DNA of 64,000 nt. Origin: Archangium lipolyticum. GTDB taxonomy: Bacteria; Myxococcota; Myxococcia; Myxococcales; Myxococcaceae. Positions 1-64,000 of the stretch are shown here, one piece after another. The stretch's first letter is position 1, and every line of letters starts with the position of its first letter. The stretch lies in contig NZ_JANKBZ010000025.1 in the NCBI RefSeq assembly GCF_024623785.1, positions 62,001 to 126,000 on the forward strand. The letters run 5' to 3'. The translations under genes were made by a program, and so were the position numbers. The notes under the pieces were generated by a model, which did not search any database, was not told where the DNA came from, and saw nothing but the letters and a program-made list of their open reading frames with translations.

Positions 1-882
1 GTCGAAACGCGTTCTGTTGCGCTCGAAGCAGGCCCTGAAGTCGGGCGAGAAGGCATCGCAGTCCTCGTGCTTGGAGCTCAGGGCGGTGATGGAGAGGATG
101 GCGCCTCCCACAATGGCGGCGCCCCCCGCGATCCCCGTGACCGTCTTGAGGGTCATCTTGCTCTGGTAGGCGTCCACCAGGTCGTTCCTGCCCAGCTTCT
201 GGTAGAAGGCCTCGCCATCGAGCGGCTTCTTGAACTTGCCCTCGTAGGGCATGGTCCACTTGGACATCACCGCGCCGGTTCTCGTGCTCACCGCGACGAG
301 CTCGTCGAAGCCGATGTGCCGCTGCTCGTACTGCTCGACCGCATCCGCCAGTGGCGCCACCGGGCGCGCGGGTGCCACCGGTTTGGGGAGGGCAGGGGCC
401 TGCTGTGGGGCGGCGCTCGGCCCGGCGTCCCTGGCGGCGAGCGCCGTGCCGGCCACCGCGGAGAAGGAGCCCAGGGACTGGCCCGTGGTATCGTAGGTGG
501 TGACCACCGCCTGGGTCAGGGCTCCGGATGCATCCGGAAACAGCCGCAGCACCACCACCCGGTCCACGGGGAACCCCGCGCCGCGCCGGACAATGGAGGC
601 ATCATCGAGCTGCGCCACCGGGCCGAGCGCCTGGGCGTTCATCACCAACAGGGCCTTTCCGCTGGACCGTAGCGCCGCCGCCAGCGCCTGTTCGGCCTGT
701 GCGAGCTCGGGTGTTTCGGCACCCGCGGGCACCACCATGTAACGGGCAGGAGCATCACCCAGGTGTGTCGCCAGGGTGTTGGCGGGAAAGGTGGTGCCCC
801 AGGAGGTGGCCTCGGCGGCACGCGCGGAGGCGAGGGGCATGGAGAGCAGCAGGACGAGAGCGGAGAGAAGAGGGCGCATCAT
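1..882 (-). CDS. Exported protein of unknown function, C-terminus cut off by window edge
   Basis: The frame is still open at base 1, so 294 codons are visible and the rest lies outside. The start is the first of two consecutive ATGs (882, then 879), with AGAGG about 8 bases upstream. Residues 1-22 look like a type I signal peptide: basic MMRP, a Leu-rich core and ASARA before the mature part. A Pro/Ala-rich linker lies at about residues 160-187. Residues 256-277 are a Gly/Ala/Ile-rich hydrophobic stretch that could be a membrane helix, followed by two Cys residues (284 and 294 region). I recognise no family. It is divergent from the DHOR gene. Confidence 0.7.
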   Translation of the reverse strand, partial: MMRPLLSALVLLLSMPLASARAAEATSWGTTFPANTLATHLGDAPARYMVVPAGAETPELAQAEQALAAALRSSGKALLVMNAQALGPVAQLDDASIVRRGAGFPVDRVVVLRLFPDASGALTQAVVTTYDTTGQSLGSFSAVAGTALAARDAGPSAAPQQAPALPKPVAPARPVAPLADAVEQYEQRHIGFDELVAVSTRTGAVMSKWTMPYEGKFKKPLDGEAFYQKLGRNDLVDAYQSKMTLKTVTGIAGGAAIVGGAILSITALSSKHEDCDAFSPDFRACFERNRTRFD

Positions 883-1241
883 GCGAGACCTCTGCATACG
901 GGAAGCGGAACGTGGCGTACAAGCCCCCCCGGCCTTCCCGCCCTCCATCCCCCCGCGTCCGCGCCGCTTCCTCCTGCCGCGGCTCCTGCGTCATGTTGCC
1001 AGGCCGTGCGGAGTTTTCAGCTCGGACGGCCTTCACGGGCCAGCGCCAGGTCCAGCCCTTCCTTTGCTCGGTAGTCTTTGAGTCTTCCAGGGGACGCCTT
1101 CCCGGTTGTTGAGAGGCGTGGAAAACCCATCGGGTGGCGGAGCCGTTGCTCAGCTGCGGGAAACTCTTGTTTTCCCCTCGCCCGGCGATCGGTAGAAAGA
1201 CATGCGAAACGCCGACGCATTCTCTTCGAGGTGAAAAGACA
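883..1241. other. Divergent intergenic region, no gene seen
   Basis: These 359 bases separate the divergent exported-protein and DHOR genes. Open frames here have no ribosome binding site and no recognisable product. The stretch presumably carries both promoters, but I found no convincing -35/-10 pair, palindrome or hairpin. Confidence 0.5.
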
Positions 1242-3473
1242 ATGAAAAGCCGAACCTCATCCGCCGGGCGAGAGAGGGAACTCGTGCGGCCCCCTCAGGA
1301 CTCCGTCCTGCCCGCGTTGTTTGCGGCCATTCTTTCCCTCACCGCGTGCGACGGCGCCGGCTCGAAATCCAGCGACGGCTCGTCGCAGGCCGACCATGCG
1401 TCTCCGGAGGCCGCGCCCGTGCAGGTGTCAATGCCCGGGCTGGGAGCAACGGATTACGTACCGCTTCATGCCGCCGGCACGCAGGTGCTCGAGCAGATCC
1501 AATACACGGAGGCGGACGGAACACTGGTCACCCTCGCTGGCTTCCGTCCGACCAACCGGCATGCCCGCGAGCGAGGCGAGCCCTGGGATGCGCCCGACAT
1601 CGGCCCGGGCAACTACTTCACCTTTCCGACGTGGTATTTCCAGAACCGTACCTTCGGTCTTTTGATCCGTGACGAAGTCCCCGCCGGGCGTTCGCGCATC
1701 GAGGTCTCCCTGCGCGTGAACGACGGGACCTTCGTCGAATCGGGCTTCAGCGCCTTCCGGCGCGTGGATCCCGATATCCGGGATTACGGCTGGAAGATGA
1801 ATGTCGGCTTCGAGAATCCCCTGGAGGGCGGCAAGAACATCTGTCACTCGACCTCGGCACGGGAAGACTGCATGGTCGTGATCACCTCCAACTGGCGCGC
1901 CCCTCAGCCCAACACCCCGTTCAAGCTGGGCGACGTGATCGAGGTGACGCCCGCGCCGTTCCTCCTGCATACGGCCGACAACAAGGCCGTGATCGATGGC
2001 GGGGGCATCCGCTACTACTCATTCGAGCAGCTGTACCAGGTCGGCGTGGGCATGCGCCCGTGGTACGGCATTGCCCCCGCCCTCGACTCCGCCCCTCTGC
2101 CCGAGAGCACACTGCTGGGTGGCATGGCCAGCGTCTCCTACAACTATTCCGAGGAGCCGCATCGGGTGTTCCAGCAGATGGCCAACAATATCGGTATCGC
2201 CAATACCAGGCGCTTCGTCGAGGGACGGAGGCTGTTCCACACCTCGTTCGTCGACGGGAAGCACTCCGAAAGCCCGGACATCAACCCCGTGTTCACGAAG
2301 CACGCCAATCAGCTGGGGCCGCGCTACAACAACGTCAGCTGCATCGCGTGCCACGCGCTCAATGGCCGCAGCGTGGCTCCGGCGCCGGGCAGCCGGCTGT
2401 ACACCATGTCCATCGACACCGCGGCATCGAGCTCCGCCACCCAGGTGACTCCAGATCCCACCTACGGCTTGAACGTGCAGCAGCGGACCCTGGACGCGAA
2501 CGCGCCCGACTACTCGGTGTCCGTGCAATCGTACGCGAAGACCGTGCACACCTTGCCCGATGGCGAGACGGTCGAATTGCAGAAGCCCGTCTATGCCTTC
2601 AAGGGGCCAGTGCCAGCGCAATTCTCCGTCCGTCAGGCGCCACAAGTCATCGGCATGGGCCTGCTCGAAGCCGTGGACGAGTCGACGATCTTGAACCTGG
2701 CCGACCCGGGTGATGCGGACGGCAATGGAGTGCGGGGTGTGCCGAACTGGGCCATCAACCCGGAAACCGGCAGCCGGCATCTCGGCCGTTTTGGCTGGAA
2801 GGCGAGCAAGGCCACCCTGCGTCAGCAGGCGGCTACCGCGCTTCTCAAGGACATGGGGGTGACCTCGCCCGTCTACAAAACACTCGATTGCCAGCGTGGC
2901 GCACCCAATTGCAGCGCAACGGGTGCCGCAACCTCCATCTCCGAGACCGAGATTGAGCGGCTCGCCTCCTACCTCGCGCTGCTGGGGGTACCGGCGCAGC
3001 GCAGTCTGCGCAGCGGCTACCTCGACGGCATGCGTGTATCGCCTGAGCATGACGTGAACCCCGCCCTGATCGAACGCGGCGGTACGTTGTTCGTCCAGGT
3101 TCAGTGTGGGACCTGCCATACCCCCCAGATGAAGACGGGCACGAACCATCCGTTCGCCGAACTGCGCGATCAGACCATTCATCCGTACACCAACCTGCTG
3201 CTCCACGACATGGGGCCAGGGCTGGCCGATACGCTGACCGAAGGGCAGGCCGGACCGAGCATGTGGCGCACCGCGCCGCTGTGGGGCATCGGTTCGCTCG
3301 AGTTCGTGCAGGGTGGGGCGCAGAACGTGCGCTACCTGCACGATGGGCGTGCTCGCACGCTGATGGAAGCCATCGCCTGGCACGGCGGCGAGGCGAACAA
3401 CAGCCGCAGCAGGTTCGAAGCGCTGAGCAAGGAAGATCGGACCGCGGTGCTGGCGTTCCTGGAGTCGCTGTGA
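1242..3473 (+). CDS. Di-haem oxidoreductase (DHOR/DUF1111) lipoprotein
   Basis: Predicted periplasmic or outer-membrane-anchored c-type cytochrome of the di-haem oxidoreductase (putative peroxidase, often called thiol oxidoreductase-like) family; its natural substrate is unknown. Two haem-c motifs are visible, C367-I-A-C-H371 and C622-G-T-C-H626. The long stretch between them carries the family's GNGVRGVPNW region. The N-terminus has a lipobox (LTAC, Cys near residue 32). ATG 1242 is preferred over the in-frame codon at 1134 because GAGGTG lies 9 bases upstream and the lipoprotein signal then sits at the N-terminus. The 743-residue protein is longer than typical members, with about 300 residues of unrecognised sequence before the first haem motif. 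It is a single gene, converging on the GH99-like gene. Confidence 0.85.
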   Translation: MKSRTSSAGRERELVRPPQDSVLPALFAAILSLTACDGAGSKSSDGSSQADHASPEAAPVQVSMPGLGATDYVPLHAAGTQVLEQIQYTEADGTLVTLAGFRPTNRHARERGEPWDAPDIGPGNYFTFPTWYFQNRTFGLLIRDEVPAGRSRIEVSLRVNDGTFVESGFSAFRRVDPDIRDYGWKMNVGFENPLEGGKNICHSTSAREDCMVVITSNWRAPQPNTPFKLGDVIEVTPAPFLLHTADNKAVIDGGGIRYYSFEQLYQVGVGMRPWYGIAPALDSAPLPESTLLGGMASVSYNYSEEPHRVFQQMANNIGIANTRRFVEGRRLFHTSFVDGKHSESPDINPVFTKHANQLGPRYNNVSCIACHALNGRSVAPAPGSRLYTMSIDTAASSSATQVTPDPTYGLNVQQRTLDANAPDYSVSVQSYAKTVHTLPDGETVELQKPVYAFKGPVPAQFSVRQAPQVIGMGLLEAVDESTILNLADPGDADGNGVRGVPNWAINPETGSRHLGRFGWKASKATLRQQAATALLKDMGVTSPVYKTLDCQRGAPNCSATGAATSISETEIERLASYLALLGVPAQRSLRSGYLDGMRVSPEHDVNPALIERGGTLFVQVQCGTCHTPQMKTGTNHPFAELRDQTIHPYTNLLLHDMGPGLADTLTEGQAGPSMWRTAPLWGIGSLEFVQGGAQNVRYLHDGRARTLMEAIAWHGGEANNSRSRFEALSKEDRTAVLAFLESL

Positions 3474-3497
3474 GCCGGGCCTGCTGAGGCCCCGTGC

Positions 3498-3540
3498 CGG
3501 GGGAAGGCCGTGAGCTCCATGCCCATCGGCCTTCCCCGGG
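3498..3540. terminator. Bidirectional terminator hairpin between convergent genes
   Basis: GGGGAAGGCCG (3500-3510) pairs perfectly with CGGCCTTCCCC (3527-3537) over 11 bp around a 16-base loop. It lies between the convergent stops at 3473 and 3548. No clear T-run follows on either strand. Confidence 0.6.
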
Positions 3541-3547
3541 AAGACGT

Positions 3548-5254
3548 CTACTGGCGGATGAGCTGCACGTCGTCCAGGTGGACGAAGCTGCTGCCGCTCG
3601 TGGCCTGGGTGTGGAGGCCGAACTCCAGGTAGCCCGCGGTCACGGAGATGGTCGGCGTCTCCAGTTGCGTCCAGGCGCTGTACGTGCCGAGGTTCGTGGC
3701 GGCGGGCGTGCATTCGGCGCACGTCTTGGCCTGGAGCCGGGAGAAGCCGAAGTCACCGCCCTTGCGGACCCAGGCGCGCACCCGGTAGTTGCCGTTGGGG
3801 ATGCCGTAGGCAATCTGGTAGGTCCACGTCTCGAAGGCCCCCGGGCTGTAGTGCGTCAGGTGGTAGGCGCTGTCGTGGCCCCCGTTATAGGTCTCGGTGA
3901 ACGCGGCCCCGGCGGTGCCATTGGGCGACCAGGTGTTCCAGCCCGTCATACCGGACTCGAAACCGGCATTGGTGACCGTGGGATCGGGTGGCGGCGTGGT
4001 GCCTCCATCGAGGATGGCGGCGGCCTTGTCCGGCTGCAGGGCCACGAAGTAGTTGAAGGCCTCGTTGAGCTGCGCCTGCTTGGACGCGTTGCCCGCGTAC
4101 TGCTTGCGTTGCTCGTAGAGCCTGGCGATGAGCTCCAGCTGGCTCTGCCCGTAGGGCACGCCGAGCTTCTGCTGCAGGTTGGTCAGGAAGCCATAGCCGA
4201 ACTCGCGCGTCGGCTCGATCATCGTGCCTTCGCCATAGTCGTTCCAGGTGGCGAGCTGGATCCAGTTCACGCCGCTGTTCTTGGCCATGTCCATCGTCTG
4301 GCCAAAGGTGCCGGTCCCATTGTAGGGAAGGCTCCAGGTCGGGCCGCCCCATCCACCCTCCGTGTAGAAGGTGTTGAAGCCGGGATAGGCCACGCCGAAC
4401 TTCACGCCCAGCGGACGGTTGTTATAGAAGTTCTGCAACCCGGTCGTGAAATCCGAGTAGATCCACGGGTACTCGCCCTGGGCGTTGGCCCCGGCATCGC
4501 CGTTCTGATACCAGAGCGTCAGGAAGGTCGGTTTGGTCGACAGCGGCGAGAAGATGTTGCTCCAATCGCTCGGCGACTTGAACGTCTGCGGACCGAAGTC
4601 CAGCAGCAGGGGGGCGTTGTTGATCTTGATGTAATTGCCACGGGAGAAGTAGTTGTCCCGCATGTAGATCATGTCGTTGCGGGCCGCGGCATGCTTGTCG
4701 GGAACGGAGCAGCCGTAGGTGGGCGCCAGCGACAGGTTGTGGTCCTCGTAGACAATGGCGAAGTCCAGGCCCGCCGCGGCGGTCTTGTTGATGAAGGCCT
4801 CGGCGTTCTGCTTGTTCTTGGGGTAGTCCACGCAATTGAGCGTGCCGGGCCAGTCGATGAGCACGCCATCCACGCCCGCGTACTTCATGAGCAGCAGCTG
4901 GTACTCAATCACGTCCTGGTCGCCCGATGCGTAGGGTCCAATCAATGGATAGTAGTGTGAGGCGATCTGCCGCTTGCCCGTGGAGTCGATCACATTGGGG
5001 TTCTTGGTGGCCATGGTCCAGTGGACTCCCCAGGAGCCGTTGCCCGAGGAGACATTGCTCTCGAACCAGGGCATGAGGTGGACATAGACCTTCTTGGTGA
5101 AGGTCTTGCTCACGGCCACGGGGGAGGTGACCGTGGCGGCCGGTTCCGCCGTCCCTGGACGGTTCCCGGTATCGGATGAAGCCGAACCACAGCCTGCCAG
5201 CATGAGCGCGGCGAACATGCCCGCTCCCTCGTTCACGAAACGACGACGTGTCAT
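3548..5254 (-). CDS. GH99-like glycoside hydrolase lipoprotein with C-terminal carbohydrate-binding-like domain
   Basis: Secreted lipoprotein resembling the GH99/GH71-like TIM barrels (endo-alpha-mannosidase type). The family resemblance rests on the stretch HYYPLIGPY followed by a VDGVLIDWPG strand and a YEDHN segment. The exact glycan target is not predictable. The N-terminus reads MTRRRF, then a hydrophobic core, then LAGC, so a lipoprotein signal with a twin-Arg-like start is likely. From about residue 440 onward a beta-rich module beginning NAGFESGMTGW resembles CBM4/9-type carbohydrate-binding domains. The start is ATG 5254, with AAGGAG 7 bases upstream; the in-frame extension to 5344 has no such site. 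The gene is 568 residues and divergent from the LNS2 protein. Confidence 0.75.
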   Translation of the reverse strand: MTRRRFVNEGAGMFAALMLAGCGSASSDTGNRPGTAEPAATVTSPVAVSKTFTKKVYVHLMPWFESNVSSGNGSWGVHWTMATKNPNVIDSTGKRQIASHYYPLIGPYASGDQDVIEYQLLLMKYAGVDGVLIDWPGTLNCVDYPKNKQNAEAFINKTAAAGLDFAIVYEDHNLSLAPTYGCSVPDKHAAARNDMIYMRDNYFSRGNYIKINNAPLLLDFGPQTFKSPSDWSNIFSPLSTKPTFLTLWYQNGDAGANAQGEYPWIYSDFTTGLQNFYNNRPLGVKFGVAYPGFNTFYTEGGWGGPTWSLPYNGTGTFGQTMDMAKNSGVNWIQLATWNDYGEGTMIEPTREFGYGFLTNLQQKLGVPYGQSQLELIARLYEQRKQYAGNASKQAQLNEAFNYFVALQPDKAAAILDGGTTPPPDPTVTNAGFESGMTGWNTWSPNGTAGAAFTETYNGGHDSAYHLTHYSPGAFETWTYQIAYGIPNGNYRVRAWVRKGGDFGFSRLQAKTCAECTPAATNLGTYSAWTQLETPTISVTAGYLEFGLHTQATSGSSFVHLDDVQLIRQ

Positions 5255-5570
5255 GGCACTGCTCCTTGGGTCGAGGGCCTCAATGCACTGTGTCTGGAAT
5301 AAAAGAAAGACAGTGGAAATGAAGCCGCGATGAGGCAACGGCACGACTGCTCGCCGTGCGCCCGCAGTAGCACATGCACCGTCAAGCGGAAAGAAGCAAA
5401 AACCGAGTAAAAGTCTTTAAATCTGTAAATGGCATATCCGGTGCAGGTTTCGAGAATCAGCTCCATCCTCTGCTTCACGGTGACGTGAGCCTGCTTCGAA
5501 CCGTATAAGGCGGGCCCGGTTCCGGTCTCCATGCACAGAGCTCGAGCCGGACCTTGGCAAGGAGGCCACC
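5255..5570. other. AT-richer divergent promoter region
   Basis: These 316 bases between divergent genes are noticeably richer in A/T than their surroundings, especially 5390-5440. No coding sequence is supported. One plausible plus-strand promoter is listed separately. Confidence 0.5.
5481..5509 (+). promoter_or_regulatory. Possible sigma70-type promoter for the LNS2 gene
   Basis: TGACGT (5481-5486) and TATAAG (5504-5509) are separated by 17 bases, about 60 bases upstream of the TTG start at 5571. The -10 is a good match and the -35 only partial. Confidence 0.3.
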
Positions 5571-6566
5571 TTGATACGGACTGTTTCTCGATTCGTCGCG
5601 CTGATGCTCTGGATTCTGTGTGCGGTTCCCTCGTCTGCCTTCGCGCAGCTCACGTGCCCGGACCATGGCTCGGTCGCGAATCCTCCCGCGCTTCAGGGTC
5701 CGGCGCGGCGGAGCTTCCGGCACGCGGGCAGCCAGCTCCTGTCCTGGAGCCATCCGCCCTATCACATGGTGCACGATCAGATCGTGCCCGTGGGGACCCA
5801 GGCCACGGTCGTGGGCAAGTTCGACTACAGCCGCGTCCTGCACAAGGATCTCGAGGATGAGGATGTCCACGTCTACATCATGGGAACCGACACGCCGGGC
5901 TGGGAGTATGTTGGCGAGTACCGCACGGATTCCGACGGAAAGATTCATGTCCCCATCGTCCGGCCCGTCGGTGAGTACCGGGTGACCATGATCGTCGAGG
6001 GCGATCTCAGCTCGGCCACCGGCTTCGTCTCCGTGGTCGAGCCTGGCCGCCAGACCGTCCTGTTCGACATCGATGGCACCTTGACCCTCAATGACTTCGA
6101 GATGGTGGGCGATTACCTCGGTGTCAGCACGGCCCAGGCCTACGCTCATGCGGTCGAGGTGGTGAACAGCTACGCGGCCATGGGCTACCAGATCGTCTAC
6201 CTCACGGGCCGGCCCTATTGGATCGCCAAGGACACGCGCGAGTGGATCGACTATCAGGGTCTCATTGACGGGCACCTGCATACCAATCCCTACGGGGATG
6301 GCCCCATTCCGCCGGATACCGAGCAGTACAAGATCGATTACCTCTCCTACCTGCTCGATGATGTGGGGCTCGACATCGTCCGCGTGTACGGTAACGCGAC
6401 CACGGACATCAGCGCCTATGAGGCCGTGGGCCTGCCCAAGTCCGAAACCTATATCATTGGCGAGCACGCGGGAGCCGATGGCACCATGCCGATCCGGAAC
6501 GACTACCGCGAGCACCTGCTCACGGTCGTGGCCTCCACGCCCGGCGCCAATTGCATCCCCCGGTAG
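5571..6566 (+). CDS. Exported lipin/LNS2-type HAD phosphatase-like protein
   Basis: Secreted HAD-fold protein resembling the LNS2 domain of lipins and phosphatidylinositol-transfer proteins. The DxDGT motif is D166-I-D168-G-T. It is followed by the LNS2 landmarks YLTGRP, a TR-W region, the YK-DYL segment and VYGNATTD. Lipins dephosphorylate phosphatidate; whether this protein does so outside the cytoplasm is inference. Residues 1-25 are a signal peptide ending SAFAQ. Residues 70-155 form an Ig-like beta domain of the kind that precedes LNS2 in other proteins. The start is TTG 5571, with AAGGAGG 5 bases upstream. An 18-base gap to the next gene suggests an operon. Confidence 0.75.
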   Translation: MIRTVSRFVALMLWILCAVPSSAFAQLTCPDHGSVANPPALQGPARRSFRHAGSQLLSWSHPPYHMVHDQIVPVGTQATVVGKFDYSRVLHKDLEDEDVHVYIMGTDTPGWEYVGEYRTDSDGKIHVPIVRPVGEYRVTMIVEGDLSSATGFVSVVEPGRQTVLFDIDGTLTLNDFEMVGDYLGVSTAQAYAHAVEVVNSYAAMGYQIVYLTGRPYWIAKDTREWIDYQGLIDGHLHTNPYGDGPIPPDTEQYKIDYLSYLLDDVGLDIVRVYGNATTDISAYEAVGLPKSETYIIGEHAGADGTMPIRNDYREHLLTVVASTPGANCIPR

Positions 6567-6584
6567 TTGGCGGAGGTATTCCCC

Positions 6585-6935
6585 ATGGCGGTACCTGGTC
6601 CACTGACCCTCTCGGCCATCGCGCGGGGCGAGCGCGCCGCGGCGATCTCCCGCATCGAAGCGGCCATCTCCAGTTGCGGGTGGCTGCTGGAGGCGCGCGC
6701 CTTCTCCGGGCTCTACATGAGCTTCCAACTGGAGCTCGAGCGCCCACGGTTGGGTGATTTCGCGCAGCGTATGCGGGAGGCCGGTGCTCCGTTGGATGCT
6801 CCTTCCGTGGCGGCGCTCGAGGCCGCGGCCAGTGACACCTCGGAACGCGGGGGCTCCGTGGCTGCGGTGCTGGGCATCACCTTTCCGGACGGAATTCCCG
6901 ACCAGCGTCAGGTCATCCCCAGCGTACCGGGGTAG
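6585..6935 (+). CDS. Conserved-looking small protein of unknown function
   Basis: A protein of 116 residues, mostly alpha-helical by composition, with no signal peptide and no recognised domain. ATG 6585 has GGAGG 8 bases upstream and is preferred to the TTG directly after the preceding stop codon. It lies 18 bases downstream of the LNS2 gene and is probably co-transcribed with it. Ala-rich N-terminal helices are followed by a Pro/Gly-containing tail. Confidence 0.6.
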   Translation: MAVPGPLTLSAIARGERAAAISRIEAAISSCGWLLEARAFSGLYMSFQLELERPRLGDFAQRMREAGAPLDAPSVAALEAAASDTSERGGSVAAVLGITFPDGIPDQRQVIPSVPG

Positions 6936-6980
6936 TCAGTCTCGATTGTTGATAAATCAGAAAGCCGCCCGCGGTGCCTG

Positions 6981-7060
6981 GTTGCGCCGCGGGCAACAAC
7001 CTGGGTGGGGATGAGGAGTTATGACAGCCATTTGAGCTGTCTTGTTGCTCCGCGAGCAAC
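6981..7060 (+). promoter_or_regulatory. Three-hairpin leader upstream of Cys-rich lipoprotein gene
   Basis: Hairpin 1 (6981-6997) has arms GTTGC/GCAAC and loop GCCGCGG. Hairpin 2 (7023-7041) has arms GACAGC/GCTGTC. Hairpin 3 (7044-7060) has arms GTTGCT/AGCAAC with loop CCGCG. Hairpins 1 and 3 are 17-base near-copies exactly 63 bases apart, differing at two symmetric positions. They could be RNA structure or duplicated protein-binding sites. The region lies 109 bases upstream of the start at 7169. Confidence 0.4.
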
Positions 7061-7168
7061 AGATTGAGAAGGGGTAGGCGGAATCTGGCTGCCGAAAGTG
7101 CAAGGGATTGACGGAGTTTTGTGAGGTTTGTACGGTGCCAGCCAGACCCGTGGACATAGGAGTCAGAC

Positions 7169-7579
7169 ATGAAGCGCCCCCTGCTCATCCTTGCGATGTT
7201 TGTCATTTCCGTCGCGGCTGGTTGTGGAGGAACGGAGTTCGACCAGGGTGAGGACTCCCTGGCGCAAAGCGAGAGTGCCCTCGTCACCTGCTCGACGATC
7301 TGCCCGAACGGAACCCCCCTCTCCTGCACGGGGACGACCTGTTCCGCCGCGGACGGGGACCATGTGACGTGTAATGGCACCTCTCAGTACTGCGGTATCA
7401 GGCCGGTTCCCCTCTGCTCTTCGAGCAACTCGTGCACGAATCTCACGGGGCAGGCGTGCGCGACCCCTGGCTCCACGAGAAGCTGCTGTGTCGGCACTGC
7501 CGTCGCGGGGACCTGCACCTGCACCGGCTCGAGGAAGTGGGCGTGCCTCTCCCTGCAGGATCCCGGCGGGCGCCTGTAG
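7169..7579 (+). CDS. Cys-rich secreted lipoprotein
   Basis: Small lipoprotein of 136 residues whose signal ends in AAGC (lipobox Cys near residue 19). The mature part has at least 14 cysteines in CxxxC- and CC-type spacings, consistent with a disulphide-bonded extracellular module, and a low-complexity Ser/Thr/Gly composition. No enzymatic domain is recognised. Such Cys-rich lipoproteins are common in myxobacteria, but the role is unknown. The start is ATG 7169, with AGGAG about 9 bases upstream. A structured leader precedes it. Confidence 0.75.
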   Translation: MKRPLLILAMFVISVAAGCGGTEFDQGEDSLAQSESALVTCSTICPNGTPLSCTGTTCSAADGDHVTCNGTSQYCGIRPVPLCSSSNSCTNLTGQACATPGSTRSCCVGTAVAGTCTCTGSRKWACLSLQDPGGRL

Positions 7580-7829
7580 GTCCCGGAGCGGGCGTCTCGC
7601 CCTACGCCGTGCCCGCATGCCGGGCCTCCCAATCCTTCCTTCGCGATTCCCAGGGGGCGCTGCGGCGAGCGCTGTACCCCCTGGGGCCGAAGGCTCCGCG
7701 CCCTTATAGCCCCTTTCAGCAGCACTCCTCTGGCGCTCCCTGGCGCCCGGTGCTCTCGACCCGTACCCCCGTCCGGACTATTCGCCACTGAGGTACTGTT
7801 GCAGCGTTTTGTCCTCCAAGGGGTGAGAA

Positions 7830-9044
7830 GTGTCAACGGGAGCGAGGGTGATGGTTCAGCAGCCGGCGGCCGTTCAGGTGGACGGCCAGCCGAAAGAGGG
7901 GACGGCCGGACGGGCGGCACGGATCGTCACCATCGATGCCCTGCGCGGCGTCGTCATGCTGCTGATGCTCGTCGATCACGCGCGCGAGTTCTTCTACCTG
8001 CACGCGCAGGTCAGCGACCCGGTCAACGTGGCGACCACTCCGCCCGGCCTCTTCTTCACCCGGCTCACCGCACACCTTTGCGCACCGGTATTCGTCGCGC
8101 TGACCGGGCTTTCGGCATGGCTCTACGGTCAGCGCCGGGGCGGACGGCGCGCCGCCTCCGAGTTCCTGCTGAAGCGCGGGCTGTTCCTCGTGCTGCTGGA
8201 GCTCACGCTGATCAACTTCGCCTGGACGTTCTCGTTTCCAGCGCCCACCTATTACCTCCAGGTCATCTGGGCCATCGGGCTGTCGATGATCGCGTTGGCC
8301 GGGCTCTTGTGGCTGCCGAGGCCGGTGCTGATCGGCGTGGGCCTGGTCATCGTCTTCGGGCACAACCTGCTCGATCCCATCCAGTTCGAGGCAGGGACGC
8401 CGGGGGCCACCTTGTGGGCGATCCTCCACGATCGCGGCTTCATCGAGCTGCCCTGGGGAGCCCGTGCGCGCACGTCCTATCCGCTCCTCCCCTGGATTGG
8501 AGTGATCGCGCTGGGCCATGGGATCGGGACCTGGTTCTCCAGCCAGCTCGGCCCGGCGGTCCGCCGCTTCAGGTTGTGCTCCCTGGGCCTGGCGGCGCTG
8601 GCGCTCTTCCTCGTGCTGCGGGTGGTCAATGTGTATGGAGAGCCCGTCCCATGGGCGCGGGGCGCAACGCCGCTCACCACCGTGCTCTCCTTCCTGAACC
8701 TGACCAAGTACCCTCCATCGCTGGATTTCCTGCTGCTGACGCTGGGGATGGGAGCGCTGCTGCTCGCGATGCTGGAGCGGCTGCCGTCGCGGCTCCTGGC
8801 TCTCCTCACCACCTTCGGCGCGGCCCCGCTGTTCTTCTACCTGGTGCACCTCTATCTGCTGCACGGCCTCAACCGCGTGGCTCTTGCCCTGTTCGGTCCC
8901 AATCAGGGGACGCACTTCAGCGTCTCGAATGTTCTCTCGCTCTGGGCCCTGGCCGTGGTCGTCTCGCTTCCGCTGTGGTTCGCCTGCCGCTGGTTCGTGA
9001 GACTCAAGGCCCGGACCCGGAGCGCCTGGATGAGCTACCTGTGA
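7830..9044 (+). CDS. DUF1624/HGSNAT-like multi-pass membrane acyltransferase
   Basis: Polytopic membrane protein of 404 residues related to the DUF1624/heparan-alpha-glucosaminide N-acetyltransferase group, which moves acyl groups across or at the membrane onto sugars. The N-terminal signature is present: IDALRGVVMLLMLVDHAREF has the DxxRG pattern and the conserved His of the first helix. About nine hydrophobic segments follow. The last ones include FFYLVHLYLLH, typical of the superfamily's C-terminal His-containing helix. GTG 7830 is chosen because of an AAGGGGTGAG stretch upstream; ATG 7851 is an alternative. The acceptor substrate is unknown. It converges with the two-component pair. Confidence 0.75.
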   Translation: MSTGARVMVQQPAAVQVDGQPKEGTAGRAARIVTIDALRGVVMLLMLVDHAREFFYLHAQVSDPVNVATTPPGLFFTRLTAHLCAPVFVALTGLSAWLYGQRRGGRRAASEFLLKRGLFLVLLELTLINFAWTFSFPAPTYYLQVIWAIGLSMIALAGLLWLPRPVLIGVGLVIVFGHNLLDPIQFEAGTPGATLWAILHDRGFIELPWGARARTSYPLLPWIGVIALGHGIGTWFSSQLGPAVRRFRLCSLGLAALALFLVLRVVNVYGEPVPWARGATPLTTVLSFLNLTKYPPSLDFLLLTLGMGALLLAMLERLPSRLLALLTTFGAAPLFFYLVHLYLLHGLNRVALALFGPNQGTHFSVSNVLSLWALAVVVSLPLWFACRWFVRLKARTRSAWMSYL

Positions 9045-9075
9045 GCCGTCACGGCCCGGGCCTTGGCGGAACCGC

Positions 9076-10542
9076 TCAACGCCCGGTGCTCGTGTCCTTG
9101 AAGTCCGCGACCGACAGACCGTGCCGGCGCAGCAGCTCGTAGAAGTCGGTGCGGTTGCGACCGGCCATGCGTGCCGCGGCGCTCACGTTCCCTCCGTTGC
9201 GGCGCAGGACCTCGATCAAGTAGGCGCGCTCGAAGGTGTCGCGCGCCTCGCGGAGGGTGGGCAGGGGGGCCTCGCTCCCTGGCAATCTGGGGAGAATGGA
9301 GCCCGGTGCGTTCTCCTCCATCGAGGGGGGCGCGGAGCGGGGGGACGACTGCACGAGGTGGGAGAGATGCTCCGCCCGCAGCTCCTCGGAGGCCGCCAGC
9401 AGGACGGCGGCCTCCATCACGTTGAGCAGCTCGCGCACGTTGCCCGGCCACGTGTAGTCCCGCAGGAGCTGGAGGGCGTCCGTGCTCAGTCTCGGCACCC
9501 GCATCCCGTTGTGCGCCGCGGCCCGCTCGAGGAAGAGCTGGGCCAGCAGCGCGATGTCCTCCGGGCGCTCGCGCAACGGTGGCATGGTGATCGGCACCAC
9601 ACACAGCCGGTAATAGAGATCCTCACGGAAGCGCCGAACCTCTACTTCCTCGCGGAGATCCCGGTTGGTGGCCGCCACCACCCGCACGTCCGCCTCCTCC
9701 TCGGTGTTCGAGCCCACCCGGGTGTAGCGCCGCTCCTGCAACACCCTCAGCAGCTTCACCTGGACGCTGGGAGGCGCCTCCCCCACCTCGTCGAGGAAGA
9801 GCGTCCCGCCACGTGCTGCCCCGAAGAGCCCCTCGCGTGACTGGGTGGCACCGGTGAAGGCCCCCTTCACGTGGCCGAACAGCTCGCTCTCCAGCAGCTC
9901 CGGCGGCAGCGCCCCGCAGTTCACCGCGACGAACGGCCCATGCGCGCGGCGGGAGAGCCCGTGCAGCAACCTCGCGGCGAGCTCCTTGCCCGTGCCCGAC
10001 TCGCCGAGCACCAGGACCGTGGCATCCGAGGGCGCCACCCGGGCGATGTGCGCACGTACCTGGGTGATGGCCGGGCTTCCACCGATCAGCCGCTCGCGTG
10101 GAACGCCCGCTACGATGCGGCGCAGGTCGTCCACCTCCCGCTGCAAGGTCGTGCGCTCGAGCGCGTGCACCAGCTTCTGCACCAGCTCGTGGTCCTGGAA
10201 GGGCTTGGTGAGGAAGCCATAGGCGCCCCGGCGCATGGCCTCCACCGCGGTCTCGATGGTGCCGTGCGCGGTGAGGATGACCACTGGCAGCTCCGGGATG
10301 CGCTCCCTGGCCTGGGCGAGGACCTCCAGGCCATCCACGTCTCCCAGCCGCAGGTCGAGCACCATCGCATCGACCTCGTCGCGCTCCACCCTCGCGAGCG
10401 CCTCCTGGCCCGTGGGGACACTCGTCACCCGCATCCCATGGGCCTCCAGGCGCAAGGCGATGAGCTCACACAATTCGAGGTCGTCATCCACCACCAGCAC
10501 GCGGTTGGCGGGGGAGGAGAGAGACTGGGATGACGGGCTCAT
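9076..10542 (-). CDS. NtrC-family sigma54-dependent response regulator
   Basis: Transcription activator of 488 residues with receiver, AAA+ and Fis-type HTH domains. The receiver (about 14-125) has acidic residues D19-D21, phospho-acceptor D63, T91 and K113. The AAA+ domain has Walker A (GESGTGKE), the sigma54-contact loop GAFTGA, Walker B (LFLDEVGE) and the R-finger region. The C-terminal NVSAAARMAGRNRTDFYELLRRH is the helix-turn-helix (shown here by its features: AAARMAG turn and YELLRR helix). Its start overlaps the stop of the upstream histidine kinase by 4 bases (ATGA), so the two are translationally coupled and form a cognate pair. Confidence 0.92.
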   Translation of the reverse strand: MSPSSQSLSSPANRVLVVDDDLELCELIALRLEAHGMRVTSVPTGQEALARVERDEVDAMVLDLRLGDVDGLEVLAQARERIPELPVVILTAHGTIETAVEAMRRGAYGFLTKPFQDHELVQKLVHALERTTLQREVDDLRRIVAGVPRERLIGGSPAITQVRAHIARVAPSDATVLVLGESGTGKELAARLLHGLSRRAHGPFVAVNCGALPPELLESELFGHVKGAFTGATQSREGLFGAARGGTLFLDEVGEAPPSVQVKLLRVLQERRYTRVGSNTEEEADVRVVAATNRDLREEVEVRRFREDLYYRLCVVPITMPPLRERPEDIALLAQLFLERAAAHNGMRVPRLSTDALQLLRDYTWPGNVRELLNVMEAAVLLAASEELRAEHLSHLVQSSPRSAPPSMEENAPGSILPRLPGSEAPLPTLREARDTFERAYLIEVLRRNGGNVSAAARMAGRNRTDFYELLRRHGLSVADFKDTSTGR

Positions 10543-12074
10543 GCAAGGCTCCGGTCGGGTTGCGGCGCAGAGGGAGTCGCCTCGGAAGCGTAGCGGGGTG
10601 GGGTGGGGCGATCGAGCGGTATCCAGACGGCGAAGGCCGCTCCCGGGCCCGGCTCGTCGAGGAGCGCTACCTCGCCTCCATGCGCGCGCATCATCTCGCG
10701 CGCCAGCGGCAGGCCCAGGCCTATCCCGGGAGAGGTGGTGCCCCCGCCCACCGGAGATGTGAAGAAGTGTTCGAAGAGGCGGTCACGAATCTCGGGCCGG
10801 ACTCCCGGGCCTTCGTCGCGCACGACCACCCGGGCCCAGCAGGTTTCGGACGCGGCATGTCCCGGGGGGCCCTCCTGGGTGAGGGTGCGCACCATCCGCA
10901 CCCGCTGCCCCCGGGAGGAGACGCGGATGGCGTTGCCGAGGAGGTTGGCCACCGCGCGCTCGATGAGGGCGGCGTCGAGCGAAGCGGGGGACATCGCTCC
11001 CCCGGTCTCCAACTCCAGCTGGATTCCGGCCGCCTCGGCCTCAGCGCGCATGTCCTCCATGGCCCGGCGGAGCACGTCATCCAGCTGGCAACCCGCCTCG
11101 CGCCTCAGGACCCTGCCGGACTTCACACGGGACATGTCGAGCAGCGCGGACACCAGGCGGATCTCCCGTTCGCAGGCACTGCGCGCCAGCTCCACCACCC
11201 GCCGCTGCTGCTCGTTGAGGGGGCCGGTGGTGCCGTCCGCCATCAGCCCGAGCGCGGCCCGGAGCCGCGTGAGCGGAGTGCGGAGATCGTGCGACACGGA
11301 GGCCACGAAGGCGTCCTTGAGCTGATCGATCTCCGCCAGGCGCGCGCGTGTCCGCTCCAGCTCGGTGGCCAGCTCCTGCACCTCGAGCGGCCCTCCCACC
11401 TGGGCGATGGATTTGGTGTTCCCCTGTCCCACCTGCCGGGCCTCCCTGGCGAGCAACTCCAGGGGCCGGGTCACCCCTCGCGCCATCCAGCGAGCCACAC
11501 CCCAGGCGGAGAACACCGCCAGGGCTCCGAACACCAGCCCCACGCAGATCGCGGTGGCGCCGATGCCATAGGCCTCGCTCTCCCGCTGAAGGACGTCCTT
11601 GTGCAGGGAGTGCACGATGGCGATCCATGCATCCGTGAGGTTCTCGTCCCAGGTGAGCCGCTTCTCTCGCAGCGCGGGATCGAACAAGCGGGCGCAGGTG
11701 TTCTCCTCGATCACATACCGTGCATAGGTGAGGTAGTCCTCCGCCGTGTTCCGGATGTTCGGCTGGATGGCGTCTCCGTGCATGGCCAGCAGTGATTCCA
11801 GCTGCTGCAGTGGCGCCTTCATGGAGGCAGCCATCTCGGGTCCGACGGTCGGGTCGCGTTCACATCTCAGGATGGCGTGCCGGGCGGCGACCTCGATGCT
11901 CCAGGCGGCCTGGTGAACGGCCTCCTCCTCCTTCACCTGTCCCAGATGCTCCTCCCGGATCTCCGTGAGGAGATTCGTCATGCGTACCAGGGCCACCACG
12001 GCGAACGCCGCGGCACCGAGAAGCAGGGCGGTGAGCAGTGCGTGGGAGATGAGCAGTCGTTGGACGAGTCGCAT
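10539..12074 (-). CDS. Membrane sensor histidine kinase, partner of the NtrC-type regulator
   Basis: Inner-membrane sensor of 511 residues. TM1 is at about 8-30, followed by a periplasmic all-helical sensor of about 135 residues, TM2 at about 170-192, HAMP, and the dimerisation domain with phospho-acceptor H262 (SHDLRTP). The HATPase domain contains LLGNAI (N-box), DEGPG (G1) and GIGLGLPLA (G2). ATG 12074 puts the first helix right at the N-terminus. Upstream in-frame codons only add a Pro/Arg-rich segment, but the ribosome binding site at 12074 is weak. The signal is unknown. The gene is divergent from the SulP transporter, a plausible target. Confidence 0.88.
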   Translation of the reverse strand: MRLVQRLLISHALLTALLLGAAAFAVVALVRMTNLLTEIREEHLGQVKEEEAVHQAAWSIEVAARHAILRCERDPTVGPEMAASMKAPLQQLESLLAMHGDAIQPNIRNTAEDYLTYARYVIEENTCARLFDPALREKRLTWDENLTDAWIAIVHSLHKDVLQRESEAYGIGATAICVGLVFGALAVFSAWGVARWMARGVTRPLELLAREARQVGQGNTKSIAQVGGPLEVQELATELERTRARLAEIDQLKDAFVASVSHDLRTPLTRLRAALGLMADGTTGPLNEQQRRVVELARSACEREIRLVSALLDMSRVKSGRVLRREAGCQLDDVLRRAMEDMRAEAEAAGIQLELETGGAMSPASLDAALIERAVANLLGNAIRVSSRGQRVRMVRTLTQEGPPGHAASETCWARVVVRDEGPGVRPEIRDRLFEHFFTSPVGGGTTSPGIGLGLPLAREMMRAHGGEVALLDEPGPGAAFAVWIPLDRPTPPRYASEATPSAPQPDRSLA

Positions 12075-12210
12075 GTCGAGAGCAGGCTCCGGGGAGCACG
12101 TCGTAACGTGCTCCAGCCTTTCATTCACGCAAGAGTGTATCCGGCCGTCCACCCTCCGGCCGTAGCGTCGGCTGGAACGGACAGGTGTCGGTTCGGCCCA
12201 CCAGCGAGGG

Positions 12211-12228
12211 TGTCGGCTCCCGCCGACA
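12211..12228. promoter_or_regulatory. Palindrome in the kinase/SulP divergent region
   Basis: TGTCGGC (12211-12217) and GCCGACA (12222-12228) form a perfect 7-4-7 inverted repeat. A further half-copy, TGTCGG, lies at 12186-12191, 25 bases upstream. The position between the divergent starts at 12074 and 12292 suits an operator; the binding protein is unknown. Confidence 0.35.
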
Positions 12229-12291
12229 GCGCGGCACGTCCGCAGAGGAGGGCGCGGTGCGGCACGCGGTGTGAAGAGACGCGTGGGCATC

Positions 12292-14001
12292 ATGATCGAA
12301 CATCACACGTTTGGATCCGTGGGGCGCCTGCGCCTGCTGTGGCGGGACTGGCAGCAGATGGTGTCTCCCAAGACACTCGGACAGGATCTCTCCGGTGCGC
12401 TCACGGTGGCGTGCGTGGCCCTTCCGCTCAATCTCGCACTCGCGGTGGCGTCGGGATTGCCAGCCAGTGTGGGTCTCATCAGTGGTGCGATCGCCGGTGT
12501 GGTGGCCGGGTTGTTGGGAGGTGCTCGACTGCAGATCACGGGGCCCGAGGCGGCGCTGGTGCCCATCGTGTTCCTCCTGGTTCAGCGCCATGGAGTCGAG
12601 GGCATGGTCGCGGCCACCCTTCTCTGCGGGCTCCTCCAGATGCTCCTCGGCGTGCTGCGGGTGGGCCGGCTGGCGAAGCTGCTGCCAGCACCGGTGGTCC
12701 GCGGGTTCATGGCGGGCATCGGGCTGATCCTCCTCAACAGCCAGCTGCCGAGGTTGTTGGGGCTGCCGGAGACGGTCGGCTCGCTTTCCTCCCTGCTCAC
12801 CCAGGCAGGCGCCTTGCGGGTGCATTGGGGTGGCCTCGTCCTCGGTGTGTTGGTGATCGCCTGCATGGTGGGACTGCCACGGCTGCGCCGACGGATGCCC
12901 GCGGTGTTGATCGGGCTCGTGGTCGCCACGGTGATCGGCGGACTGCTGGGTCCGGAACTGGCCCGCGTGGGGAGCCTGCCCCCGGGACTGCCTCCGCCTC
13001 GATTCCCCTCGTTCACGGGGGTGGACTGGAGCGCGCTCCTGCCCGACGTCCTCTCACTCACCCTGCTCGCGTCACTGGGCTCTCTGATGTCGGCCAGCGC
13101 CATTGATCAGCTCCCGGGGGTGGAGAAGCACCAGACGGATCATGATCAGGAGCTGATGGCCCAGGGAATGGCCAACCTCGCGTCTTCCCTCTTTGGAGGC
13201 ATGCCGGTGATGGGCGCCATCGTCCGCTCCTCGGTTTCGATCCAGGCGGGAGCCCGCACCCGCGCGGCATCGGTGGTTCATGCGCTCCTGTTGCTCGGTG
13301 TCTGTCTGGTGGCCGGACAGCTCGTCGCTCGCGTGCCCATCGCCGCCCTCGCGGGCATCCTCGTGGTCGTCGGCGTGCGGCTGCTGGATCTCAAGGGGGT
13401 GCGCGTGCTGTGGGAGCAGGATCGCCCCCATGTGGCGGTGGTCGCGGTGACCGCGTCCGTCATCGCCTCGGTGGACCTCCTGCTCGGGCTCGGCGCGGGA
13501 GTGGCCCTCTGCGTCGCACGGCTCCTGATGGCACGGCCGCGGACGGAGATCCAGATGCGCATCCTGCGTTTGGATGGACGTCCCTTCTTCCGAAGCCTGA
13601 GCACGGCCGCCGCCGCGCAGGACGATCGGCCGCCGCTCCAGCGCATCCGCGTCCGCGGGCCGCTCGATCTCCTCTCCCCTGGTGCCTTCAACGCGGCGCT
13701 CACCAGCCATCCCTTCCCGAGGTACCTCGTGCTCGATCTGTCCGCGGTGCCCTACATGGACGCGACCGGACTGCAAGCCGTGCTGGATCTCCGCGACTGC
13801 CTCGTCATGCGCGCGGGAACGGTCGTGGCTGTCGCGCGAGGAGAGGTGGCCCGGATGCTCGAGCAGGGAGGCTTCTCCCGAAACGCTCCGTCGGCCAGCC
13901 TGGTGCCTTCCTATGACGAGGCGCTCGAGCACATCGCCCGGAGTCACAAGGACGCCGTGCTCGCGGGAGGGCACGGAGAGCCTCCACCCATCAGTGCCTG
14001 A
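12292..14001 (+). CDS. SulP-family anion transporter with STAS domain
   Basis: Inner-membrane anion transporter of the SulP/SLC26 family (sulfate, bicarbonate or similar; the substrate cannot be told from sequence). The N-terminal half starts with the family pattern LSGALTVACVALPLNLALAVASGLP (in features: first helix plus GLPASVGL) and a GARLQITGPEAAL re-entrant segment. The transport domain has the GMPVMGAIVRSS region. The C-terminal 120 residues form a STAS domain, with DLSAVPYMDATGLQAV as its phosphorylatable-loop region. ATG 12292 gives 569 residues; GTG 12271 is in frame, and neither has a good ribosome binding site. Confidence 0.85.
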   Translation: MIEHHTFGSVGRLRLLWRDWQQMVSPKTLGQDLSGALTVACVALPLNLALAVASGLPASVGLISGAIAGVVAGLLGGARLQITGPEAALVPIVFLLVQRHGVEGMVAATLLCGLLQMLLGVLRVGRLAKLLPAPVVRGFMAGIGLILLNSQLPRLLGLPETVGSLSSLLTQAGALRVHWGGLVLGVLVIACMVGLPRLRRRMPAVLIGLVVATVIGGLLGPELARVGSLPPGLPPPRFPSFTGVDWSALLPDVLSLTLLASLGSLMSASAIDQLPGVEKHQTDHDQELMAQGMANLASSLFGGMPVMGAIVRSSVSIQAGARTRAASVVHALLLLGVCLVAGQLVARVPIAALAGILVVVGVRLLDLKGVRVLWEQDRPHVAVVAVTASVIASVDLLLGLGAGVALCVARLLMARPRTEIQMRILRLDGRPFFRSLSTAAAAQDDRPPLQRIRVRGPLDLLSPGAFNAALTSHPFPRYLVLDLSAVPYMDATGLQAVLDLRDCLVMRAGTVVAVARGEVARMLEQGGFSRNAPSASLVPSYDEALEHIARSHKDAVLAGGHGEPPPISA

Positions 14002-14216
14002 GCGCCAATGCCGAGTCAGGTGCGGTGGCCATGCGCTCATCCGCGTCATGGCCGCCGCCTGCTCGGGTGGCTCATCCTGGAGCTGACGGGGCTCACCAAC
14101 GGGACATGGTGTCTCGCTGGTGGATGGGTCCTCCCTCCAAGTTGCCGGAATGACGTCCATGGGCGTTGGTCCGCGGTGTGCTCGGGCCGGGGCAACTCCT
14201 TACCCAGAGGATCCTC

Positions 14217-14534
14217 ATGGACACCGTCTACGACGACCGCTTCCACCTGAGCCGTGCGACCTTCTTCCAACTGCTTGCCTTCTCCACCGTCTGGTTCACC
14301 GTCAACGGCTTCCCCGTCCTGCCCATCGGGCTGCTCTTCGCCATCCGCTACGTGGGCGTCAACTACGAGACCTCCTTCCTGCACTCGCTCGTCACGGGCC
14401 GCAAGGTGGTTGCCGCGAGCCTCGGGATGGCGATTCTCGGGCTGCTGATGCGTGGGCCGAGCTTCGGGTTCTCGCTCTCCCCGTCGGGTGGGGGACTCTT
14501 CAGCCTCCGCCTTCCGCTCCTGGCCTGGTTCTGA
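14217..14534 (+). CDS. Small membrane protein of unknown function
   Basis: A 105-residue protein with two or three hydrophobic segments (about residues 13-45 and 62-78) and a hydrophobic C-terminus. No domain is recognised. ATG 14217 has CAGAGG 7 bases upstream and is preferred to GTG/ATG codons further up. It is followed 43 bases later by the MYXO-CTERM-like protein, so co-transcription is possible. The 215 bases before it hold no supported gene. Confidence 0.5.
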   Translation: MDTVYDDRFHLSRATFFQLLAFSTVWFTVNGFPVLPIGLLFAIRYVGVNYETSFLHSLVTGRKVVAASLGMAILGLLMRGPSFGFSLSPSGGGLFSLRLPLLAWF

Positions 14535-14577
14535 AGCGGCCCGCGTGGGGCCCGCCGATACTGCTAGAGTGCGGCGG

Positions 14578-15798
14578 ATGCTCGAGGGTTGGCTCAGACC
14601 GTCGTGGTGGGGCAGGGTGCTGGGGTGTTGCGTGCTTCTCCATCCCCTGACGGGAGTCGCGGCCTCCAACGACTGGTTCTCGGATGACTTCGAGACGGGG
14701 ACGCTGCGCGCGAGCGAAATACCCGCGGGCCGGTGGAGTGTGGTCGGAGCCAGCAGCCCCAACGCGCTCTCCAACGGGGCGGTGGGGGCCCACCGGGGAC
14801 AGTACGGGCTCACCGTGGTCGATCGCACCAACGCCAGCACCCCAGACTCCGAGGCGAGCGTCAGCAGTGACGAGCGCGCCCCCCTGTCCTCGGAGTTCTT
14901 CGTCCGGGCGTGGATGCGCCTGCGAGACGTGAGCACGCCCGGGAGCCTCGTGGCCCTGCAGGCTCTGCCGGTGCAGGTGGAGCTGCGGCTCCGGAGCCAG
15001 TCGGCAGGCCCCGTCTGGGAACTGGCGGTGATGACCGGGGCGAGCCGGACCTACGTCAGTTTCTTTGGTTCGCGGGTGGAGGCGGATCGGTGGCACCTGG
15101 TGGAGTTCAGTGCCAGTGGATTGGGCACCCGCTCCGGAGAGGCCAGGCTGTGGGTGGACGGCGTCGAACAGGGGACGGGGGTCTCCGGGCGCGACTGGAC
15201 CGACCCGTCCTACGTGATGAAAAGGGTCGTGATGGGCGAGCCGTGGGCGGACTCGCGGACCTTCACCGGTACCCTCGACTTCGATGATGTGCGGGTGAGC
15301 GCCACGCCCATGGCGAGCCGGCTGGTGCTCCGGTGGCCGGTGGATGCGGCCACGTCCTCGGGGTGCATCCCCCTGGAGGTGTCCCTGCGGAGCTCCGCCA
15401 CCGGGGCGCCCGCGCCCGCGCCGTACGAGACGGAGGTGGCCCTGGCCGTGACGGCGGGGGCGGGCGGCTTCCATTCGGATGAGGCCTGCAAGTCTCCCGT
15501 GCCCGGAATGCTCCTCCCCACGGGCGCCTCCGAGCGGCGGGTGTACTTCCGCCCCGGCGGCACGGGAGGAACGGCGATGTTGGCGGCCTCGCACCCGGAC
15601 TTCCTCCCCGCGACGCTCGAGGTGGTGGGCGGCGGGGCTCCCGATGGAGACCCGGACGAGGACCCGGCGGGACCCTGGACGACGGACCTGGGCTGCACCT
15701 CGGCCCCAGGCGCCCTCGTGGCTCTGCCGCTCCTCCTGGGACCCTGGCTTCGACGCCGGTCTTGGCGCCCCGGAGCGCCCACCTGTCCTGTCGAGTGA
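14578..15798 (+). CDS. Secreted LamG-like protein with MYXO-CTERM-like C-terminal anchor
   Basis: Exported protein of 406 residues. A signal peptide covers about 1-27 (WWGRVLGCC, then a hydrophobic core ending VAA). Residues 30-250 form a beta-rich region beginning WFSDDFETG, with a DFDDVRV end, resembling concanavalin/LamG-type sugar- or surface-binding folds. The C-terminus has the tripartite layout of MYXO-CTERM sorting signals: GC, a hydrophobic stretch (ALVALPLLLGPW), then an Arg cluster. That implies cell-surface sorting (inference). ATG 14578 has a nearby GGCGG. The stop codon lies inside the first copy of an 18-bp direct repeat. Confidence 0.65.
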   Translation: MLEGWLRPSWWGRVLGCCVLLHPLTGVAASNDWFSDDFETGTLRASEIPAGRWSVVGASSPNALSNGAVGAHRGQYGLTVVDRTNASTPDSEASVSSDERAPLSSEFFVRAWMRLRDVSTPGSLVALQALPVQVELRLRSQSAGPVWELAVMTGASRTYVSFFGSRVEADRWHLVEFSASGLGTRSGEARLWVDGVEQGTGVSGRDWTDPSYVMKRVVMGEPWADSRTFTGTLDFDDVRVSATPMASRLVLRWPVDAATSSGCIPLEVSLRSSATGAPAPAPYETEVALAVTAGAGGFHSDEACKSPVPGMLLPTGASERRVYFRPGGTGGTAMLAASHPDFLPATLEVVGGGAPDGDPDEDPAGPWTTDLGCTSAPGALVALPLLLGPWLRRRSWRPGAPTCPVE

Positions 15799-15823
15799 AC
15801 GGGAACTGTCCTGTCGAGTGAAC
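15783..15823 (+). repeat. Two perfect 18-bp direct repeats at a 23-bp period
   Basis: CTGTCCTGTCGAGTGAAC occurs at 15783-15800 and again, identical, at 15806-15823. The pair is bracketed by the inverted hexamers ACCTGT (15781-15786) and ACAGGT (15822-15827). The first copy contains the stop codon of the upstream gene. The second ends 140 bases before the GH26 start. Confidence 0.7.
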
Positions 15824-15962
15824 AGGTGTCGCTCCCGGGAGAGGCCGGTCCGTACTCGTCCCAGAGAGAGGGAATCCGCGCCACCCCAGAAGAACAGGCC
15901 AGGCACGACAGTTGCTCTTGGGGCCGGCCGTAGTCATCAAACCTCTTCTGGAACGCTTTCCC

Positions 15963-17369
15963 ATGACTCGATCGGCAACACGCACCAACCCCTTCTCTCG
16001 CGGTTTTCTCACCGGGCTCGTCACCGCCGCGATGCTCGCTCTCTCCACGGCTTGCGGTGGGCCCCTGGAGGGCGCGGAGGACTACGCGGTTGATACGTCC
16101 GCGCTCGTGGAGACCTCCGGGGCGCTGACCATCACCCAGTCGGTCTCGGCGACGGATGTCTCGCTGACGCGCGGTCAGACCCTGACCGCGAGCGTGACCT
16201 ACAAGAACAACGGCACCACCGCGGTGGCCACGAAGAACATCGTGCTCACCTCGCGCGCCCCCGGTGGCACGCACGCGGGCGGCCCCTTCTACAACCTGGA
16301 GCCGCGCATCACCGGCCGCACCCTGCAGCCGGGCGAGAGCGTGACCCTCACGGCGACCCGCGTCATCGCCTCGACCGATCCGGTGGGCACCTGGGAACTC
16401 TATCCGACCTGGGAAGACACCTCGAGCGTCTGGCGTGATGGCTCGGGTATCGCCTTCACGGTGTCCACGACTGGCGACACCGGGACCTCCGGCCCCTGGC
16501 TCTCCGGAGCCTCGGGTTACGGCGTCCCCTCGGGCACCTTCGCGACGTGGCGCGGCACCCCGGTGGCGATTGCCGGATCCTGGTCCGACAACAACCTGAA
16601 TGCCGCGAACTTCTGGCAGCTCGATCCCAGCGGGGAGTACGGCAGCTGGCAGAAGAACATCGACATCGCGGTGGGTGCCTTCGACGCGGGCGAGTCCTGG
16701 GCCGCGGCGGCGTCCGGCGCCTACGATTCGCGTTGGCGCCAGTCGCTCACCACGCTGAAGACCAAGTGGGGCAGCCGCCCGGGCACGGTCTACATCCGCT
16801 TCGCCCATGAGATGAACGGCAACTGGTACCCCTGGAAGGTCACCGCGAGCGACGCGACGTCCTTCATCACCGCCTGGAAGCGCTACCGCGCGCTGCAGAA
16901 GGAGGTCTTCCCGGCCGCCAAGCTGGTCTTCTGCGTCAACCGTGAGTCCGTGAGCTCGGGCATCGACTGGCGGAAGACCTTCCCCGGTGCCGCCTACGTC
17001 GATGTGATGAGCGTCGACTACTACAACCAGTACCCCTACGTCGCGACCGTCACGGATTGGAACAACTCCATCCAGCAGACCGACGGCTATGGCGCTCCCA
17101 AGGGGCTGGCGAAGCACCTCGAGTTCGCCAGGAGCGTGGGACTGCCGCTGGCCATCTCCGAGTGGTCTGGCAACGCGGACAACGGTGACTCCACCGTGTT
17201 CATCGAGCAGATGCACAACTTCTTCAAGGTCAACGGTGGCACTGGCGCTGGCAAGTTCCTCTACGAGATCCTCTTCAACGTGGACAGGGACAACCGCCGC
17301 TGGATCCTCTATCCGGGCAACCTCACCCGCATGCCCAACTCGGCCGCGCGCTACCAGCAGCTCTTCTGA
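15963..17369 (+). CDS. GH26-like glycoside hydrolase lipoprotein (mannanase-type)
   Basis: Secreted lipoprotein of 468 residues. The lipobox region is LSTAC (Cys about residue 28). Residues 45-170 form an Ig-like beta domain. The catalytic (beta/alpha)8 barrel carries the GH26 signature FAHEMNGNWYPW with E283 as likely acid/base, and ISEWSG with E400 as likely nucleophile. GH26 enzymes mostly act on beta-mannan, and some on beta-1,3-xylan or mixed glucans; the substrate here is inference. ATG 15963 puts the lipobox in the right place, though the ribosome binding site is poor. It ends at a convergent terminator. Confidence 0.82.
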   Translation: MTRSATRTNPFSRGFLTGLVTAAMLALSTACGGPLEGAEDYAVDTSALVETSGALTITQSVSATDVSLTRGQTLTASVTYKNNGTTAVATKNIVLTSRAPGGTHAGGPFYNLEPRITGRTLQPGESVTLTATRVIASTDPVGTWELYPTWEDTSSVWRDGSGIAFTVSTTGDTGTSGPWLSGASGYGVPSGTFATWRGTPVAIAGSWSDNNLNAANFWQLDPSGEYGSWQKNIDIAVGAFDAGESWAAAASGAYDSRWRQSLTTLKTKWGSRPGTVYIRFAHEMNGNWYPWKVTASDATSFITAWKRYRALQKEVFPAAKLVFCVNRESVSSGIDWRKTFPGAAYVDVMSVDYYNQYPYVATVTDWNNSIQQTDGYGAPKGLAKHLEFARSVGLPLAISEWSGNADNGDSTVFIEQMHNFFKVNGGTGAGKFLYEILFNVDRDNRRWILYPGNLTRMPNSAARYQQLF

Positions 17370-17398
17370 GCTGACCGGCGCATGGCTTGACCGACCCA

Positions 17399-17446
17399 GG
17401 CCCTGGTCCTGCTCCTACTCCTCATCCGAGGAGGTGGGAGGGGGCC
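17399..17446. terminator. Imperfect bidirectional terminator hairpin
   Basis: CTCCT/AGGAG form the inner stem and GGCCC (17399-17403)/GGGCC the outer, with small internal mismatches. It lies between the convergent genes ending at 17369 and 17463. Confidence 0.4.
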
Positions 17447-17462
17447 GGGGCCTTCGTCTTCG

Positions 17463-18410
17463 CTACCCGCCCGGCGTGAAGCGCAATCCGGCGAGGCCCA
17501 GCAGGTGGGTGTTCCCGTACGAGGCGCTCGCCGGGAGCCAGCGTCCGCTCAGCTCCGCGAAGAGGGCGAGCCGCGTGGAGAGGGGGAGGCTTGCTCCGGT
17601 GGACAGCCCAGCGCCGAACAGGGCCGGCCCTCCCAGGGCGTACGCATCGAGCGAGAGGAAGAACGTCAGCGGACCCACGAGCTCCGGAGCCTGGGCTCCC
17701 AGGCGTGCGGAGGCTCCGAACTGGCGTCCCGCGGTGGCGTTGAGCTCGCCATAGACATACGTCCCCGCCAGCCGCGCGCCTGCTTCCACTCCCACGCCGG
17801 ACAGCGGAGACAGGCCCACCGCGGCCCGGATCTGGGCGCTGAACGCGAGTCCGGAGAAGGGCGTCCCCTCCGGGGCGGTGGGTGGAAGGACGACGCGCAC
17901 CTGTTCCGTCCGGCCGGGCCGCACCTTGACCTGGAGCGCGGTCTTCCCCGGGCCCACTTCCAACGTGTGTGTTCCGATGGGGACCGGGCCCCGCCACGGT
18001 GCCTGTCCGAGGGGCCGTCCATCGAGACGCAGCTCCGCTCCGGAGGGCTCGACATCAATGGCCAGCTCACCCTGGAGCCGCTCGCGCAGGCTCTCGAAGA
18101 GCGTCACCACGGTGGGCTGCACACGCTCCGGGTCCAGGCGCACGTCCGGGTCCGACTCGAGCGCCCGGGCGAAGGCGGCCTCCATCTTGGAGTACTGGCG
18201 CAGCGCCGCGTACACCTCGCCCTGCACCAGGTGCAGCCGCGCGATGTGGGTTTCGTCACGGATTCGTTTCAAACCCGCTTCCACACGGGAGAGCGCGGAC
18301 TCGAAGTCTCCTTCGGACAGGGCCTGGAGCGCCGCATCCAGCTCGCGGTGCTCCTCGACGGGCGCAGCGGACGGGAGGAGCAGCGACATCACCAACAGGG
18401 GAGCGCTCAT
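17463..18410 (-). CDS. PEGA-domain protein with TPR-like N-terminus and barrel-like C-terminus
   Basis: Exported protein of 315 residues. After a short signal-like N-terminus, residues 20-110 form TPR-like helices (ALSEGDFESALSRVEAGL). Residues 115-170 are a PEGA domain (VEPSGAELRLDGRPLG). The rest alternates short Gly/Ala/Leu-rich strands, as in outer-membrane beta proteins. The start overlaps the end of the upstream kinase gene by 4 bases (ATGA), so the two are translationally coupled. The upstream kinase has a PEGA domain of its own, which suggests the two share an extracytoplasmic function. Confidence 0.75.
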   Translation of the reverse strand: MSAPLLVMSLLLPSAAPVEEHRELDAALQALSEGDFESALSRVEAGLKRIRDETHIARLHLVQGEVYAALRQYSKMEAAFARALESDPDVRLDPERVQPTVVTLFESLRERLQGELAIDVEPSGAELRLDGRPLGQAPWRGPVPIGTHTLEVGPGKTALQVKVRPGRTEQVRVVLPPTAPEGTPFSGLAFSAQIRAAVGLSPLSGVGVEAGARLAGTYVYGELNATAGRQFGASARLGAQAPELVGPLTFFLSLDAYALGGPALFGAGLSTGASLPLSTRLALFAELSGRWLPASASYGNTHLLGLAGLRFTPGG

Positions 18411-20008
18411 TCGTGGAGTTCGATGCGTACCACTGCTTTCTTTCCGGGAGAAACCTCGATCTGGCGTTCCTCCGTGGCGAAGCCGCCGCGTTCCACTCGC
18501 ACGGAGTGCCGCCCTTCGGGCAGGTTCAGGGACACCGGGGTGGCGCCGTGGTGCTTGCCGTCCACGCTGACGTTGGCCCAGACCGTCTTGCCCGCATGCA
18601 CGGTCACCACGCGCAGCTCCCCCTGACCCGTCCTGGCGCGCTGCCGGGAGTTGCTTCCCACGGTGGATGACGCGAGCGAGGCCTGCGCTCTGGCCCGGCG
18701 GGATGTCGTCGTGGCGGAGGCCGGTGTCTCGGAGGCTGGCGCCACCACCGGCGCGGGCGCCATGGCGGCCTCGGTGCTGGGAGGGGCAGGGGAGGGCGTG
18801 GAGGCTCGAGCAGGGGGCGCTTCCGGAGGTGGGCGCGGAGTGGCGGAGGCTGGCGCGGTGCTGGCCGCCGCCTGGGCCTCCCCCGTGCTCCGAGTCTCAC
18901 GCATTCCGAAGAGGAGCGCTCCCACGCTCGCGACGCCCAGCAGCGCCAGGAATGGGATGAGCCGTACTCGTTTCCCGGGCCTCGCTGGAACCGGCGCGGG
19001 CGTGGGCTCCGGCGTGGAGGGCGCGGACTCCGCCTTCTCCAGGGCCGCGAGCAACGCGAGTGCTCCCTCGTGGCGCTGCTCCGGGTTCGACGCGGTGGCT
19101 CGGACGAGCGCCTCCGCCAGTGGGGGCGAGAGCCACGGCGCCTGGGCACGGAGCGCCTGCGCCGCATCCCGTGGCCCCTCGCCGAGGAGCCTGCAGGTGC
19201 TCGCCGGCGGCAGGCCCGTCAACATCTCCAGCAACACCAGCCCCAGGGAGAACAGGTCCGCACGCGCGTCGACGGGCTCGCCGCGGGCCTGCTCCGGCGC
19301 CATGTAGCTGGGCGTGCCGAGACGCGAGCCGCTCCTTGTGGCCTCCTCGCCGCGGTACTCCCAGAGGATGCCGAAGTCGAGCAGCGTGGCGTGCCCTCCG
19401 GGCGAGAGGAAGATGTTGCCCGGCTTGATGTCGCGGTGGACGCAGCCGCGCTGGTGGATGAAGTCCAGCCCGGCGCAGAGCTGCCGCGCCAGGGCGAGCA
19501 CTTCCGCCACGGGCAGGGGTCCGGGCACCGAGCCCAGGTAGCGCGAAAGGGACATCCCCTCCAGGTGCTTCATCACGATGAACGGACGCCCGTCCTGCTG
19601 GCCGACCGCGTAGATGGGGGTGATGTTCGGGTGCTCCAGCCGTGCCATCGCCCGTGCTTCCCGTTCGAAGCGCGCCACGCTCTCCGGGTCCTCGCACAGC
19701 GCATCGTGAAGCAGCTTGACGGCCACGGTGCGCTCGAGCGTGAGGTCCCGGGCCCGGTACACCTGGCCCATGCCTCCGGCGCCCAGCAGCTCCTCCAGCC
19801 GCCACTTGCCTTCCAGGACCTCACCTGGAGTCAGGGGCGGCCGCACTGGCATGCGAGGGGGTCGCCACCCCGCCTCACCGGCGTGCTGCGTGATGGCCGT
19901 GCACTCCGTGCAGGAGGCCCCCTCGAAGGGGACAGGCAGCCCGCAGGTGGCGCACGAGGAGGGGTGCTTGTGGGGAGCCATGGGCGGCCGTATTTTGCCA
20001 TACCTCAT
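18407..20008 (-). CDS. Transmembrane Ser/Thr protein kinase with N-terminal zinc ribbon and periplasmic PEGA domain
   Basis: Kinase of 533 residues. An N-terminal zinc ribbon (CATC then CTEC) precedes the kinase domain (about 70-330), which has GAGGMGQVY (P-loop), AVKLL (Lys), HRDIKPGN (catalytic loop) and DFG. A transmembrane helix (IPFLALLGVASVGALLFGM) follows, then an Ala/Pro-rich linker and a C-terminal PEGA domain outside the membrane. The start is ATG 20008, because GGAGG lies 8 bases upstream; ATG 19981 has no ribosome binding site. It is co-translated with the PEGA protein and divergent (55-bp gap) from the FHA-sigma54 activator, a likely phospho-target. Confidence 0.88.
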   Translation of the reverse strand: MRYGKIRPPMAPHKHPSSCATCGLPVPFEGASCTECTAITQHAGEAGWRPPRMPVRPPLTPGEVLEGKWRLEELLGAGGMGQVYRARDLTLERTVAVKLLHDALCEDPESVARFEREARAMARLEHPNITPIYAVGQQDGRPFIVMKHLEGMSLSRYLGSVPGPLPVAEVLALARQLCAGLDFIHQRGCVHRDIKPGNIFLSPGGHATLLDFGILWEYRGEEATRSGSRLGTPSYMAPEQARGEPVDARADLFSLGLVLLEMLTGLPPASTCRLLGEGPRDAAQALRAQAPWLSPPLAEALVRATASNPEQRHEGALALLAALEKAESAPSTPEPTPAPVPARPGKRVRLIPFLALLGVASVGALLFGMRETRSTGEAQAAASTAPASATPRPPPEAPPARASTPSPAPPSTEAAMAPAPVVAPASETPASATTTSRRARAQASLASSTVGSNSRQRARTGQGELRVVTVHAGKTVWANVSVDGKHHGATPVSLNLPEGRHSVRVERGGFATEERQIEVSPGKKAVVRIELHE

Positions 20009-20063
20009 GGGTGTTTCCTCCACCGAACCGTTGTCTCCCGGTGCCCTGACGGAGGGGCGGCCA

Positions 20064-21335
20064 GTGGCGCGCGGTCCTCGTTTCCGCGTGGTGGTGGAGA
20101 CGGGACCGGACGCGCGACAGGACTTCCCCCTCGAAGGGACATTGCTGGTGGGCACCCAGGTGGAGGGCGGTCTGCGGCTGAGCGACCCGACGGTGTCGCG
20201 GGTCCACCTGGAGCTGCAAGCCCGGCCGGAGGGCGTGCGAGTTCGCGACGTGGGCTCGCGCAATGGCACCTGGTCCCTGGGGGTGCGCATCCACGAGGTC
20301 ACCGTGGCCAGCGAGGCCCGCTTCACGCTCGGCAAGACGACGCTGCTCGTCATGCCCGAGCCATCCGAGGAGGGCGCCGAGCCCGCGCCGCGCACCGCCT
20401 TCGGACGCGCGCTGGGACGGAGCCCCGCGATGCAGCGCCTCTTCGGCGTGCTGGAGCGGACCGCGCGCACCTCCTTCTCCGTGCTGTTGCTGGGAGAGAC
20501 GGGCACCGGCAAGGAACTGCTGGCCGAGGCGCTCCATCAGGCCTCTCCCCGGAGCGCCAATCCCTTCGTCATCGTGGACTGCGGGGCGGTGGTGCCCTCG
20601 CTCATCGAGAGCGAGCTGTTCGGGCACGCGAAGGGCGCCTTCACGGGTGCGCACGCGGACCGGCAGGGGCACCTGGTGCAGGCGCATGGCGGCACCGTCT
20701 TCCTCGACGAGGTGGGTGAGCTTCCCCTGGAGCTCCAGCCGAAGCTGCTCCGGGTGCTGGAGTCGGGCACGGTGCGCCGGGTGGGTGACAACGCCGCGCG
20801 GGAGGTGGACGTGCGCGTGGTGGCGGCCACGCACCGGGACCTGAAGGCGGAGGTGGCCGCGGGGCGCTTCCGGGCGGATCTCTACTACCGGCTGGCGGTG
20901 GTGCCGGTACGGGTTCCCGCGCTGCGCGAGCGTCCGGAAGACATTCCACTGCTGGCGCGCCACCTCTTCGAGCAGGCGGGACAGCCGGACTTCCCGTTCA
21001 CGGAGGCGCTGGTGCAGCGGCTGGTCGGCTACGACTGGCCGGGCAACGTGCGGGAGCTGCGCAACTTCGTGCACCGCGTCCTCGCGGCGGGGGACGTGGA
21101 GCTGCCGGATGCGGCGCGGCCGGTGAGCAGCACTGTTTCCGCGACCGAGGATCTGAGCGCCCTGACCTTCAAGGAGGCCAAGGAGCGCATGGTGGAGGCC
21201 TTCACCCGCGAGTACCTGACGGCGCTGCTGGCGCGGTGTGGCAACAACATCTCGGAAGTGGCACGGACGGCGGGGCTGGCGCGCAGCCACGTCCACGGAC
21301 TGCTCAACCGCTACGGGCTGAAGGCGGGAGACTGA
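20064..21335 (+). CDS. FHA-domain sigma54-dependent transcription activator
   Basis: Activator of 423 residues. The FHA domain (about 8-95) has the phospho-Thr-binding features [12 protein letters not shown] and GSRNGTW. The AAA+ domain has [14 protein letters not shown] (near residue 191), LDEVGELP and [11 protein letters not shown] Fis-type HTH follows ([20 protein letters not shown], features: EVARTAG turn). FHA replaces the usual receiver, so it probably listens to a Ser/Thr kinase rather than a histidine kinase. GTG 20064 is chosen over ATG 20007: GGAGGGG lies 7 bases upstream and the FHA fold begins at once. The flanking kinases are the obvious partners. Confidence 0.88.
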
Positions 21336-21338
21336 GCG

Positions 21339-22358
21339 TCAGCCCTTCGTGTTCCGAGGCGGGTGGGACAGGTCCGCGGTGTGGGTGACGGTGGGGGCCT
21401 CCCGTCGTGCGCGATCCTGGCTCCAGGGCAGGCGCCCGGAGCCGGGGAGCCAGGGCGCCACCAGCTCGGCCAGCTCGGGCAGACCCACCACGGGGCCAGC
21501 GCGCAGGGCCTGGTCGAGCGAGCTCCGGAGCTCCATTAGCGAAGGGCGCTGCGCGGGCTGCTTGGAGAGGGCCGCTGTCACGCTCCGCTGAATCGCCTCG
21601 GGCACGGCGGGCCGTACCGCGCCGAGTCCGCGAGGCACCTCCTTCATCACCGCCTCCATTGTCCGCACCGGGTTGTCCCGCCGCAGGGGCTGCACTCCCG
21701 AGAGCAGCTCGTAGAGTGTCAGTGCCAGTCCATGGACATCCGTCTGGCCATCCAGCGGCGCCTCGCGAAGCTGCTCCGGCGCGGCGTACTCCAGGCGGGC
21801 CTTGACCCGGCCGGGCTGCGTCTCCGTCAGCCGTCCGGCCCTGCGCGCGATGCCGAAGTCGAGCAGCTTCACCGCTCCGGTGTCGGCGATCATGATGTTG
21901 CCAGGGTGGATGTCGCGGTGGACGAGTCCCAGCGGCTGTCCCTCCCGGCCCCGCAGGGCGTGCAGGTAGCCCAGACATTCGGACAGGTACGTGGCGATGC
22001 GTGCCGCGTGGGCCCAGGGCAGCGGCCCCAGCCCCGCGGTGCGGCGCGCCTCCAGGAGCTGCGCCAGGGTGAGCCCGTGCACGTACTCGAACACGAGGAA
22101 CAGCAGGCCGTCCTGCTGGCCATAGGTGCGCAGACGCGCCAGGAACGGATGATTGAGCAGGGTGGAGAGGTGAGCCTCATCCAGGAACTGCCGCACCCAG
22201 GCCTCCTCTCCCGCCACTTCCGGGCGCATCCGCTTGAGCGCCACCAGCCGGTCTGGCCCCACCACGCCCCTCACCTCCGCGAGGAACACCTCGGACATGG
22301 CGCCCATGGCCAGGCGCTTGAGGAGGACGAAGGCATCGAGGCTCGGACCCTGTTGCAT
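21339..22358 (-). CDS. Soluble Ser/Thr protein kinase
   Basis: Kinase of 339 residues with no transmembrane segment. The domain covers almost the whole protein: a glycine-poor P-loop (LAMGAMSEVF), ALKRM (Lys), HRDIHPGN (catalytic Asp and Asn), DFGIARR, and a YAAPEQ activation segment. A short Pro-rich tail follows. It starts at ATG 22358 and ends 3 bases from the stop of the FHA activator (convergent). The atypical P-loop (GAMSEV in place of GxGxxGxV) may lower ATP affinity, but the catalytic residues are intact. Confidence 0.85.
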   Translation of the reverse strand: MQQGPSLDAFVLLKRLAMGAMSEVFLAEVRGVVGPDRLVALKRMRPEVAGEEAWVRQFLDEAHLSTLLNHPFLARLRTYGQQDGLLFLVFEYVHGLTLAQLLEARRTAGLGPLPWAHAARIATYLSECLGYLHALRGREGQPLGLVHRDIHPGNIMIADTGAVKLLDFGIARRAGRLTETQPGRVKARLEYAAPEQLREAPLDGQTDVHGLALTLYELLSGVQPLRRDNPVRTMEAVMKEVPRGLGAVRPAVPEAIQRSVTAALSKQPAQRPSLMELRSSLDQALRAGPVVGLPELAELVAPWLPGSGRLPWSQDRARREAPTVTHTADLSHPPRNTKG

Positions 22359-22459
22359 GCGCGTGGGACTATATGCCCCAGGTGGGGCCCCGGCTGGCCG
22401 GAACCCTCCATTCGCTCGTGGGGGAGGAGATCAACCATGAGGCCCGGGCGCCAGGTGCG

Positions 22460-23683
22460 TCAGCAGCCCACGTTGCCCTGGCAGTAGGGGACGATGCCCA
22501 GCTCGTTCTGCACGGAGCCCAGCGGGGAGAAGGCGAAGTGCCAGGGATCGGAGCCCGCGCCCCACATGATGCCCGTCAACGTCGCGGTGTTGCCGGACAG
22601 GAAGTAGACCGGCGAGCCGCTGTCACCGCCGGCACCGTTCTGCGTGGTGTTGGTGGCGATGTAGTTGCAGAAGTAGGTGTGCGGGCCGCCACCCGAGTTG
22701 ATGGTGGCGCACGCCCACTGGATGGTGCCGCTGGTGGTGCCCGAGGTCCGGCCCGTCTTGTAGACGGTCTGTCCCTGCGAGGGGTAGAGCACCTTGCCCG
22801 GCACCTCCAGCCAGGAGGAGATGGACAGGTTGAAGGGGCCCGGCGTGTACGCCACCAGCGGGTTGACGGGGACGCTGGCGCTGAAGAAGGCGCTGTCGCT
22901 GTAGCGGCAGATGCGGCCCGCGGGGCAGGTTCCGCCACTCGTGTAGACCGGGTCGGTGATCTCCGTGCCGGCCAGGTCGGGGTAGACGGCCTGGTAGGCC
23001 GGCGTGTATTCGACACCGCCCTGCGTCTGCGTGCAGTGCGAGTTGCTCACGAAGCCCAGGACGTTGCCCTGGAACGCGGTGAAGCCGAGGGTGCAGTACT
23101 TGCCCGGCGTCTCGATCTGGTTGCCGCCGTTGATGGGCCGCCACCCGCCCTGGACATTGGTGGGGAGGATGCGGCCCACCTCGATGATGTCGACGGCGTC
23201 GCGGTCCACCTCCAGGCGCTCGAGGACCTTCTCGACGCGAGCGCGCGCCTCGGCGCTCTCGATGCCGATGGCGACGCGGTTCGTCTTCTCATCGACGTCC
23301 GTGACGACCGCACCGGCCACGGACAGCACGCCAGGGGTGAGGCGCTCGTGCAGCGCCTTGAGCTGGGCGAAGGTGCGGGTGGCCGGCTCCGTCACCAGCC
23401 CCTCCGCCGGAATCTTCTCCTGCCCGAACACCTTCGCGATGGCGAGCCTGGCGGCGGGGGCCGCGGAGGCGTGCACCAGGCGCACCACCAGCCGGCCCTT
23501 CTCGTCGTAATACATGCCACCGAAGTCGGGCACGGTGGTGTTCACCTCGAGCAGCGCGTCATCGAGCGTCCGCGGCCGATGGGGGCTGGCCGACACCTCG
23601 GCGGCCCCGGCGGCTCCACCCCAGCCCGCCAGCCACAGCACGGCCCCGGAAACCGCCGCGCGAACGATCCTCTGCTTCGTCAT
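22460..23683 (-). CDS. Secreted S1-family (chymotrypsin-like) serine protease
   Basis: Extracellular protease of 407 residues made as a preproenzyme. It has a signal peptide at about 1-28 and a propeptide-like region to about 180. The catalytic domain carries the likely triad H216 (SNSHC), D263 (SDSAFF) and S355 (GDSGSP). Paired cysteines (197/217, 253/259, 325/339) fit disulphides. The layout resembles bacterial trypsin-like or alpha-lytic-type proteases used against prey protein. ATG 23683 has GGGAGGGAG upstream and places the signal peptide at the N-terminus. It is divergent from the P450. Confidence 0.85.
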   Translation of the reverse strand: MTKQRIVRAAVSGAVLWLAGWGGAAGAAEVSASPHRPRTLDDALLEVNTTVPDFGGMYYDEKGRLVVRLVHASAAPAARLAIAKVFGQEKIPAEGLVTEPATRTFAQLKALHERLTPGVLSVAGAVVTDVDEKTNRVAIGIESAEARARVEKVLERLEVDRDAVDIIEVGRILPTNVQGGWRPINGGNQIETPGKYCTLGFTAFQGNVLGFVSNSHCTQTQGGVEYTPAYQAVYPDLAGTEITDPVYTSGGTCPAGRICRYSDSAFFSASVPVNPLVAYTPGPFNLSISSWLEVPGKVLYPSQGQTVYKTGRTSGTTSGTIQWACATINSGGGPHTYFCNYIATNTTQNGAGGDSGSPVYFLSGNTATLTGIMWGAGSDPWHFAFSPLGSVQNELGIVPYCQGNVGC

Positions 23684-23794
23684 GTGTTCTCCCTCCCTTG
23701 GATCAGGTCTGGCGCGGCATCCAAGCATTCCTCTCCAGATCGGGAAAACAAATCCTCCCGGATCGTGTTAGACCATCCTGGTGAGAGGACCTCC

Positions 23795-25009
23795 ATGCAG
23801 ACCCTCACGCAGCCCGATTTCGGTTCGCAGCGCTTCAAGGCCAATCCGTTTCCTTTCTACGCGCGCCTGCGCGAGGAGGCGCCCGTCTTCCGCATCATGG
23901 GCCCCGCCAACGAGGTGGGCTGGCTGGTGACCCGTTACGAAGACGTCAACCAGGTGTTGAAGCACGCGAGCCTCAGCAAGGATCGCATCGGAAGCATGAC
24001 GCCGGAGCAGCGGGCCCGGATGCCCTGGTTCGTGAAGCTCTTCGAGCCGATCTCCCAGAACATGTTGAGCAGGGATCCTCCGGATCACACCCGGCTCCGC
24101 GCGCTCGTGCACAAGGCCTTCACGCCCCGGTTGATCGAACGGCTGCGCTCTCGCGTCCAGAGCCTGTCGGATGGGCTGCTGGATGCGGCCCAACGCAAGG
24201 GCTCCATGGAGCTCGTCTCGGAGTACGCGCTGCTGGTGCCGGTGACCATCATCGCCGAGATGCTGGGGGTCCCCTCGGGCGACTACCGGAAGTTCCAGCG
24301 CTGGTCCAACCGGCTCATCTCCAACACGAACATGCGGGACGTGCTGCTCTCCGTCCCGAGCATCCTGATGTTCACCCGCTACCTGCGAAAGCTCGTCGCG
24401 CAGCGGCGCTCGTCCCCGGGAGATGATCTGCTCACGGCCCTCATCCAGGCGGAGGAGGCGGGCGACAAGCTGACGCCGGACGAGCTGGTCAGCATGGTGT
24501 TCCTCCTGCTGGTGGCCGGGCACGAGACCACGGTGAACCTGATCGCCGGTGGCACGCTCGCGCTCCTCCAGCACCCCGAGCAGTTGGATCGGCTGAGGAA
24601 GAACCCCGAGCTCATCGAGCCGGCGGTCGAGGAGCTCCTGCGCTACGCGAGTCCGGTGGAGATCTCCACCGAGCGCTTCGCGCGCGAGGACATCTCCGTG
24701 GGTGGGGTGACGATTCCGAAGGGGGACCTGGTCTTCGCCGTCATCGCCTCCGCGAACCGTGACGAGCGCCAATTCCAGAATCCGGACACGCTCGACCTGA
24801 GCCGCGAGCCCAACAAGCACCTGTCCTTCGGGATGGGGATCCACTACTGCCTGGGGGCGCCGCTCGCGCGGCTGGAAGGGCAGATCGCCATCCAGACGCT
24901 GGTGAACCGGTTCCCCCGCCTGCGCCTGTCGAAGCCGGCGGAGTCGCTGAAGTGGCGCACGGGCTTCCTCATGCGCGGGCCCAAGCAGCTCCCGGTTTCA
25001 CTGTCCTAG
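23795..25009 (+). CDS. Cytochrome P450 (bacterial class I type)
   Basis: Soluble haem-thiolate monooxygenase of 404 residues, the usual bacterial length. Visible landmarks are the I-helix AGHETT (241-246), the K-helix ExxR region (EELLR), and the haem-binding loop FGMGIHYCLGAPLAR with axial C352. It needs a ferredoxin/reductase pair, not encoded nearby. ATG 23795 has GAGAGG 7 bases upstream; the same frame stays open for 1.4 kb upstream, but that part is antisense to the protease. The substrate is unknown. The terpene cyclase lies about 5 kb downstream, which hints at but does not show a link. Confidence 0.9.
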   Translation: MQTLTQPDFGSQRFKANPFPFYARLREEAPVFRIMGPANEVGWLVTRYEDVNQVLKHASLSKDRIGSMTPEQRARMPWFVKLFEPISQNMLSRDPPDHTRLRALVHKAFTPRLIERLRSRVQSLSDGLLDAAQRKGSMELVSEYALLVPVTIIAEMLGVPSGDYRKFQRWSNRLISNTNMRDVLLSVPSILMFTRYLRKLVAQRRSSPGDDLLTALIQAEEAGDKLTPDELVSMVFLLLVAGHETTVNLIAGGTLALLQHPEQLDRLRKNPELIEPAVEELLRYASPVEISTERFAREDISVGGVTIPKGDLVFAVIASANRDERQFQNPDTLDLSREPNKHLSFGMGIHYCLGAPLARLEGQIAIQTLVNRFPRLRLSKPAESLKWRTGFLMRGPKQLPVSLS

Positions 25010-25099
25010 AGACGAAACCCTCGTGTCTTCCTTGGATTGCTCGGGGCATCCTGCCGGGCCTGACGCGCCATTCCTCAGCCCGTAGGCGCGCCAGCGTTG

Positions 25100-25131
25100 G
25101 CGGGCAAGAGCCGCGAGCAGGTCTTGCCCGC
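25100..25131 (+). terminator. Strong hairpin after the P450 gene
   Basis: GCGGGCAAGA (25100-25109) pairs perfectly with TCTTGCCCGC (25122-25131) around a 12-base loop. A smaller GGCAA/TTGCC hairpin follows at about 25136-25148. There is no T-run. It could terminate the P450 transcript or act in the leader of the next gene. The remaining 25010-25296 holds no supported gene. Confidence 0.45.
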
Positions 25132-25296
25132 GGGAGGCAAACCTTGCCGGGGGATGGGGCCTTTTCGAGAGGGGTGCGCTGGTCCGGAGACACGTCACCC
25201 GTTGGCACGAGGAGTGCTCAGAGGCACGGGAGAGGGTCATCACTCCAACACAGGCGGCGCGCGCCCGCGCCGCTTGCATCATGAAGAGGGAAGGAC

Positions 25297-26052
25297 ATGC
25301 GCAACCAATCGTTCATCGCGGCGCTGACCGTGGGCTCCCTGGGAATCGCCACGCTGGCCCATGCCGACTCGTTCGACTGCTACGAGAACTGCACCGTCGA
25401 TCTGAAGACCGATCCGAACTGCCTACAGGGCGTGAGTTACGACTACGACTTCTCCACGGTGGACCGCGGCAGCGATGTCACCGTCATGTCGTTCCACGGC
25501 GGCAACATCGAGCTGCACACGAGTACCATCGCCCGCACCGTCGCCGACCAGAACTCCTGGAACTGGTACAACTTCGCCGGCCACGGCCGTTCGTCCTGCC
25601 TCAATGGGCTGTCCAACTTCGGCAGGCTGCACATCACCGCCATCAACTTCAACGAGCCCACCCTCCACGACCTCGTGGGCAGGTACCCGAATGCGGTGGC
25701 CATCCACGGCTTCAGCGAGGACACCTATCCGCGGGGCACCATCTGCGTCGGCGGGCGCAACGCGGCCCAGGTGCAGGCGTTCATCGACTCCATCAACGCC
25801 AACAAGAGCCGCTTCACGCGCTACTCCATCAACGCCGTCAACGCGGCCACCGCGCCCTCGGGCACGACGTGCTCGCAGTGGCGGGGGACGGCGCAGGACA
25901 ACCCGGTCAACAGGAGCTCCAGTGGCGCGGGCGGCCTGCAGCTCGAGCTGAACCTCGACATCCGCAAGGACCTGGTCAACGTCTCCTCGGACTACAACGC
26001 GCTGCGGGACGTGTTCTACGGCGCCATCCACGCCGCCATGACCACGACCTAG
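25297..26052 (+). CDS. Exported poly-gamma-glutamate hydrolase-like protein
   Basis: Secreted protein of 251 residues resembling the zinc-dependent poly-gamma-glutamate hydrolase family (PF05908 type). The family pattern FHGGNIELHTSTIA starts at H67, with E72 close behind. Further His residues (AGHGRSS, AIHGFSED) could complete the metal site. Such enzymes cut gamma-glutamyl polymer capsules; phages and Bacillus use them, so in a predator it may strip prey capsules (inference). The signal peptide ends AHA-DS near residue 24. ATG 25297 has AGGGAAGGA upstream. Its stop overlaps the stop of the convergent gene inside one CTAG. Confidence 0.72.
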   Translation: MRNQSFIAALTVGSLGIATLAHADSFDCYENCTVDLKTDPNCLQGVSYDYDFSTVDRGSDVTVMSFHGGNIELHTSTIARTVADQNSWNWYNFAGHGRSSCLNGLSNFGRLHITAINFNEPTLHDLVGRYPNAVAIHGFSEDTYPRGTICVGGRNAAQVQAFIDSINANKSRFTRYSINAVNAATAPSGTTCSQWRGTAQDNPVNRSSSGAGGLQLELNLDIRKDLVNVSSDYNALRDVFYGAIHAAMTTT

Positions 26053-27338
26053 TGGTCGCCCCAGGTGAAGCCGGTTCCCACCGTGAAGGTGACACCCCGG
26101 GACCAGGGTGACACCGCGGGCGCGAAGGCCCGGTACTGCGCCTCCGCGCTCAGGGAGACCTTTCGGTTGAGCTGCGCGTGGAGACGCAGGCCGACCGGCA
26201 GCTCCGGATGGAGCGTCCGGTTCAGGGCGAACAGGCCCGCGCCCGCCGTGGCGCGCAGGTCGAGCCCGCCCGACTGGCCGAGCCGCGCCGTCAGCAGGGG
26301 CGGAGAGAGCAGCGCCAGGGACCAGATGCCGGTTCCACCCAGGAGCGGATTGCCCAGGGCCCGCGCGTAGCTGGCCGAGAGCCCCATTGCCCAGGGAAGG
26401 GGGAACAGGGCTCGAGCGCCCGCCACCGGAGTCGTGGCGCGGAGCGAGGTGACGGCTCCTCCCAGGAGCTCCAGGGCGAGGGCAGGGGAGGGCTTCCAGC
26501 CCGGCTTCGCGGCCTGCTGATTCCGAGCCTCCGCCAGCGCGGTGAGCCGCGCCGTGGCCCAGAGGAGGAAGGCGCGGGAGTAGGCCTCGGCGGAGCCGAC
26601 TCGCGCGTTCACGAAGTCCTCGTACGCCGAGGGGTCCACCTTCCACGTCCGCCCCTGCCAGCGCACCTCCGTCGAGTCGAAGGCGTTGCCCACCACGCCA
26701 TAGCCGCCGAACGCCCCCGGCTTGTGGGGCGTGGGCTCGGCCCAGAACGCGCTCCAGGGGATGGCTCCCCCCTCCACGGGTAGCGTGCCCGTGCGCACCA
26801 CCTCCAGTGTCTCCCGGGCCAGCGCGAGCTGGGCCTCCTCGCCGGAGAGCGGGGCGAGCTGCCTTCCGGGGGCGGCCGAACCCACCTTCGGCTCATGCTG
26901 CTCGAAGCGATCCGTGAGTCCGTGCATCACCGGCACCACGTGCATCGGGACGCCCATGTCCTGGATGTGGTGCACCAGGTGGCCGACGCGATCGAAGGCC
27001 CGCGCCAGGTCTCCGTTGCTCGCGGCCTCCTCGGCCTCCCGCCACAGGACGCGCACACGGACACCGGAGTCCTTGCGGATGGCGGAGTCGAGCGACACGC
27101 CCGGGTGGAAGAAGTGATGATAGCCGGTCCACTTGACGAAGAGGTTCAGGTCCTCGGCCCGGCTGCCCTCCACTACGGCCTCGCGGTGGGCCGCGAGCGC
27201 GGACGGAGCGCCCGCTTCGAGCGCGGCGTCGATGGAGGCCCGGGTCATGGCCTCATGGGCGGGGACGGAGAAGGCGCTCGCGCCCAGGGGCAGCAGGACG
27301 GCGAGCAGGAGCGGGAGGCAGGAGCGTGCGGAGCGCAT
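26049..27338 (-). CDS. Exported zinc-dependent phospholipase C-like protein with beta-rich C-terminus
   Basis: Protein of 429 residues with a signal peptide ending ASAFS. The N-terminal half resembles the S1/P1 nuclease-zinc phospholipase C fold: His-rich helices FSVPAHEAMT, YHHFFHP and HLVHHIQDMGVPMHV supply metal ligands. From about residue 290 the sequence changes to short Gly/Leu strands ending in an aromatic-containing TGFTWGDH, as in outer-membrane or autotransported beta domains. If active it would act on phospholipids outside the cell. ATG 27338 gives a signal peptide at once; the in-frame extension upstream does not. Confidence 0.65.
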   Translation of the reverse strand: MRSARSCLPLLLAVLLPLGASAFSVPAHEAMTRASIDAALEAGAPSALAAHREAVVEGSRAEDLNLFVKWTGYHHFFHPGVSLDSAIRKDSGVRVRVLWREAEEAASNGDLARAFDRVGHLVHHIQDMGVPMHVVPVMHGLTDRFEQHEPKVGSAAPGRQLAPLSGEEAQLALARETLEVVRTGTLPVEGGAIPWSAFWAEPTPHKPGAFGGYGVVGNAFDSTEVRWQGRTWKVDPSAYEDFVNARVGSAEAYSRAFLLWATARLTALAEARNQQAAKPGWKPSPALALELLGGAVTSLRATTPVAGARALFPLPWAMGLSASYARALGNPLLGGTGIWSLALLSPPLLTARLGQSGGLDLRATAGAGLFALNRTLHPELPVGLRLHAQLNRKVSLSAEAQYRAFAPAVSPWSRGVTFTVGTGFTWGDH

Positions 27339-27451
27339 GCGGGGAGCCAGCCTAACCTTTCTCGATTCCCGCCGTTTCCCGTGGGTCCACCAGAGGGGAG
27401 CGCCTGCTCGGACGGCTGCGCCCTGATGGTTGATTTCCACCAATACCTGAC

Positions 27452-27474
27452 TGGCGGACAGTTCACCTCCGCCA
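27452..27474. promoter_or_regulatory. Palindrome upstream of the chemoreceptor
   Basis: TGGCGGA (27452-27458) and TCCGCCA (27468-27474) are a perfect inverted repeat with a 9-base centre. A third half-site, TGGCGGA, occurs at 27501-27507, just before the start at 27526. This suggests an operator with a spare half-site. Confidence 0.35.
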
Positions 27475-27525
27475 AATCGAGCCAGTCTCTGTTCACGGGA
27501 TGGCGGAGCCTCGTATGCTAAGGCC

Positions 27526-29364
27526 GTGTCCGCAAGCCCGCCCGCCCTGTCCTACGAACCCGGCCCGCTCACGCGCCGGATCTTCCTGACGCAGCAACTC
27601 TACACCCTCTTCGGGGCACCCCCGTTGGTGTACCTGATGGTGCTCATCAGCGGGCTCCAGGGGGACGAGGCCACGTCCATTACGCGGACGATCGTGCCGC
27701 CCCTGGCCCTCGTCATCGGGTGCATTTCTCCGTACCTCATCATCCGGCTGGCGGTCCGGTACGGGCTGTCGCTGTCCCCCGGCGAGGCTCCGGAACACCG
27801 GATGACACGGCTCCTGAAGGTTCCCGGCATCATCAGCGCGGGGATCATCCTCAACACCGTGTCCGCGGCGGTCATCTTCACGTCCGCCGCGGTCGTCCTC
27901 CATGGCAAGAGCGCCTGGATCATCCCCTGGGCCGTGGTGGCCCTGGGTCTGTTGGTGTCGCTGCTGATGCTCCAGCAGCGGGTCGCCTTCGAGAAGATCC
28001 TTCGCCCCTATGCCATCGCGGACTTCCATAAGGCGTCGGGCCGGGTCTCCCAGGTGAGCAGTGGGTTCTTGTGGCCCCGTCAGTCGTGGTACCTCCCCTA
28101 CGCCTTCGCCCTCTTCGTGGCCTGCACGCTGGTGGCGACGGCCTCCATCATCGGCAGGCAGGCCTATGTGGCCCACGAGTTCCTGATGGACCGGCTCCTC
28201 CAGGGCGGGGTGAGCCCGGAGCAGACGATCGTCTTTGTGCGTGAGTCCATCCAGATGCTCACCGAGGGCTCCATCCTGCCGGTGGCGCTGGTGGGGGCCT
28301 TCCTGCTCGTCTCCGCCGCGCTCGCGGCCTGGAATCTGGCCCAGCAGCAGAAGGAGGGCACGGAGAGCGTTCAGCGCGCCATGGAGAACCTGGTGCACGG
28401 CAAGCCCCAGCTCCCGGATTGGATCTCCACCGACGAGGTGGGGGTCCTCTCGGCGACCACGGCCCGCATCTTCGAGCAGCTCAAGGCGTTCTCCTTCTCG
28501 TTGCAGTCGTCCGCGCAGTCGCTGCGTGACTGCGCCGAGCAGCTCGGGGACTCGACCGTCAAGCAGACCGAGGTGCTGACGCACCAGGCCGCCGCCCTGC
28601 AGGAGACCCAGGTCACGGCCCAGGAGATCAAGCACACCTCGGTGCTCGCGTCGCAGAAGGCGGAAAACGTCCTCCAGCTCACCGAGCGAGCCAACGAGAT
28701 CAGTGTCCAGGGCGAGAGTGCCCTCCAGCAGGGTCTGACGGGCATTCAGCAGATTGGTACGCAGGTCCGGGAGATGGCCACGAGCATCCGGGCCCTCGAC
28801 GAGCGTGCCCGGCAGATCGCTCACATCACCACGCTGGTGAAGGGCCTGGCCGACCGCTCCAACATGCTCGCGCTCAACGCCGCCATCGAGTCGGTGCGCT
28901 CCGGGGACGCCGGCAAGGGCTTCGGAGTGGTGGCGCGGGAGATCCGCACCCTGGCCGATCAGTCCATCAAGGCCACCCGGGACATCAGCGAGATCCTCGA
29001 GGACATCGGCAACGCCATTCTTTCCGCCGTGTCGCTCATGGAGCGAGGCTCCGAGCGCGTGGAGGTGAGCCTCGGGCAGATCCGCGACTTCAGTACCCAG
29101 GTGCAGCAGATCTCCAACATCGTCCGGGAAAACGCCACCTCGGTGCGGCAGATCACCGCCGCCGTGGGTCAGCAGGACGTGGGCATCGCGCAGATCTTCC
29201 AGGCCGTCAGCGATCTGTCGAAGGGCATGGATCAGGCCATGCACCAGCTGCGGACCTCGGACGACGTGCTCTCCCGGGTCCGGGGTGTGGCGGAGCAGGT
29301 CTCCGGCATCGTCAGCCGCTACGGCTGGCAGAACCTGGATGAGGTGCCCCCGCCCCGCTCGTGA
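27526..29364 (+). CDS. Methyl-accepting chemotaxis-type receptor with six-helix membrane domain
   Basis: Receptor of 612 residues. Six hydrophobic helices fill residues 25-290, with no large periplasmic ligand domain; the biggest loop is about 50 residues between helices 5 and 6. The cytoplasmic part is a long coiled-coil signalling hairpin. Its tip, LADRSNMLALNAAIESVRSGDAGKGFGVVA (features: NMLALNAAIE tip and GKGFGVVA), is the CheA/CheW contact region. This suggests sensing within or at the membrane rather than of periplasmic ligands. The start is GTG 27526, with AAGG close upstream. No che genes are adjacent. Confidence 0.85.
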   Translation: MSASPPALSYEPGPLTRRIFLTQQLYTLFGAPPLVYLMVLISGLQGDEATSITRTIVPPLALVIGCISPYLIIRLAVRYGLSLSPGEAPEHRMTRLLKVPGIISAGIILNTVSAAVIFTSAAVVLHGKSAWIIPWAVVALGLLVSLLMLQQRVAFEKILRPYAIADFHKASGRVSQVSSGFLWPRQSWYLPYAFALFVACTLVATASIIGRQAYVAHEFLMDRLLQGGVSPEQTIVFVRESIQMLTEGSILPVALVGAFLLVSAALAAWNLAQQQKEGTESVQRAMENLVHGKPQLPDWISTDEVGVLSATTARIFEQLKAFSFSLQSSAQSLRDCAEQLGDSTVKQTEVLTHQAAALQETQVTAQEIKHTSVLASQKAENVLQLTERANEISVQGESALQQGLTGIQQIGTQVREMATSIRALDERARQIAHITTLVKGLADRSNMLALNAAIESVRSGDAGKGFGVVAREIRTLADQSIKATRDISEILEDIGNAILSAVSLMERGSERVEVSLGQIRDFSTQVQQISNIVRENATSVRQITAAVGQQDVGIAQIFQAVSDLSKGMDQAMHQLRTSDDVLSRVRGVAEQVSGIVSRYGWQNLDEVPPPRS

Positions 29365-29371
29365 GGGGGGC

Positions 29372-30031
29372 TCAGCCGTTCCGCGCCAGGATGTCGGGCA
29401 GCGCGGACAGGTCGCGGACGACGTTGCGCTCCAGGTCGTGCGCCGGGCGCTGGCGCTCCACATGCCAGGCCCTCATGCCGAGGAGCTCCGCGCCCGAGAC
29501 GTTGGCCTTCTCGTCATCGAGGAACAGGCAGCGCGACGCCTCCAACCCGAGCATCTCCAGGACGCGCTGGTAGGCCTCCGGAGCCGGCTTGGTCGCGCCT
29601 GTCGCCTGTGGGTTGCAGATGACGTCCACCAGGTCGTCCAGCCCCATGTGCGTCAGGGGTTCCTGCAGGTCGACGAGCGGCGTGTTGGACAGCACGGCGA
29701 CGCGCAGGCCCCGGTGCCGTGCCTCCAGCAGGGCGGGCCGTGCATCCGGGAAGGCTTGGAAGAGGTCGAGGTAGCGGAAAGACTTGAGCTCCCGCAGCAC
29801 CTCGGGCGAGAGCTTCAAGCGAACGCTCAGGTCGTCCCAGAAATCATCCCAGCGCAGGGCCCCCGGCCGCAGGTGTTTCTGACTCTCCTGCACCCACCGG
29901 TTCCACTCCTGGACGATGCCTCCGAGCGACAGGGGCAGCAGCTGGCTGAAGAATGCCGCCGCCTTCCGATAGTTCAGGTCGGCCAGGACGCCGTCGTGAT
30001 CGAAGATGATGGCTTCGAGGGGCATTCGCAT
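29372..30031 (-). CDS. HAD-family phosphatase paired with a terpene cyclase
   Basis: Soluble HAD hydrolase of 219 residues, subfamily I layout. The nucleophile motif FDHDGVL has D11 and D13, with a helical cap at about 20-90. Motif II is LSNTP, motif III Lys is in TKPAPEAY, and motif IV is FLDDEKAN. All catalytic residues are present. It starts 8 bases after the stop of the class II terpene cyclase on the same strand, so the two are almost certainly one transcript. By analogy with fused cyclase-HAD enzymes that make drimenol, it may remove the diphosphate from the cyclised product. A housekeeping phosphatase role is the alternative. Confidence 0.85.
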   Translation of the reverse strand: MRMPLEAIIFDHDGVLADLNYRKAAAFFSQLLPLSLGGIVQEWNRWVQESQKHLRPGALRWDDFWDDLSVRLKLSPEVLRELKSFRYLDLFQAFPDARPALLEARHRGLRVAVLSNTPLVDLQEPLTHMGLDDLVDVICNPQATGATKPAPEAYQRVLEMLGLEASRCLFLDDEKANVSGAELLGMRAWHVERQRPAHDLERNVVRDLSALPDILARNG

Positions 30032-30039
30032 TGGCTGGC

Positions 30040-31584
30040 TCAGCGAGAGAGGTCGTCCCGGTTGAGCTCCAGTGCGAGCATGGCGCTGAGCTCGAAGATG
30101 CGATCCAGCCGGTAGGGGCGATACAGCTCCTTACCAATCCAGTAATGCTCGCGCTGCTCCGGGGGGACGTCCTCCTTCTGTGCCAGCATCCATCTGGCGG
30201 CCCGCTGCAGGGCGGGTCTCACCAGGGCGCCGAAGTCGGCGTGTGTCCGCAATCCGAGCAGGGCCTGGACGGCGTAGGACGTCTCCGAGAGCGTGGACAC
30301 CTGGGCCACGCCCCAGCCACCATCCTTGCGCTGGGTCTCCAGCAGGGCTTTCACCGCGGTCTGCAGGGCTCCCGTGGCGCCGGCCCGGATGAGCGCGAGC
30401 ACCACCTGGGAGGTGGTGTACAGCCAGGAGATGTGCCACTTGTCCACCATCCACCGTCCATCGCCGCCCTGCTTCTCCAGGAGCCAGTTGACCAGCCCCT
30501 TCACGTCCTTGCCGAGCTCCGCCAACGCCATCACTCCATGGGCGGTCGTCGTCACGGAGGGCTGCAGCTCGTACTCGTAGGTGATGAACTGCCCATCCGC
30601 GAGCTGGTAGCGCGAGAGCTGGTTCCCATCCATCTGGTATCCCGCTCCCTTCAGGGTGACGATGCTGGTGGAGGTGAGATCTCCATCACACACGAAGTGA
30701 GCGCTCATGCCGTAGCCCTCCTTGGGCCGCAACGCCTGGCGCAGGTCCTCGAGCTGGGGCCGGACGACGTCCTGGAGGTCCGGATGGTTCAACAGCCCTG
30801 TGATGAACAGGGCATAGAGGCACCAGGACTGCTCGAAGTGGTGGATGGGCCAGACCGTTGGGACGACCCCGGGGATTCCAGCCCCGCTGGCTTCGGCGGA
30901 CTCCCGGAGGAAACGCTCCGCGCCCTGGCGCTCCTCGGAGCGGTCTGGGAAGGCCGCCTTGTGCAGGTGCACCCAATACGCGGTGGCCGCCGGGCTGTTG
31001 CCGACTCCGCCCGATTCGTCCAGCACCGCGAGGTCCGGCGCGGTGCCCCATGACTCCCAGCCATGGATGGGCGCGGTGGCCTTCCGGGGCTTCATGCGGG
31101 CGATCAGCCCCCGCCGCCGGTCTCCCAGCGCGCGCACCGTCTGGAAGGGCTTTTGCGGCAGATCGATGCCCGCCTCGGCGGCCTCGCCCAGGAGCCGGGG
31201 CAGGGTGAGCTCGGCGGCGACGGGGATGTCGTCCGGCAGGGCGCCCTCGAAGGCCCACTCGCCCGCATGGTCCCGGAAGAACGCGATGCCACGTTCCACC
31301 GCCCGCCGGATCTCCGGGCTGTCTCCTCCGGACTGGCGCAGCGCCAGTACAGCCGCGAGCGTCGGAATGTGCCTCGCCAGGGGCAGCACTTCGGGTGCCC
31401 AACCCCCGTCCGGCCGCTGTTGCCGCAGCAGCCAGTCGATGGCTGGCCGGGGATCCTGAGGCGGGGCGTATCGCAGCACCTGCGCCGTGTCATAGATGGA
31501 CGGGGAGAGGACTCCACCTTGTGCGCCGAGCGCCTGAATCTCGACTCTCAACTGCGCGATGAACCGCTCGATGGTGGGGGTCAT
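30040..31584 (-). CDS. Class II terpene (diterpene/sesquiterpene-type) cyclase
   Basis: Protein of 514 residues, the length of bacterial class II cyclases (copalyl- and halimadienyl-diphosphate synthases). The N-terminal SPSIYDTAQV (27-36) matches their SPSxYDTAWV signature. QW-like repeats are at RPDGGW (57-62) and KDGGWG (420-425). The acid motif DxDD/DxDTT appears as D300-G-D302-L-T304; the middle Asp, the proton donor of the family, is kept, while the next position is Leu. Squalene-type enzymes are longer. It would cyclise a linear prenyl diphosphate by protonation and leave the diphosphate in place, which fits the phosphatase next door. ATG 31584 is used; the longer frame upstream is antisense to the mannosyltransferase. 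Confidence 0.82.
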   Translation of the reverse strand: MTPTIERFIAQLRVEIQALGAQGGVLSPSIYDTAQVLRYAPPQDPRPAIDWLLRQQRPDGGWAPEVLPLARHIPTLAAVLALRQSGGDSPEIRRAVERGIAFFRDHAGEWAFEGALPDDIPVAAELTLPRLLGEAAEAGIDLPQKPFQTVRALGDRRRGLIARMKPRKATAPIHGWESWGTAPDLAVLDESGGVGNSPAATAYWVHLHKAAFPDRSEERQGAERFLRESAEASGAGIPGVVPTVWPIHHFEQSWCLYALFITGLLNHPDLQDVVRPQLEDLRQALRPKEGYGMSAHFVCDGDLTSTSIVTLKGAGYQMDGNQLSRYQLADGQFITYEYELQPSVTTTAHGVMALAELGKDVKGLVNWLLEKQGGDGRWMVDKWHISWLYTTSQVVLALIRAGATGALQTAVKALLETQRKDGGWGVAQVSTLSETSYAVQALLGLRTHADFGALVRPALQRAARWMLAQKEDVPPEQREHYWIGKELYRPYRLDRIFELSAMLALELNRDDLSR

Positions 31585-31710
31585 GCAGAAGCACCTGAAG
31601 GGGGGGAAACGACTGCCTAACACGGCTGGACCCCCCAGAAAAACCGTCGTCCGGAGAGCGGGCGTCCCACGCAGCGCAGGGTGGCAGGCAGGGGCGCGAG
31701 CCGAGCGCCC

Positions 31711-33204
31711 ATGTCTTCTTCGTTGCCCCGGTATCCGGACTATGATCACGCCCCCGTGGACTCCGGATCCCGACTTGCGGCTGTCTCGATATCCCCTGCC
31801 GGCTCTGGCGCGCAGACCCGGCGTTGGCTGGTGCTGTGCACGCTGGCGGCGATCCCCAGCATCCTGGCGGTAGCGCAGCTCGGGCGCATCCACCCGGACG
31901 AGGTGTACCAGGTGCTGGAGCCCGCCTGGTACCGCGCCCATGGCTACGGAGTGATGTCCTGGGAGTGGAAGGAGGGCATCCGCAACTGGGCCATCCCCGG
32001 GCTGTTCTCCTGGCTGCTGCGGCTCTGCCGGGTGCTGGGCATCGAGCATCCCCTGGGGTACCGGGCGGTGCTGGAGCTGCCCCAGTACGCGCTGCACCTG
32101 GCGGCGTTGGCCGCCGTGGAGCGGTGGTCTCGGCGGAGCTTGCCCGTGTACGGGGCCTGGCTGGCCACCGCGCTGGTCGCCCTCTACCGCCCGGTGCTGG
32201 AGTACGCGGGGCGGACACTCAGCGAGTCCTTCTCCGCCGCCTTCCTGGTGCTGGCCTTCGAGCGGATCGCCTCTTCCGAGGAGGGGGAATCGCCGGAGCG
32301 CCGGCTGCGCCGGGGCATGGTGGCCGGGGCGCTGCTGGGCCTGGCGGTCGTCTCCCGGTATGGCTCGATGGTCTTCGTCATCGCCAGCCTGGGCTGGCTG
32401 CTGGCGGGACGCCAATGGCGTGTCCTCGGCGGCTGGGTGATGGGGGGCGCGGGAGTGGCCCTGGGCCTGGCGCTGCTCGACTGGCTCACCTGGGGCAGGC
32501 CGCTCCACTCCCTCTGGGCCTACACCACGTTCAATGTCTTCTCCGGGCAGGCGGCGGAAAAGTTCGGCGCCGAGCCTCCCGGCTATTACGTCCCCATCTG
32601 GTTGAAGGTGCTCCCGCTCTGGAGCTGGTTCGGCCTGTGGGGGGTGCTCCGCCGCCACCGGAGCGCCCTGCCATTCCTGGGGAGCGCTGCGCTCTACCTG
32701 GTGGCCATCAGTGCCACGGCGCACAAGGAGGATCGCTTCCTCTACCCGGCCACGGTGCTCTGGGTGGTGGGGACCGCGCCGGCCACGGTGGAGCTGTTCG
32801 TGTCGCTCCGGCTCATCCAGGTCCGCGCGGCCGCCGCGCTGGGGGCCCTGGTCCTGTCACTGGCGACGCCGTTGCGGCTCGAGCCTCCGCGGAAGAAGGA
32901 CCACTTCCAGGCCATCGTTCGCGCCACGCGCTCGCCGGACACCCGGGGCCTCCTCTACATCAACGAGGTGCCCAACGAGAGCGTGTGGGGCGCGGGGGGC
33001 TACTTCTACATCGGCAAGGACATTCCCTGGCTGACCGCGGACCGGCCCGGGGACGCGAACTTCCAGGCCGCGATGAAAGACCCCACCTACAACCGGGTGG
33101 TGACGTTCCGGAGTCTGGCGGTGCCCGAGCTGGAGCGGCACGGCTTCTCCGTAGTGGAGCGGATCGGCCGGGCGACGGTGCTCGCGCGCGGCTCGGGCGG
33201 GTGA
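31711..33204 (+). CDS. GT22/ALG9-type membrane mannosyltransferase
   Basis: Polytopic membrane glycosyltransferase of 497 residues using a lipid-linked sugar donor. The first lumenal/periplasmic loop has HPDEVYQVLEPA, the GT22 acidic motif. The later loop has HKEDRFLYP, nearly identical to the HKEERF motif of ALG9/PIG-B enzymes. About ten hydrophobic helices lie between. In bacteria these proteins are scattered and their acceptors mostly unknown. ATG 31711 is chosen, with a weak ribosome binding site. It is divergent from the terpene cyclase, with 126 bases between starts. Confidence 0.78.
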   Translation: MSSSLPRYPDYDHAPVDSGSRLAAVSISPAGSGAQTRRWLVLCTLAAIPSILAVAQLGRIHPDEVYQVLEPAWYRAHGYGVMSWEWKEGIRNWAIPGLFSWLLRLCRVLGIEHPLGYRAVLELPQYALHLAALAAVERWSRRSLPVYGAWLATALVALYRPVLEYAGRTLSESFSAAFLVLAFERIASSEEGESPERRLRRGMVAGALLGLAVVSRYGSMVFVIASLGWLLAGRQWRVLGGWVMGGAGVALGLALLDWLTWGRPLHSLWAYTTFNVFSGQAAEKFGAEPPGYYVPIWLKVLPLWSWFGLWGVLRRHRSALPFLGSAALYLVAISATAHKEDRFLYPATVLWVVGTAPATVELFVSLRLIQVRAAAALGALVLSLATPLRLEPPRKKDHFQAIVRATRSPDTRGLLYINEVPNESVWGAGGYFYIGKDIPWLTADRPGDANFQAAMKDPTYNRVVTFRSLAVPELERHGFSVVERIGRATVLARGSGG

Positions 33205-33375
33205 GGCGCTCCCTCCACCGCGCCTGTTTCTTCTAGTGGACCAAAAGGAATGGGGTCGCGGCCCACCGCGGGCCGCTTCGTTCGCCATTGCTCACGAAGG
33301 GCCGACACGGGGGCAGTCGAGCCCTCGCCAATACACCCGCCGTGAATATGTGGAGCGGCTCACGGAGGTGGTGCG

Positions 33376-35481
33376 TTGGCCAGGAACGATCAGGAGTCTG
33401 TGAGCATCGATGAGAACAGCAAGGTGGAAGCACTCGAGAGGAATCGAGCGGACCCGACCGGCCGCCGGATGACGACGGACCAGGGCATCGGCATCGAGAA
33501 CACCGATGATTCCCTTCGCGTGGGCGCACGGGGCCCCACGCTGCTGGAGGACTTCCACTTCCGCGAGAAGCTGACGCGCTTCGATCACGAGCGCATCCCC
33601 GAGCGGGTCGTCCATGCGCGAGGCTCGGCCGCGCACGGCTACTTCCAGGTGTACGAGTCGATGGCCGAGTACACGAAGGCGCGCTTCCTCCAGGAGCCCT
33701 CGCTGAAGACGCCCGTCTTCGTGCGCTTCTCCACGGTGGCCGGCTCGCGCGGGTCGGCGGACACGGTGCGGGACGTGCGCGGCTTCGCCGTGAAGTTCTA
33801 CACGGAGGAGGGCAACTTCGACCTGGTGGGCAACAACATCCCCGTCTTCTTCATCCAGGACGGCATCAAGTTCCCGGATGTGGTCCACGCGGTGAAGCCC
33901 GAGCCGCACCACGAGATGCCCCAGGCCGCCTCCGCGCACGACTCCTTCTGGGACTTCGTTTCGCTCATGCCCGAGTCGGCGCACATGATCATGTGGGCCA
34001 TGTCCGATCGTGCGCTGCCTCGCAGCTACCGCATGATGGAGGGCTTCGGCGTCCACACCTTCCGGCTCGTGAACGCCCAGGGCGTGTCGCGCTTCGTCAA
34101 GTTCCACTGGAAGCCTCTGCTGGGCGTGGCCTCGCTCGTCTGGGACGAATCCCAGAAGCTCGCGGGCAAGGACCCCGACTATCACCGGCGCGACCTGTGG
34201 GAGGCCATCGAGCAGGGTGACTTCCCCGAGTACGAGCTCGGGGTGCAGATCATCGAGGAGTCGGACGTGGACAAGCTCGGGATCGAGCTGCTGGATCCGA
34301 CGAAGATCGTCCCGGAGGAGCTCGTGCCGGTGCGCCGCATCGGCAAGCTCACGCTCAACCGCAACCCGACGAACTTCTTCGCCGAGACGGAGCAGGTCGC
34401 CTTCTGCGTCGCCAATGTCGTGCCGGGCATCGACTTCACCGATGACCCGCTGATGCAGGCGCGGCTCTTCTCCTACCTGGACACGCAGCTCACCCGGCTC
34501 GGCGGGCCGAACTTCGCGGAGATCCCCATCAACCGTCCGCTCGCGCCGGTGCACAACCACCAGCAGGACGGCTTCCACCGGCAGACGATCAACGCCGGCC
34601 GCGCCAACTACCACCCGAACTCGCTCGGAGGCGGCTGCCCGATGCTCTCCGTTGGCAACAAGGGTGGGTTCGTGCACCACCCGGAGAAGGTCGGTGGAGA
34701 GAAGGCGCGCGTGCGGAGCGAGTCCTTCGGAGACCACTTCAGCCAGGCCACGCTGTTCTTCCGCAGCCTCTCCAAGCCCGAGCAGGAGCACCTCATCGAG
34801 GCCCTCCTCTTCGAGCTGGGCAAGGTGGAGACAAAGGAGATCCGCCAGCGTGTCGTCGAGCGGATCCTCGCGAACATCGACGGGGAGCTGGTGAAGCGGG
34901 TGGCCGAGGGGCTCGGTCTGCCGGTGCCCAAGGCGTCCGTCACCCCGAAGGGGAAGCTGGAGAAGTCGCCGGCCCTCAGCATCGAGAACCTGAAGAAGGA
35001 GTCCATCCAGACGCGGCGCATCGCGGCGCTCGTCGCGGACGGGGTCGATGCCGCCGAGCTCACGAGCGTGCGGACGGCGCTCGAGAAGATGGGCGCGAAG
35101 GTCAAGGTCATCGCGAAGCGGCTCGGCACGGTAAAGGGGGCGGGGGGGCAGCCCGTGGAGGTCGACAAGAGCGCCCCGACGACGGCGTCCATCGAGTACG
35201 ACGCCGTCTTCATCCCCGGGGGAGCGGCGAGCGTGGCGGTGCTGAAGAAGGATGGGGACGCGCTGCACTTCGTCCAGGAGGCCTACCGTCACTGCAAGGC
35301 GCTCGGGGCGTCGAAGGAGGGGCTCGAGCTCCTCCGGGCCGCGGGGATTTCCGTGAATGCTCCGGGTGTCGTCACGACCGAGGCGGGCGCGGACGGCGGC
35401 GCCTTCATCTCCACGTTCGTCGCGGCCATCGCGAAGCACCGTCACTGGGAGCGCGCCGACAAGGACAGCGTCCCGGCCTGA
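33376..35481 (+). CDS. katE: Large-subunit catalase (HPII type)
   Basis: Haem catalase of 701 residues, clade 2 size (small-subunit forms are about 480). The core has the distal site VVHARGSAAHGYF with the essential His, Asn in GNNIPVFF, and the proximal side RLFSYLDTQLTRLGGPNF with the haem-ligand Tyr. Residues 540-701 form the DJ-1/PfpI-like C-terminal domain of HPII enzymes (ALVADGVDAAEL onward). It removes hydrogen peroxide, typically in stationary phase or stress. TTG 33376 is used because CGGAGGTG lies 6 bases upstream. A terminator follows. Confidence 0.93.
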   Translation: MARNDQESVSIDENSKVEALERNRADPTGRRMTTDQGIGIENTDDSLRVGARGPTLLEDFHFREKLTRFDHERIPERVVHARGSAAHGYFQVYESMAEYTKARFLQEPSLKTPVFVRFSTVAGSRGSADTVRDVRGFAVKFYTEEGNFDLVGNNIPVFFIQDGIKFPDVVHAVKPEPHHEMPQAASAHDSFWDFVSLMPESAHMIMWAMSDRALPRSYRMMEGFGVHTFRLVNAQGVSRFVKFHWKPLLGVASLVWDESQKLAGKDPDYHRRDLWEAIEQGDFPEYELGVQIIEESDVDKLGIELLDPTKIVPEELVPVRRIGKLTLNRNPTNFFAETEQVAFCVANVVPGIDFTDDPLMQARLFSYLDTQLTRLGGPNFAEIPINRPLAPVHNHQQDGFHRQTINAGRANYHPNSLGGGCPMLSVGNKGGFVHHPEKVGGEKARVRSESFGDHFSQATLFFRSLSKPEQEHLIEALLFELGKVETKEIRQRVVERILANIDGELVKRVAEGLGLPVPKASVTPKGKLEKSPALSIENLKKESIQTRRIAALVADGVDAAELTSVRTALEKMGAKVKVIAKRLGTVKGAGGQPVEVDKSAPTTASIEYDAVFIPGGAASVAVLKKDGDALHFVQEAYRHCKALGASKEGLELLRAAGISVNAPGVVTTEAGADGGAFISTFVAAIAKHRHWERADKDSVPA

Positions 35482-35501
35482 GCCCTCGCCGTCTCGCGGT
35501 T

Positions 35502-35545
35502 CCCCCTCTCCCGGCCCTGCTGGCTCCGGGGGAGGGGCCGTTTCG
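35502..35545 (+). terminator. Terminator after the catalase gene
   Basis: CCCCTCTCCCGG (35503-35514) pairs with CCGGGGGAGGGG (35526-35537) over 12 positions with a single G:T wobble, followed by CCGTTTCGTTCC. Confidence 0.6.
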
Positions 35546-35628
35546 TTCCGTAGGACCCGAGCGGTTCATGTTGAAGGGAGACCGGATTGGTCTCATGCTG
35601 TGGCGCGAACTCCTCAGAGGGGTGAACC

Positions 35629-36204
35629 ATGGCGACGAAGAAGACCAGCAAGGCAGCGGAGCGGATTCGGACGGTGGCCAAGAAGGTGGCGAAGAAGGTG
35701 GCCAGCAAGGCGCCGGCGAAGCGCCGCGCGAAGGTTCCGCCGATTCCGAAGGGCTACCATGTGATCACGCCGAGCCTCGTGGTGCGCGGCGCGGCGCAGG
35801 CAATCGAGTTCTACAAGAAGGCGTTCGGTGCGAAGGACCTGAACCGGATGACTGGACCGGACGGCAAGGTCCTGCACGCGGAGATCAAGATCGGCGATTC
35901 CATCGTGATGCTCGGGGACGAGTTCCCCAACATGGGGGCAAAGTCGCCCGAGTCCGTGGGCGGCACCTCGTCGAGCCTGCTGATCTACACGCGTGACGTG
36001 GATGCGCTGTTCAACCAGGCGGTGGCCGCGGGGGCGAAGGTCGCGATGCCCGTCTCCGACATGTTCTGGGGTGACCGCTACGGCACGGTCATCGATCCCT
36101 TCGGTCATCAGTGGCAGCTCGCGACCCACAAGGAGAACGTCTCCTCGAAGGAGATGGCGCGCCGCGCCGCGGCCGCGATGAGCACGCCGCCGCAGAACGG
36201 GTAG
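35629..36204 (+). CDS. VOC-family (PhnB-like) protein with Lys/Ala-rich N-terminal tail
   Basis: Protein of 191 residues. Residues 1-38 are a very basic Lys/Ala/Arg tail (repeats such as VAKKVAKKVASK) resembling histone H1-like or DNA-binding tails. Residues 42-165 form a vicinal-oxygen-chelate domain of the PhnB/3-demethylubiquinone-methyltransferase-like type (VRGAAQAIEFYKKAFGA; metal or substrate side residues in HAEIKIGDS and FGHQWQLATH). The reaction is unknown. ATG 35629 has AGAGGGG upstream. It lies alone after the catalase terminator. Confidence 0.75.
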   Translation: MATKKTSKAAERIRTVAKKVAKKVASKAPAKRRAKVPPIPKGYHVITPSLVVRGAAQAIEFYKKAFGAKDLNRMTGPDGKVLHAEIKIGDSIVMLGDEFPNMGAKSPESVGGTSSSLLIYTRDVDALFNQAVAAGAKVAMPVSDMFWGDRYGTVIDPFGHQWQLATHKENVSSKEMARRAAAAMSTPPQNG

Positions 36205-36308
36205 CCTCCGGTCGAACGACATCTTGCGGTTGCAAAGGGTGAGCCCTCCCTGGAGGGTCGTTCCGGACCTTGACTCCGGACGGCCTTCTCGGGGATGGGC
36301 TCTTTCTT

Positions 36309-36336
36309 TTGTCGAGAAGCCCCCAGTATTTACAAT
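36309..36336 (+). promoter_or_regulatory. Probable sigma70-type promoter for the cytochrome gene
   Basis: TTGTCG (36309-36314), then 16 bases, then TACAAT (36331-36336), in an AT-rich pocket about 85 bases before the start at 36421. Confidence 0.45.
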
Positions 36337-36420
36337 CTATACCGTGAAGATGCAATGTTTGCGTGTGGCTGTTTTCTTGGGAAACGCGAGCACGCGTTCG
36401 ACCTCGCTTGGAGAGAGTTC

Positions 36421-39216
36421 ATGAGAAGCAGGAGCCCGGCGTCTGGCCGGAACATCTGGAGAGCCGTCCTCGCCGCGATGCTGTTGGCGGGCCTGGCGGC
36501 GGGCCGTGCGGCGTCCGCGGAGGCGTTTACCCTCTTTGAAAGCGGGCAGGTCCGGCCTCTCGCACTCTCGCCGAGTGGCAGGTTCCTCTACGCCGTCAAC
36601 ACGCCGGACAACCGCCTCGAGGTCTTCCAGGTCCAATCCGGAAGCCTCACCCACCGCGCCTCGGTGCCCGTGGGGCTCGAGCCCGTCGCGGTCGCGGCGC
36701 GGAGCGACGAGGAGGTCTGGGTCGTCAATCACCTGTCCGACAGCGTCAGCGTCGTGCGGCTCAACGCCCTGGGGACGGGCGGCGCCGTGGTGCGGACCCT
36801 GCTCGTCGGCGACGAGCCGCGAGACATCGTCTTCGCCGGGCCCGGGAAGAGCCGCGCCTTCATCACCGCCGCGCACCGCGGCCAGAACGTGCCCTTCGAT
36901 CCGAAGCTCACCACGCCGGGCATCGGCCGCGCCGACGTCTGGGTCTTCGATGCCAACGTGTTGGGCACCTCGCTCGGTGGCACCCCCCTGACGATCGTCA
37001 GCCTCTTCAGTGATACCCCGCGCGCGCTCGCGGTGACGCCGGACGGCTCGCGCGTCTACGCGGCCGCGTTCCACTCGGGCAACCGCACCTCCGTCATCCA
37101 CGAGTCCCTCGTCCCCAATGGCGGCGAGGCGGTGGGCGGCGTCCCCGGACCGAACACCAACTTCGAGGGGGTGCCGGGGACCGAGGTGTCCGTCATCGTC
37201 AAGTACAACGGCCAGGACTGGGTGGACGTGCTGAACCGCCCGTGGACGGACAAGGTGCGGTTCTCCCTGCCGGACAAGGACGTGTTCGTCATCGACGCCG
37301 TCGCCAACCCGCCGGCGCAGCTCGCGGGCCCGGCCGGTGTCTACTCCGGTGTCGGCACCATCCTGTTCAACATGGCCGTCAACCCGGTCAGCGGGAAGGT
37401 GTACGTCAGCAACACCGAGGCCCGGAACGATCTGCGCTTCGAGGGGCCGGGCACGTTCGCCGGCAGCTCCCTGCGCGGGCACCTGCACGAGAGCCGCATC
37501 AGCGTGCTGAGCTCCTCGGGCGTCGCCCCGCGGCACCTCAACAAGCACATCAACTACAACGCCTGCTGCGCGCCGATCCCCAACCCGGAGAACGAGAAGA
37601 GCCTCGCGCAGCCCATGGGCATGGCGGTGAGCTCCAACGGCTCCACCCTGTACGTGGCCGCGTTCGGCTCCTCGAAGATCGGCGTCTACTCCACGGCCGC
37701 GCTCGAGGCGGATACCTTCGTGCCGAGCACGGCGAACCAGATCCTCCTGAGTGGCGGTGGCCCGACGGGGATGGTGCTGGACGAGTCCTGCGGGCGCATG
37801 TACGTGCTGACGCGCTTCGACAACGCGATCTCCATCGTCGACACCACCACGCGCCAGGAGATCGGCCACCTGCCGATGTACAACCCCGAGCCGCCCAGCG
37901 TGGTGGCGGGGCGTCCGTTCCTCTACGACGCGCGCAAGAGCTCGAGCCACGGCGACTCGTCCTGCGCGAGCTGCCACATCTTCGGTGACTTCGACAGCCT
38001 GACGTGGGACCTGGGCAACCCGGACGCCACCGTCAAGACCAACCTGAACCCCGTGGTGCCGGTGCTGCCGGAGTTCGGCACGGATCCCACCTTCGGCCAG
38101 GACACGAGCTTCCATCCGCTGAAGGGGCCCCTGGCGACCCAGAGTCTGCGCGGGATGGCGAACCACGGCCCGATGCACTGGCGAGGTGACCGGACGGCCG
38201 CCAATGACGCGCCGAGCGCTCAGCCGGACAGCGGTGCGTACGACGAGGCCGCGGCTTTCAAGCAGTTCAACCCGGCCTTCATGGACCTGCTCGGGCGCGA
38301 CACGCAGCTCACCCCCGCGGAGATGCAGAAGTTCTCGGACTTCATCCTCCAGGTGATGTACCCGCCCAATCCGATCCGGAACCTCGACAACTCACTCACG
38401 CCGGCGCAGCAGGCGGGGAAGGACTTCTTCGTCAACACCACGAGCTTCTTCCAGGGTCCGTGCGAGTCCTGCCACCGGTTGGATCCCCATGCCAATCCCG
38501 AGAAGGGCCTCTTCGCTGGTTTCTTCGGGACGGATGGCCGCTCGTCCTTCGACGCGGAGCCGCTGTTCCCCAAGGTCCCGCACCTGCGCAATATGTACCA
38601 GAAGGTCGGCATGTTCGGCGCCGGCTTCGGTTTCGGCTCGGTCGAGGCCGATCCCTTCCTCGGGGAGCAGGTTCGCGGCATCGGCTTCAACAGCGACGGT
38701 GCCATCCCCACGCTATTTCTCTTCAACAGCGGCTTCGACTTCCACCCGATCTTCAACACGCCCGGTATTCCGCTCACGCCCGAGGGCACCGAGGCCAAGC
38801 GGAACATGGAGCTTTTCATGCTGGCCTTCGACAGCAACCTGGCGCCCATCGTCGGCCAGCAGGTGACGCTCACGGTCACCAATACGACCGTGGTGGCCCC
38901 CCGCCTCAATCTGTTGGTCGCGCGTGCGAACGTCGGCGAGTGCGATCTGGTGGCCAAGGGCCGGGTCGGCGGCAAGGAGGTGGGTTTCCTCTACCTGCGC
39001 AATGGGCAATTCGCGAGCGACCGGGTGGCGCACCCCTCCCTGTCCGATGCGGCCCTCCGTGCGGCTGTCGTCTCGGGTGGGGGGGCGCTGACCTATACCT
39101 GCACCCCTCCGGGCTCGGGCCGGCGCATCGGCATAGATCGCGACCTCGACGGGTTCCTCGATGGCGACGAGCGGGTAGCGGGAAGCAATCCCGCGGATCC
39201 GCTCAACACCCCCTGA
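36421..39216 (+). CDS. Exported beta-propeller di-haem c-type cytochrome
   Basis: Exported protein of 931 residues. A signal peptide (ending RAASA) is followed by a seven-bladed-type beta propeller with YVTN-like repeats ([41 protein letters not shown]). Two c-type haem sites lie in the C-terminal half: C515-A-S-C-H519 and C681-E-S-C-H685. The second part resembles di-haem peroxidase/MauG-like cytochromes. The last residues, [12 protein letters not shown], look like a calcium-binding Asp loop. Probably a periplasmic or surface oxidoreductase. ATG 36421 has GGAGAGAG 4 bases upstream. The histidine kinase gene follows after 12 bases. Confidence 0.8.
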
Positions 39217-39228
39217 TCACACGCATTC

Positions 39229-41499
39229 ATGGTCATGCGGCACGCTCCCTTTCCGAAGGCCCAGGGTTCCCTGGCCCGCTCCACGCTCATCAAGATGGGC
39301 GTGCGCATCGCGGTGATCATCACCCTGGCCACCTTCTTCAGCTACTTCCACATCTTCCGCTCCTTTCGCACCGAGGCTCTCGAGCAGATGGAGGGGTACC
39401 TCGCGGAGCGCGGCCAGAGGGAGCAGGCCCACTTCGTCCTGGCGCAGGACAACCACTCCGTCATCAAGAAGGCCCTGGCGGAGCGGTTCCAGGCCTGGAG
39501 TCAGCGGGATCCGGATCCCCACTTCGACCGCCTGTTCGCGCGGCTGCCGGATGGGACGATCCGCAACGAGCCCCGGAGCTTCGATGGCAGGAAGATGCCG
39601 GGGGTCTTCGTTCCCAGGGGCGTGACGGACGATGCGGACTTCCGCCGCCGGCTCCTGGCCGCGTACGAGGTGGTCGCCCAGTATGGGCCCGCCTTCCACA
39701 TCCGCTTCGCCAACACGGGCGTCATACTGCCGGAGGGGGTGTTGGTGGGGTATTGGCCGGGGGGGGCCACCTGGTTCCAGGACGTCGCGGCTGACTTCTC
39801 GCTCCTGGACTTCGAGTACTTCACCCTCGGCCTTCCCGAGAAGAACCTCCGGCGGGAGTCCGCCTGGACCGGTATCTTCGAGGACACACCCAGCAAGACC
39901 TGGATGGTCACGGTCGCGACCCCGCTGGACGTGGACGGCCGTCACGTCGCGACGATCACCCATGACATGCTCCTGGATGAGCTGATGCGCCGGACCATCG
40001 GCGATCACCCTCCCGGGACCTACAACGTCCTCTTCCGCGATGATGGTCTTCTCATCGCCCACCCCGAGCTGAAGGTGAAGAGCGGGGCGGAGCCGTACAA
40101 CATCCTGAACGACGCCCGGAAGCCGGAGGCGGTCTTCGAGCAGGGGGGCACGGCCGGGCAGCTGGCCCACCTGCGCGGCATCGTCGAACAGGTGAGGGCC
40201 CGCCCGGAGGGTCAGAACGTGCTGGAGCTCTCGGAGCACGGCGAGTACATCGCCGTGGTGCGGCTGAAGGGCCCGGGGTGGAACCTCGTCACGGTGCTGC
40301 CCGAGCAGGTGGTGTCCGCGCGGGCCTTCGATGTGGCGCGCTATGTCCTGATGTTCGGGCTGGCGTCGCTGCTGATGGAGCTCGGCATCATGTACTGGGT
40401 GCTGAAGCAGCAGATCACCCGCCCGCTGCTGACCTTCACCCGGGCCACGGACCAGGTGGCGGCCGGTGATTTCAAGGTGAAGCTGGAGTCCTCGCGCGAT
40501 GACGAGCTGGGCCGGCTGGCCAATGCCTTCCAGCTGATGGCCCAGGAGGTCCAGCATCGCGAGGATGCTCTGCGGCAGGCCAACGAGGGACTGGAGAAGC
40601 GGGTGGAGGAGCGCACCCGGGAGCTCCAGGAGGTGCACCGTCAGCTCGTGGAGACCGCGCGGCAGGTGGGCAGGGCCGAGGTCGCCACCAACGTCCTGCA
40701 CAACGTCGGCAACGTGCTGAACAGCGTCCACACCTCGGCGCTGCTGGCCAGGGAGCGGCTGGCCGGGCTGAAGCTCGAGGGCGTGGAACGGCTGGGGGCC
40801 TTGTTCGAGGAGCACCGCGCCGATCTGGCGACCTTCCTGACCCAGGACGAGCGCGGGCGGAACGCGCTGCCCTACCTGAGCCAGCTGGGGACGCACCTGA
40901 TGGAGGGGCGCCAGGAACTGCAGGCACTGCTCAACGATGTCGGCAAGCACACCGAGCACATTGGCGCCATCGTCAAACTACAGCAGCGCTATGCCCGGAC
41001 GCCCCAGCACATGTTCGAGCCGGTCCAGCTCGAGGAGTTGGTGGAGGACGCGCTGCGCATCAACCAGGCGGCGCTGGGCCGCCACTGCGTCACCGTGGAG
41101 CGCAACCTGGCGGAGCTGCCCCCCATCCTCACCGAGAGGCACAAGGTGTTGATGATCCTGGTCAACCTGATCAGCAACGCCAAGTACGCCATGGATGCGG
41201 TGAGCGAGGGGGAGCGGCGTCTGTGCGTGAAGCTGGAGCGGCTCGCCGACAACCGCGTCCGCATCGAGGTGCGGGACAATGGCGTGGGCATCGCGCCGGA
41301 CATGCTCACGCGCATCTTCCAACATGGCTTCACCACCCGGGAGGAGGGGAACGGCTTCGGCTTGCACTCCAGTGCCCTGGCGGCCCAGGAGCTGGGGGGC
41401 ACATTGCGCGCCCAGAGTGAGGGCCCGGGGAAGGGGGCCACGTTCACGCTGGAGTTGCCCGAAGCCCCCGAGAAGAATCGTATGCGCCTCAGTGCGTAG
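39229..41499 (+). CDS. Cache-type sensor histidine kinase with HNVGN variant H-box
   Basis: Membrane sensor of 756 residues. TM1 is at about 22-43, a large periplasmic dCache-like domain at about 50-365, TM2 at about 368-392, then HAMP and a coiled coil. The H-box reads VLHNVGNVLNSV (His about 491) in place of the common SHELRTP; this is the variant found in one group of two-component kinases. The HATPase domain has NLISNAKYAM, DNGVGI and GFGLHSSA. It lies 12 bases after the cytochrome gene, so it is probably co-transcribed and may sense redox or a product of it. No response regulator is adjacent. Confidence 0.87.
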   Translation: MVMRHAPFPKAQGSLARSTLIKMGVRIAVIITLATFFSYFHIFRSFRTEALEQMEGYLAERGQREQAHFVLAQDNHSVIKKALAERFQAWSQRDPDPHFDRLFARLPDGTIRNEPRSFDGRKMPGVFVPRGVTDDADFRRRLLAAYEVVAQYGPAFHIRFANTGVILPEGVLVGYWPGGATWFQDVAADFSLLDFEYFTLGLPEKNLRRESAWTGIFEDTPSKTWMVTVATPLDVDGRHVATITHDMLLDELMRRTIGDHPPGTYNVLFRDDGLLIAHPELKVKSGAEPYNILNDARKPEAVFEQGGTAGQLAHLRGIVEQVRARPEGQNVLELSEHGEYIAVVRLKGPGWNLVTVLPEQVVSARAFDVARYVLMFGLASLLMELGIMYWVLKQQITRPLLTFTRATDQVAAGDFKVKLESSRDDELGRLANAFQLMAQEVQHREDALRQANEGLEKRVEERTRELQEVHRQLVETARQVGRAEVATNVLHNVGNVLNSVHTSALLARERLAGLKLEGVERLGALFEEHRADLATFLTQDERGRNALPYLSQLGTHLMEGRQELQALLNDVGKHTEHIGAIVKLQQRYARTPQHMFEPVQLEELVEDALRINQAALGRHCVTVERNLAELPPILTERHKVLMILVNLISNAKYAMDAVSEGERRLCVKLERLADNRVRIEVRDNGVGIAPDMLTRIFQHGFTTREEGNGFGLHSSALAAQELGGTLRAQSEGPGKGATFTLELPEAPEKNRMRLSA

Positions 41500-41611
41500 G
41501 ACCACCCGCTGGCGTCTCCGTCACGCATTGCGTCACGTCAGACAGCGGACGCTCGCGGGAAATCTACGAGGCCGTGTCAGTGCGATGACGTGGCGTGGGT
41601 AGAACGAGGGC

Positions 41612-42616
41612 ATGTTCCTCCACGCTCTCGGACACTTCCACCCGGAGAATCTCATCACCAATGCGTTCCTCCAGGACATCGGCCTGGAGACGAATGACTC
41701 GTGGATCCTCGAGCGGGTGGGGATCCGCACGCGTCACACGGTGCTGCCGCTCGACTACATCCGCGCGACACGCAACCGTGACGTACGCGGAGCACTGGAG
41801 GCAGCTCTGTACTCCAATGCGGAGACGGGCAGGCGCGCGGCGCTGATGGCGCTCCAACGCGCGGGGCGGAGCGTGGAGGACGTGGGGATGGTGGTGTCTG
41901 GCGGCTGCTCGCCCGACGAGTGCATCCCGGCGGAGGCCTGCCGCATCGCGGAGGCGCTGGGCATCGAGGCCCCTTCACTGGATCTCAACGCGGCGTGCTC
42001 CTCCTTCTGCGCCCAGCTGCACTTCCTCGCCGGGATGCGGCCGGAGGTCCTCCCGGACTTCATCCTCGTGGTGAATCCGGAGAACTCCACCCGCGTGGTC
42101 GACTACTCGGACCGCTCCAGTTGCGTGCTGTGGGGTGATGGCACCAGCGCCGCGTTGCTCAGCCCGCGCATCCCCGGCCCCTGGCGCATCACCCAGACGC
42201 TGCTGGGCGGGAGTCCCTCGGGCGCGGACAAGGTGCGGGTGCCTCGCGCCGGACACTTCACCCAGCAGGGCTCCGCGGTGCAGACCTTCGCCATCAAGCG
42301 CGCCAGCGAGACCTTCCTCACGTTGCGCACGCGCTACCTCGCGGCTTCCCCGGAGCGCACCCCGGAGGGACTGAGCCTCATCGGCCACCAGGCCAACCTG
42401 CGCATGCTGGAGGCGGTGCAGCGGCGCACCGAGGTCTCCGACGCGCGCCACTTCTACAACGTGGACCAGCGCGGCAACTGTGGTGCCTCGGGGGCCCCCA
42501 CCGTGCTCTCGGAGAACTGGGACAATCCCCAGGTGGGGAACGCGGTCGCGCTCGCGGTCGTGGGCAGTGGCCTCACCTGGGCGGGGGCGCTGCTCGAGCG
42601 CTGCCTCGCGGAATGA
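41612..42616 (+). CDS. Stand-alone KAS III-like (FabH-type) condensing enzyme
   Basis: Thiolase-fold condensing enzyme of 334 residues with the full Cys-His-Asn triad: C129 (NAACSSF), H259 (GHQANLRML) and N289 (GNCGASGAP). It would make a C-C, ester or thioester bond from acyl-CoA or acyl-ACP. No other fatty-acid synthase genes are beside it, so a secondary role (starter unit or signal lipid) is as likely as housekeeping FabH. ATG 41612 has a modest GAGGG upstream. Downstream come a VOC protein (23 bases) and a 2-hydroxyacid dehydrogenase (21 bases further), suggesting an operon. Confidence 0.85.
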   Translation: MFLHALGHFHPENLITNAFLQDIGLETNDSWILERVGIRTRHTVLPLDYIRATRNRDVRGALEAALYSNAETGRRAALMALQRAGRSVEDVGMVVSGGCSPDECIPAEACRIAEALGIEAPSLDLNAACSSFCAQLHFLAGMRPEVLPDFILVVNPENSTRVVDYSDRSSCVLWGDGTSAALLSPRIPGPWRITQTLLGGSPSGADKVRVPRAGHFTQQGSAVQTFAIKRASETFLTLRTRYLAASPERTPEGLSLIGHQANLRMLEAVQRRTEVSDARHFYNVDQRGNCGASGAPTVLSENWDNPQVGNAVALAVVGSGLTWAGALLERCLAE

Positions 42617-42639
42617 TTTCCTGATGAAGAGGGAGATGC

Positions 42640-43020
42640 ATGGCACTCAAGGCACAGGAGACCACCTACTACGTCGAGAACCTCGACCAGGCGATCTCCT
42701 TCTACACGCAGGCATTGGGCTTCGAGCTGAAGCTGAAGCTCGATTGGGGATACGCGCTCATCGCCATCGGCGGCAAGCCAGCGGTGGGCCTCATGGCACG
42801 TCACGTGTGGCGCAAGGAGCTCGGGGCGGAGGAGGCCATGGCTCAGCCGCGCCTGGTGCTTCAGGCGGACGACCTCGACGCGGAACTCGCGAGACTGAGG
42901 GCCGCCGGTGTCCGGATGAGCCAGGTGGCGGGCAAGGTGGGCGCGGCCCGTTCGGTGACCTTCTGGGATCCGGAGGGCAACCCGTTCTTCGTCTGGCACG
43001 ATCCCAACCAGCCCTTCTGA
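42640..43020 (+). CDS. Glyoxalase/VOC-family protein
   Basis: Small metalloenzyme-fold protein of 126 residues with one VOC module pair: YYVENLDQAISFYTQALGF at the N-terminus and FWDPEGNPFFVW at the C-terminus (shown as features: second beta-alpha-beta end). Members include dioxygenases, glyoxalases and antibiotic-binding proteins; nothing here decides between them. ATG 42640 follows GAAGAGGGAG. Position between KAS III and the dehydrogenase suggests co-expression. Confidence 0.8.
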   Translation: MALKAQETTYYVENLDQAISFYTQALGFELKLKLDWGYALIAIGGKPAVGLMARHVWRKELGAEEAMAQPRLVLQADDLDAELARLRAAGVRMSQVAGKVGAARSVTFWDPEGNPFFVWHDPNQPF

Positions 43021-43041
43021 AGAAGTGCCAGGGGGGTTGAT

Positions 43042-44025
43042 ATGGTCGGCGGCAACATGAAAGTCGACCACCTGCTGGTCCTCGCGGATCCCGCGTCGCC
43101 CTACCTGAAACACCTCGAGCGGCTGGCCCCGAGAATCACCCTCACCGTCGGGCTCTCCGAGGAGCAGCTGGGACCGGCCATCGAACGGGCCCAGGTGCTG
43201 CTGATAGGGGCGCAGAAGAAGGAGCTGCTGCGCACGCTGCTACCACGGGCGAAGGCCCTTCGCTGGATCCACGCCCTCTCCGCGGGGGTGGAGAATCTCC
43301 TCGTCGAGGAGCTCATCCAGGGTCCGTTTCCCCTCACCAATTCGAAGGGGGTCTTCAGCGGTTCGCTCGGGGAGTTCGCCCTGGCCGCGATGTTGTACTT
43401 CGCCAAGGATCTGCGCCGCCTGGTGCGACAGCAGGCCGAGGCACGTTGGGAACAGTTCACGCCCGTGGAGCTGCGTGGACGGACCCTGGGCATCCTCGGA
43501 TATGGAGACATCGGCCGCGCGGCCGCGGAACGAGCCAGGCCTTTTGGAATGCGCATCCTCGCCAGCCGTCGCCAGCCGTCGCGCAGTGAGGGGGATCCGC
43601 TGGTGGACGAGTTGTTTCCCCTCGAGCGGCGGCTGGAGATGATCGCCGCCTCGGACTACCTGCTCCTGGCCATGCCCCACACGTCCGGAACGCACCGGCT
43701 GATGGGTGAAACGGAGCTGCGGGCCATGAAGCCTGGGTCCGTGCTGATCAACCTGGGCCGCGGTAGCACCGTGGACGAACAGGCGTTGGTGAAGGTGCTG
43801 GAAGAAGGACGTCTGCGCGGGGCCGCACTGGATGTCTTCGAGACGGAGCCGCTGCCGGTGGGCCATGCCTTCTGGCGGCTCGAGAACGTCCTGCTCTCAC
43901 CGCATTGCGCCGATCAAACGCCTGGCTGGCGGGAGGACACCGTGGCGCTCTTCCTGCGCAACCTCGACCGGTTCGAGAGGGGCGAGCCATTGGTGAACCT
44001 CGTCGACAAGGTGGCGGGTTACTGA
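43042..44025 (+). CDS. D-2-hydroxyacid dehydrogenase
   Basis: NAD(P)-dependent dehydrogenase of 327 residues that interconverts 2-keto and D-2-hydroxy acids. The Rossmann motif is LGILGYGDIGRAAAERA, followed by the family's NLGRGSTVDEQALV. The catalytic Arg lies in this segment, Glu in FETEPLP, and His in SPHCADQT. The form resembles the glyoxylate/hydroxypyruvate reductase group. ATG 43042 has AGGGGGG upstream; ATG 43057 is an alternative. It is probably the last gene of the KAS III run. Confidence 0.88.
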   Translation: MVGGNMKVDHLLVLADPASPYLKHLERLAPRITLTVGLSEEQLGPAIERAQVLLIGAQKKELLRTLLPRAKALRWIHALSAGVENLLVEELIQGPFPLTNSKGVFSGSLGEFALAAMLYFAKDLRRLVRQQAEARWEQFTPVELRGRTLGILGYGDIGRAAAERARPFGMRILASRRQPSRSEGDPLVDELFPLERRLEMIAASDYLLLAMPHTSGTHRLMGETELRAMKPGSVLINLGRGSTVDEQALVKVLEEGRLRGAALDVFETEPLPVGHAFWRLENVLLSPHCADQTPGWREDTVALFLRNLDRFERGEPLVNLVDKVAGY

Positions 44026-44063
44026 GCCGCGACGCGTCCTCGAGGTTGCGGTAAGCATCGGCC

Positions 44064-45320
44064 ATGAGACCGACCACTGCGTTTCTCAGCCTCGCCCTGC
44101 TCGTGAGCCCGGCCTGCATCCACGGCACGAATCGCCAGGAGACCCCGGCCACCCCCTCGCCCGAGGAGCTCGCCGAGCGCGGCCGCGCGCTCGCCAGACG
44201 CGTCATCATTGTCGATGGCCACGTCGACGTGCCCTACCGCCTCAGGGAGAAGCTGGGTCCCGATGGGGTGCCCACCGAGGATGTCTCGCAGCGCACCGCC
44301 GGGGGCGACTTCGACCATCCGCGCGCCGTGGAGGGCGGCCTCGACGTGCCCTTCATGTCCATCTACATCCCCGCCGAGTATCAGGAGAAGGGCGGCGCCA
44401 GGGCCCTCGCGGATTCGCTGATCGACCTGGTGGAGACGCTCGCCCGCAGGTCCCCCGAGAAATTCGCCATGGCCCGTTCGGTCGAGGAGGCCCGGCGCAA
44501 CTCCCAGGAGGGCAAGGTCTCCTTCGCGCTGGGCATCGAGAACGGTGCCGCCATCGAGGACAAGCTGGAGAACGTCGCGCATTTCCAGCGGCGCGGCGTG
44601 CGCTACATCACCCTCACTCACTCCAGGGACAACCTGCTCAGCGATGCCTCCTTCAACACGGGCAAGCGCACCTGGAACGGCCTCAGCCCCTTTGGCAAGC
44701 AGGTGGTCGCCGAGATGAACCGGGTGGGCATCATGGTGGATGTCTCCCACCTCTCGGATGACGCCATCCGGCAGGCGGTGGAGGCGAGCCAGGTCCCCGT
44801 CATCGCCTCGCACTCCTCGTGCCGCCACTTCACGCCGGGCTTCGAGCGCAACATCAGCGATGAGCTCATCCGCGCCGTGGCCGCGAAGGGTGGGGTGGTG
44901 ATGATCAACTTCGGCTCCATGTTCCTCTCCCAGGCCTCCAACGCCTACGAGGGGCAGTTCCGCAAGGCCATGGCGGCCTTCGCCCAGGAGCGTGGCCTGA
45001 AGCAGGACAGCCCCGAGCTGAAGGCGTTCGTGGAGTCCTATCTGCGCGAGCATCCGCTTCCCCTCGCCAGGGTGGAGGATGTGGCCGACCACATCGATCA
45101 CGTGGTGAAGCTGGTGGGGATCGATCACGTGGGGCTCGGCTCCGACTTCGATGGCGTGGGCCCCACGCTCCCCATCGGGCTCGAGGACGTGTCCCGGTAT
45201 CCCAACCTCTTCCGCGTCCTCCTCGAGCGCGGCTATGGCGAGGCGGACATCGAGAAGATCGCCTCGGGCAACGTCTTCCGCGTGTGGCAGCAGGCCGAGG
45301 CCCACGCCGCGAGCCGCTGA
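44064..45320 (+). CDS. M19 (renal dipeptidase-like) membrane dipeptidase lipoprotein
   Basis: Zinc dipeptidase of 418 residues, cleaving dipeptides including D-amino-acid-containing ones. The first metal motif is DGHVDVPYR (HxD). ENGAAIE holds the bridging Glu, VDVSHLSD and ASHSSCRHF carry further His ligands, and GLGSDFDGVG closes the site. The N-terminus is a lipoprotein signal (SPAC, Cys about residue 18), so it sits on a membrane face. The enzyme could recycle peptides from prey or peptidoglycan. It starts 38 bases after the dehydrogenase gene. Confidence 0.88.
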   Translation: MRPTTAFLSLALLVSPACIHGTNRQETPATPSPEELAERGRALARRVIIVDGHVDVPYRLREKLGPDGVPTEDVSQRTAGGDFDHPRAVEGGLDVPFMSIYIPAEYQEKGGARALADSLIDLVETLARRSPEKFAMARSVEEARRNSQEGKVSFALGIENGAAIEDKLENVAHFQRRGVRYITLTHSRDNLLSDASFNTGKRTWNGLSPFGKQVVAEMNRVGIMVDVSHLSDDAIRQAVEASQVPVIASHSSCRHFTPGFERNISDELIRAVAAKGGVVMINFGSMFLSQASNAYEGQFRKAMAAFAQERGLKQDSPELKAFVESYLREHPLPLARVEDVADHIDHVVKLVGIDHVGLGSDFDGVGPTLPIGLEDVSRYPNLFRVLLERGYGEADIEKIASGNVFRVWQQAEAHAASR

Positions 45321-45324
45321 GCGC

Positions 45325-45461
45325 CTACGGAGCGCGCAGGGCCTTCTCGTAGGCGGCCTGCAACCGCTCGGCGACGGAAGGGCCCTGCGTCCCCAGGCGC
45401 CCAGATGCGCGAAGATGGGGACGAGCGCGATGGCTTTCTCCGTCCCCGAAGACCTCGAGTG
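45325..45461 (-). pseudogene. Possible remnant of a gene 3' end
   Basis: On the minus strand a frame ends GPSVAERLQAAYEKALRAP-stop at 45325, a plausible protein C-terminus. A preceding stretch, AIALVPIFAHLGAWG, continues only if one base is added or lost near 45405. No start or ribosome binding site is present. It may be a decayed gene tail or chance in a GC-rich genome. The rest of the 281-bp gap holds the palindrome listed next. Confidence 0.2.
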
Positions 45462-45556
45462 AGAGGTTGATCGGGCAACCCGACCGATGTTCGGCGCGCA
45501 TGCTCCTGCTCCCAGGGAAACCGGTTGCATTCTCGTACCAGTATCCCTAACCTGAA

Positions 45557-45579
45557 ACTGGTTGCGATTTGCAACCAGT
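45557..45579. promoter_or_regulatory. Perfect 9-5-9 palindrome before the serine hydrolase gene
   Basis: ACTGGTTGC (45557-45565) and GCAACCAGT (45571-45579) are perfect inverted arms around GATTT. A related half-site, ACCGGTTGC, lies at 45520-45528, 37 bases upstream. The palindrome ends 22 bases before the start codon at 45602, a position suited to a repressor operator; no regulator gene is adjacent. Confidence 0.6.
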
Positions 45580-45601
45580 CATCGCGGGAAAGGATCGGAC
45601 G

Positions 45602-46819
45602 ATGCAACGTCGAGAGGACACCTGCTCGGGGTTTTCCAAGGAGGGGCTCGACCGCATGCATGCGGCCATGGCCGCCTACGTCGAACGCGGCGAACTGCCG
45701 GGCGTCGTGACGCTGCTCAGCCGAGGGAGCGAAGTGCACGCGGACGCGATCGGCCTGCAATCCTTTGGCGGCGCGGCACCGATGCGGCGCGACACCCTTT
45801 TCCGGATCGCCTCGCTGACCAAGCCGATCTCAGGGGTCGCTGCGATGCTCCTGGTGGAAGACGGAAAGCTCAGCCTCGACGAGCCCGTGGACCGGCTGCT
45901 GCCCGAGCTCGCCAACCGCAGGGTTCTCAGGAGCCTCGGCGGGCCCGTGGATGACACCGTGCCGGCCAGACGCCCGATTCTCGTCAGCGATCTCCTGACG
46001 CTGCGCATGGGCATGGGCGCCATCATGACGCCGGGCGAGTATCCGATCGTCCAGGCCATGGCCGAGCGGGGGGTCGCGGTCGGCCCCTGGTTGCCGAAGG
46101 CGCCGAGTCCGGACGCCTGGCTTCGCGCCCTGGGCTCCCTGCCGCTGATGCATCAGCCGGGCGAGGCATGGATGTACGACACCGGCCTCACCGTCCTGGG
46201 GGTGCTGATCGCGCGAGCCTCTGGCCAGCCACTCGGGGACTTCCTCAGGGATCGCATCTTCGAGCCTCTGGGGATGAAGGACAGCGGCTTCAGTGTACCG
46301 GCCGGGAATCTGGACCGGCTGCCCACCTGCTACATGCGCGCTCCCGCGCCGGGGAAGTTCGAGGCCTTCGACGCCGCCGGTGGGGACAGCCAGTTCAGCC
46401 GCCCTCCGGGCTTCCCGTCCGCGTCTGGCGGCCTGGTCTCGACGGCGGACGACTATCTGGCCTTCGCGAGGATGATGCTGAACAAGGGGGCGCACGGGGG
46501 CAGGCGCCTCCTCTCCGAGCGCTCCGTCGAGCTCATGACCACCGACCACATCACTCCCCAACAGAAGGCCGTGTCGCCCTTCGGTCCCGGTTTCTGGGAC
46601 AAGCGCGGTTGGGGATACGCACTCTCCATCGTCCATGAGCATGAGGCGGGAGAGCCTCGGGGTTTCGGCTGGGACGGCGGGTACGGAACGTCCTGCTATT
46701 GGGATCCGAAGACCGGCCTGATCGGCATCCTGCTGACCCAGCGTTTGATGGACTCGCCAGATGCTCCACCCGCTTACGTGGACTTCTGGCGCTCGGCATA
46801 CGAGGCGATCCAGACCTGA
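45602..46819 (+). CDS. Beta-lactamase-fold serine hydrolase (class C/EstB-like)
   Basis: Cytoplasmic serine hydrolase of 405 residues (no signal peptide) of the beta-lactamase/penicillin-binding-protein-like family. The nucleophile motif is S71-L-T-K74, and the second motif appears as YDTG, with Tyr in place of the usual YxN start. The third, HTG-like, motif reads GWDGGYG. Members are esterases, lactonases or D-aminopeptidases more often than true beta-lactamases. ATG 45602 has AAAGGA 8 bases upstream; TTG 45569 lies inside the palindrome and is less likely. Confidence 0.85.
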   Translation: MQRREDTCSGFSKEGLDRMHAAMAAYVERGELPGVVTLLSRGSEVHADAIGLQSFGGAAPMRRDTLFRIASLTKPISGVAAMLLVEDGKLSLDEPVDRLLPELANRRVLRSLGGPVDDTVPARRPILVSDLLTLRMGMGAIMTPGEYPIVQAMAERGVAVGPWLPKAPSPDAWLRALGSLPLMHQPGEAWMYDTGLTVLGVLIARASGQPLGDFLRDRIFEPLGMKDSGFSVPAGNLDRLPTCYMRAPAPGKFEAFDAAGGDSQFSRPPGFPSASGGLVSTADDYLAFARMMLNKGAHGGRRLLSERSVELMTTDHITPQQKAVSPFGPGFWDKRGWGYALSIVHEHEAGEPRGFGWDGGYGTSCYWDPKTGLIGILLTQRLMDSPDAPPAYVDFWRSAYEAIQT

Positions 46820-47108
46820 CCCGCCCACCGGGCGCATGGCATCAGGCGAGTGGTGGGACCTGTCCCAGGGCGGCCAGGAAGGCTCCATGGCCTCGGACTT
46901 CGAGGGCTCCCTGCTGAACACATGTCCTGCAATTGGCGCCTCCCTGCGACTCCCGGCTTTGAAGGAGCCTTTCGTTCACAGGTAGGAACTGCCGCGTCGC
47001 GTCAATCTTTTTTCGCGTTCTCAAAGGCTGGATATTGGTATAAGGCCTTGTTTACGGGCTTTACTTTTTCTTCTCGTGTTCGCCCGGAGTGCGGAAAGGA
47101 TCAAGGGC

Positions 47109-49718
47109 ATGAAACGAAGCGGGAGTTCGTCCTGGAGGCGGTTCGTTGTTGAAAGCGCTTTCTGCGTCGTGGGCGTCATCGCGGGAGTGGGTTGCGCGGT
47201 GGCGACCAGCGAGGACGCCGTGGAGTCGGCGGAGTCCGCCGGGTACGAGGCGTCACTGGAGTCCTACGGCTCCAAGACGCTCACCATCGGGGGACAGACG
47301 TTTGGATTGACGTGGGAGGATGACTTTGGCGGTGACCTGAACAAGGGCCAGCCCAAGTCCTATCTCAACACCCAGTACTGGACGAAGGAGAACCTGGGCG
47401 TCAACTTCGAGCAGCAGGCCTATACGAACCGGGAGTGTCCCAACAATCCCAACAACTGGAACTACTGTGTCGAGAACGGCAAGCTGACGCTGCTGGCGAG
47501 ACAGGAGCCGTTGGACTGTGTGGTCTGGCAGCAGTGCACCACCTCCAGCCAATGCGGCACCAACGGCACGTGCGCGGCCACGGGCTACTGCGTGTATGAC
47601 CAGAACCGCAACGGTGTCTTCGATCACGAGGAGTGCGCGCCGTTCAATGGCACGGCGAACGCGCCGGTGAACGGGACGAAGTACACCTCGGGCCGCATCA
47701 AGAGCGACGAGAAGGTCGAGTACCGTTACGGCTACATCGAGTTCCGCGCGCGCATGCCCTTCGCGGATCTGCCCGCCGGGGCCACGCCGCCCAATGGCAT
47801 GTGGCCCGCCATCTGGATGCTCGGCGCCAACGGAGCCATCACCAACGGTGGCCGCGATGACAGCGCCGGCTGGCCCATGAATGGCGAGATCGACATCATG
47901 GAGTACACGCAGATCAAGGAGAACAAGGCCCTTTATCCGTCCAACGAGGCCATGGGCTACAACGTGCTGTGGCGCGAGTTCCCCGAGGCGGGCGAGCTGG
48001 CGGCCAACCCCGGTGGATGGGAGCCCAACGCGTGCAGCTCCTGGCCCAACAACGGTGACGCGAAGTGTGACGGGGACGTGGGCGGTGCGCGGGCCACCTG
48101 GGGCGGCAAGACGATTGACTACCACCAGTGGCACACGTGGGGCTTTCTCTGGGATGAAAGCGGTTTCAAGATCTACATCGACAACATGCCGCAGAACGGC
48201 GGCCAGCCCGTGGGCGTCTTCTCCACGGGTGACGGCGCGACCGAGTTCCGTCAGCCGATGTACCTCATCCTCAACAACGCGGTGGGCGGCGAGCTGGGCT
48301 GCCTGGGGTGGAAGGACCGCGCCTGCACCTCCAGCGCGCAGTGCGCCAATGGCGCGGCGTGCGTGAGCGGCAAGTGCCAGGAGACGGCGGGCTCGTGCGT
48401 CAACATCGACTGGGCGGCCCATGGTGACAAGGCCAAGCTCGAGGTGGACTACATCCGCTGGTACCACCGCAACTCGGGCTATGCGCAGGCGCCCCGGGCC
48501 GCGTGCCAGGACATCGACAACAACGGCGTGCCCGACAACCTCATCCGCAACTGCGGCTTCAACGAGGACTTCACCTACCACCGCAGCGACCTGTTCTTCG
48601 ACGGTGGCGCGGGCCTCACCGAGGTCATCAACGAGGGCGGTACGCGCGGCTTCGTGCAGTGGGTGCGCGTGGACAACGGCGGCTGGGCGAACCACAGCGT
48701 GCAGGTGCGTCAGGAGGGCTTCCAGCTTCAGGCCGGTACCTCGTACAAGTGGAAGGTGGACCTGAAGTCGAACGCGGCGCGCACGGTGCCCATCAAGATC
48801 GTCCAGGCGCACGATCCGTGGACGGCCATCGCCTCCTTCAACTGCAACGTGGGCACCTCGTGGACCACGTGCACCGGGCCCAACTTCACCGCGTCCGCCA
48901 CGGACACCTACAAGTTCGAGATCTCCCTGGGCGGCTCCGCCTACACCGGCGCGCAGCTCTACCTGGATGACATGTACATCGGCACCACGGCCAACGCCTG
49001 CCAGCCGGACTGCACGGGCAAGCTGTGTGGCAGTGACGGCTGCGGTGGCACCTGCGGCGCGTGCCGCACCGGAACGACCTGCGGCAGCTGGGGCCAGTGC
49101 GTGGCGTCCGGCGGCACCTGCACGCCCTCGTGCTCGGGCAAGGTGTGCGGCAGCGATGGCTGCGGTGGCACCTGCGGCACCTGCGCCACGGGGACCACGT
49201 GCAACAGCTCGGGCCAGTGCGTCAGCTCCTGCGTACCCTCGTGCTCGGGCAAGGTGTGCGGTAGCAATGGCTGCGGCGGCACCTGCGGCACCTGCGCCAC
49301 GGGCTCGACGTGCAACAGCTCGGGCCAGTGCGTCGGCACGGTCACGCCCCGGCGTCTGGAGGCGGAGAGCGCCACGCTGACGGGCTGCTTCGCCGAGGCC
49401 GGCGGTGACAGCGGTGGCAAGGTCGTCGCCTTCGAGGGCAATGACACCATCTGCTGGAGCAACGTGAACATGTCGGGCATCACCTCCGCGACGGCTCACG
49501 TGGGCGCGCCGTACACCGGTGGCCAGGCACAGCTGAAGTTCAATGGTTCCGTCATCGGCTCGTTCACGCTGAGCACGTCGACTGGCGGTTGGAGCAGCCC
49601 GAGCCTGACGAACCTCACCACGTCGGTCTCCTCGAGTGGCACGGGCACGCTCTGCCTCGTGGGGGTGACGCACCCGAACGGCTGGGTGTTCTCGGTCGAC
49701 TACCTCGACCTGAAGTAG
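47109..49718 (+). CDS. Modular GH16 beta-glucanase with Cys-rich repeats and CBM6-like domain
   Basis: Secreted enzyme of 869 residues. After a membrane/lipoprotein-like signal (residues 15-34, ending GVGC) comes a GH16 domain (about 55-455) with catalytic E260-I-D262-I-M-E265, typical of beta-1,3(4)-glucanases. Two Cys-rich knots interrupt it (about 140-165 and 402-425). A CBM4/9-like domain follows at about 480-625, three tandem Cys-rich repeats at about 631-742, and a CBM6-like domain at about 748-869. It would break beta-glucans of fungal or plant walls. ATG 47109 is used. A hairpin terminator separates it from the GH3 gene. Confidence 0.85.
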   Translation: MKRSGSSSWRRFVVESAFCVVGVIAGVGCAVATSEDAVESAESAGYEASLESYGSKTLTIGGQTFGLTWEDDFGGDLNKGQPKSYLNTQYWTKENLGVNFEQQAYTNRECPNNPNNWNYCVENGKLTLLARQEPLDCVVWQQCTTSSQCGTNGTCAATGYCVYDQNRNGVFDHEECAPFNGTANAPVNGTKYTSGRIKSDEKVEYRYGYIEFRARMPFADLPAGATPPNGMWPAIWMLGANGAITNGGRDDSAGWPMNGEIDIMEYTQIKENKALYPSNEAMGYNVLWREFPEAGELAANPGGWEPNACSSWPNNGDAKCDGDVGGARATWGGKTIDYHQWHTWGFLWDESGFKIYIDNMPQNGGQPVGVFSTGDGATEFRQPMYLILNNAVGGELGCLGWKDRACTSSAQCANGAACVSGKCQETAGSCVNIDWAAHGDKAKLEVDYIRWYHRNSGYAQAPRAACQDIDNNGVPDNLIRNCGFNEDFTYHRSDLFFDGGAGLTEVINEGGTRGFVQWVRVDNGGWANHSVQVRQEGFQLQAGTSYKWKVDLKSNAARTVPIKIVQAHDPWTAIASFNCNVGTSWTTCTGPNFTASATDTYKFEISLGGSAYTGAQLYLDDMYIGTTANACQPDCTGKLCGSDGCGGTCGACRTGTTCGSWGQCVASGGTCTPSCSGKVCGSDGCGGTCGTCATGTTCNSSGQCVSSCVPSCSGKVCGSNGCGGTCGTCATGSTCNSSGQCVGTVTPRRLEAESATLTGCFAEAGGDSGGKVVAFEGNDTICWSNVNMSGITSATAHVGAPYTGGQAQLKFNGSVIGSFTLSTSTGGWSSPSLTNLTTSVSSSGTGTLCLVGVTHPNGWVFSVDYLDLK
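48999..49334 (+). repeat. Three tandem Cys-rich coding repeats inside the GH16 gene
   Basis: Three units of about 36-38 residues begin at the Cys codons 48999, 49119 and 49229. Each follows C-x-P/x-C-x-GK-x-CG then GCGGTCG-C-x-TGTTC and ends GQCV. DNA identity between units 2 and 3 is high, so recent duplication is likely. Each unit has 8 cysteines, fitting a disulphide-knotted spacer. Confidence 0.7.
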
Positions 49719-49737
49719 TGGTCTCGAAGCGGTGATC

Positions 49738-49774
49738 AGAATCCCTTCCAGCGTGGTAGGCTGGAAGGGATTCT
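49738..49774 (+). terminator. Perfect 15-bp stem hairpin between GH16 and GH3 genes
   Basis: AGAATCCCTTCCAGC (49738-49752) and GCTGGAAGGGATTCT (49760-49774) pair perfectly around GTGGTAG. No T-run follows, but the stem is the longest in the window. Two copies of TTGTCTGAC (49778-49786 and 49792-49800) come just after. Confidence 0.6.
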
Positions 49775-49827
49775 GCGTTGTCTGACCATTGTTGTCTGAC
49801 ATTCTCAAACTCCGATTCTCACCCCCC

Positions 49828-52800
49828 ATGAACCCTCTCAATTCACTCCTCCACGGCGCGCGCAGCGCCTGGACACGGTGGGCGTCTGCCTGCGCGGGCC
49901 TCGTGCTCGTGGGTATGACGGCCGCCTGGCCCATCGCCGCGCACGCTCAAATCGCCAACCTCGCCCGAGGCAAGCCCGTCACGGTGTCTTCGTCGGATGG
50001 CGTGTTCACGGGCCCCTCCGCCGTCGACGGCGATCCCGGGACCCGCTGGAGCAGCGGCTTCAGCGACAACGAATGGATCTCCATCGACCTCGGGTCGACC
50101 GTGGCGATCAGCCGCGTGGTCCTCTACTGGGAGACCGCCTACGGCAAGAACTACAAGATCGAGACTTCCAACGACGGGACGAATTGGACGACCCTGAGCA
50201 CCGTCACCAACGGTGACGGTGGCACCGATGACCTGACCGTGTCCGGCTCGGGCCGTTACATCCGGATGCTCGGACAGCTCCGGGCCATTGGCTACGGGTA
50301 TTCGCTGTGGGAGTTCGAGGTGTACAGCGGGAGCTCGTCGACGAGCACGGACCTCGCCCGGGGCCGTTCCGCCACGGCCACGAGCATCGAGAACAACGAT
50401 CCCAACCTCGGGCCTTCCTTCGCTTTCGATGGCAACCCCAACACGCGCTGGTCCTCCGCCGCGGGGGTGGACCCCCAGTCGATCCGTGTCGACCTGGGCT
50501 CGTCCCAGGCCCTGGGCAAGGTGGTGCTCGACTGGGAAGGCGCCTATGGCAAGGCGTACACCGTCGACGGCTCCAACGATGACGCCACCTGGACGACCCT
50601 GGCCACCATCACCGATGGCGCGGTGGGCCGCCGGGAGATCGCCGTGTCGGGCACGTACCGCTACGTGCGCATGCGCGGTACCGCGCGCGGCACGGGCTAT
50701 GGCTACTCGCTCTGGTCGTTCGAGGTCTACAAGCCCGGTGACACCACGCCGCCTCCGACCCAGACGACCAACCAGACCGTCAAGCTGGTCTTCCCCGATC
50801 TGGCCTACGCGAAGGTGAGCATCTCGCCCACGCCGCTGGCCGTGTCTCCCATCCCGGAAGAGGGCCTCGCGACGCCTTCCGTGCGCAACCCGGCCAGGGT
50901 GGTCACCTACCTGGTGACCTTCCCGCCCAACACCACGGTGACGATGTCCAAGAACCAGTTCTCGCCCACCCAGCCCAACACCGACATCCGCCTGGTGCTC
51001 ACGGACTCCTCGGGCAACACGCAGCGCGCGCAGTCCGTCACCGGGCTCGCGGTGCAGGACGCGGTGTGGCAGGTGGAGATCTACAGCACGGGCTCCACGG
51101 ATCCCGGCGGCGGTGGTCCCATCATCCCCGACCCCTACGTGAAGGTGCCTCCTCCGGCGACGGCCGGTGCGTTCGCGGTGATCGCCCCCGCCAATGGCGC
51201 GATGATCACCAACACCCGCCGCCCCACGTTCCAGTGGGCCGCCGTCACCGGCGCCACCAACTACAAGCTCTTCGTCAACATCACCCGCAATGACTACGAC
51301 TGGAATGCGCCCGGAGCCCTGATCAACCGCTTCTCCGAGGTGGGCTCCACCACGGGGACCTCGTTCACCCTCAACCAGGACCTGGTCGATCGCTGGACCT
51401 ACAAGTGGTACGTCGTCGCCACGCTCGCGAGCGGAAGCACCAGCCGCTCGGACCTGCGCACCTTCAGCGTCTACCTCCCGGTGGTGGAGACCGTCGCGGA
51501 TGGCGTGCCGCTCATCAACGGGATGCGCGACCTGAACAAGAACGGCACCATCGAGCCGTACGAGGACTGGCACAACCCCATCGCCACGCGCGTCAACGAT
51601 CTGATGAGCCGGATGACGCGGCACCAGAAGGTGATGCAGCTGTTCTTCAATGCCAAGGAGTACCCCGACGCGGGCTTCACCATGGGGCCGCTGGCGCCGG
51701 AGGACATCGTCGCCTTCCAGAAGGCCTCCGCGGCCACGCCCCTGGGCATCCCCTACATCGACGCGGGTGACTCCATTCACGGCTTCAAGACGAGCTGGCC
51801 CACCCAGCCCGGTCTGGTCGCCACGCGTGACCCGCAGCTCGCCTACGAGATGGGCGACATCCAGCGGCGCGAGCAGCTGGCCGTGGGCAGCCGCGGCACC
51901 CTGTCGCCCCTGGCCGAGGTGGGCACGAAGATCCTCTACCCGCGCATCCAGGAGGGCAGTGGCGAGGACGCGGACGTGGCGGCCGCCTTCTCGCGCGCGC
52001 TCATCGCTGGTTTGCAGGGAGGCCCCGAGGTGAACCCCCACTCCATTTGGGTCACCACCAAGCACTGGCCGAGCCAGGGCGCCGGTGGCGAGGGCGGCAT
52101 CACCTACGACGGCACCACCATCCACTACCACATGCGTCCGTGGCACGCGGCCCTCGAGGCTGGCACCAGCGGCATCATGCCCGGCTACGCCGGCAGCAAG
52201 CTGCTGGCTCCGGGCCAGTGGGGCGCGGGTGACAGCCCGGGCATCATCAACTACCTGCGCCAGAACATGGGTTACACCGGCGTCATCTGCACGGACTGGC
52301 TGCCGGCGGGCGATCCCTGGGTCCGCTCGCTCATGGCGGGCTCCGACGTGATGGGCGGTGCCGATCCCGGGCAGATGGGCGACTTCGAGAGCCGGGTCAC
52401 CGATGCCCGTGTCGACGAGTCCGCCCGCCGCGTCCTCGAGCTGAAGTTCCGGCTCGGCTTGTTCGAGGACCCCTACCGCAAGGGGCTCGCGGGAACCTCC
52501 GAGTGGCACACGGCCGACAACAAGAAGGCGGCCCGTCTGGCCGCCCAGGAGTCGATGACCCTGCTCAAGAACGACGGCGCCCTGCCGCTGCGCATGGGCG
52601 CGGGCTCCTCGATCGTCGTCGCCGGTCCGCGCGCCGACGACCCGTCCTGCATGGTCACCTGGCGCTCGGACTTCCACAACACGGAGTTCGGGGCCCTGAC
52701 CATCTACCAGGCCATCAAGCAGCGCGCCGAGGCGGCGGGCATCACGGTGTACAAGGACGCGGCGCCCGCGGGAGTCACCCCCAGCGCGGCCATCGTGGTG

Positions 52801-54309
52801 GTGGGCGAGAGCTACTTCACGCACGGCACCGCATGGGACAAGGAGAAGCCCTACATCCCCGGTGACCCGGCCGGTCCCCCTCACACCGCCTTCTCGAGGC
52901 CGGACGAGCCCCGAGATCACTACGGCATCATCACCAGCTTCAAGTCGAAGAACATCCCGACGACCACGGTGGTGGTCCTGCCGCGGCCCTACATCCTCAC
53001 CAACGTGGCGCCGCAGAGCAACGCGCTGGTGGTCGTCTACCGGCCCGGAGACCTGGGTGGCCCGGCGCTGGCGGACGTGCTGTTCGGTGACGTGCTGCCC
53101 CGTGGCCGGCTGCCGTGGGATCTGCCGCGCTCGCTGGATCAGATCGGCACCGATGTGGAGACCGACCAGAAGGAGCGCTGGGACCTGCCGTTCGACCTGG
53201 GGGCCACCGAGGCCGAGCGCACCGCCATCCGCGACCGGATCGCCAAGGGTCTGCCCGTGCAGCCCATCTATGGCAATCCGTTCTACCGCTACGGCGATGG
53301 CATCCAGGGCTTCGGTCTGTCCGACTCCACGCCGCCCACCGCGTTCACCCTCCAGACGCCCGCGAACGGAACCACCATCACCGGCACGCGGCCTCCGTTC
53401 TCGTGGACGGCGAGCAGCGATGCGCAGACGGGCATTCAGTACTACGAACTCTTCATCGACGGTCAGGCCGTGCTGGGGGGCAGGACGAAGGCCACCTCCC
53501 TCGCGCTCGAGGGACTCAAGCTCTCCAACGGCCAGCACACCTGGTACGTGAAGGCCACCAACTGGGCCAACGGGGTCACCACCTCTGCCACGTCCACGTT
53601 CACCCTCAGCGACACCACGCCGCCCGCGGCCTTCTCCGCGCTCCTTCCGGCGGCGGGCTCGACGGTTCCCGGGACCTCGACGCAGTTCATCTGGGAGCGG
53701 ACGAACGACGTGGGGGCGGGCGTCGCCCAGTACATCCTCACCGTGGACGGCACGGACCGTACTCCCGCCATCACGGCCGGTGCCTACACGGCCCCAACCG
53801 TCAACCTGGCGCGCGGCCGCAATGTGTCCGCCACGTCCAATGAGTTCGGCAGCGCCAACGACGCGGTGGATGGCAACACCACCACGCGCTGGTCCAGCCG
53901 CGCGGACACCGCCAGCCCGGATACCGAGTCGATCACCGTCGATCTCGGCGCCGTCTATTCGATCAAGCGCGTGGTGCTCAATTGGGAGGCCGCATACGGC
54001 AGCCAGTACGTGGTGGAGGCCTCGCTCGATGGCACCACCTGGAAGCCGCTCTACACGGAGAGCGCCGGCAACGGCGGCATCGACGACCTCTCCAACCTGA
54101 GTGGGGTGGGCCAGTTCGTGCGGATGCGCGGCGTGAAGCGTTTCACGCAGTATGGCTACTCGCTGTGGGAGTTCGAGGTGTACGGTCTGGCCACGCATCA
54201 GACCTCGCTGACCGGGCTGGCGGCCGGAAGCCACACCTGGCGCGTGCGCGCCGTGGATGGTGCGAACAACAGCACGCAGTCCAACGGCCCCATCTCGTTC
54301 ACGAAATAG
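49828..54309 (+). CDS. Giant modular GH3 beta-glucosidase with three discoidin (F5/8-C) domains
   Basis: Secreted enzyme of 1493 residues. A signal peptide (ending AHAQ, near 41) is followed by two F5/8-type C (CBM32-like) domains (about 44-170 and 175-305), each with NLARG/DLARG start and GYGYSLWEFEVY end. Next come a linker and an FN3-like domain (about 450-555). The GH3 catalytic region (about 560-1165) has the conserved KHW segment and nucleophile Asp in VICTDW. After two Ig/FN3-like domains a third discoidin domain (about 1328-1455) lies inside the last FN3 fold. ATG 49828 has no Shine-Dalgarno; in-frame TTG 49789 is the alternative. Confidence 0.85.
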   Translation: MNPLNSLLHGARSAWTRWASACAGLVLVGMTAAWPIAAHAQIANLARGKPVTVSSSDGVFTGPSAVDGDPGTRWSSGFSDNEWISIDLGSTVAISRVVLYWETAYGKNYKIETSNDGTNWTTLSTVTNGDGGTDDLTVSGSGRYIRMLGQLRAIGYGYSLWEFEVYSGSSSTSTDLARGRSATATSIENNDPNLGPSFAFDGNPNTRWSSAAGVDPQSIRVDLGSSQALGKVVLDWEGAYGKAYTVDGSNDDATWTTLATITDGAVGRREIAVSGTYRYVRMRGTARGTGYGYSLWSFEVYKPGDTTPPPTQTTNQTVKLVFPDLAYAKVSISPTPLAVSPIPEEGLATPSVRNPARVVTYLVTFPPNTTVTMSKNQFSPTQPNTDIRLVLTDSSGNTQRAQSVTGLAVQDAVWQVEIYSTGSTDPGGGGPIIPDPYVKVPPPATAGAFAVIAPANGAMITNTRRPTFQWAAVTGATNYKLFVNITRNDYDWNAPGALINRFSEVGSTTGTSFTLNQDLVDRWTYKWYVVATLASGSTSRSDLRTFSVYLPVVETVADGVPLINGMRDLNKNGTIEPYEDWHNPIATRVNDLMSRMTRHQKVMQLFFNAKEYPDAGFTMGPLAPEDIVAFQKASAATPLGIPYIDAGDSIHGFKTSWPTQPGLVATRDPQLAYEMGDIQRREQLAVGSRGTLSPLAEVGTKILYPRIQEGSGEDADVAAAFSRALIAGLQGGPEVNPHSIWVTTKHWPSQGAGGEGGITYDGTTIHYHMRPWHAALEAGTSGIMPGYAGSKLLAPGQWGAGDSPGIINYLRQNMGYTGVICTDWLPAGDPWVRSLMAGSDVMGGADPGQMGDFESRVTDARVDESARRVLELKFRLGLFEDPYRKGLAGTSEWHTADNKKAARLAAQESMTLLKNDGALPLRMGAGSSIVVAGPRADDPSCMVTWRSDFHNTEFGALTIYQAIKQRAEAAGITVYKDAAPAGVTPSAAIVVVGESYFTHGTAWDKEKPYIPGDPAGPPHTAFSRPDEPRDHYGIITSFKSKNIPTTTVVVLPRPYILTNVAPQSNALVVVYRPGDLGGPALADVLFGDVLPRGRLPWDLPRSLDQIGTDVETDQKERWDLPFDLGATEAERTAIRDRIAKGLPVQPIYGNPFYRYGDGIQGFGLSDSTPPTAFTLQTPANGTTITGTRPPFSWTASSDAQTGIQYYELFIDGQAVLGGRTKATSLALEGLKLSNGQHTWYVKATNWANGVTTSATSTFTLSDTTPPAAFSALLPAAGSTVPGTSTQFIWERTNDVGAGVAQYILTVDGTDRTPAITAGAYTAPTVNLARGRNVSATSNEFGSANDAVDGNTTTRWSSRADTASPDTESITVDLGAVYSIKRVVLNWEAAYGSQYVVEASLDGTTWKPLYTESAGNGGIDDLSNLSGVGQFVRMRGVKRFTQYGYSLWEFEVYGLATHQTSLTGLAAGSHTWRVRAVDGANNSTQSNGPISFTK

Positions 54310-54347
54310 CCCTGGCGGGTACTGACTCCCGAGCAGGGTGAAGACAG

Positions 54348-54378
54348 GGGGCGGCCTCGTGAGGGGCCGCCCCTTTTT
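54348..54378 (+). terminator. Intrinsic terminator of the GH3 gene
   Basis: GGGGCGGCC (54348-54356) pairs with GGCCGCCCC (54365-54373), followed directly by TTTTT. This is the most classical rho-independent terminator in the window. Confidence 0.85.
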
Positions 54379-54482
54379 CGTGGCCCGGAAGCGCGTGCCC
54401 GTCCTTGACGGAACGCATCAACGGATGGGGTTCGCCATGGTAGGCTTCCCTCGTCGTTCTCACCCATGACAGGAGCGCGTGA

Positions 54483-54653
54483 ATGTCCAAGAAGACCCTT
54501 CGCATCGTTGCCCTTCTCTCCGCGGTCGCTGGCGTTGGCGTGGCGGGGCTCGCCCTGGTGCCGGGCAAGGCCCAGTCCGCGGAGCTCCCCAGTGGCTGCT
54601 ATCGGCACCCCATCACCGGCGCGCTGATCTGCCCCTATCCCCCGCCGTACTGA
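54483..54653 (+). CDS. Small secreted peptide with Cys/Pro/Tyr-rich mature end
   Basis: A 56-residue protein. Residues 1-34 are a clear signal peptide (MSKKTLRIV, then an Ala/Val/Gly core, ending AQSA). The mature part is only about 22 residues: ELPSGCYRHPITGALIC then PYPPPY, with two cysteines 11 residues apart. ATG 54483 has AGGAG 7-8 bases upstream. It is flanked by terminators on both sides, so it is a stand-alone transcript. The role is unknown; a structural, signalling or antimicrobial peptide is possible. Confidence 0.72.
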   Translation: MSKKTLRIVALLSAVAGVGVAGLALVPGKAQSAELPSGCYRHPITGALICPYPPPY

Positions 54654-54672
54654 AGCGCTTCCGTTTCAACGC

Positions 54673-54710
54673 CGGGAGCCTCGCGCGGGTGGTTGTGCGC
54701 GGGGCTCCCG
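54673..54710 (+). terminator. Hairpin after the small peptide gene
   Basis: CGGGAGCC (54673-54680) pairs with GGCTCCCG (54703-54710), and CGCGC/GCGCG inside lengthens the stem. There is no T-run. Confidence 0.55.
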
Positions 54711-54803
54711 TGGTGTCACCGCCGCGCCTTTTCTCCTTCGATTCTTGAGACGGGGTCTGTCTCGTCGCCTCTATCTGTTGAGTGACGACGTCTGGAGGAA
54801 TCG

Positions 54804-56642
54804 ATGAAGAACAGGCCTGGAATTTTCCTGCTCACCGCCTCGCTGGCATTGGCGCAGGCGTGCGGCGCGAACGAGCAGCAGGTATCCGCCGTCCCCGCCG
54901 CCGAGGTGGATCTGAAGGGGGCGGAGACCTCCGCACGCGAGGATGCGTCGTTCGACGAGCTCTTCAGGGTCGCGGGCAGCGAGTTCAACGTGCCGCCCGC
55001 GCTTCTCAAGTCCATCTCGTTCGTGCAGACGCGCTACCAGATGGTGGAGGGTGCCGAGGAGTTCGAGGGACGTCCGGCCGTCCATGGAATGATGGGGCTC
55101 TCGGGGGCGCTGCTCGAGGAGGGCGCGAAGCTGGCCGGCGTCACGGTGGAGCAGGCCAGGAGGGACGCGCGCTCCAACATCCGGGCGGCGGCGGCGCTGC
55201 TGTCGCACCGCGCGGATGCGCTCCGGCTCGACCGGACGCGGGCGAGCCAGTGGGCGCCGGCGGTGGCCGAGGTGTCCGGCATCCAGGATGAGGAGGGCCG
55301 TCGCAGCTTCGTCCAGGACGAAGTCTTCCGGGTGGCCCGCCTGGGGCTGGGGACGCTGTCGAAGGAGTGGGCCGCGAGCGGGCAGGGACTGACCGCGGAG
55401 GAGGGGAGGGTGGAGCAGTCGCTCGCCGTCGCTCCGGACTACGCGGGAGCCGTGTGGAGGCCGTCGCCCAACTACAACGCCCGTCCCCTGGCTCCGCGCA
55501 TGGTGATCATCCACACCTGTGAGAGCGGCTACTCGGGGTGCTGGAGCTGGCTGACCAACAGCAGCTCGCAGGTGAGCGCACACTACGTGGTGCGGGAGGA
55601 TGGTGGGGAGATCAGCCAGCTGGTGCGGGATGCGAGCCGGGCCTGGCACATCGGCGCCACCTACCAGTGCAGCAACAACAGCAACATGGAGTGCGGGCTG
55701 AACGGGCGGAGCTCCAATGACTTCACCATCGGCATCGAGCACGGAGGGTATGCGTCGCAGACGACCTGGCCGGTGGCGCAGATCGACGCCTCGGCCCGGC
55801 TGCTGTGCGACATGACGCGTGACAACAGGATTCCCCTGGATCGCTACCACGTGGTGGGGCACGGCCAACTGCAGCCGTACAACCGCACGGATCCCGGAGC
55901 CAACTGGCCCTGGACGGACTACCTCAACCGGGCCAAGGCTCACTGCGGCACCGGGTGCGTGGTGGGTGGGGCGATCCTGACGCGTTACAACCAGTTGGGC
56001 GGAGCCGGGGGCATCCTCGGGGGGTGCAGGACCAACGAGCTGACGACGCCGGACGGGATCGGCCGCTACAACCACTTCCAGAATGGCAGCATCTACTGGA
56101 CCCCGGACACGGGCGCCTGGGAGATCCACGGCCTCATTCGTGCCAAGTGGGAGTCCATGGGCTGGGAGACGAGCGTGCTGGGCTACCCGATCACGGGTGA
56201 GATGGCCACGCCCGACACCATCGGCCGCTACAACCACTTCCGCAAGGGCACGCAGCTGGGCAGCATCTATTGGACCCCGGACACGGGCGCCCATGCGATT
56301 CACGGCCTCATCCGCGCCAGGTGGGAGGCGTTGGACTGGGAGAAGGGTGTGCTGGGCTACCCCATCACCGATGAGATGGTGACGCCGGATGGAGTGGGCC
56401 GCTACAACCACTTCCGCAAGGGCAACATCGAGGGCAGCATCTACTGGACGCCGACCACGGGCGCTTGGGAAGTGCACGGCCTCATCCGCGACAAGTGGGC
56501 CTCGCTGGGCTGGGAGAGGAGCGCGCTGGGCTACCCGGTGTCCGACGAGTATGCCGTCACCGGTGGCCGCGAGAGCGAGTTCCAGAAGGGCTACATCACG
56601 TACAACGCCTCCACGGGTGCTCTGACGGTGCGGATGAAGTAG
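54804..56642 (+). CDS. N-acetylmuramoyl-L-alanine amidase lipoprotein with four LGFP repeats
   Basis: Peptidoglycan hydrolase of 612 residues. The signal ends AQAC (lipobox Cys near 20). Residues 45-200 are helical, with a lysozyme-like [19 protein letters not shown] segment that may be an inactive transglycosylase relative. The amidase_2/PGRP domain (about 215-390) has the zinc ligands His in IIHTCES and in [17 protein letters not shown], the latter also holding the family's Asp-Pro-Gly. Four LGFP repeats (about 395-605) end in LGYPITGE-type units and would bind cell wall. It may lyse prey. ATG 54804 has TGGAGGAATCG upstream. Confidence 0.85.
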
Positions 56643-56772
56643 CGGTCCCGGTCGTGCGCCTCCGGCCGGTCTCGATGGCCGGGGGCTGGTGCGTTCCGTC
56701 ATGTTCCAGACGAGGGGCCCGGCCCGCTGGACGGGAAGACAAGCAGGGAGGGCAGGAGCAGCTTGCCTGCCC

Positions 56773-57186
56773 ATGACCCCTTCCCCTGAAGCCATTCGTT
56801 CGCGGCTCCTCGCGGATCCCAATACCCCGAAGCTGGCCGAGCAGTTGGGTGTTCCCCTCGAGAAGTACGTGCAGCAGGTGGTGCACTTCGTCCAGAACCC
56901 GCAGGAGGAGCCGCAGCTCCTGGTCGTGGAGGACGAGGATCTGCGTGCCATGGGCCACGAGCCCCCGGAAATCGAGTCCCTGGACCACCTCCTGGACGAG
57001 GCGGTGGCCGTGGCGGATCTCATGGAGAGGACGGACTTCACTCCGGCGAAGAAGCCGCTCGTCTCGCTCACCGGTCTGCCGGAGACCCCTGTTGCCACCC
57101 CATCGGCCCCGGCTCGCACCGACACGTCTTCCGACCTGGACGCACAGCTGCGCCGCGGGCGGTTCTCCTCCAACCAGGGAAAGTGA
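56773..57186 (+). CDS. Acidic protein, first gene of a two-gene unit
   Basis: A 137-residue protein without signal peptide or known domain. The N-terminal half is helical (LAEQLGVPLEKYVQQVVHFV). Residues 44-88 are strongly acidic (EEPQLLVVEDEDL, PPEIESLDHLLDE). The tail is Pro/Thr/Ser-rich and ends in a basic RRGR patch. The overall net charge is about -9 by count. It lies 6 bases before the strongly cationic protein, so the two are co-translated. An acidic partner for a cationic product could be a chaperone, immunity or storage partner (inference). ATG 56773 is the first reasonable start. Confidence 0.65.
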   Translation: MTPSPEAIRSRLLADPNTPKLAEQLGVPLEKYVQQVVHFVQNPQEEPQLLVVEDEDLRAMGHEPPEIESLDHLLDEAVAVADLMERTDFTPAKKPLVSLTGLPETPVATPSAPARTDTSSDLDAQLRRGRFSSNQGK

Positions 57187-57192
57187 GCTCAC

Positions 57193-57651
57193 ATGGGTCT
57201 GAAGATCGGCGGGTTTTTCAAGAGCATTGGCAAGAAGGTCGCCAAGGGGATCAAGAAGTTCGCCAACTCTCCCCTGGGCAACCTGGTGATGGAGAAGGGC
57301 CTGTCCTTCATCAAGAAGAACGCGGGGAAGATCACCGACAAGGTCCTCGGCAAGCTGGGCAAGCTCAAGATGAAGGGCGGTTTTGGCAAGTTGTTGAAGG
57401 CGATCGAGCCCTTCGCCAAGAAGCACCTCGGAGACGCCATCGCCAAGCTCTGCACGAAGGGGCTCTCCCTCTTGTCTGGCATCGCGAAGCAGGCCTCGAG
57501 CACCGGAGACCTGCGGGCAATGGTACAGCAGTTGAATCTCGCGCGTGCCCAGGCCCCGGCCATGGACCCGACCACCGAGCAGATGGCCCGGGAGAACATC
57601 TTCCAACTCATCGCCCACCGTCATGCGGAGCTGATGCGACAGGTGGCCTGA
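57193..57651 (+). CDS. Cationic amphipathic protein resembling helical antimicrobial peptides
   Basis: A 152-residue protein with no known domain. Residues 1-90 hold about 22 Lys against 4 acidic residues and alternate Gly, Lys and bulky hydrophobics (GFFKSIGKKVAKGIKKF, LGKLGKLKMKGGFGKLLKA), the pattern of membrane-active helical peptides such as magainins. Residues 100-152 change to an ordinary, mildly charged helical tail. There is one Cys. No signal peptide is evident, so export would need a dedicated route or the partner. ATG 57193 is 6 bases after the acidic gene. DNA- or RNA-binding through the Lys-rich part is the alternative reading. Confidence 0.7.
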   Translation: MGLKIGGFFKSIGKKVAKGIKKFANSPLGNLVMEKGLSFIKKNAGKITDKVLGKLGKLKMKGGFGKLLKAIEPFAKKHLGDAIAKLCTKGLSLLSGIAKQASSTGDLRAMVQQLNLARAQAPAMDPTTEQMARENIFQLIAHRHAELMRQVA

Positions 57652-57765
57652 AGCGCCCCTCGTGGCGGGGTGGGCCGTGGTCCTCAATGTGGCTGCGGCG
57701 CTTTCGTTACGGCACCCGCGGGCACCTCGCCCGCGTCCGGACCGCCATCGCAGGTGTCGTGGTCA

Positions 57766-58230
57766 TCATCGCCCGCGTGCCTCGTCTCCTCGGAGGACCA
57801 TGCACGAGCTGAACACCTTGGCCACGAGGCTGCCCTTGTCGTCCTCGACGTCGCACTCGATCAGCCCGAGCGTTCGCGTCCGCTTGACCACGCGTCCGGT
57901 CGCCCGGAGGCGCGCGTTCCAGATGGGCTTGAAGAACTTCGACGTGAGATCGAGCGTGGTGAAGCTCTCCTCGTCCTCGAGCGTCGTGGCCATCGACGCG
58001 CCCATGGCGAGATCGGACAGATCGCAGATCACTCCACCGTGGAGGGTCCCCATGGGATTGGCATGGCGCTTCGAGGCATCCATCTCGATGACGACACGTC
58101 CCGTTTCGACGCTGGTGAGCAGGAGCCCCAGCAGCTGAGCGATCGGAGGGGGTGGTGCCTCTCCCCGTAGGACCCGCTCCAGATCCTGGAGGTGCCGCGT
58201 GGTCTTGGGAGCGGAGACTCGGCCGTTCAT
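57766..58230 (-). CDS. PaaI-type hotdog-fold acyl-CoA thioesterase
   Basis: Thioesterase of 154 residues with the hotdog signature NPMGTLHGGVICDLSDLAMGAS (features: HGG with catalytic-side residues, D in LSDLA). The fold's central helix and FxKPIW strand follow. It hydrolyses acyl- or aryl-CoA thioesters. ATG 58230 has AGGAG 6 bases upstream. An ATGAACG six-codon mini-frame upstream overlaps the start (ATGA). A 10-bp hairpin and an operator-like palindrome lie in its leader, tying it to the thiolase/TetR group. Confidence 0.85.
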   Translation of the reverse strand: MNGRVSAPKTTRHLQDLERVLRGEAPPPPIAQLLGLLLTSVETGRVVIEMDASKRHANPMGTLHGGVICDLSDLAMGASMATTLEDEESFTTLDLTSKFFKPIWNARLRATGRVVKRTRTLGLIECDVEDDKGSLVAKVFSSCMVLRGDEARGR

Positions 58231-58248
58231 GACTTCTCCTCGTTCATG

Positions 58249-58282
58249 AGGACGCAGCGGGGCCTCACCCGAGCTGCGTCCT
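58249..58282 (-). promoter_or_regulatory. Leader hairpin of the thioesterase gene
   Basis: AGGACGCAGC (58249-58258) and GCTGCGTCCT (58273-58282) are perfect 10-bp arms around a 14-base loop. On the minus strand this sits about 19 bases before the ATG at 58230, next to the ribosome binding site. A role in translation control or attenuation is possible. Confidence 0.4.
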
Positions 58283-58299
58283 GGGACTGACCCTTCTTT

Positions 58300-58320
58300 A
58301 TATTATGAGTATAATATGAA
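58300..58320. promoter_or_regulatory. Operator A: palindrome upstream of the thioesterase
   Basis: ATATTAT (58300-58306) and ATAATAT (58311-58317) are perfect arms around GAGT, followed by GAA. Read from 58301, the 20-base core is nearly the same as operator B at 59333 (16 of 20 positions). It is the most AT-rich spot in its region and probably overlaps the -10 of the thioesterase promoter. Confidence 0.65.
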
Positions 58321-58379
58321 ACGGCCAGCGGTTCCAGGGAATCGTGTGTGAGGGGTGTCCGCTGGCTGGTAAGGAGGGC

Positions 58380-59189
58380 TCAATCGAGGAAGCGATGGAC
58401 CTCGTCCGTGAACTCCTCGATGTACTGAAAGAGGAAGGCGTGACCGGAGTCGGGATAGAGGATCAGCTTCGCGTTGGGTGCCTCCTGCGAGATGACGTAG
58501 GAGCGGTAGGCGGGAAGCATCACGTCGGAGACGCCATTGGCCACGAGGATCGGCAGCGTGAGCTCCCGGAGCCGGTTCCGTACGCCCGGCCATTGGGAGA
58601 GGGCCTTCATCTGCCTCATGAACGCCTCGCCCGTCACGGATGGCCCGCGCCGCGGCTCCGCGTTCAACCGCGCCAGATGCGCCTGACCCGCCGCGCGCCC
58701 GGTCTTGGTCTCGGTGAAGAACAGGAAGAGGAAATCCTCCTGGTCGTTCACGGGCTTCGTCATTACCTCGGGGACCCGCGGATGGGCTGACGGACCCTCG
58801 GCGGGGCCGCCGGAGCTCGAACCCGCGATGATCAGCCGCCGGACCAGGGCTGGCGCGGCCAGGGCGACGTGCTGGGCAACGGTGCCGCCGAGGGACCACC
58901 CGAGCAGGTCGGCCCGCTCGATGCCGAGGGCCCGCGCGAAGGCGATGGCCACTTCGGCCATTCCCGCGACGCTGTCCGGGACCTGGCCGCCCGACCGGCC
59001 GATGCCCGCGTTGTCGAAGCGGATGACTCGGCGCCGGGTGGCGAGCGCGGACACGAACTTCGGATCCCAATCGTCGATCGTCCCGCGGAAGCGCTGGAGC
59101 AGGATCAGGGGGACGCCATTGTCTTCGCCGTCGACGGTGTAGGCCAGTTGACCGAACGGGGTTTGGATGGACTGTACTTGTGCGCTCAC
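58380..59189 (-). CDS. Alpha/beta-fold hydrolase
   Basis: Hydrolase of 269 residues. The nucleophile elbow is GWSLGG (Ser), the acid is likely the Asp in NGVSDVM, and the His is in DSGHAFLF. The oxyanion loop is QRFRGT where HGGPG is usual, a known variant in one subfamily. It probably acts on esters or lactones, with the substrate unknown. GTG 59189 has GGAGAAG 9 bases upstream. It is divergent from the thiolase across operator B, so both may be controlled together. Confidence 0.85.
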   Translation of the reverse strand: MSAQVQSIQTPFGQLAYTVDGEDNGVPLILLQRFRGTIDDWDPKFVSALATRRRVIRFDNAGIGRSGGQVPDSVAGMAEVAIAFARALGIERADLLGWSLGGTVAQHVALAAPALVRRLIIAGSSSGGPAEGPSAHPRVPEVMTKPVNDQEDFLFLFFTETKTGRAAGQAHLARLNAEPRRGPSVTGEAFMRQMKALSQWPGVRNRLRELTLPILVANGVSDVMLPAYRSYVISQEAPNAKLILYPDSGHAFLFQYIEEFTDEVHRFLD

Positions 59190-59321
59190 GTTTCTCTTCT
59201 CCGGGTTGATGGAGCCGTTGGCCCCGATTGGCTATCGGCGTGCTCTTCGGCCCGCAATGCTTTGATTTGGTTTTGTATTTCCATGGAGGGTTGCCCTGGG
59301 CTTCTCCTGATGGAACCGGTC

Positions 59322-59349
59322 TTGACATGTCGTATTATGCGCGTAATAT
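59322..59349 (+). promoter_or_regulatory. Near-consensus sigma70-type promoter of the thiolase gene
   Basis: TTGACA (59322-59327) is a perfect -35 box, then 16 bases, then TAATAT (59344-59349) as -10. Operator B overlaps the -10, so a bound repressor would block this promoter. Confidence 0.7.
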
Positions 59350-59352
59350 GAA
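59333..59352. promoter_or_regulatory. Operator B: palindrome over the thiolase promoter, plus a third half-site
   Basis: The 20-base core runs TATTATG, then CGC, then GTAATATGAA. The inverted arms are TATTA and TAATA around a GCGC centre. The right half, GCGTAATATGAA (59341-59352), is repeated as GCGTAATGTGAA at 59355-59366, 14 bases downstream. The core matches operator A, and weakly operator C. Confidence 0.65.
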
Positions 59353-59377
59353 TAGCGTAATGTGAAGGAGCTGGATC

Positions 59378-60613
59378 ATGGTCATGGGCTACGTCATCGA
59401 CGCCGTACGGACCCCGCGAGGGCGCGGCAAGGCGGGGAAGGGGGCGCTCTCGGGCATCCACCCGCAGGAGTTGCTCGCGCAGGTGCTGAACACGCTCCAA
59501 CAGCGCCAGGGTTTTGACCCGCGCGAAGTGGACGACGTGATCGCGGGGTGTGTTTCGCAGGTTGGGGAGCAGGGCGCGAATCTGGCTCGTAGCGCGGTGC
59601 TCACCGCGGGATGGCCCAACGAGGTGTCGGCGGTGTCACTCAACCGCTTCTGCGCTTCGGGACTACAGGCCGTCCACTTCGGCGCCATGGCGGTCGCCTC
59701 GGGCGCGATGGAGCTCGTCATCGCCGGGGGCGTGGAGAGCATGTCGCGCGTCCCCATGGGCTCCGACGGCGGCGGTCAGGATGGCAACAACACGCACCTG
59801 CGCGAGCGCGTGTTCCAGGTCCCCCAGGGCATCAGCGCCGACCTCATCGCCACTCTCGAGGGGTTCTCGCGCGAGGAGATCGATGCCGTGGCGCTCCGTT
59901 CCCAGAGGAACGCGGCGCGTGCCATCGAGGAGGGCCGCTTCGCGAAGTCGTTGTTTCCCGTGAAGGATCCCCACACGGGCGCGGTGGTGCTCGAACGTGA
60001 CGAGTTTCCCCGTCCCGACACCACGGCCGAAGGGCTCGCCGCGCTCAAGCCCTCGTTCACCGCGCTGGGTGAAACGGTCGTCGGTCCCAGGGGGGAGACG
60101 CTTGCTCAACTCGCGCTCGCGGCCTACCCCCGCGCGAAGGCCCTGCGGCACCTCCACACCGCTGGCAACTCGAGCGGCATCGTCGATGGGGCCGCCGCGG
60201 TGATGCTCGCCTCGGAACGGTATGTCCGGGAGAAGGGCGTCCGGCCTCGAGCCCGCATCCGCGCGATGGCCACGATCGGGAGCGAGCCGGTGCTGATGCT
60301 CACCGCCCCCGCGCCGGCCAGCCAGAAGGCGCTCCGCATGGCGGGCATGAAGGCGAGTGACATTGACCTGTGGGAGATCAACGAGGCCTTCGCGGGCGTG
60401 GTGCTACAGACGACCCGTGCGTTGGGGATCGACTCCGAGCGGGTGAATGTCAACGGTGGCTCCATCGCGCTCGGTCATCCACTCGGCGCGACGGGGGCGA
60501 TGTTGCTCGGAACCGCGCTCGATGAGCTCGAGCGGAGCGGCAAGCAGACCGCCCTCATCACCCTGTGCGTCAGCGGAGGTCAGGGCATCGCCACCATCCT
60601 CGAACGGCTGTGA
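59378..60613 (+). CDS. Acetyl-CoA C-acyltransferase (thiolase)
   Basis: Thiolase of 411 residues that either cleaves 3-ketoacyl-CoA or condenses acetyl-CoA. The active-site residues are C92 (NRFCASG), the NEAF motif, H367 (GHPLGATGA) and C397 (CVSGGQG). Length and motifs fit a biosynthetic or degradative thiolase II/I; the direction is not decidable. ATG 59378 has AAGGAG 7 bases upstream. It has a strong promoter overlapped by operator B and is followed by the TetR gene, the probable repressor. Confidence 0.9.
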
Positions 60614-60677
60614 CGGGACCTCCCGCGGCCACCGCTCGCCCGGGGCCCGGGCGAGCCTTGAAAGATGATGGGTGAAA

Positions 60678-60697
60678 TATCATGTTCGTCATAAAAT
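60678..60697. promoter_or_regulatory. Operator C: weaker copy of the motif upstream of the TetR gene
   Basis: The sequence TATCATG, then TT, then CGTCATAAAAT (60678-60697) keeps 14 of 20 positions of operator B and lies about 50 bases before the TetR start. It fits autoregulation by a weaker site. Confidence 0.45.
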
Positions 60698-60747
60698 AGT
60701 GTCCTGCCGGAGCAGCGCGTCCAGTCACTCCGGAGCGAGGTCACGCC

Positions 60748-61347
60748 ATGAGCCAGAAAGCGGAGCAGAAGCAGAAGTCGCACGACGCCATCCTGGAGTC
60801 CGCCGCCGCGCTGCTGCTCGAGCGGGGGATTCGAGCGAGCTCCGTCATGGACGTGATGAAGGGGGCGGGGCTCACGGTGGGAGGGTTCTATGGACACTTT
60901 GAGTCCAAGGAGCATCTCTTCACCGAGACCATCCACCGCACGGCCCGGGCGATGTGGAGCGGGTTGATCCAGGGGGCGATGCGCGACACGTCCCGCCCTC
61001 CCGTGCTGAGCGTGCTCTACCGGTATCTGTCGCGAAAACATCGGGACAACGTGGAGGTCGGCTGTCCCCTGCCGAGCATCACCTCCGAGGTCGCCAGGGA
61101 GGGCGAGCCCTATCGTGAGGCCCTGGAGAAGGAGCTCGCCGGGTTCATCCAGGACTTGAGTGGCCTGCTGGGTCCGGGCGAGAAGTCCCGGGAGAACGCG
61201 CTCGCGCTGCTCGCCCTCATGTTTGGCGCGCTGTCGTTGGCACGTGCCGTTCGCGGCACGCGCCTCAGTGACGAGTTCCTCGAGGCGGCCAGGAAGTTCG
61301 GCGCTCGGGCCCTGAATGAGGGCTCCACCCCGCCCGAGCGTCACTGA
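60748..61347 (+). CDS. TetR-family repressor, candidate regulator of the acyl-CoA module
   Basis: Repressor of 199 residues. The N-terminal helix-turn-helix (about 12-55) reads ILESAAALLLERGI, VMDVMKGAGLTVGGFYGHFESKEHL in features: GLTVGGFYGHF recognition segment. The C-terminal helices bind an unknown ligand, plausibly an acyl-CoA given the neighbours. ATG 60748 has GGAGCGAGG upstream. It follows the thiolase and converges with prpE. Operators A-C in front of the thioesterase, hydrolase/thiolase and tetR fit one local regulon. Confidence 0.88.
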   Translation: MSQKAEQKQKSHDAILESAAALLLERGIRASSVMDVMKGAGLTVGGFYGHFESKEHLFTETIHRTARAMWSGLIQGAMRDTSRPPVLSVLYRYLSRKHRDNVEVGCPLPSITSEVAREGEPYREALEKELAGFIQDLSGLLGPGEKSRENALALLALMFGALSLARAVRGTRLSDEFLEAARKFGARALNEGSTPPERH

Positions 61348-61365
61348 CGACGGGAGCTCTGGCCG

Positions 61366-63270
61366 TTATTCGCGCGGCTTCAGGGCGGCGCGGATCTGCT
61401 CCAGGGCACTCGGGTCTTCCAGGGTGGTGAGATCGCCGGGCTCGCGCTGCTCGGCCAGGGCCTGGATGCTGCGGCGCAGCATCTTGCCCGAGCGCGTCTT
61501 GGGCAGCAGCGTCACCAGGTGCACCTGGGCGGGGCGGGCCAGGGCCCCCAGCGTCTTGTCCACCGTGTCCATCACCTCGCGTGTGAGTCCCGCGCGGCCC
61601 TCCTCCGTCCGCAGCCGCGAGGCGTCCTTTGGCACCGCGAAGGCCACCACCACCTGCCCCTTGAGCGAGTCCTTCACGCCCACCACCGCGACCTCGGCGA
61701 TACCGGGATGCCCGCAGATGGCCTCCTCGATCTCCCGCGTGCCCAACCGGTGACCCGCCACGTTGATGACGTCATCCGTCCGGCCGAGGATGAAGTAGTC
61801 CCCGTCCTCGTCCCGCATGGCCCAGTCGAAGGTGCTGTAGACGGGTTTGTCGAAGTGGGAGAAGTACGTGGATACGAAGCGCTCATCGTCGCCCCATACG
61901 GTGGACAGGCACCCGGGCGGCAGGGGCGGCTCCACTACCAGCACGCCCTTCTGGTTGGGCTCCTTCACCTCTTCGCCGCTCAGCGAATCCAGCAGCCGGA
62001 CGCGGTAGCCGTAGATGGCCGTGCCGGGCGAGCCGAACTTGCGTGGCCGGGCCTCCACCCCCGGACAAGGGCCGAGCAGGGGCCAACCCGTCTCCGTCTG
62101 CCAGTAGTTGTCCAACACCTGGGTGGAGGGCAGCGCGGTGGAGATCCACTCGTGGGTGGGGGCGTCCAGGGGCTCGCCCGCGAGGAACAGGTAGCGCAGG
62201 CTCGATGTGTCATGGCGCGACAGGTACGCCGCGTCCTGCCGCTTCAAGAGCCGGATGGCGGTGGGGGAGGTGAACATCACGTTCACCCGGTGCTCCTCCA
62301 CCAGCCGCCACCAGATGCTCGCGTCCGGGCGGATGGGCAGCCCCTCGTACAGCACTGTCGTCATGCCAGCCAGCAGCGGGCCATAGACGATGTACGAGTG
62401 CCCCACCACCCAACCGATGTCACTCGCGGTGAACATCGTCTCGCCGGGCTGGCCGGTGAAGATGAGGCGCATCGAGGACGCCAGCGCCACCGCGTAGCCT
62501 CCCGTGTCCCGCTGCACGCCCTTGGGGCGTCCGGTGGTACCGGAGGTGTAGAGGATGTAGCTCGGCTCGGAGGACTCGAGCCACTCCACCGCGACCCGGG
62601 CGCCTTCGTGTTCGCGCGCCAGCGTGGCGTAGTCCACGTCGCGTCCGGGCACGCGGGGCATGTTCGGATCCAAGCCCCGGTCGAGCACCAGCACCCGGGA
62701 GGGCGGGTGTTGCGCCAGTCCCAGGGCCTCCTCCACCAGCGGCTTGTAGGGGATGACCTTGCCGCCGCGCATGCCCGCGTCCGCTGTCACCAGCAACACC
62801 GGCCGCGCGTCATCCACGCGCGTGGCGAGGCTGTGCGCCGCGAAGCCTCCGAACACCACCGAGTGGATGGCCCCCAGCCGCGTGCACGCCAGCATGGCGA
62901 AGATCGCCTCGGGAACCATGGGCAGGTAGAGGATGACCCGGTCGCCGCGCTTCACCCCGAGCGCGCGCAGCATGGCCGCCACCCGGTTCACCTCGGTATG
63001 CAGTTGCTCGTAGGTGTATTGGCGTTTCTCCTGGGTCTCCGTGGAGACATAGACGAGCGCGGGCTGTCGGGCCCGGGCCGCCAGGTGCCTGTCCACCGCG
63101 TTGTGACACAGATTGGTGCGCCCCCCGACGAACCAGCGCGTGAAGGGCGGACGTGAGAAGTCCAGCACCTGGTCGAACGGACGCTCCCAGTCGATGAGCC
63201 GGGCCTGCTCGGCCCAGAAAGCCTCGGGCTGCTCGACGGACCTGCCGTGGAACTCCTTGTACGTCCCCAT
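61366..63270 (-). CDS. prpE: Propionyl-CoA synthetase
   Basis: AMP-forming acyl-CoA synthetase of 634 residues that activates propionate (or acetate). The N-terminal MGTYKEFHGRSVEQPEAFWAEQA region and the RWFVGGRTNLCHNAVDRHL stretch are typical of PrpE. The AMP-binding motif is YTSGTTGRPKG. The C-terminal domain has the catalytic Lys in LPKTRSGKMLRR. ATG 63270 has AGGAG 9 bases upstream; GTG 63291 would remove that spacing. It lies downstream of the tetR at 63341 on the same strand and may be regulated by it. Confidence 0.9.
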   Translation of the reverse strand: MGTYKEFHGRSVEQPEAFWAEQARLIDWERPFDQVLDFSRPPFTRWFVGGRTNLCHNAVDRHLAARARQPALVYVSTETQEKRQYTYEQLHTEVNRVAAMLRALGVKRGDRVILYLPMVPEAIFAMLACTRLGAIHSVVFGGFAAHSLATRVDDARPVLLVTADAGMRGGKVIPYKPLVEEALGLAQHPPSRVLVLDRGLDPNMPRVPGRDVDYATLAREHEGARVAVEWLESSEPSYILYTSGTTGRPKGVQRDTGGYAVALASSMRLIFTGQPGETMFTASDIGWVVGHSYIVYGPLLAGMTTVLYEGLPIRPDASIWWRLVEEHRVNVMFTSPTAIRLLKRQDAAYLSRHDTSSLRYLFLAGEPLDAPTHEWISTALPSTQVLDNYWQTETGWPLLGPCPGVEARPRKFGSPGTAIYGYRVRLLDSLSGEEVKEPNQKGVLVVEPPLPPGCLSTVWGDDERFVSTYFSHFDKPVYSTFDWAMRDEDGDYFILGRTDDVINVAGHRLGTREIEEAICGHPGIAEVAVVGVKDSLKGQVVVAFAVPKDASRLRTEEGRAGLTREVMDTVDKTLGALARPAQVHLVTLLPKTRSGKMLRRSIQALAEQREPGDLTTLEDPSALEQIRAALKPRE

Positions 63271-63310
63271 GCGCTCGCTCCTCGCTCCCACGCCGGTGCG
63301 CGGGGCTGTT

Positions 63311-63340
63311 GAACGGCTTCTTCGCGCAATATAGCCGTTC
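63311..63340 (-). terminator. Hairpin after the second tetR gene
   Basis: GAACGGCT (63311-63318) and AGCCGTTC (63333-63340) are perfect arms with a 14-base loop, placed right after the stop codon on the minus strand. It would end the tetR transcript before prpE, or serve as an operator for prpE. Confidence 0.5.
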
Positions 63341-63964
63341 CTACCGGCGTGGCCGCAGATAGCCGAGCACGAGCGCGCTCAGCTCCTCCACGAGCTCGGG
63401 GGTTCCGATCAGCTCGGGCCGTTCGACGACCGTGGACCAGACCGCGCTGCGCAGGGCCCGGATGATGATGAAGACGACGAGCCCCAGGTCTCGTGGATGC
63501 TCGAACTCCAGGTTGCGCGAGAGCACTCCCTGCACGAGTGACTCCACACGCGCCTCGATCTCCTGGACGACCTGAAGGGGGCCGATGCGCGACGCCTGCT
63601 CGAGGAGGACCCGTTGGAGGCGCGGATTCACCCCGTAGACCTCCACCAGGGTCCGGATCAGGTCTCGCACCTCCTGCTCCAGATCCGTGATGGGGTGGTG
63701 CACCAGCTTGTCGGAGATGATGCCCAGGACCCGCTGGTGCAGCCGCTCGAGGAGCATGGCGACCAGCGCTTCCTTGCTCGGAAAGTACTGGTAGAGCGTG
63801 CCGATGCTCACGCCCGCCCGCTCGGCCACCTGCTTGGTGGTGGTGCCTTCGTAGCCAGAGCTGACGAAAACGTGAGCCGCCGCCTCCAGGAGCACCTCCA
63901 CCGTCGCCTTCGCCCGCTCCTGACGAGGCCGCTTCCGAGGGGCGGCCCGGTTGCGCGTGCTCAT
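63341..63964 (-). CDS. TetR-family transcriptional regulator
   Basis: Regulator of 207 residues. A basic leader (RAAPRKRPRQERA) precedes the helix-turn-helix at about 18-62, ending in GVSIGTLYQYFPSKEAL. The ligand-binding half (about 70-207) is helical and unassigned. It lies 70 bases upstream of prpE on the same strand, so control of propionate activation is possible. ATG 63964 is close to the window end, and its promoter is only partly visible. Confidence 0.88.
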   Translation of the reverse strand: MSTRNRAAPRKRPRQERAKATVEVLLEAAAHVFVSSGYEGTTTKQVAERAGVSIGTLYQYFPSKEALVAMLLERLHQRVLGIISDKLVHHPITDLEQEVRDLIRTLVEVYGVNPRLQRVLLEQASRIGPLQVVQEIEARVESLVQGVLSRNLEFEHPRDLGLVVFIIIRALRSAVWSTVVERPELIGTPELVEELSALVLGYLRPRR

Positions 63965-64000
63965 CTCGGCGCGTCTCCAAAAACTGAGCCGGATGCGAAT

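Follow-up and report, generated by a model that had tools for sequence, protein, structure and literature searches.

A class II terpene cyclase gene paired with a stand-alone HAD phosphatase gene in Archangium lipolyticum: a candidate route to a cyclic terpene alcohol

In Archangium lipolyticum, a complete gene for a two-domain class II terpene cyclase is followed 8 bases later by a complete gene for a stand-alone HAD phosphatase, a pairing that is real and was seen in one examined genome only. We propose that both genes are transcribed together and serve to make a cyclic terpene alcohol: the cyclase would make a cyclic, probably C20, prenyl diphosphate that the phosphatase would strip to the alcohol; we give this account an even chance of being right. 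If it is right, bacteria have a further way to complete a CPS-type class II cyclase, with a stand-alone HAD phosphatase in place of a class I synthase, a Nudix hydrolase or a fused HAD domain. The pair would then represent a natural two-protein system for bicyclic terpene alcohols, and would permit a simple comparison of fused with separate cyclase-phosphatase coupling. Among the titles and abstract openings surveyed, a scope outside which most subscription papers fall, neither a bacterial class II cyclase with a stand-alone HAD phosphatase nor Archangium diterpene enzymes were found. Positions are those of the window, the 64,000-nucleotide stretch of contig NZ_JANKBZ010000025.1 that was analysed, and residue numbers are those of the proteins encoded there.

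The class II cyclase

The cyclase gene (30040 to 31584, minus strand) starts with ATG and encodes a complete, 514-residue class II (protonation-initiated) enzyme of the CPS/Rv3377c type, as assigned from Pfam, PDB matches, fold and tree. Its matches to SQHop_cyclase_N (4.5e-11) and SQHop_cyclase_C (8.7e-10) exceed the Pfam cut-offs. The longest open reading frame, 894 codons from a GTG at 32724, was rejected as an artefact of ORF listing, homology favouring the ATG at 31584. In the alignment, the SPSIYDTA signature occupies residues 27-34 and the acid motif DGDLT residues 300-304 (codons at 30673 to 30687, minus strand), D302 being the predicted general acid. Two alignments, one with 11 rows and one with 6, show no variation at D300, D302 and T304, so the DxD(D/T) motif keeps its middle Asp, although its fourth position is Leu and thus departs from the usual D/T. 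Equally invariant are H174, W482 and Y488, which are equated by motif with the active-site residues H180, W483 and Y489 given for Tpn2 in the available part of PMC9814783. In the DxxxxE diphosphate/metal motif, D119 and E125 are conserved at a spacing one residue wider, the same as in the Rhizobium etli CPS. An earlier sequence-only reading had described a 514-residue class II cyclase with these two motifs, and Pfam, fold and alignment bear it out.

To that reading the Leu in DxDLT also suggested a different product or a weaker enzyme, which the alignment does not support. Motif position 4 is variable among orthologs, being Ile in five of seven and Thr in the other two, and is Ile in a paralog from the same genome; the middle Asp is retained in all rows of this alignment, from which locus L198 was left out as it gave no match. 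A weak or dead cyclase on account of Leu is therefore rejected.

The AF2 model of the cyclase (pLDDT 79.3, pTM 0.82) is matched by VIA and Foldseek along the whole chain, consistent with a two-domain (beta-gamma) fold. The highest VIA Z scores are to Rv3377c (37.9; PDB 6vpt), PtmT2 (36.0) and Tpn2 (35.9; 7xkx), with 448-466 residues aligned at an rmsd of 2.5-2.9 Å and 27-29% identity. More distant are the drimenyl diphosphate synthase SsDMS (27.3; 7xq4, 7xqz, 8zg0 and their series) and squalene-hopene cyclase (26.6). The cyclase domain of the fused drimenol synthase AsDMS scores 22.0, a one-domain match with 11% identity over 257-269 residues, and its Z is lowered by the mere fact that AsDMS has one of the two domains. 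A sterol or hopanoid cyclase was rejected, since NCBIfam squalene/hopene-cyclase matches lie far under their cut-offs and the fold Z is 26.6 against 36-38. On a tree of 33 proteins (quick search, SH-aLRT support only, several long branches flagged in the trees), the cyclase is sister to rhizobial ent-copalyl diphosphate synthase with an SH-aLRT of 99. A position outside the class II terpene cyclases had been named in advance as the outcome that would overturn the assignment; the protein fell inside them.

By its modelled fold the cyclase is thus closest to diterpene-type cyclases, and by sequence it stands beside rhizobial ent-CPS. The comparison with characterised enzymes that had been suggested therefore upheld the class II kinship, while the expected closeness to fused drimenol synthases was found neither in fold Z nor on the tree. 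HAD-TCbeta drimenol synthases are single polypeptides with a beta domain only and the HAD domain N-terminal to the cyclase, whereas the window encodes two proteins in separate reading frames, with the cyclase gene upstream of the HAD gene and the cyclase a full-length two-domain match. Given this domain make-up and kinship, the pair is not a 'split' fused drimenol synthase, and the suggested 'drimenol-type' character is not supported. Kinship makes geranylgeranyl diphosphate a more likely substrate than farnesyl diphosphate.

The R. etli CFN 42 ent-CPS (WP_011053441.1, annotated 'hypothetical protein'), encoded on plasmid p42d, is 38% identical over 99% of the window cyclase. The two share WIGKELY, with Gly at the product-controlling position, and the conserved His174, and differ in the acid motif (DADDT in R. 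etli, DGDLT in the window). The R. etli gene, which lies in what we take to be the gibberellin operon, neighbours P450s, an SDR, a second isoprenoid-biosynthesis gene, IPP isomerase and a polyprenyl synthetase, without a HAD gene. In gibberellin ent-CPS enzymes, a His in an LHS motif and an Asn in a PNV motif together act as the catalytic base (PMC12410513, available part). The window cyclase lacks this dyad, with His174 in IHG and Thr in place of Asn (PTV); PNV is general in bacterial GA-CPS, R. etli itself having PSV.

The HAD phosphatase

The phosphatase gene (29372 to 30031, minus strand) starts with ATG and encodes a complete protein of 219 residues, with a match to PF00702 (9.5e-22) of 78.8 bits against a cut-off of 26.4. 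The residues of HAD motifs I to IV (D11/D13, S115, K148 and D172/D173) are all in place and do not vary across five aligned rows, that of the window included, so a complete HAD phosphatase does lie beside the cyclase, as had been read from the sequence. Third-position G+C of the frame is 0.90, similar to that of neighbouring genes. The single-sequence AF2 model reached a pLDDT of 40.1 and was left out of every comparison.

The subfamily of this protein is rare: at E 1e-22, with 15 candidates per genome scored, members turned up in 6 of 195 Myxococcota genomes. It is clearly set off from other HAD proteins, since in three genomes its members score E values of about 1e-36 to 1e-38 and the next HADs no better than 4e-8. 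The window HAD is the sole member in its genome. Each of the other five Myxococcota members overlaps or directly adjoins a polyprenyl-synthetase-like gene, in two gene orders. This neighbourhood of prenyl-diphosphate-synthase-like genes makes an isoprenoid role credible for the window HAD, and so supports the phosphatase part of the first interpretation; the window genome itself has no match to the synthetase-like gene at E 1e-15. The single strong match outside the phylum adjoins a nucleoside hydrolase gene, with no isoprenoid gene there, and among the five Myxococcota relatives, four have a LOG-type gene in the same gene row. These neighbours make a nucleotide substrate possible, and promiscuity is common among HAD phosphatases.

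Among characterised phosphatases, the best profile match is YihX, which is presumably the E. coli protein P0A8Y3. The HAD domain of AsDMS is described as homologous to P0A8Y3 in the accessible part of PMC9128629, and the fungal AstK as annotated 'phosphatase yihX' in that of PMC5024094. AsDMS is not among the best 60 of 143 PDB sequence matches to the HAD profile, a comparison that does not address fold. A search of plasmid records with the HAD gave 65 records, with identities of 28-43% among the matches listed, mostly over half of the protein.

The gene pair and its occurrence

The cyclase stop and the HAD start are separated by exactly 8 bases (30032 to 30039, minus strand), with no strong ribosome-binding motif by eye and no terminator-like site on that strand. 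The two separate, co-directional frames probably form a two-gene transcription unit, so that the spacing given in the sequence-only reading is confirmed and its joint unit is supported as probable. In line with that reading, no class I terpene synthase was found beside the pair: there is no blastp match to the genome's own divergent class I synthase among called genes at 20-42 kb, and none among the neighbours of the pair run against Pfam.

The pairing is lineage-specific, as none of the seven loci with an orthologous cyclase has the HAD within 8 kb to either side (in G045, 3.3 kb to one side). Among 49 class II cyclase loci (48 distinct, several closely related), the HAD adjoins the cyclase in the window alone; neighbourhood detection used one profile at E 1e-4, which remote HADs could escape. 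Of the seven genomes with an ortholog, G043, G044, G045 and G047 have no subfamily member at E 1e-15, and in G072, G073 and G074 a member lies far from the orthologous cyclase, together with the synthetase-like gene. The samples comprised 96 genomes of the family, 145 of the order, 195 of the phylum and 298 of one actinomycete order, and several of the searches scored a capped number of candidates per genome (15, 10 or 5). For the actinomycetes, neighbourhoods cover 20 of 50 matches listed. Among the 20 actinomycete loci L200-L219, a single-sequence query missed the cyclase in 8, as it did in L010 and L222; these loci had been placed around profile or tblastn hits. A weak, partial match to the HAD is present at L202, about 4 kb away.

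The proposal of a cyclase-phosphatase pathway is therefore strengthened by a true cyclase and a true HAD, and weakened by the absence of the HAD from the orthologous loci. That absence speaks for a different history, in which the cyclase was at this site ancestrally and the HAD came in recently between it and the adjoining MCP gene, with no functional tie to either. The cyclase product would then be processed elsewhere, for example in trans by a class I synthase, or leave the enzyme still carrying its diphosphate. Cyclase and MCP genes are convergent neighbours in four genomes, the window's included, with an intervening gene in the window only, and elsewhere in the window's genome a class I synthase gene adjoins that of a paralogous cyclase. 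Against an unrelated arrival, the inserted gene is the genome's one representative of a subfamily whose five other Myxococcota members adjoin an isoprenoid gene, and it is intact, co-directional and 8 bases from the cyclase. We consider such an arrival unlikely, though well worth keeping in mind.

Neighbouring genes and a paralogous cassette

The MCP-like signalling protein (27526 to 29364, plus strand) has an MCPsignal domain and a hydrophobic N-terminal half with about six membrane segments by eye. Its gene is a constant neighbour of the clade of the window cyclase (9 of 10). The MCP tree covers part of the MCP matches, with G073's copy left out; its rows near a cyclase are L131, L135, L140, L147, L152, L156, L163, L051 and the window, and that of L136, likewise counted as near, lies about 11 kb from its cyclase. 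A paralogous cassette in the same genome (C1) consists of a cyclase, a class I synthase with DDEMD and SDIGSIRRE motifs, and an MCP gene; in the window the HAD holds the slot of the class I synthase. These arrangements could reflect a 'make and sense' cassette with swappable parts in Archangium-type myxobacteria, in which a class II cyclase is joined by an exchangeable diphosphate-removing partner and a dedicated membrane-bound MCP-like receptor, and that receptor would read the cyclic terpenoid as a lipophilic signal of the cell's own making. The partner would be the HAD in the window, the class I synthase in the paralogous cassette, and none adjoining in the orthologs. We regard this idea as quite unlikely. 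With the conserved receptor neighbour, terpenoid sensing in myxobacteria is open to a direct test.

A cytochrome P450 gene (23795 to 25009, plus strand) may encode a tailoring enzyme. No P450 of this kind lies near the seven orthologs, and P450s 36-38% identical to it lie near four other class II cyclase loci.

A possible pathway and known systems

In the pathway that we favour, in which the pair yields a cyclic terpene alcohol, Asp302 would protonate the terminal double bond of a linear prenyl diphosphate, and the cyclase would close a bicyclic skeleton with the diphosphate retained. The Mg-dependent HAD, with Asp11 as nucleophile, would then take off the phosphates stepwise, by analogy with the HAD domain of AsDMS, and would functionally replace the class I synthase of the paralogous cassette. 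The closest relatives by fold, Rv3377c, PtmT2 and Tpn2, have other partners, namely Rv3378c or class I synthases.

The reaction logic, class II cyclisation followed by HAD dephosphorylation, is common to the window pair, the HAD-TCbeta drimenol synthases (AsDMS, AncC, DrtB) and AstC. In the Aspergillus oryzae astellolide pathway, as far as the accessible part of PMC5024094 describes it, the product of AstC is stripped in two steps by the stand-alone HADs AstI and AstK; that system is fungal and C15, AstC is itself a HAD fusion, and there are two HADs against one. The Streptomyces cav cluster (PMC11035983, part available) resembles the window in having a class II cyclase, a separate hydrolase gene and P450s, and differs in that the hydrolase is a Nudix enzyme and its cyclase, SsDMS, a distant relative. 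A drimenol-type pathway, with farnesyl diphosphate as substrate and drimenol or a similar C15 alcohol as product, would share the logic of AsDMS and, in the material available, of AstC with AstI and AstK; Streptomyces DMS enzymes are likewise two-domain class II proteins, and chain length is not fixed by sequence alone. Such a pathway is nonetheless improbable, as the nearest relatives are C20 cyclases, SsDMS falls about 9-11 Z units behind them and the AsDMS domain about 14-16 (one domain lowering its Z), and the best SsDMS stretch in the cyclase family profile is the C-terminal part only.

Very improbable, finally, is a role in which the HAD removes the 5′-phosphate of a terpenylated nucleotide to give a terpene nucleoside of the sorangiadenosine or tuberculosinyl-adenosine kind. 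It would suit the LOG-type genes at four and the nucleoside hydrolase at one of seven known HAD-subfamily loci, the closest fold being that of Rv3377c, whose product is joined to adenosine according to the sources at hand. Also in its favour, sorangiadenosines come from related myxobacteria (PMC7321100, of which the part available is used here). Against it, neither the window locus nor any of 20 further myxobacterial cyclase loci has a LOG or nucleoside-hydrolase relative; the one LOG-family match in the window's genome lies on a different contig, and the polyprenyl-synthetase-like gene is, as noted, without a match in that genome. In table 4 of PMC7321100, two genes of the 2-hydroxysorangiadenosine cluster, sora8 (518 residues) and sora12 (509 residues), resemble the class II cyclases discussed here in their size and in the order of the genes, and sora11 (609 residues) is a sensory transducer; a class I cyclase and a P450 are present, in contrast to the window pair, and a HAD is not listed there, just as it is absent from the sora-like loci that we examined. 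sora8 and sora12 are called eudesmadiene transferases in that source, and homology suggests that these genes be revisited.

Anatomy and kinship of the cyclase

Two genes on the minus strand, both with an ATG start, make up the pair: a class II terpene cyclase of 514 aa (30040-31584) and, 8 bases beyond its stop codon, the frame of a 219 aa HAD phosphatase (29372-30031). The cyclase carries SPSIYDTA at residues 27-34 and, by alignment, D300-G-D302-L-T304, and its squalene-hopene cyclase domains score above the Pfam cut-off. The HAD frame matches PF00702 at 9.5e-22 and aligns with all four HAD motifs (D11/D13, S115, K148 and D172/D173). In frames, gap, motifs and domain matches, the pair described by the sequence-only reading is therefore borne out.

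The drimenol-type, split-fusion frame into which that reading had set the pair does not hold. In a sequence search of solved structures the first matches to the cyclase were Rv3377c (6vpt), PtmT2 (5bp8) and Tpn2 (7xkx). A model built on a six-row alignment (pLDDT 79.3, pTM 0.82) superposes on these with Z 37.9 (460 residues, 2.5 A), 36.0 (466 residues, 2.9 A) and 35.9 (448 residues, 2.6 A), respectively. The Streptomyces drimenyl diphosphate synthase SsDMS is farther off (Z 27.3, 437 residues, 3.6 A), as is the cyclase domain of the HAD-fused drimenol synthase AsDMS (Z 22.0, 263 residues, 3.1 A), a one-domain match and hence lower in itself. The top matches in plasmid records are rhizobial proteins, at no more than 38% identity over 99% of the query; on R. 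etli p42d this relative is grouped with P450s, an SDR, an IPP isomerase and a polyprenyl synthetase, which we take to be the gibberellin operon. In a phylogeny built on 33 class II proteins, 18 myxobacterial cyclases form a clade with the R. etli enzyme as sister (SH-aLRT 99), and two cyclases of genome G121 and the divergent third cyclase of the window's genome (L064) fall outside it. Taken together, the structure matches, fold scores, rhizobial kinship and tree mark the enzyme as a diterpene-type cyclase, and from them we infer the chain length of its real substrate. According to PMC9814783, 91.1% of the members of the gibberellin-CPS/Haur_2145 cluster have Gly at a position where the window cyclase has it too, equivalence being by motif. 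Compared with the base dyad of GA-CPS, the active-site His is kept, but PTV replaces PNV.

Leu at position 4 of the acid motif had been read as the mark of a different product or a weaker enzyme, which over-interprets it: seven orthologs (58-69% identity) have Ile (5/7) or Thr (2/7), and the genome's own paralog has Ile (DGDIT). Asp occupies this position in eight paralogs (L052-L059) here called sora-type, after the 2-hydroxysorangiadenosine (sora) cluster, and the Rv3377c motif is reported as DxDTT (PMC5024094). By these alignments Leu is a conservative change in a clade that had already given up the fourth Asp.

Three of the sora-type loci, L055 (A. violaceum Cb vi76), L052 and L054, resemble the sorangiadenosine cluster in gene order and size, on which the likeness rests; at their sora8 position stand homologues of class II cyclases, with the motif DGDDT. 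Sora8 itself has been named a 'eudesmadiene transferase' (PMC7321100).

Distribution of the pairing and of the HAD subfamily

The cyclase-HAD pairing is not conserved. No HAD lies near the orthologous cyclases of seven genomes from two genera (G043, G044, G045, G047, G072, G073 and G074; 0/7) within the 8 kb fetched on either side (3.3 kb on one side in G045). At E 1e-15 no subfamily member turns up in G043, G044, G045 or G047; G072-G074 do carry one, away from the cyclase and together with a polyprenyl-synthetase-like gene. By HAD profile scan, the window is the only one of 49 class II loci with an adjacent HAD (window, 20 myxobacterial and 28 others; 48 distinct, several close kin), and at L202, an actinomycete locus, a weak and partial match lies ~4 kb away.

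The subfamily is clearly separated from other HADs (its members score E 1e-36 to 1e-38, and the HADs that follow them in those genomes 4e-8 or worse) and rare, occurring in 6 of 195 Myxococcota genomes including the window's, with 15 candidates scored per genome. In the other five genomes (G046, G072, G073, G074, G075) the HAD gene always overlaps, or lies immediately next to, a polyprenyl-synthetase-like gene, assigned by Pfam in two cases and by similarity in three; the HAD comes first in G046 and second in G072-G075. At E 1e-15 nothing in the window's genome matches the synthetase-like gene. A LOG-type gene precedes the two genes in G072-G075, where unfused LOG, synthetase-like and HAD genes stand in a row. 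In G043, G044, G045 and G121 the synthetase-like and LOG/Lysine_decarbox domains are fused (L121 5326-7038 and L122 5323-7035, minus strand; L123 5992-7707 and L124 1207-2961, plus strand), and no HAD of the window's kind was found beside the fusion. The arrangement of LOG and synthetase-like genes suggests prenylated nucleotides.

Among 298 actinomycete genomes (10 candidates scored per genome) there is one strong HAD match, beside a nucleoside hydrolase gene. From the neighbours in the five genomes and the actinomycete, six of the seven known members, the window's included, thus adjoin an isoprenoid gene, and five of the seven a nucleotide- or nucleoside-cleaving gene. Judged by its relatives, the window HAD appears to be isoprenoid-linked. 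At L224 4961-6669 (plus strand) the actinomycete relative overlaps the inosine-uridine nucleoside hydrolase gene, and the downstream genes resemble transposase genes by eye.

A paralogous cassette and the proposed pathway

On contig C1 of the same genome, a class I terpene synthase gene (Pfam above cut-off; DDEMD and SDIGSIRRE motifs) and a convergent MCP-like gene come after the gene of a paralogous cyclase (45.9% and 41.0% identity in its two BLAST pieces, 50% in alignment). The layouts are alike: cyclase, class I synthase and MCP on C1, cyclase, HAD and MCP in the window. The products of both middle genes would remove the diphosphate, the class I synthase by ionisation and the HAD by hydrolysis. 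It is mainly because of this parallel that the functional reading is kept despite poor conservation. The N-terminal half of the paralog (L060 7974-9992, minus strand; 672 aa) is interrupted by two insertions, and one of them contains a GLWPxKxGLW-like repeat. The third class II-like cyclase, on contig C7 (L064 7944-9635, minus strand), is very divergent (~24% identity) and has DLDDT.

The reaction logic of the earlier pathway proposal stands. The cyclase would protonate and fold a linear prenyl diphosphate, probably C20, to a bicyclic diphosphate, which the HAD, presumably transcribed jointly with it, would hydrolyse stepwise to an alcohol; we give this joint reading an even chance. A P450 (23795-25009) may act in a later step: four other class II loci (L060-L063) have a P450 nearby with 36-38% identity to it, the seven orthologous cyclase loci none. 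The HAD domain of AsDMS is reported to dephosphorylate stepwise via the monophosphate without acting on linear FPP (PMC12365925), and two separate HADs reportedly carry out dephosphorylation in the astellolide pathway (PMC5024094). Cyclase and phosphatase are fused in AsDMS and DrtB, whereas they are separate genes in the window; the fungal astellolide system has separate HADs, the window pair one stand-alone HAD; and where Streptomyces combines a class II cyclase with a Nudix hydrolase, the window has a HAD instead. Judged on titles and abstract starts, the literature searched offers no example of a bacterial CPS-type cyclase paired with a stand-alone HAD; this combination, seen in one genome, is what is new here.

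The MCP-like neighbour

Beside the cyclase, the window (27526-29364) and loci L045-L051, L053 and L060 encode an MCP-like protein whose N-terminal half is hydrophobic. In the ten-member cyclase clade that includes the window, the MCP-like gene lies less than ~1.3 kb from the cyclase in nine (convergent in five, co-directional and upstream in four), the exception being L061 (~11 kb); among all 21 myxobacterial loci such a neighbour occurs in ten, the tenth being L053. At E 1e-10 the window's genome yields 7 such matches, from which our own arithmetic puts the chance of an MCP within 4 kb at ~0.5% per locus, related loci not being independent. Cyclase-adjacent MCPs cluster on the MCP tree (3 label changes against 9.1 in shuffles, 0/500 as low), a figure inflated by related genomes. 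The description of sora11 as a 'sensory transducer' (PMC7321100) fits this picture. The MCP-like protein is possibly a terpenoid receptor. The gene at 26049-27443 (minus strand) encodes a protein that matches no Pfam family at E 0.01; it is conserved, at 75-89% identity, close to the MCP gene of G043, G044, G045 and G047.
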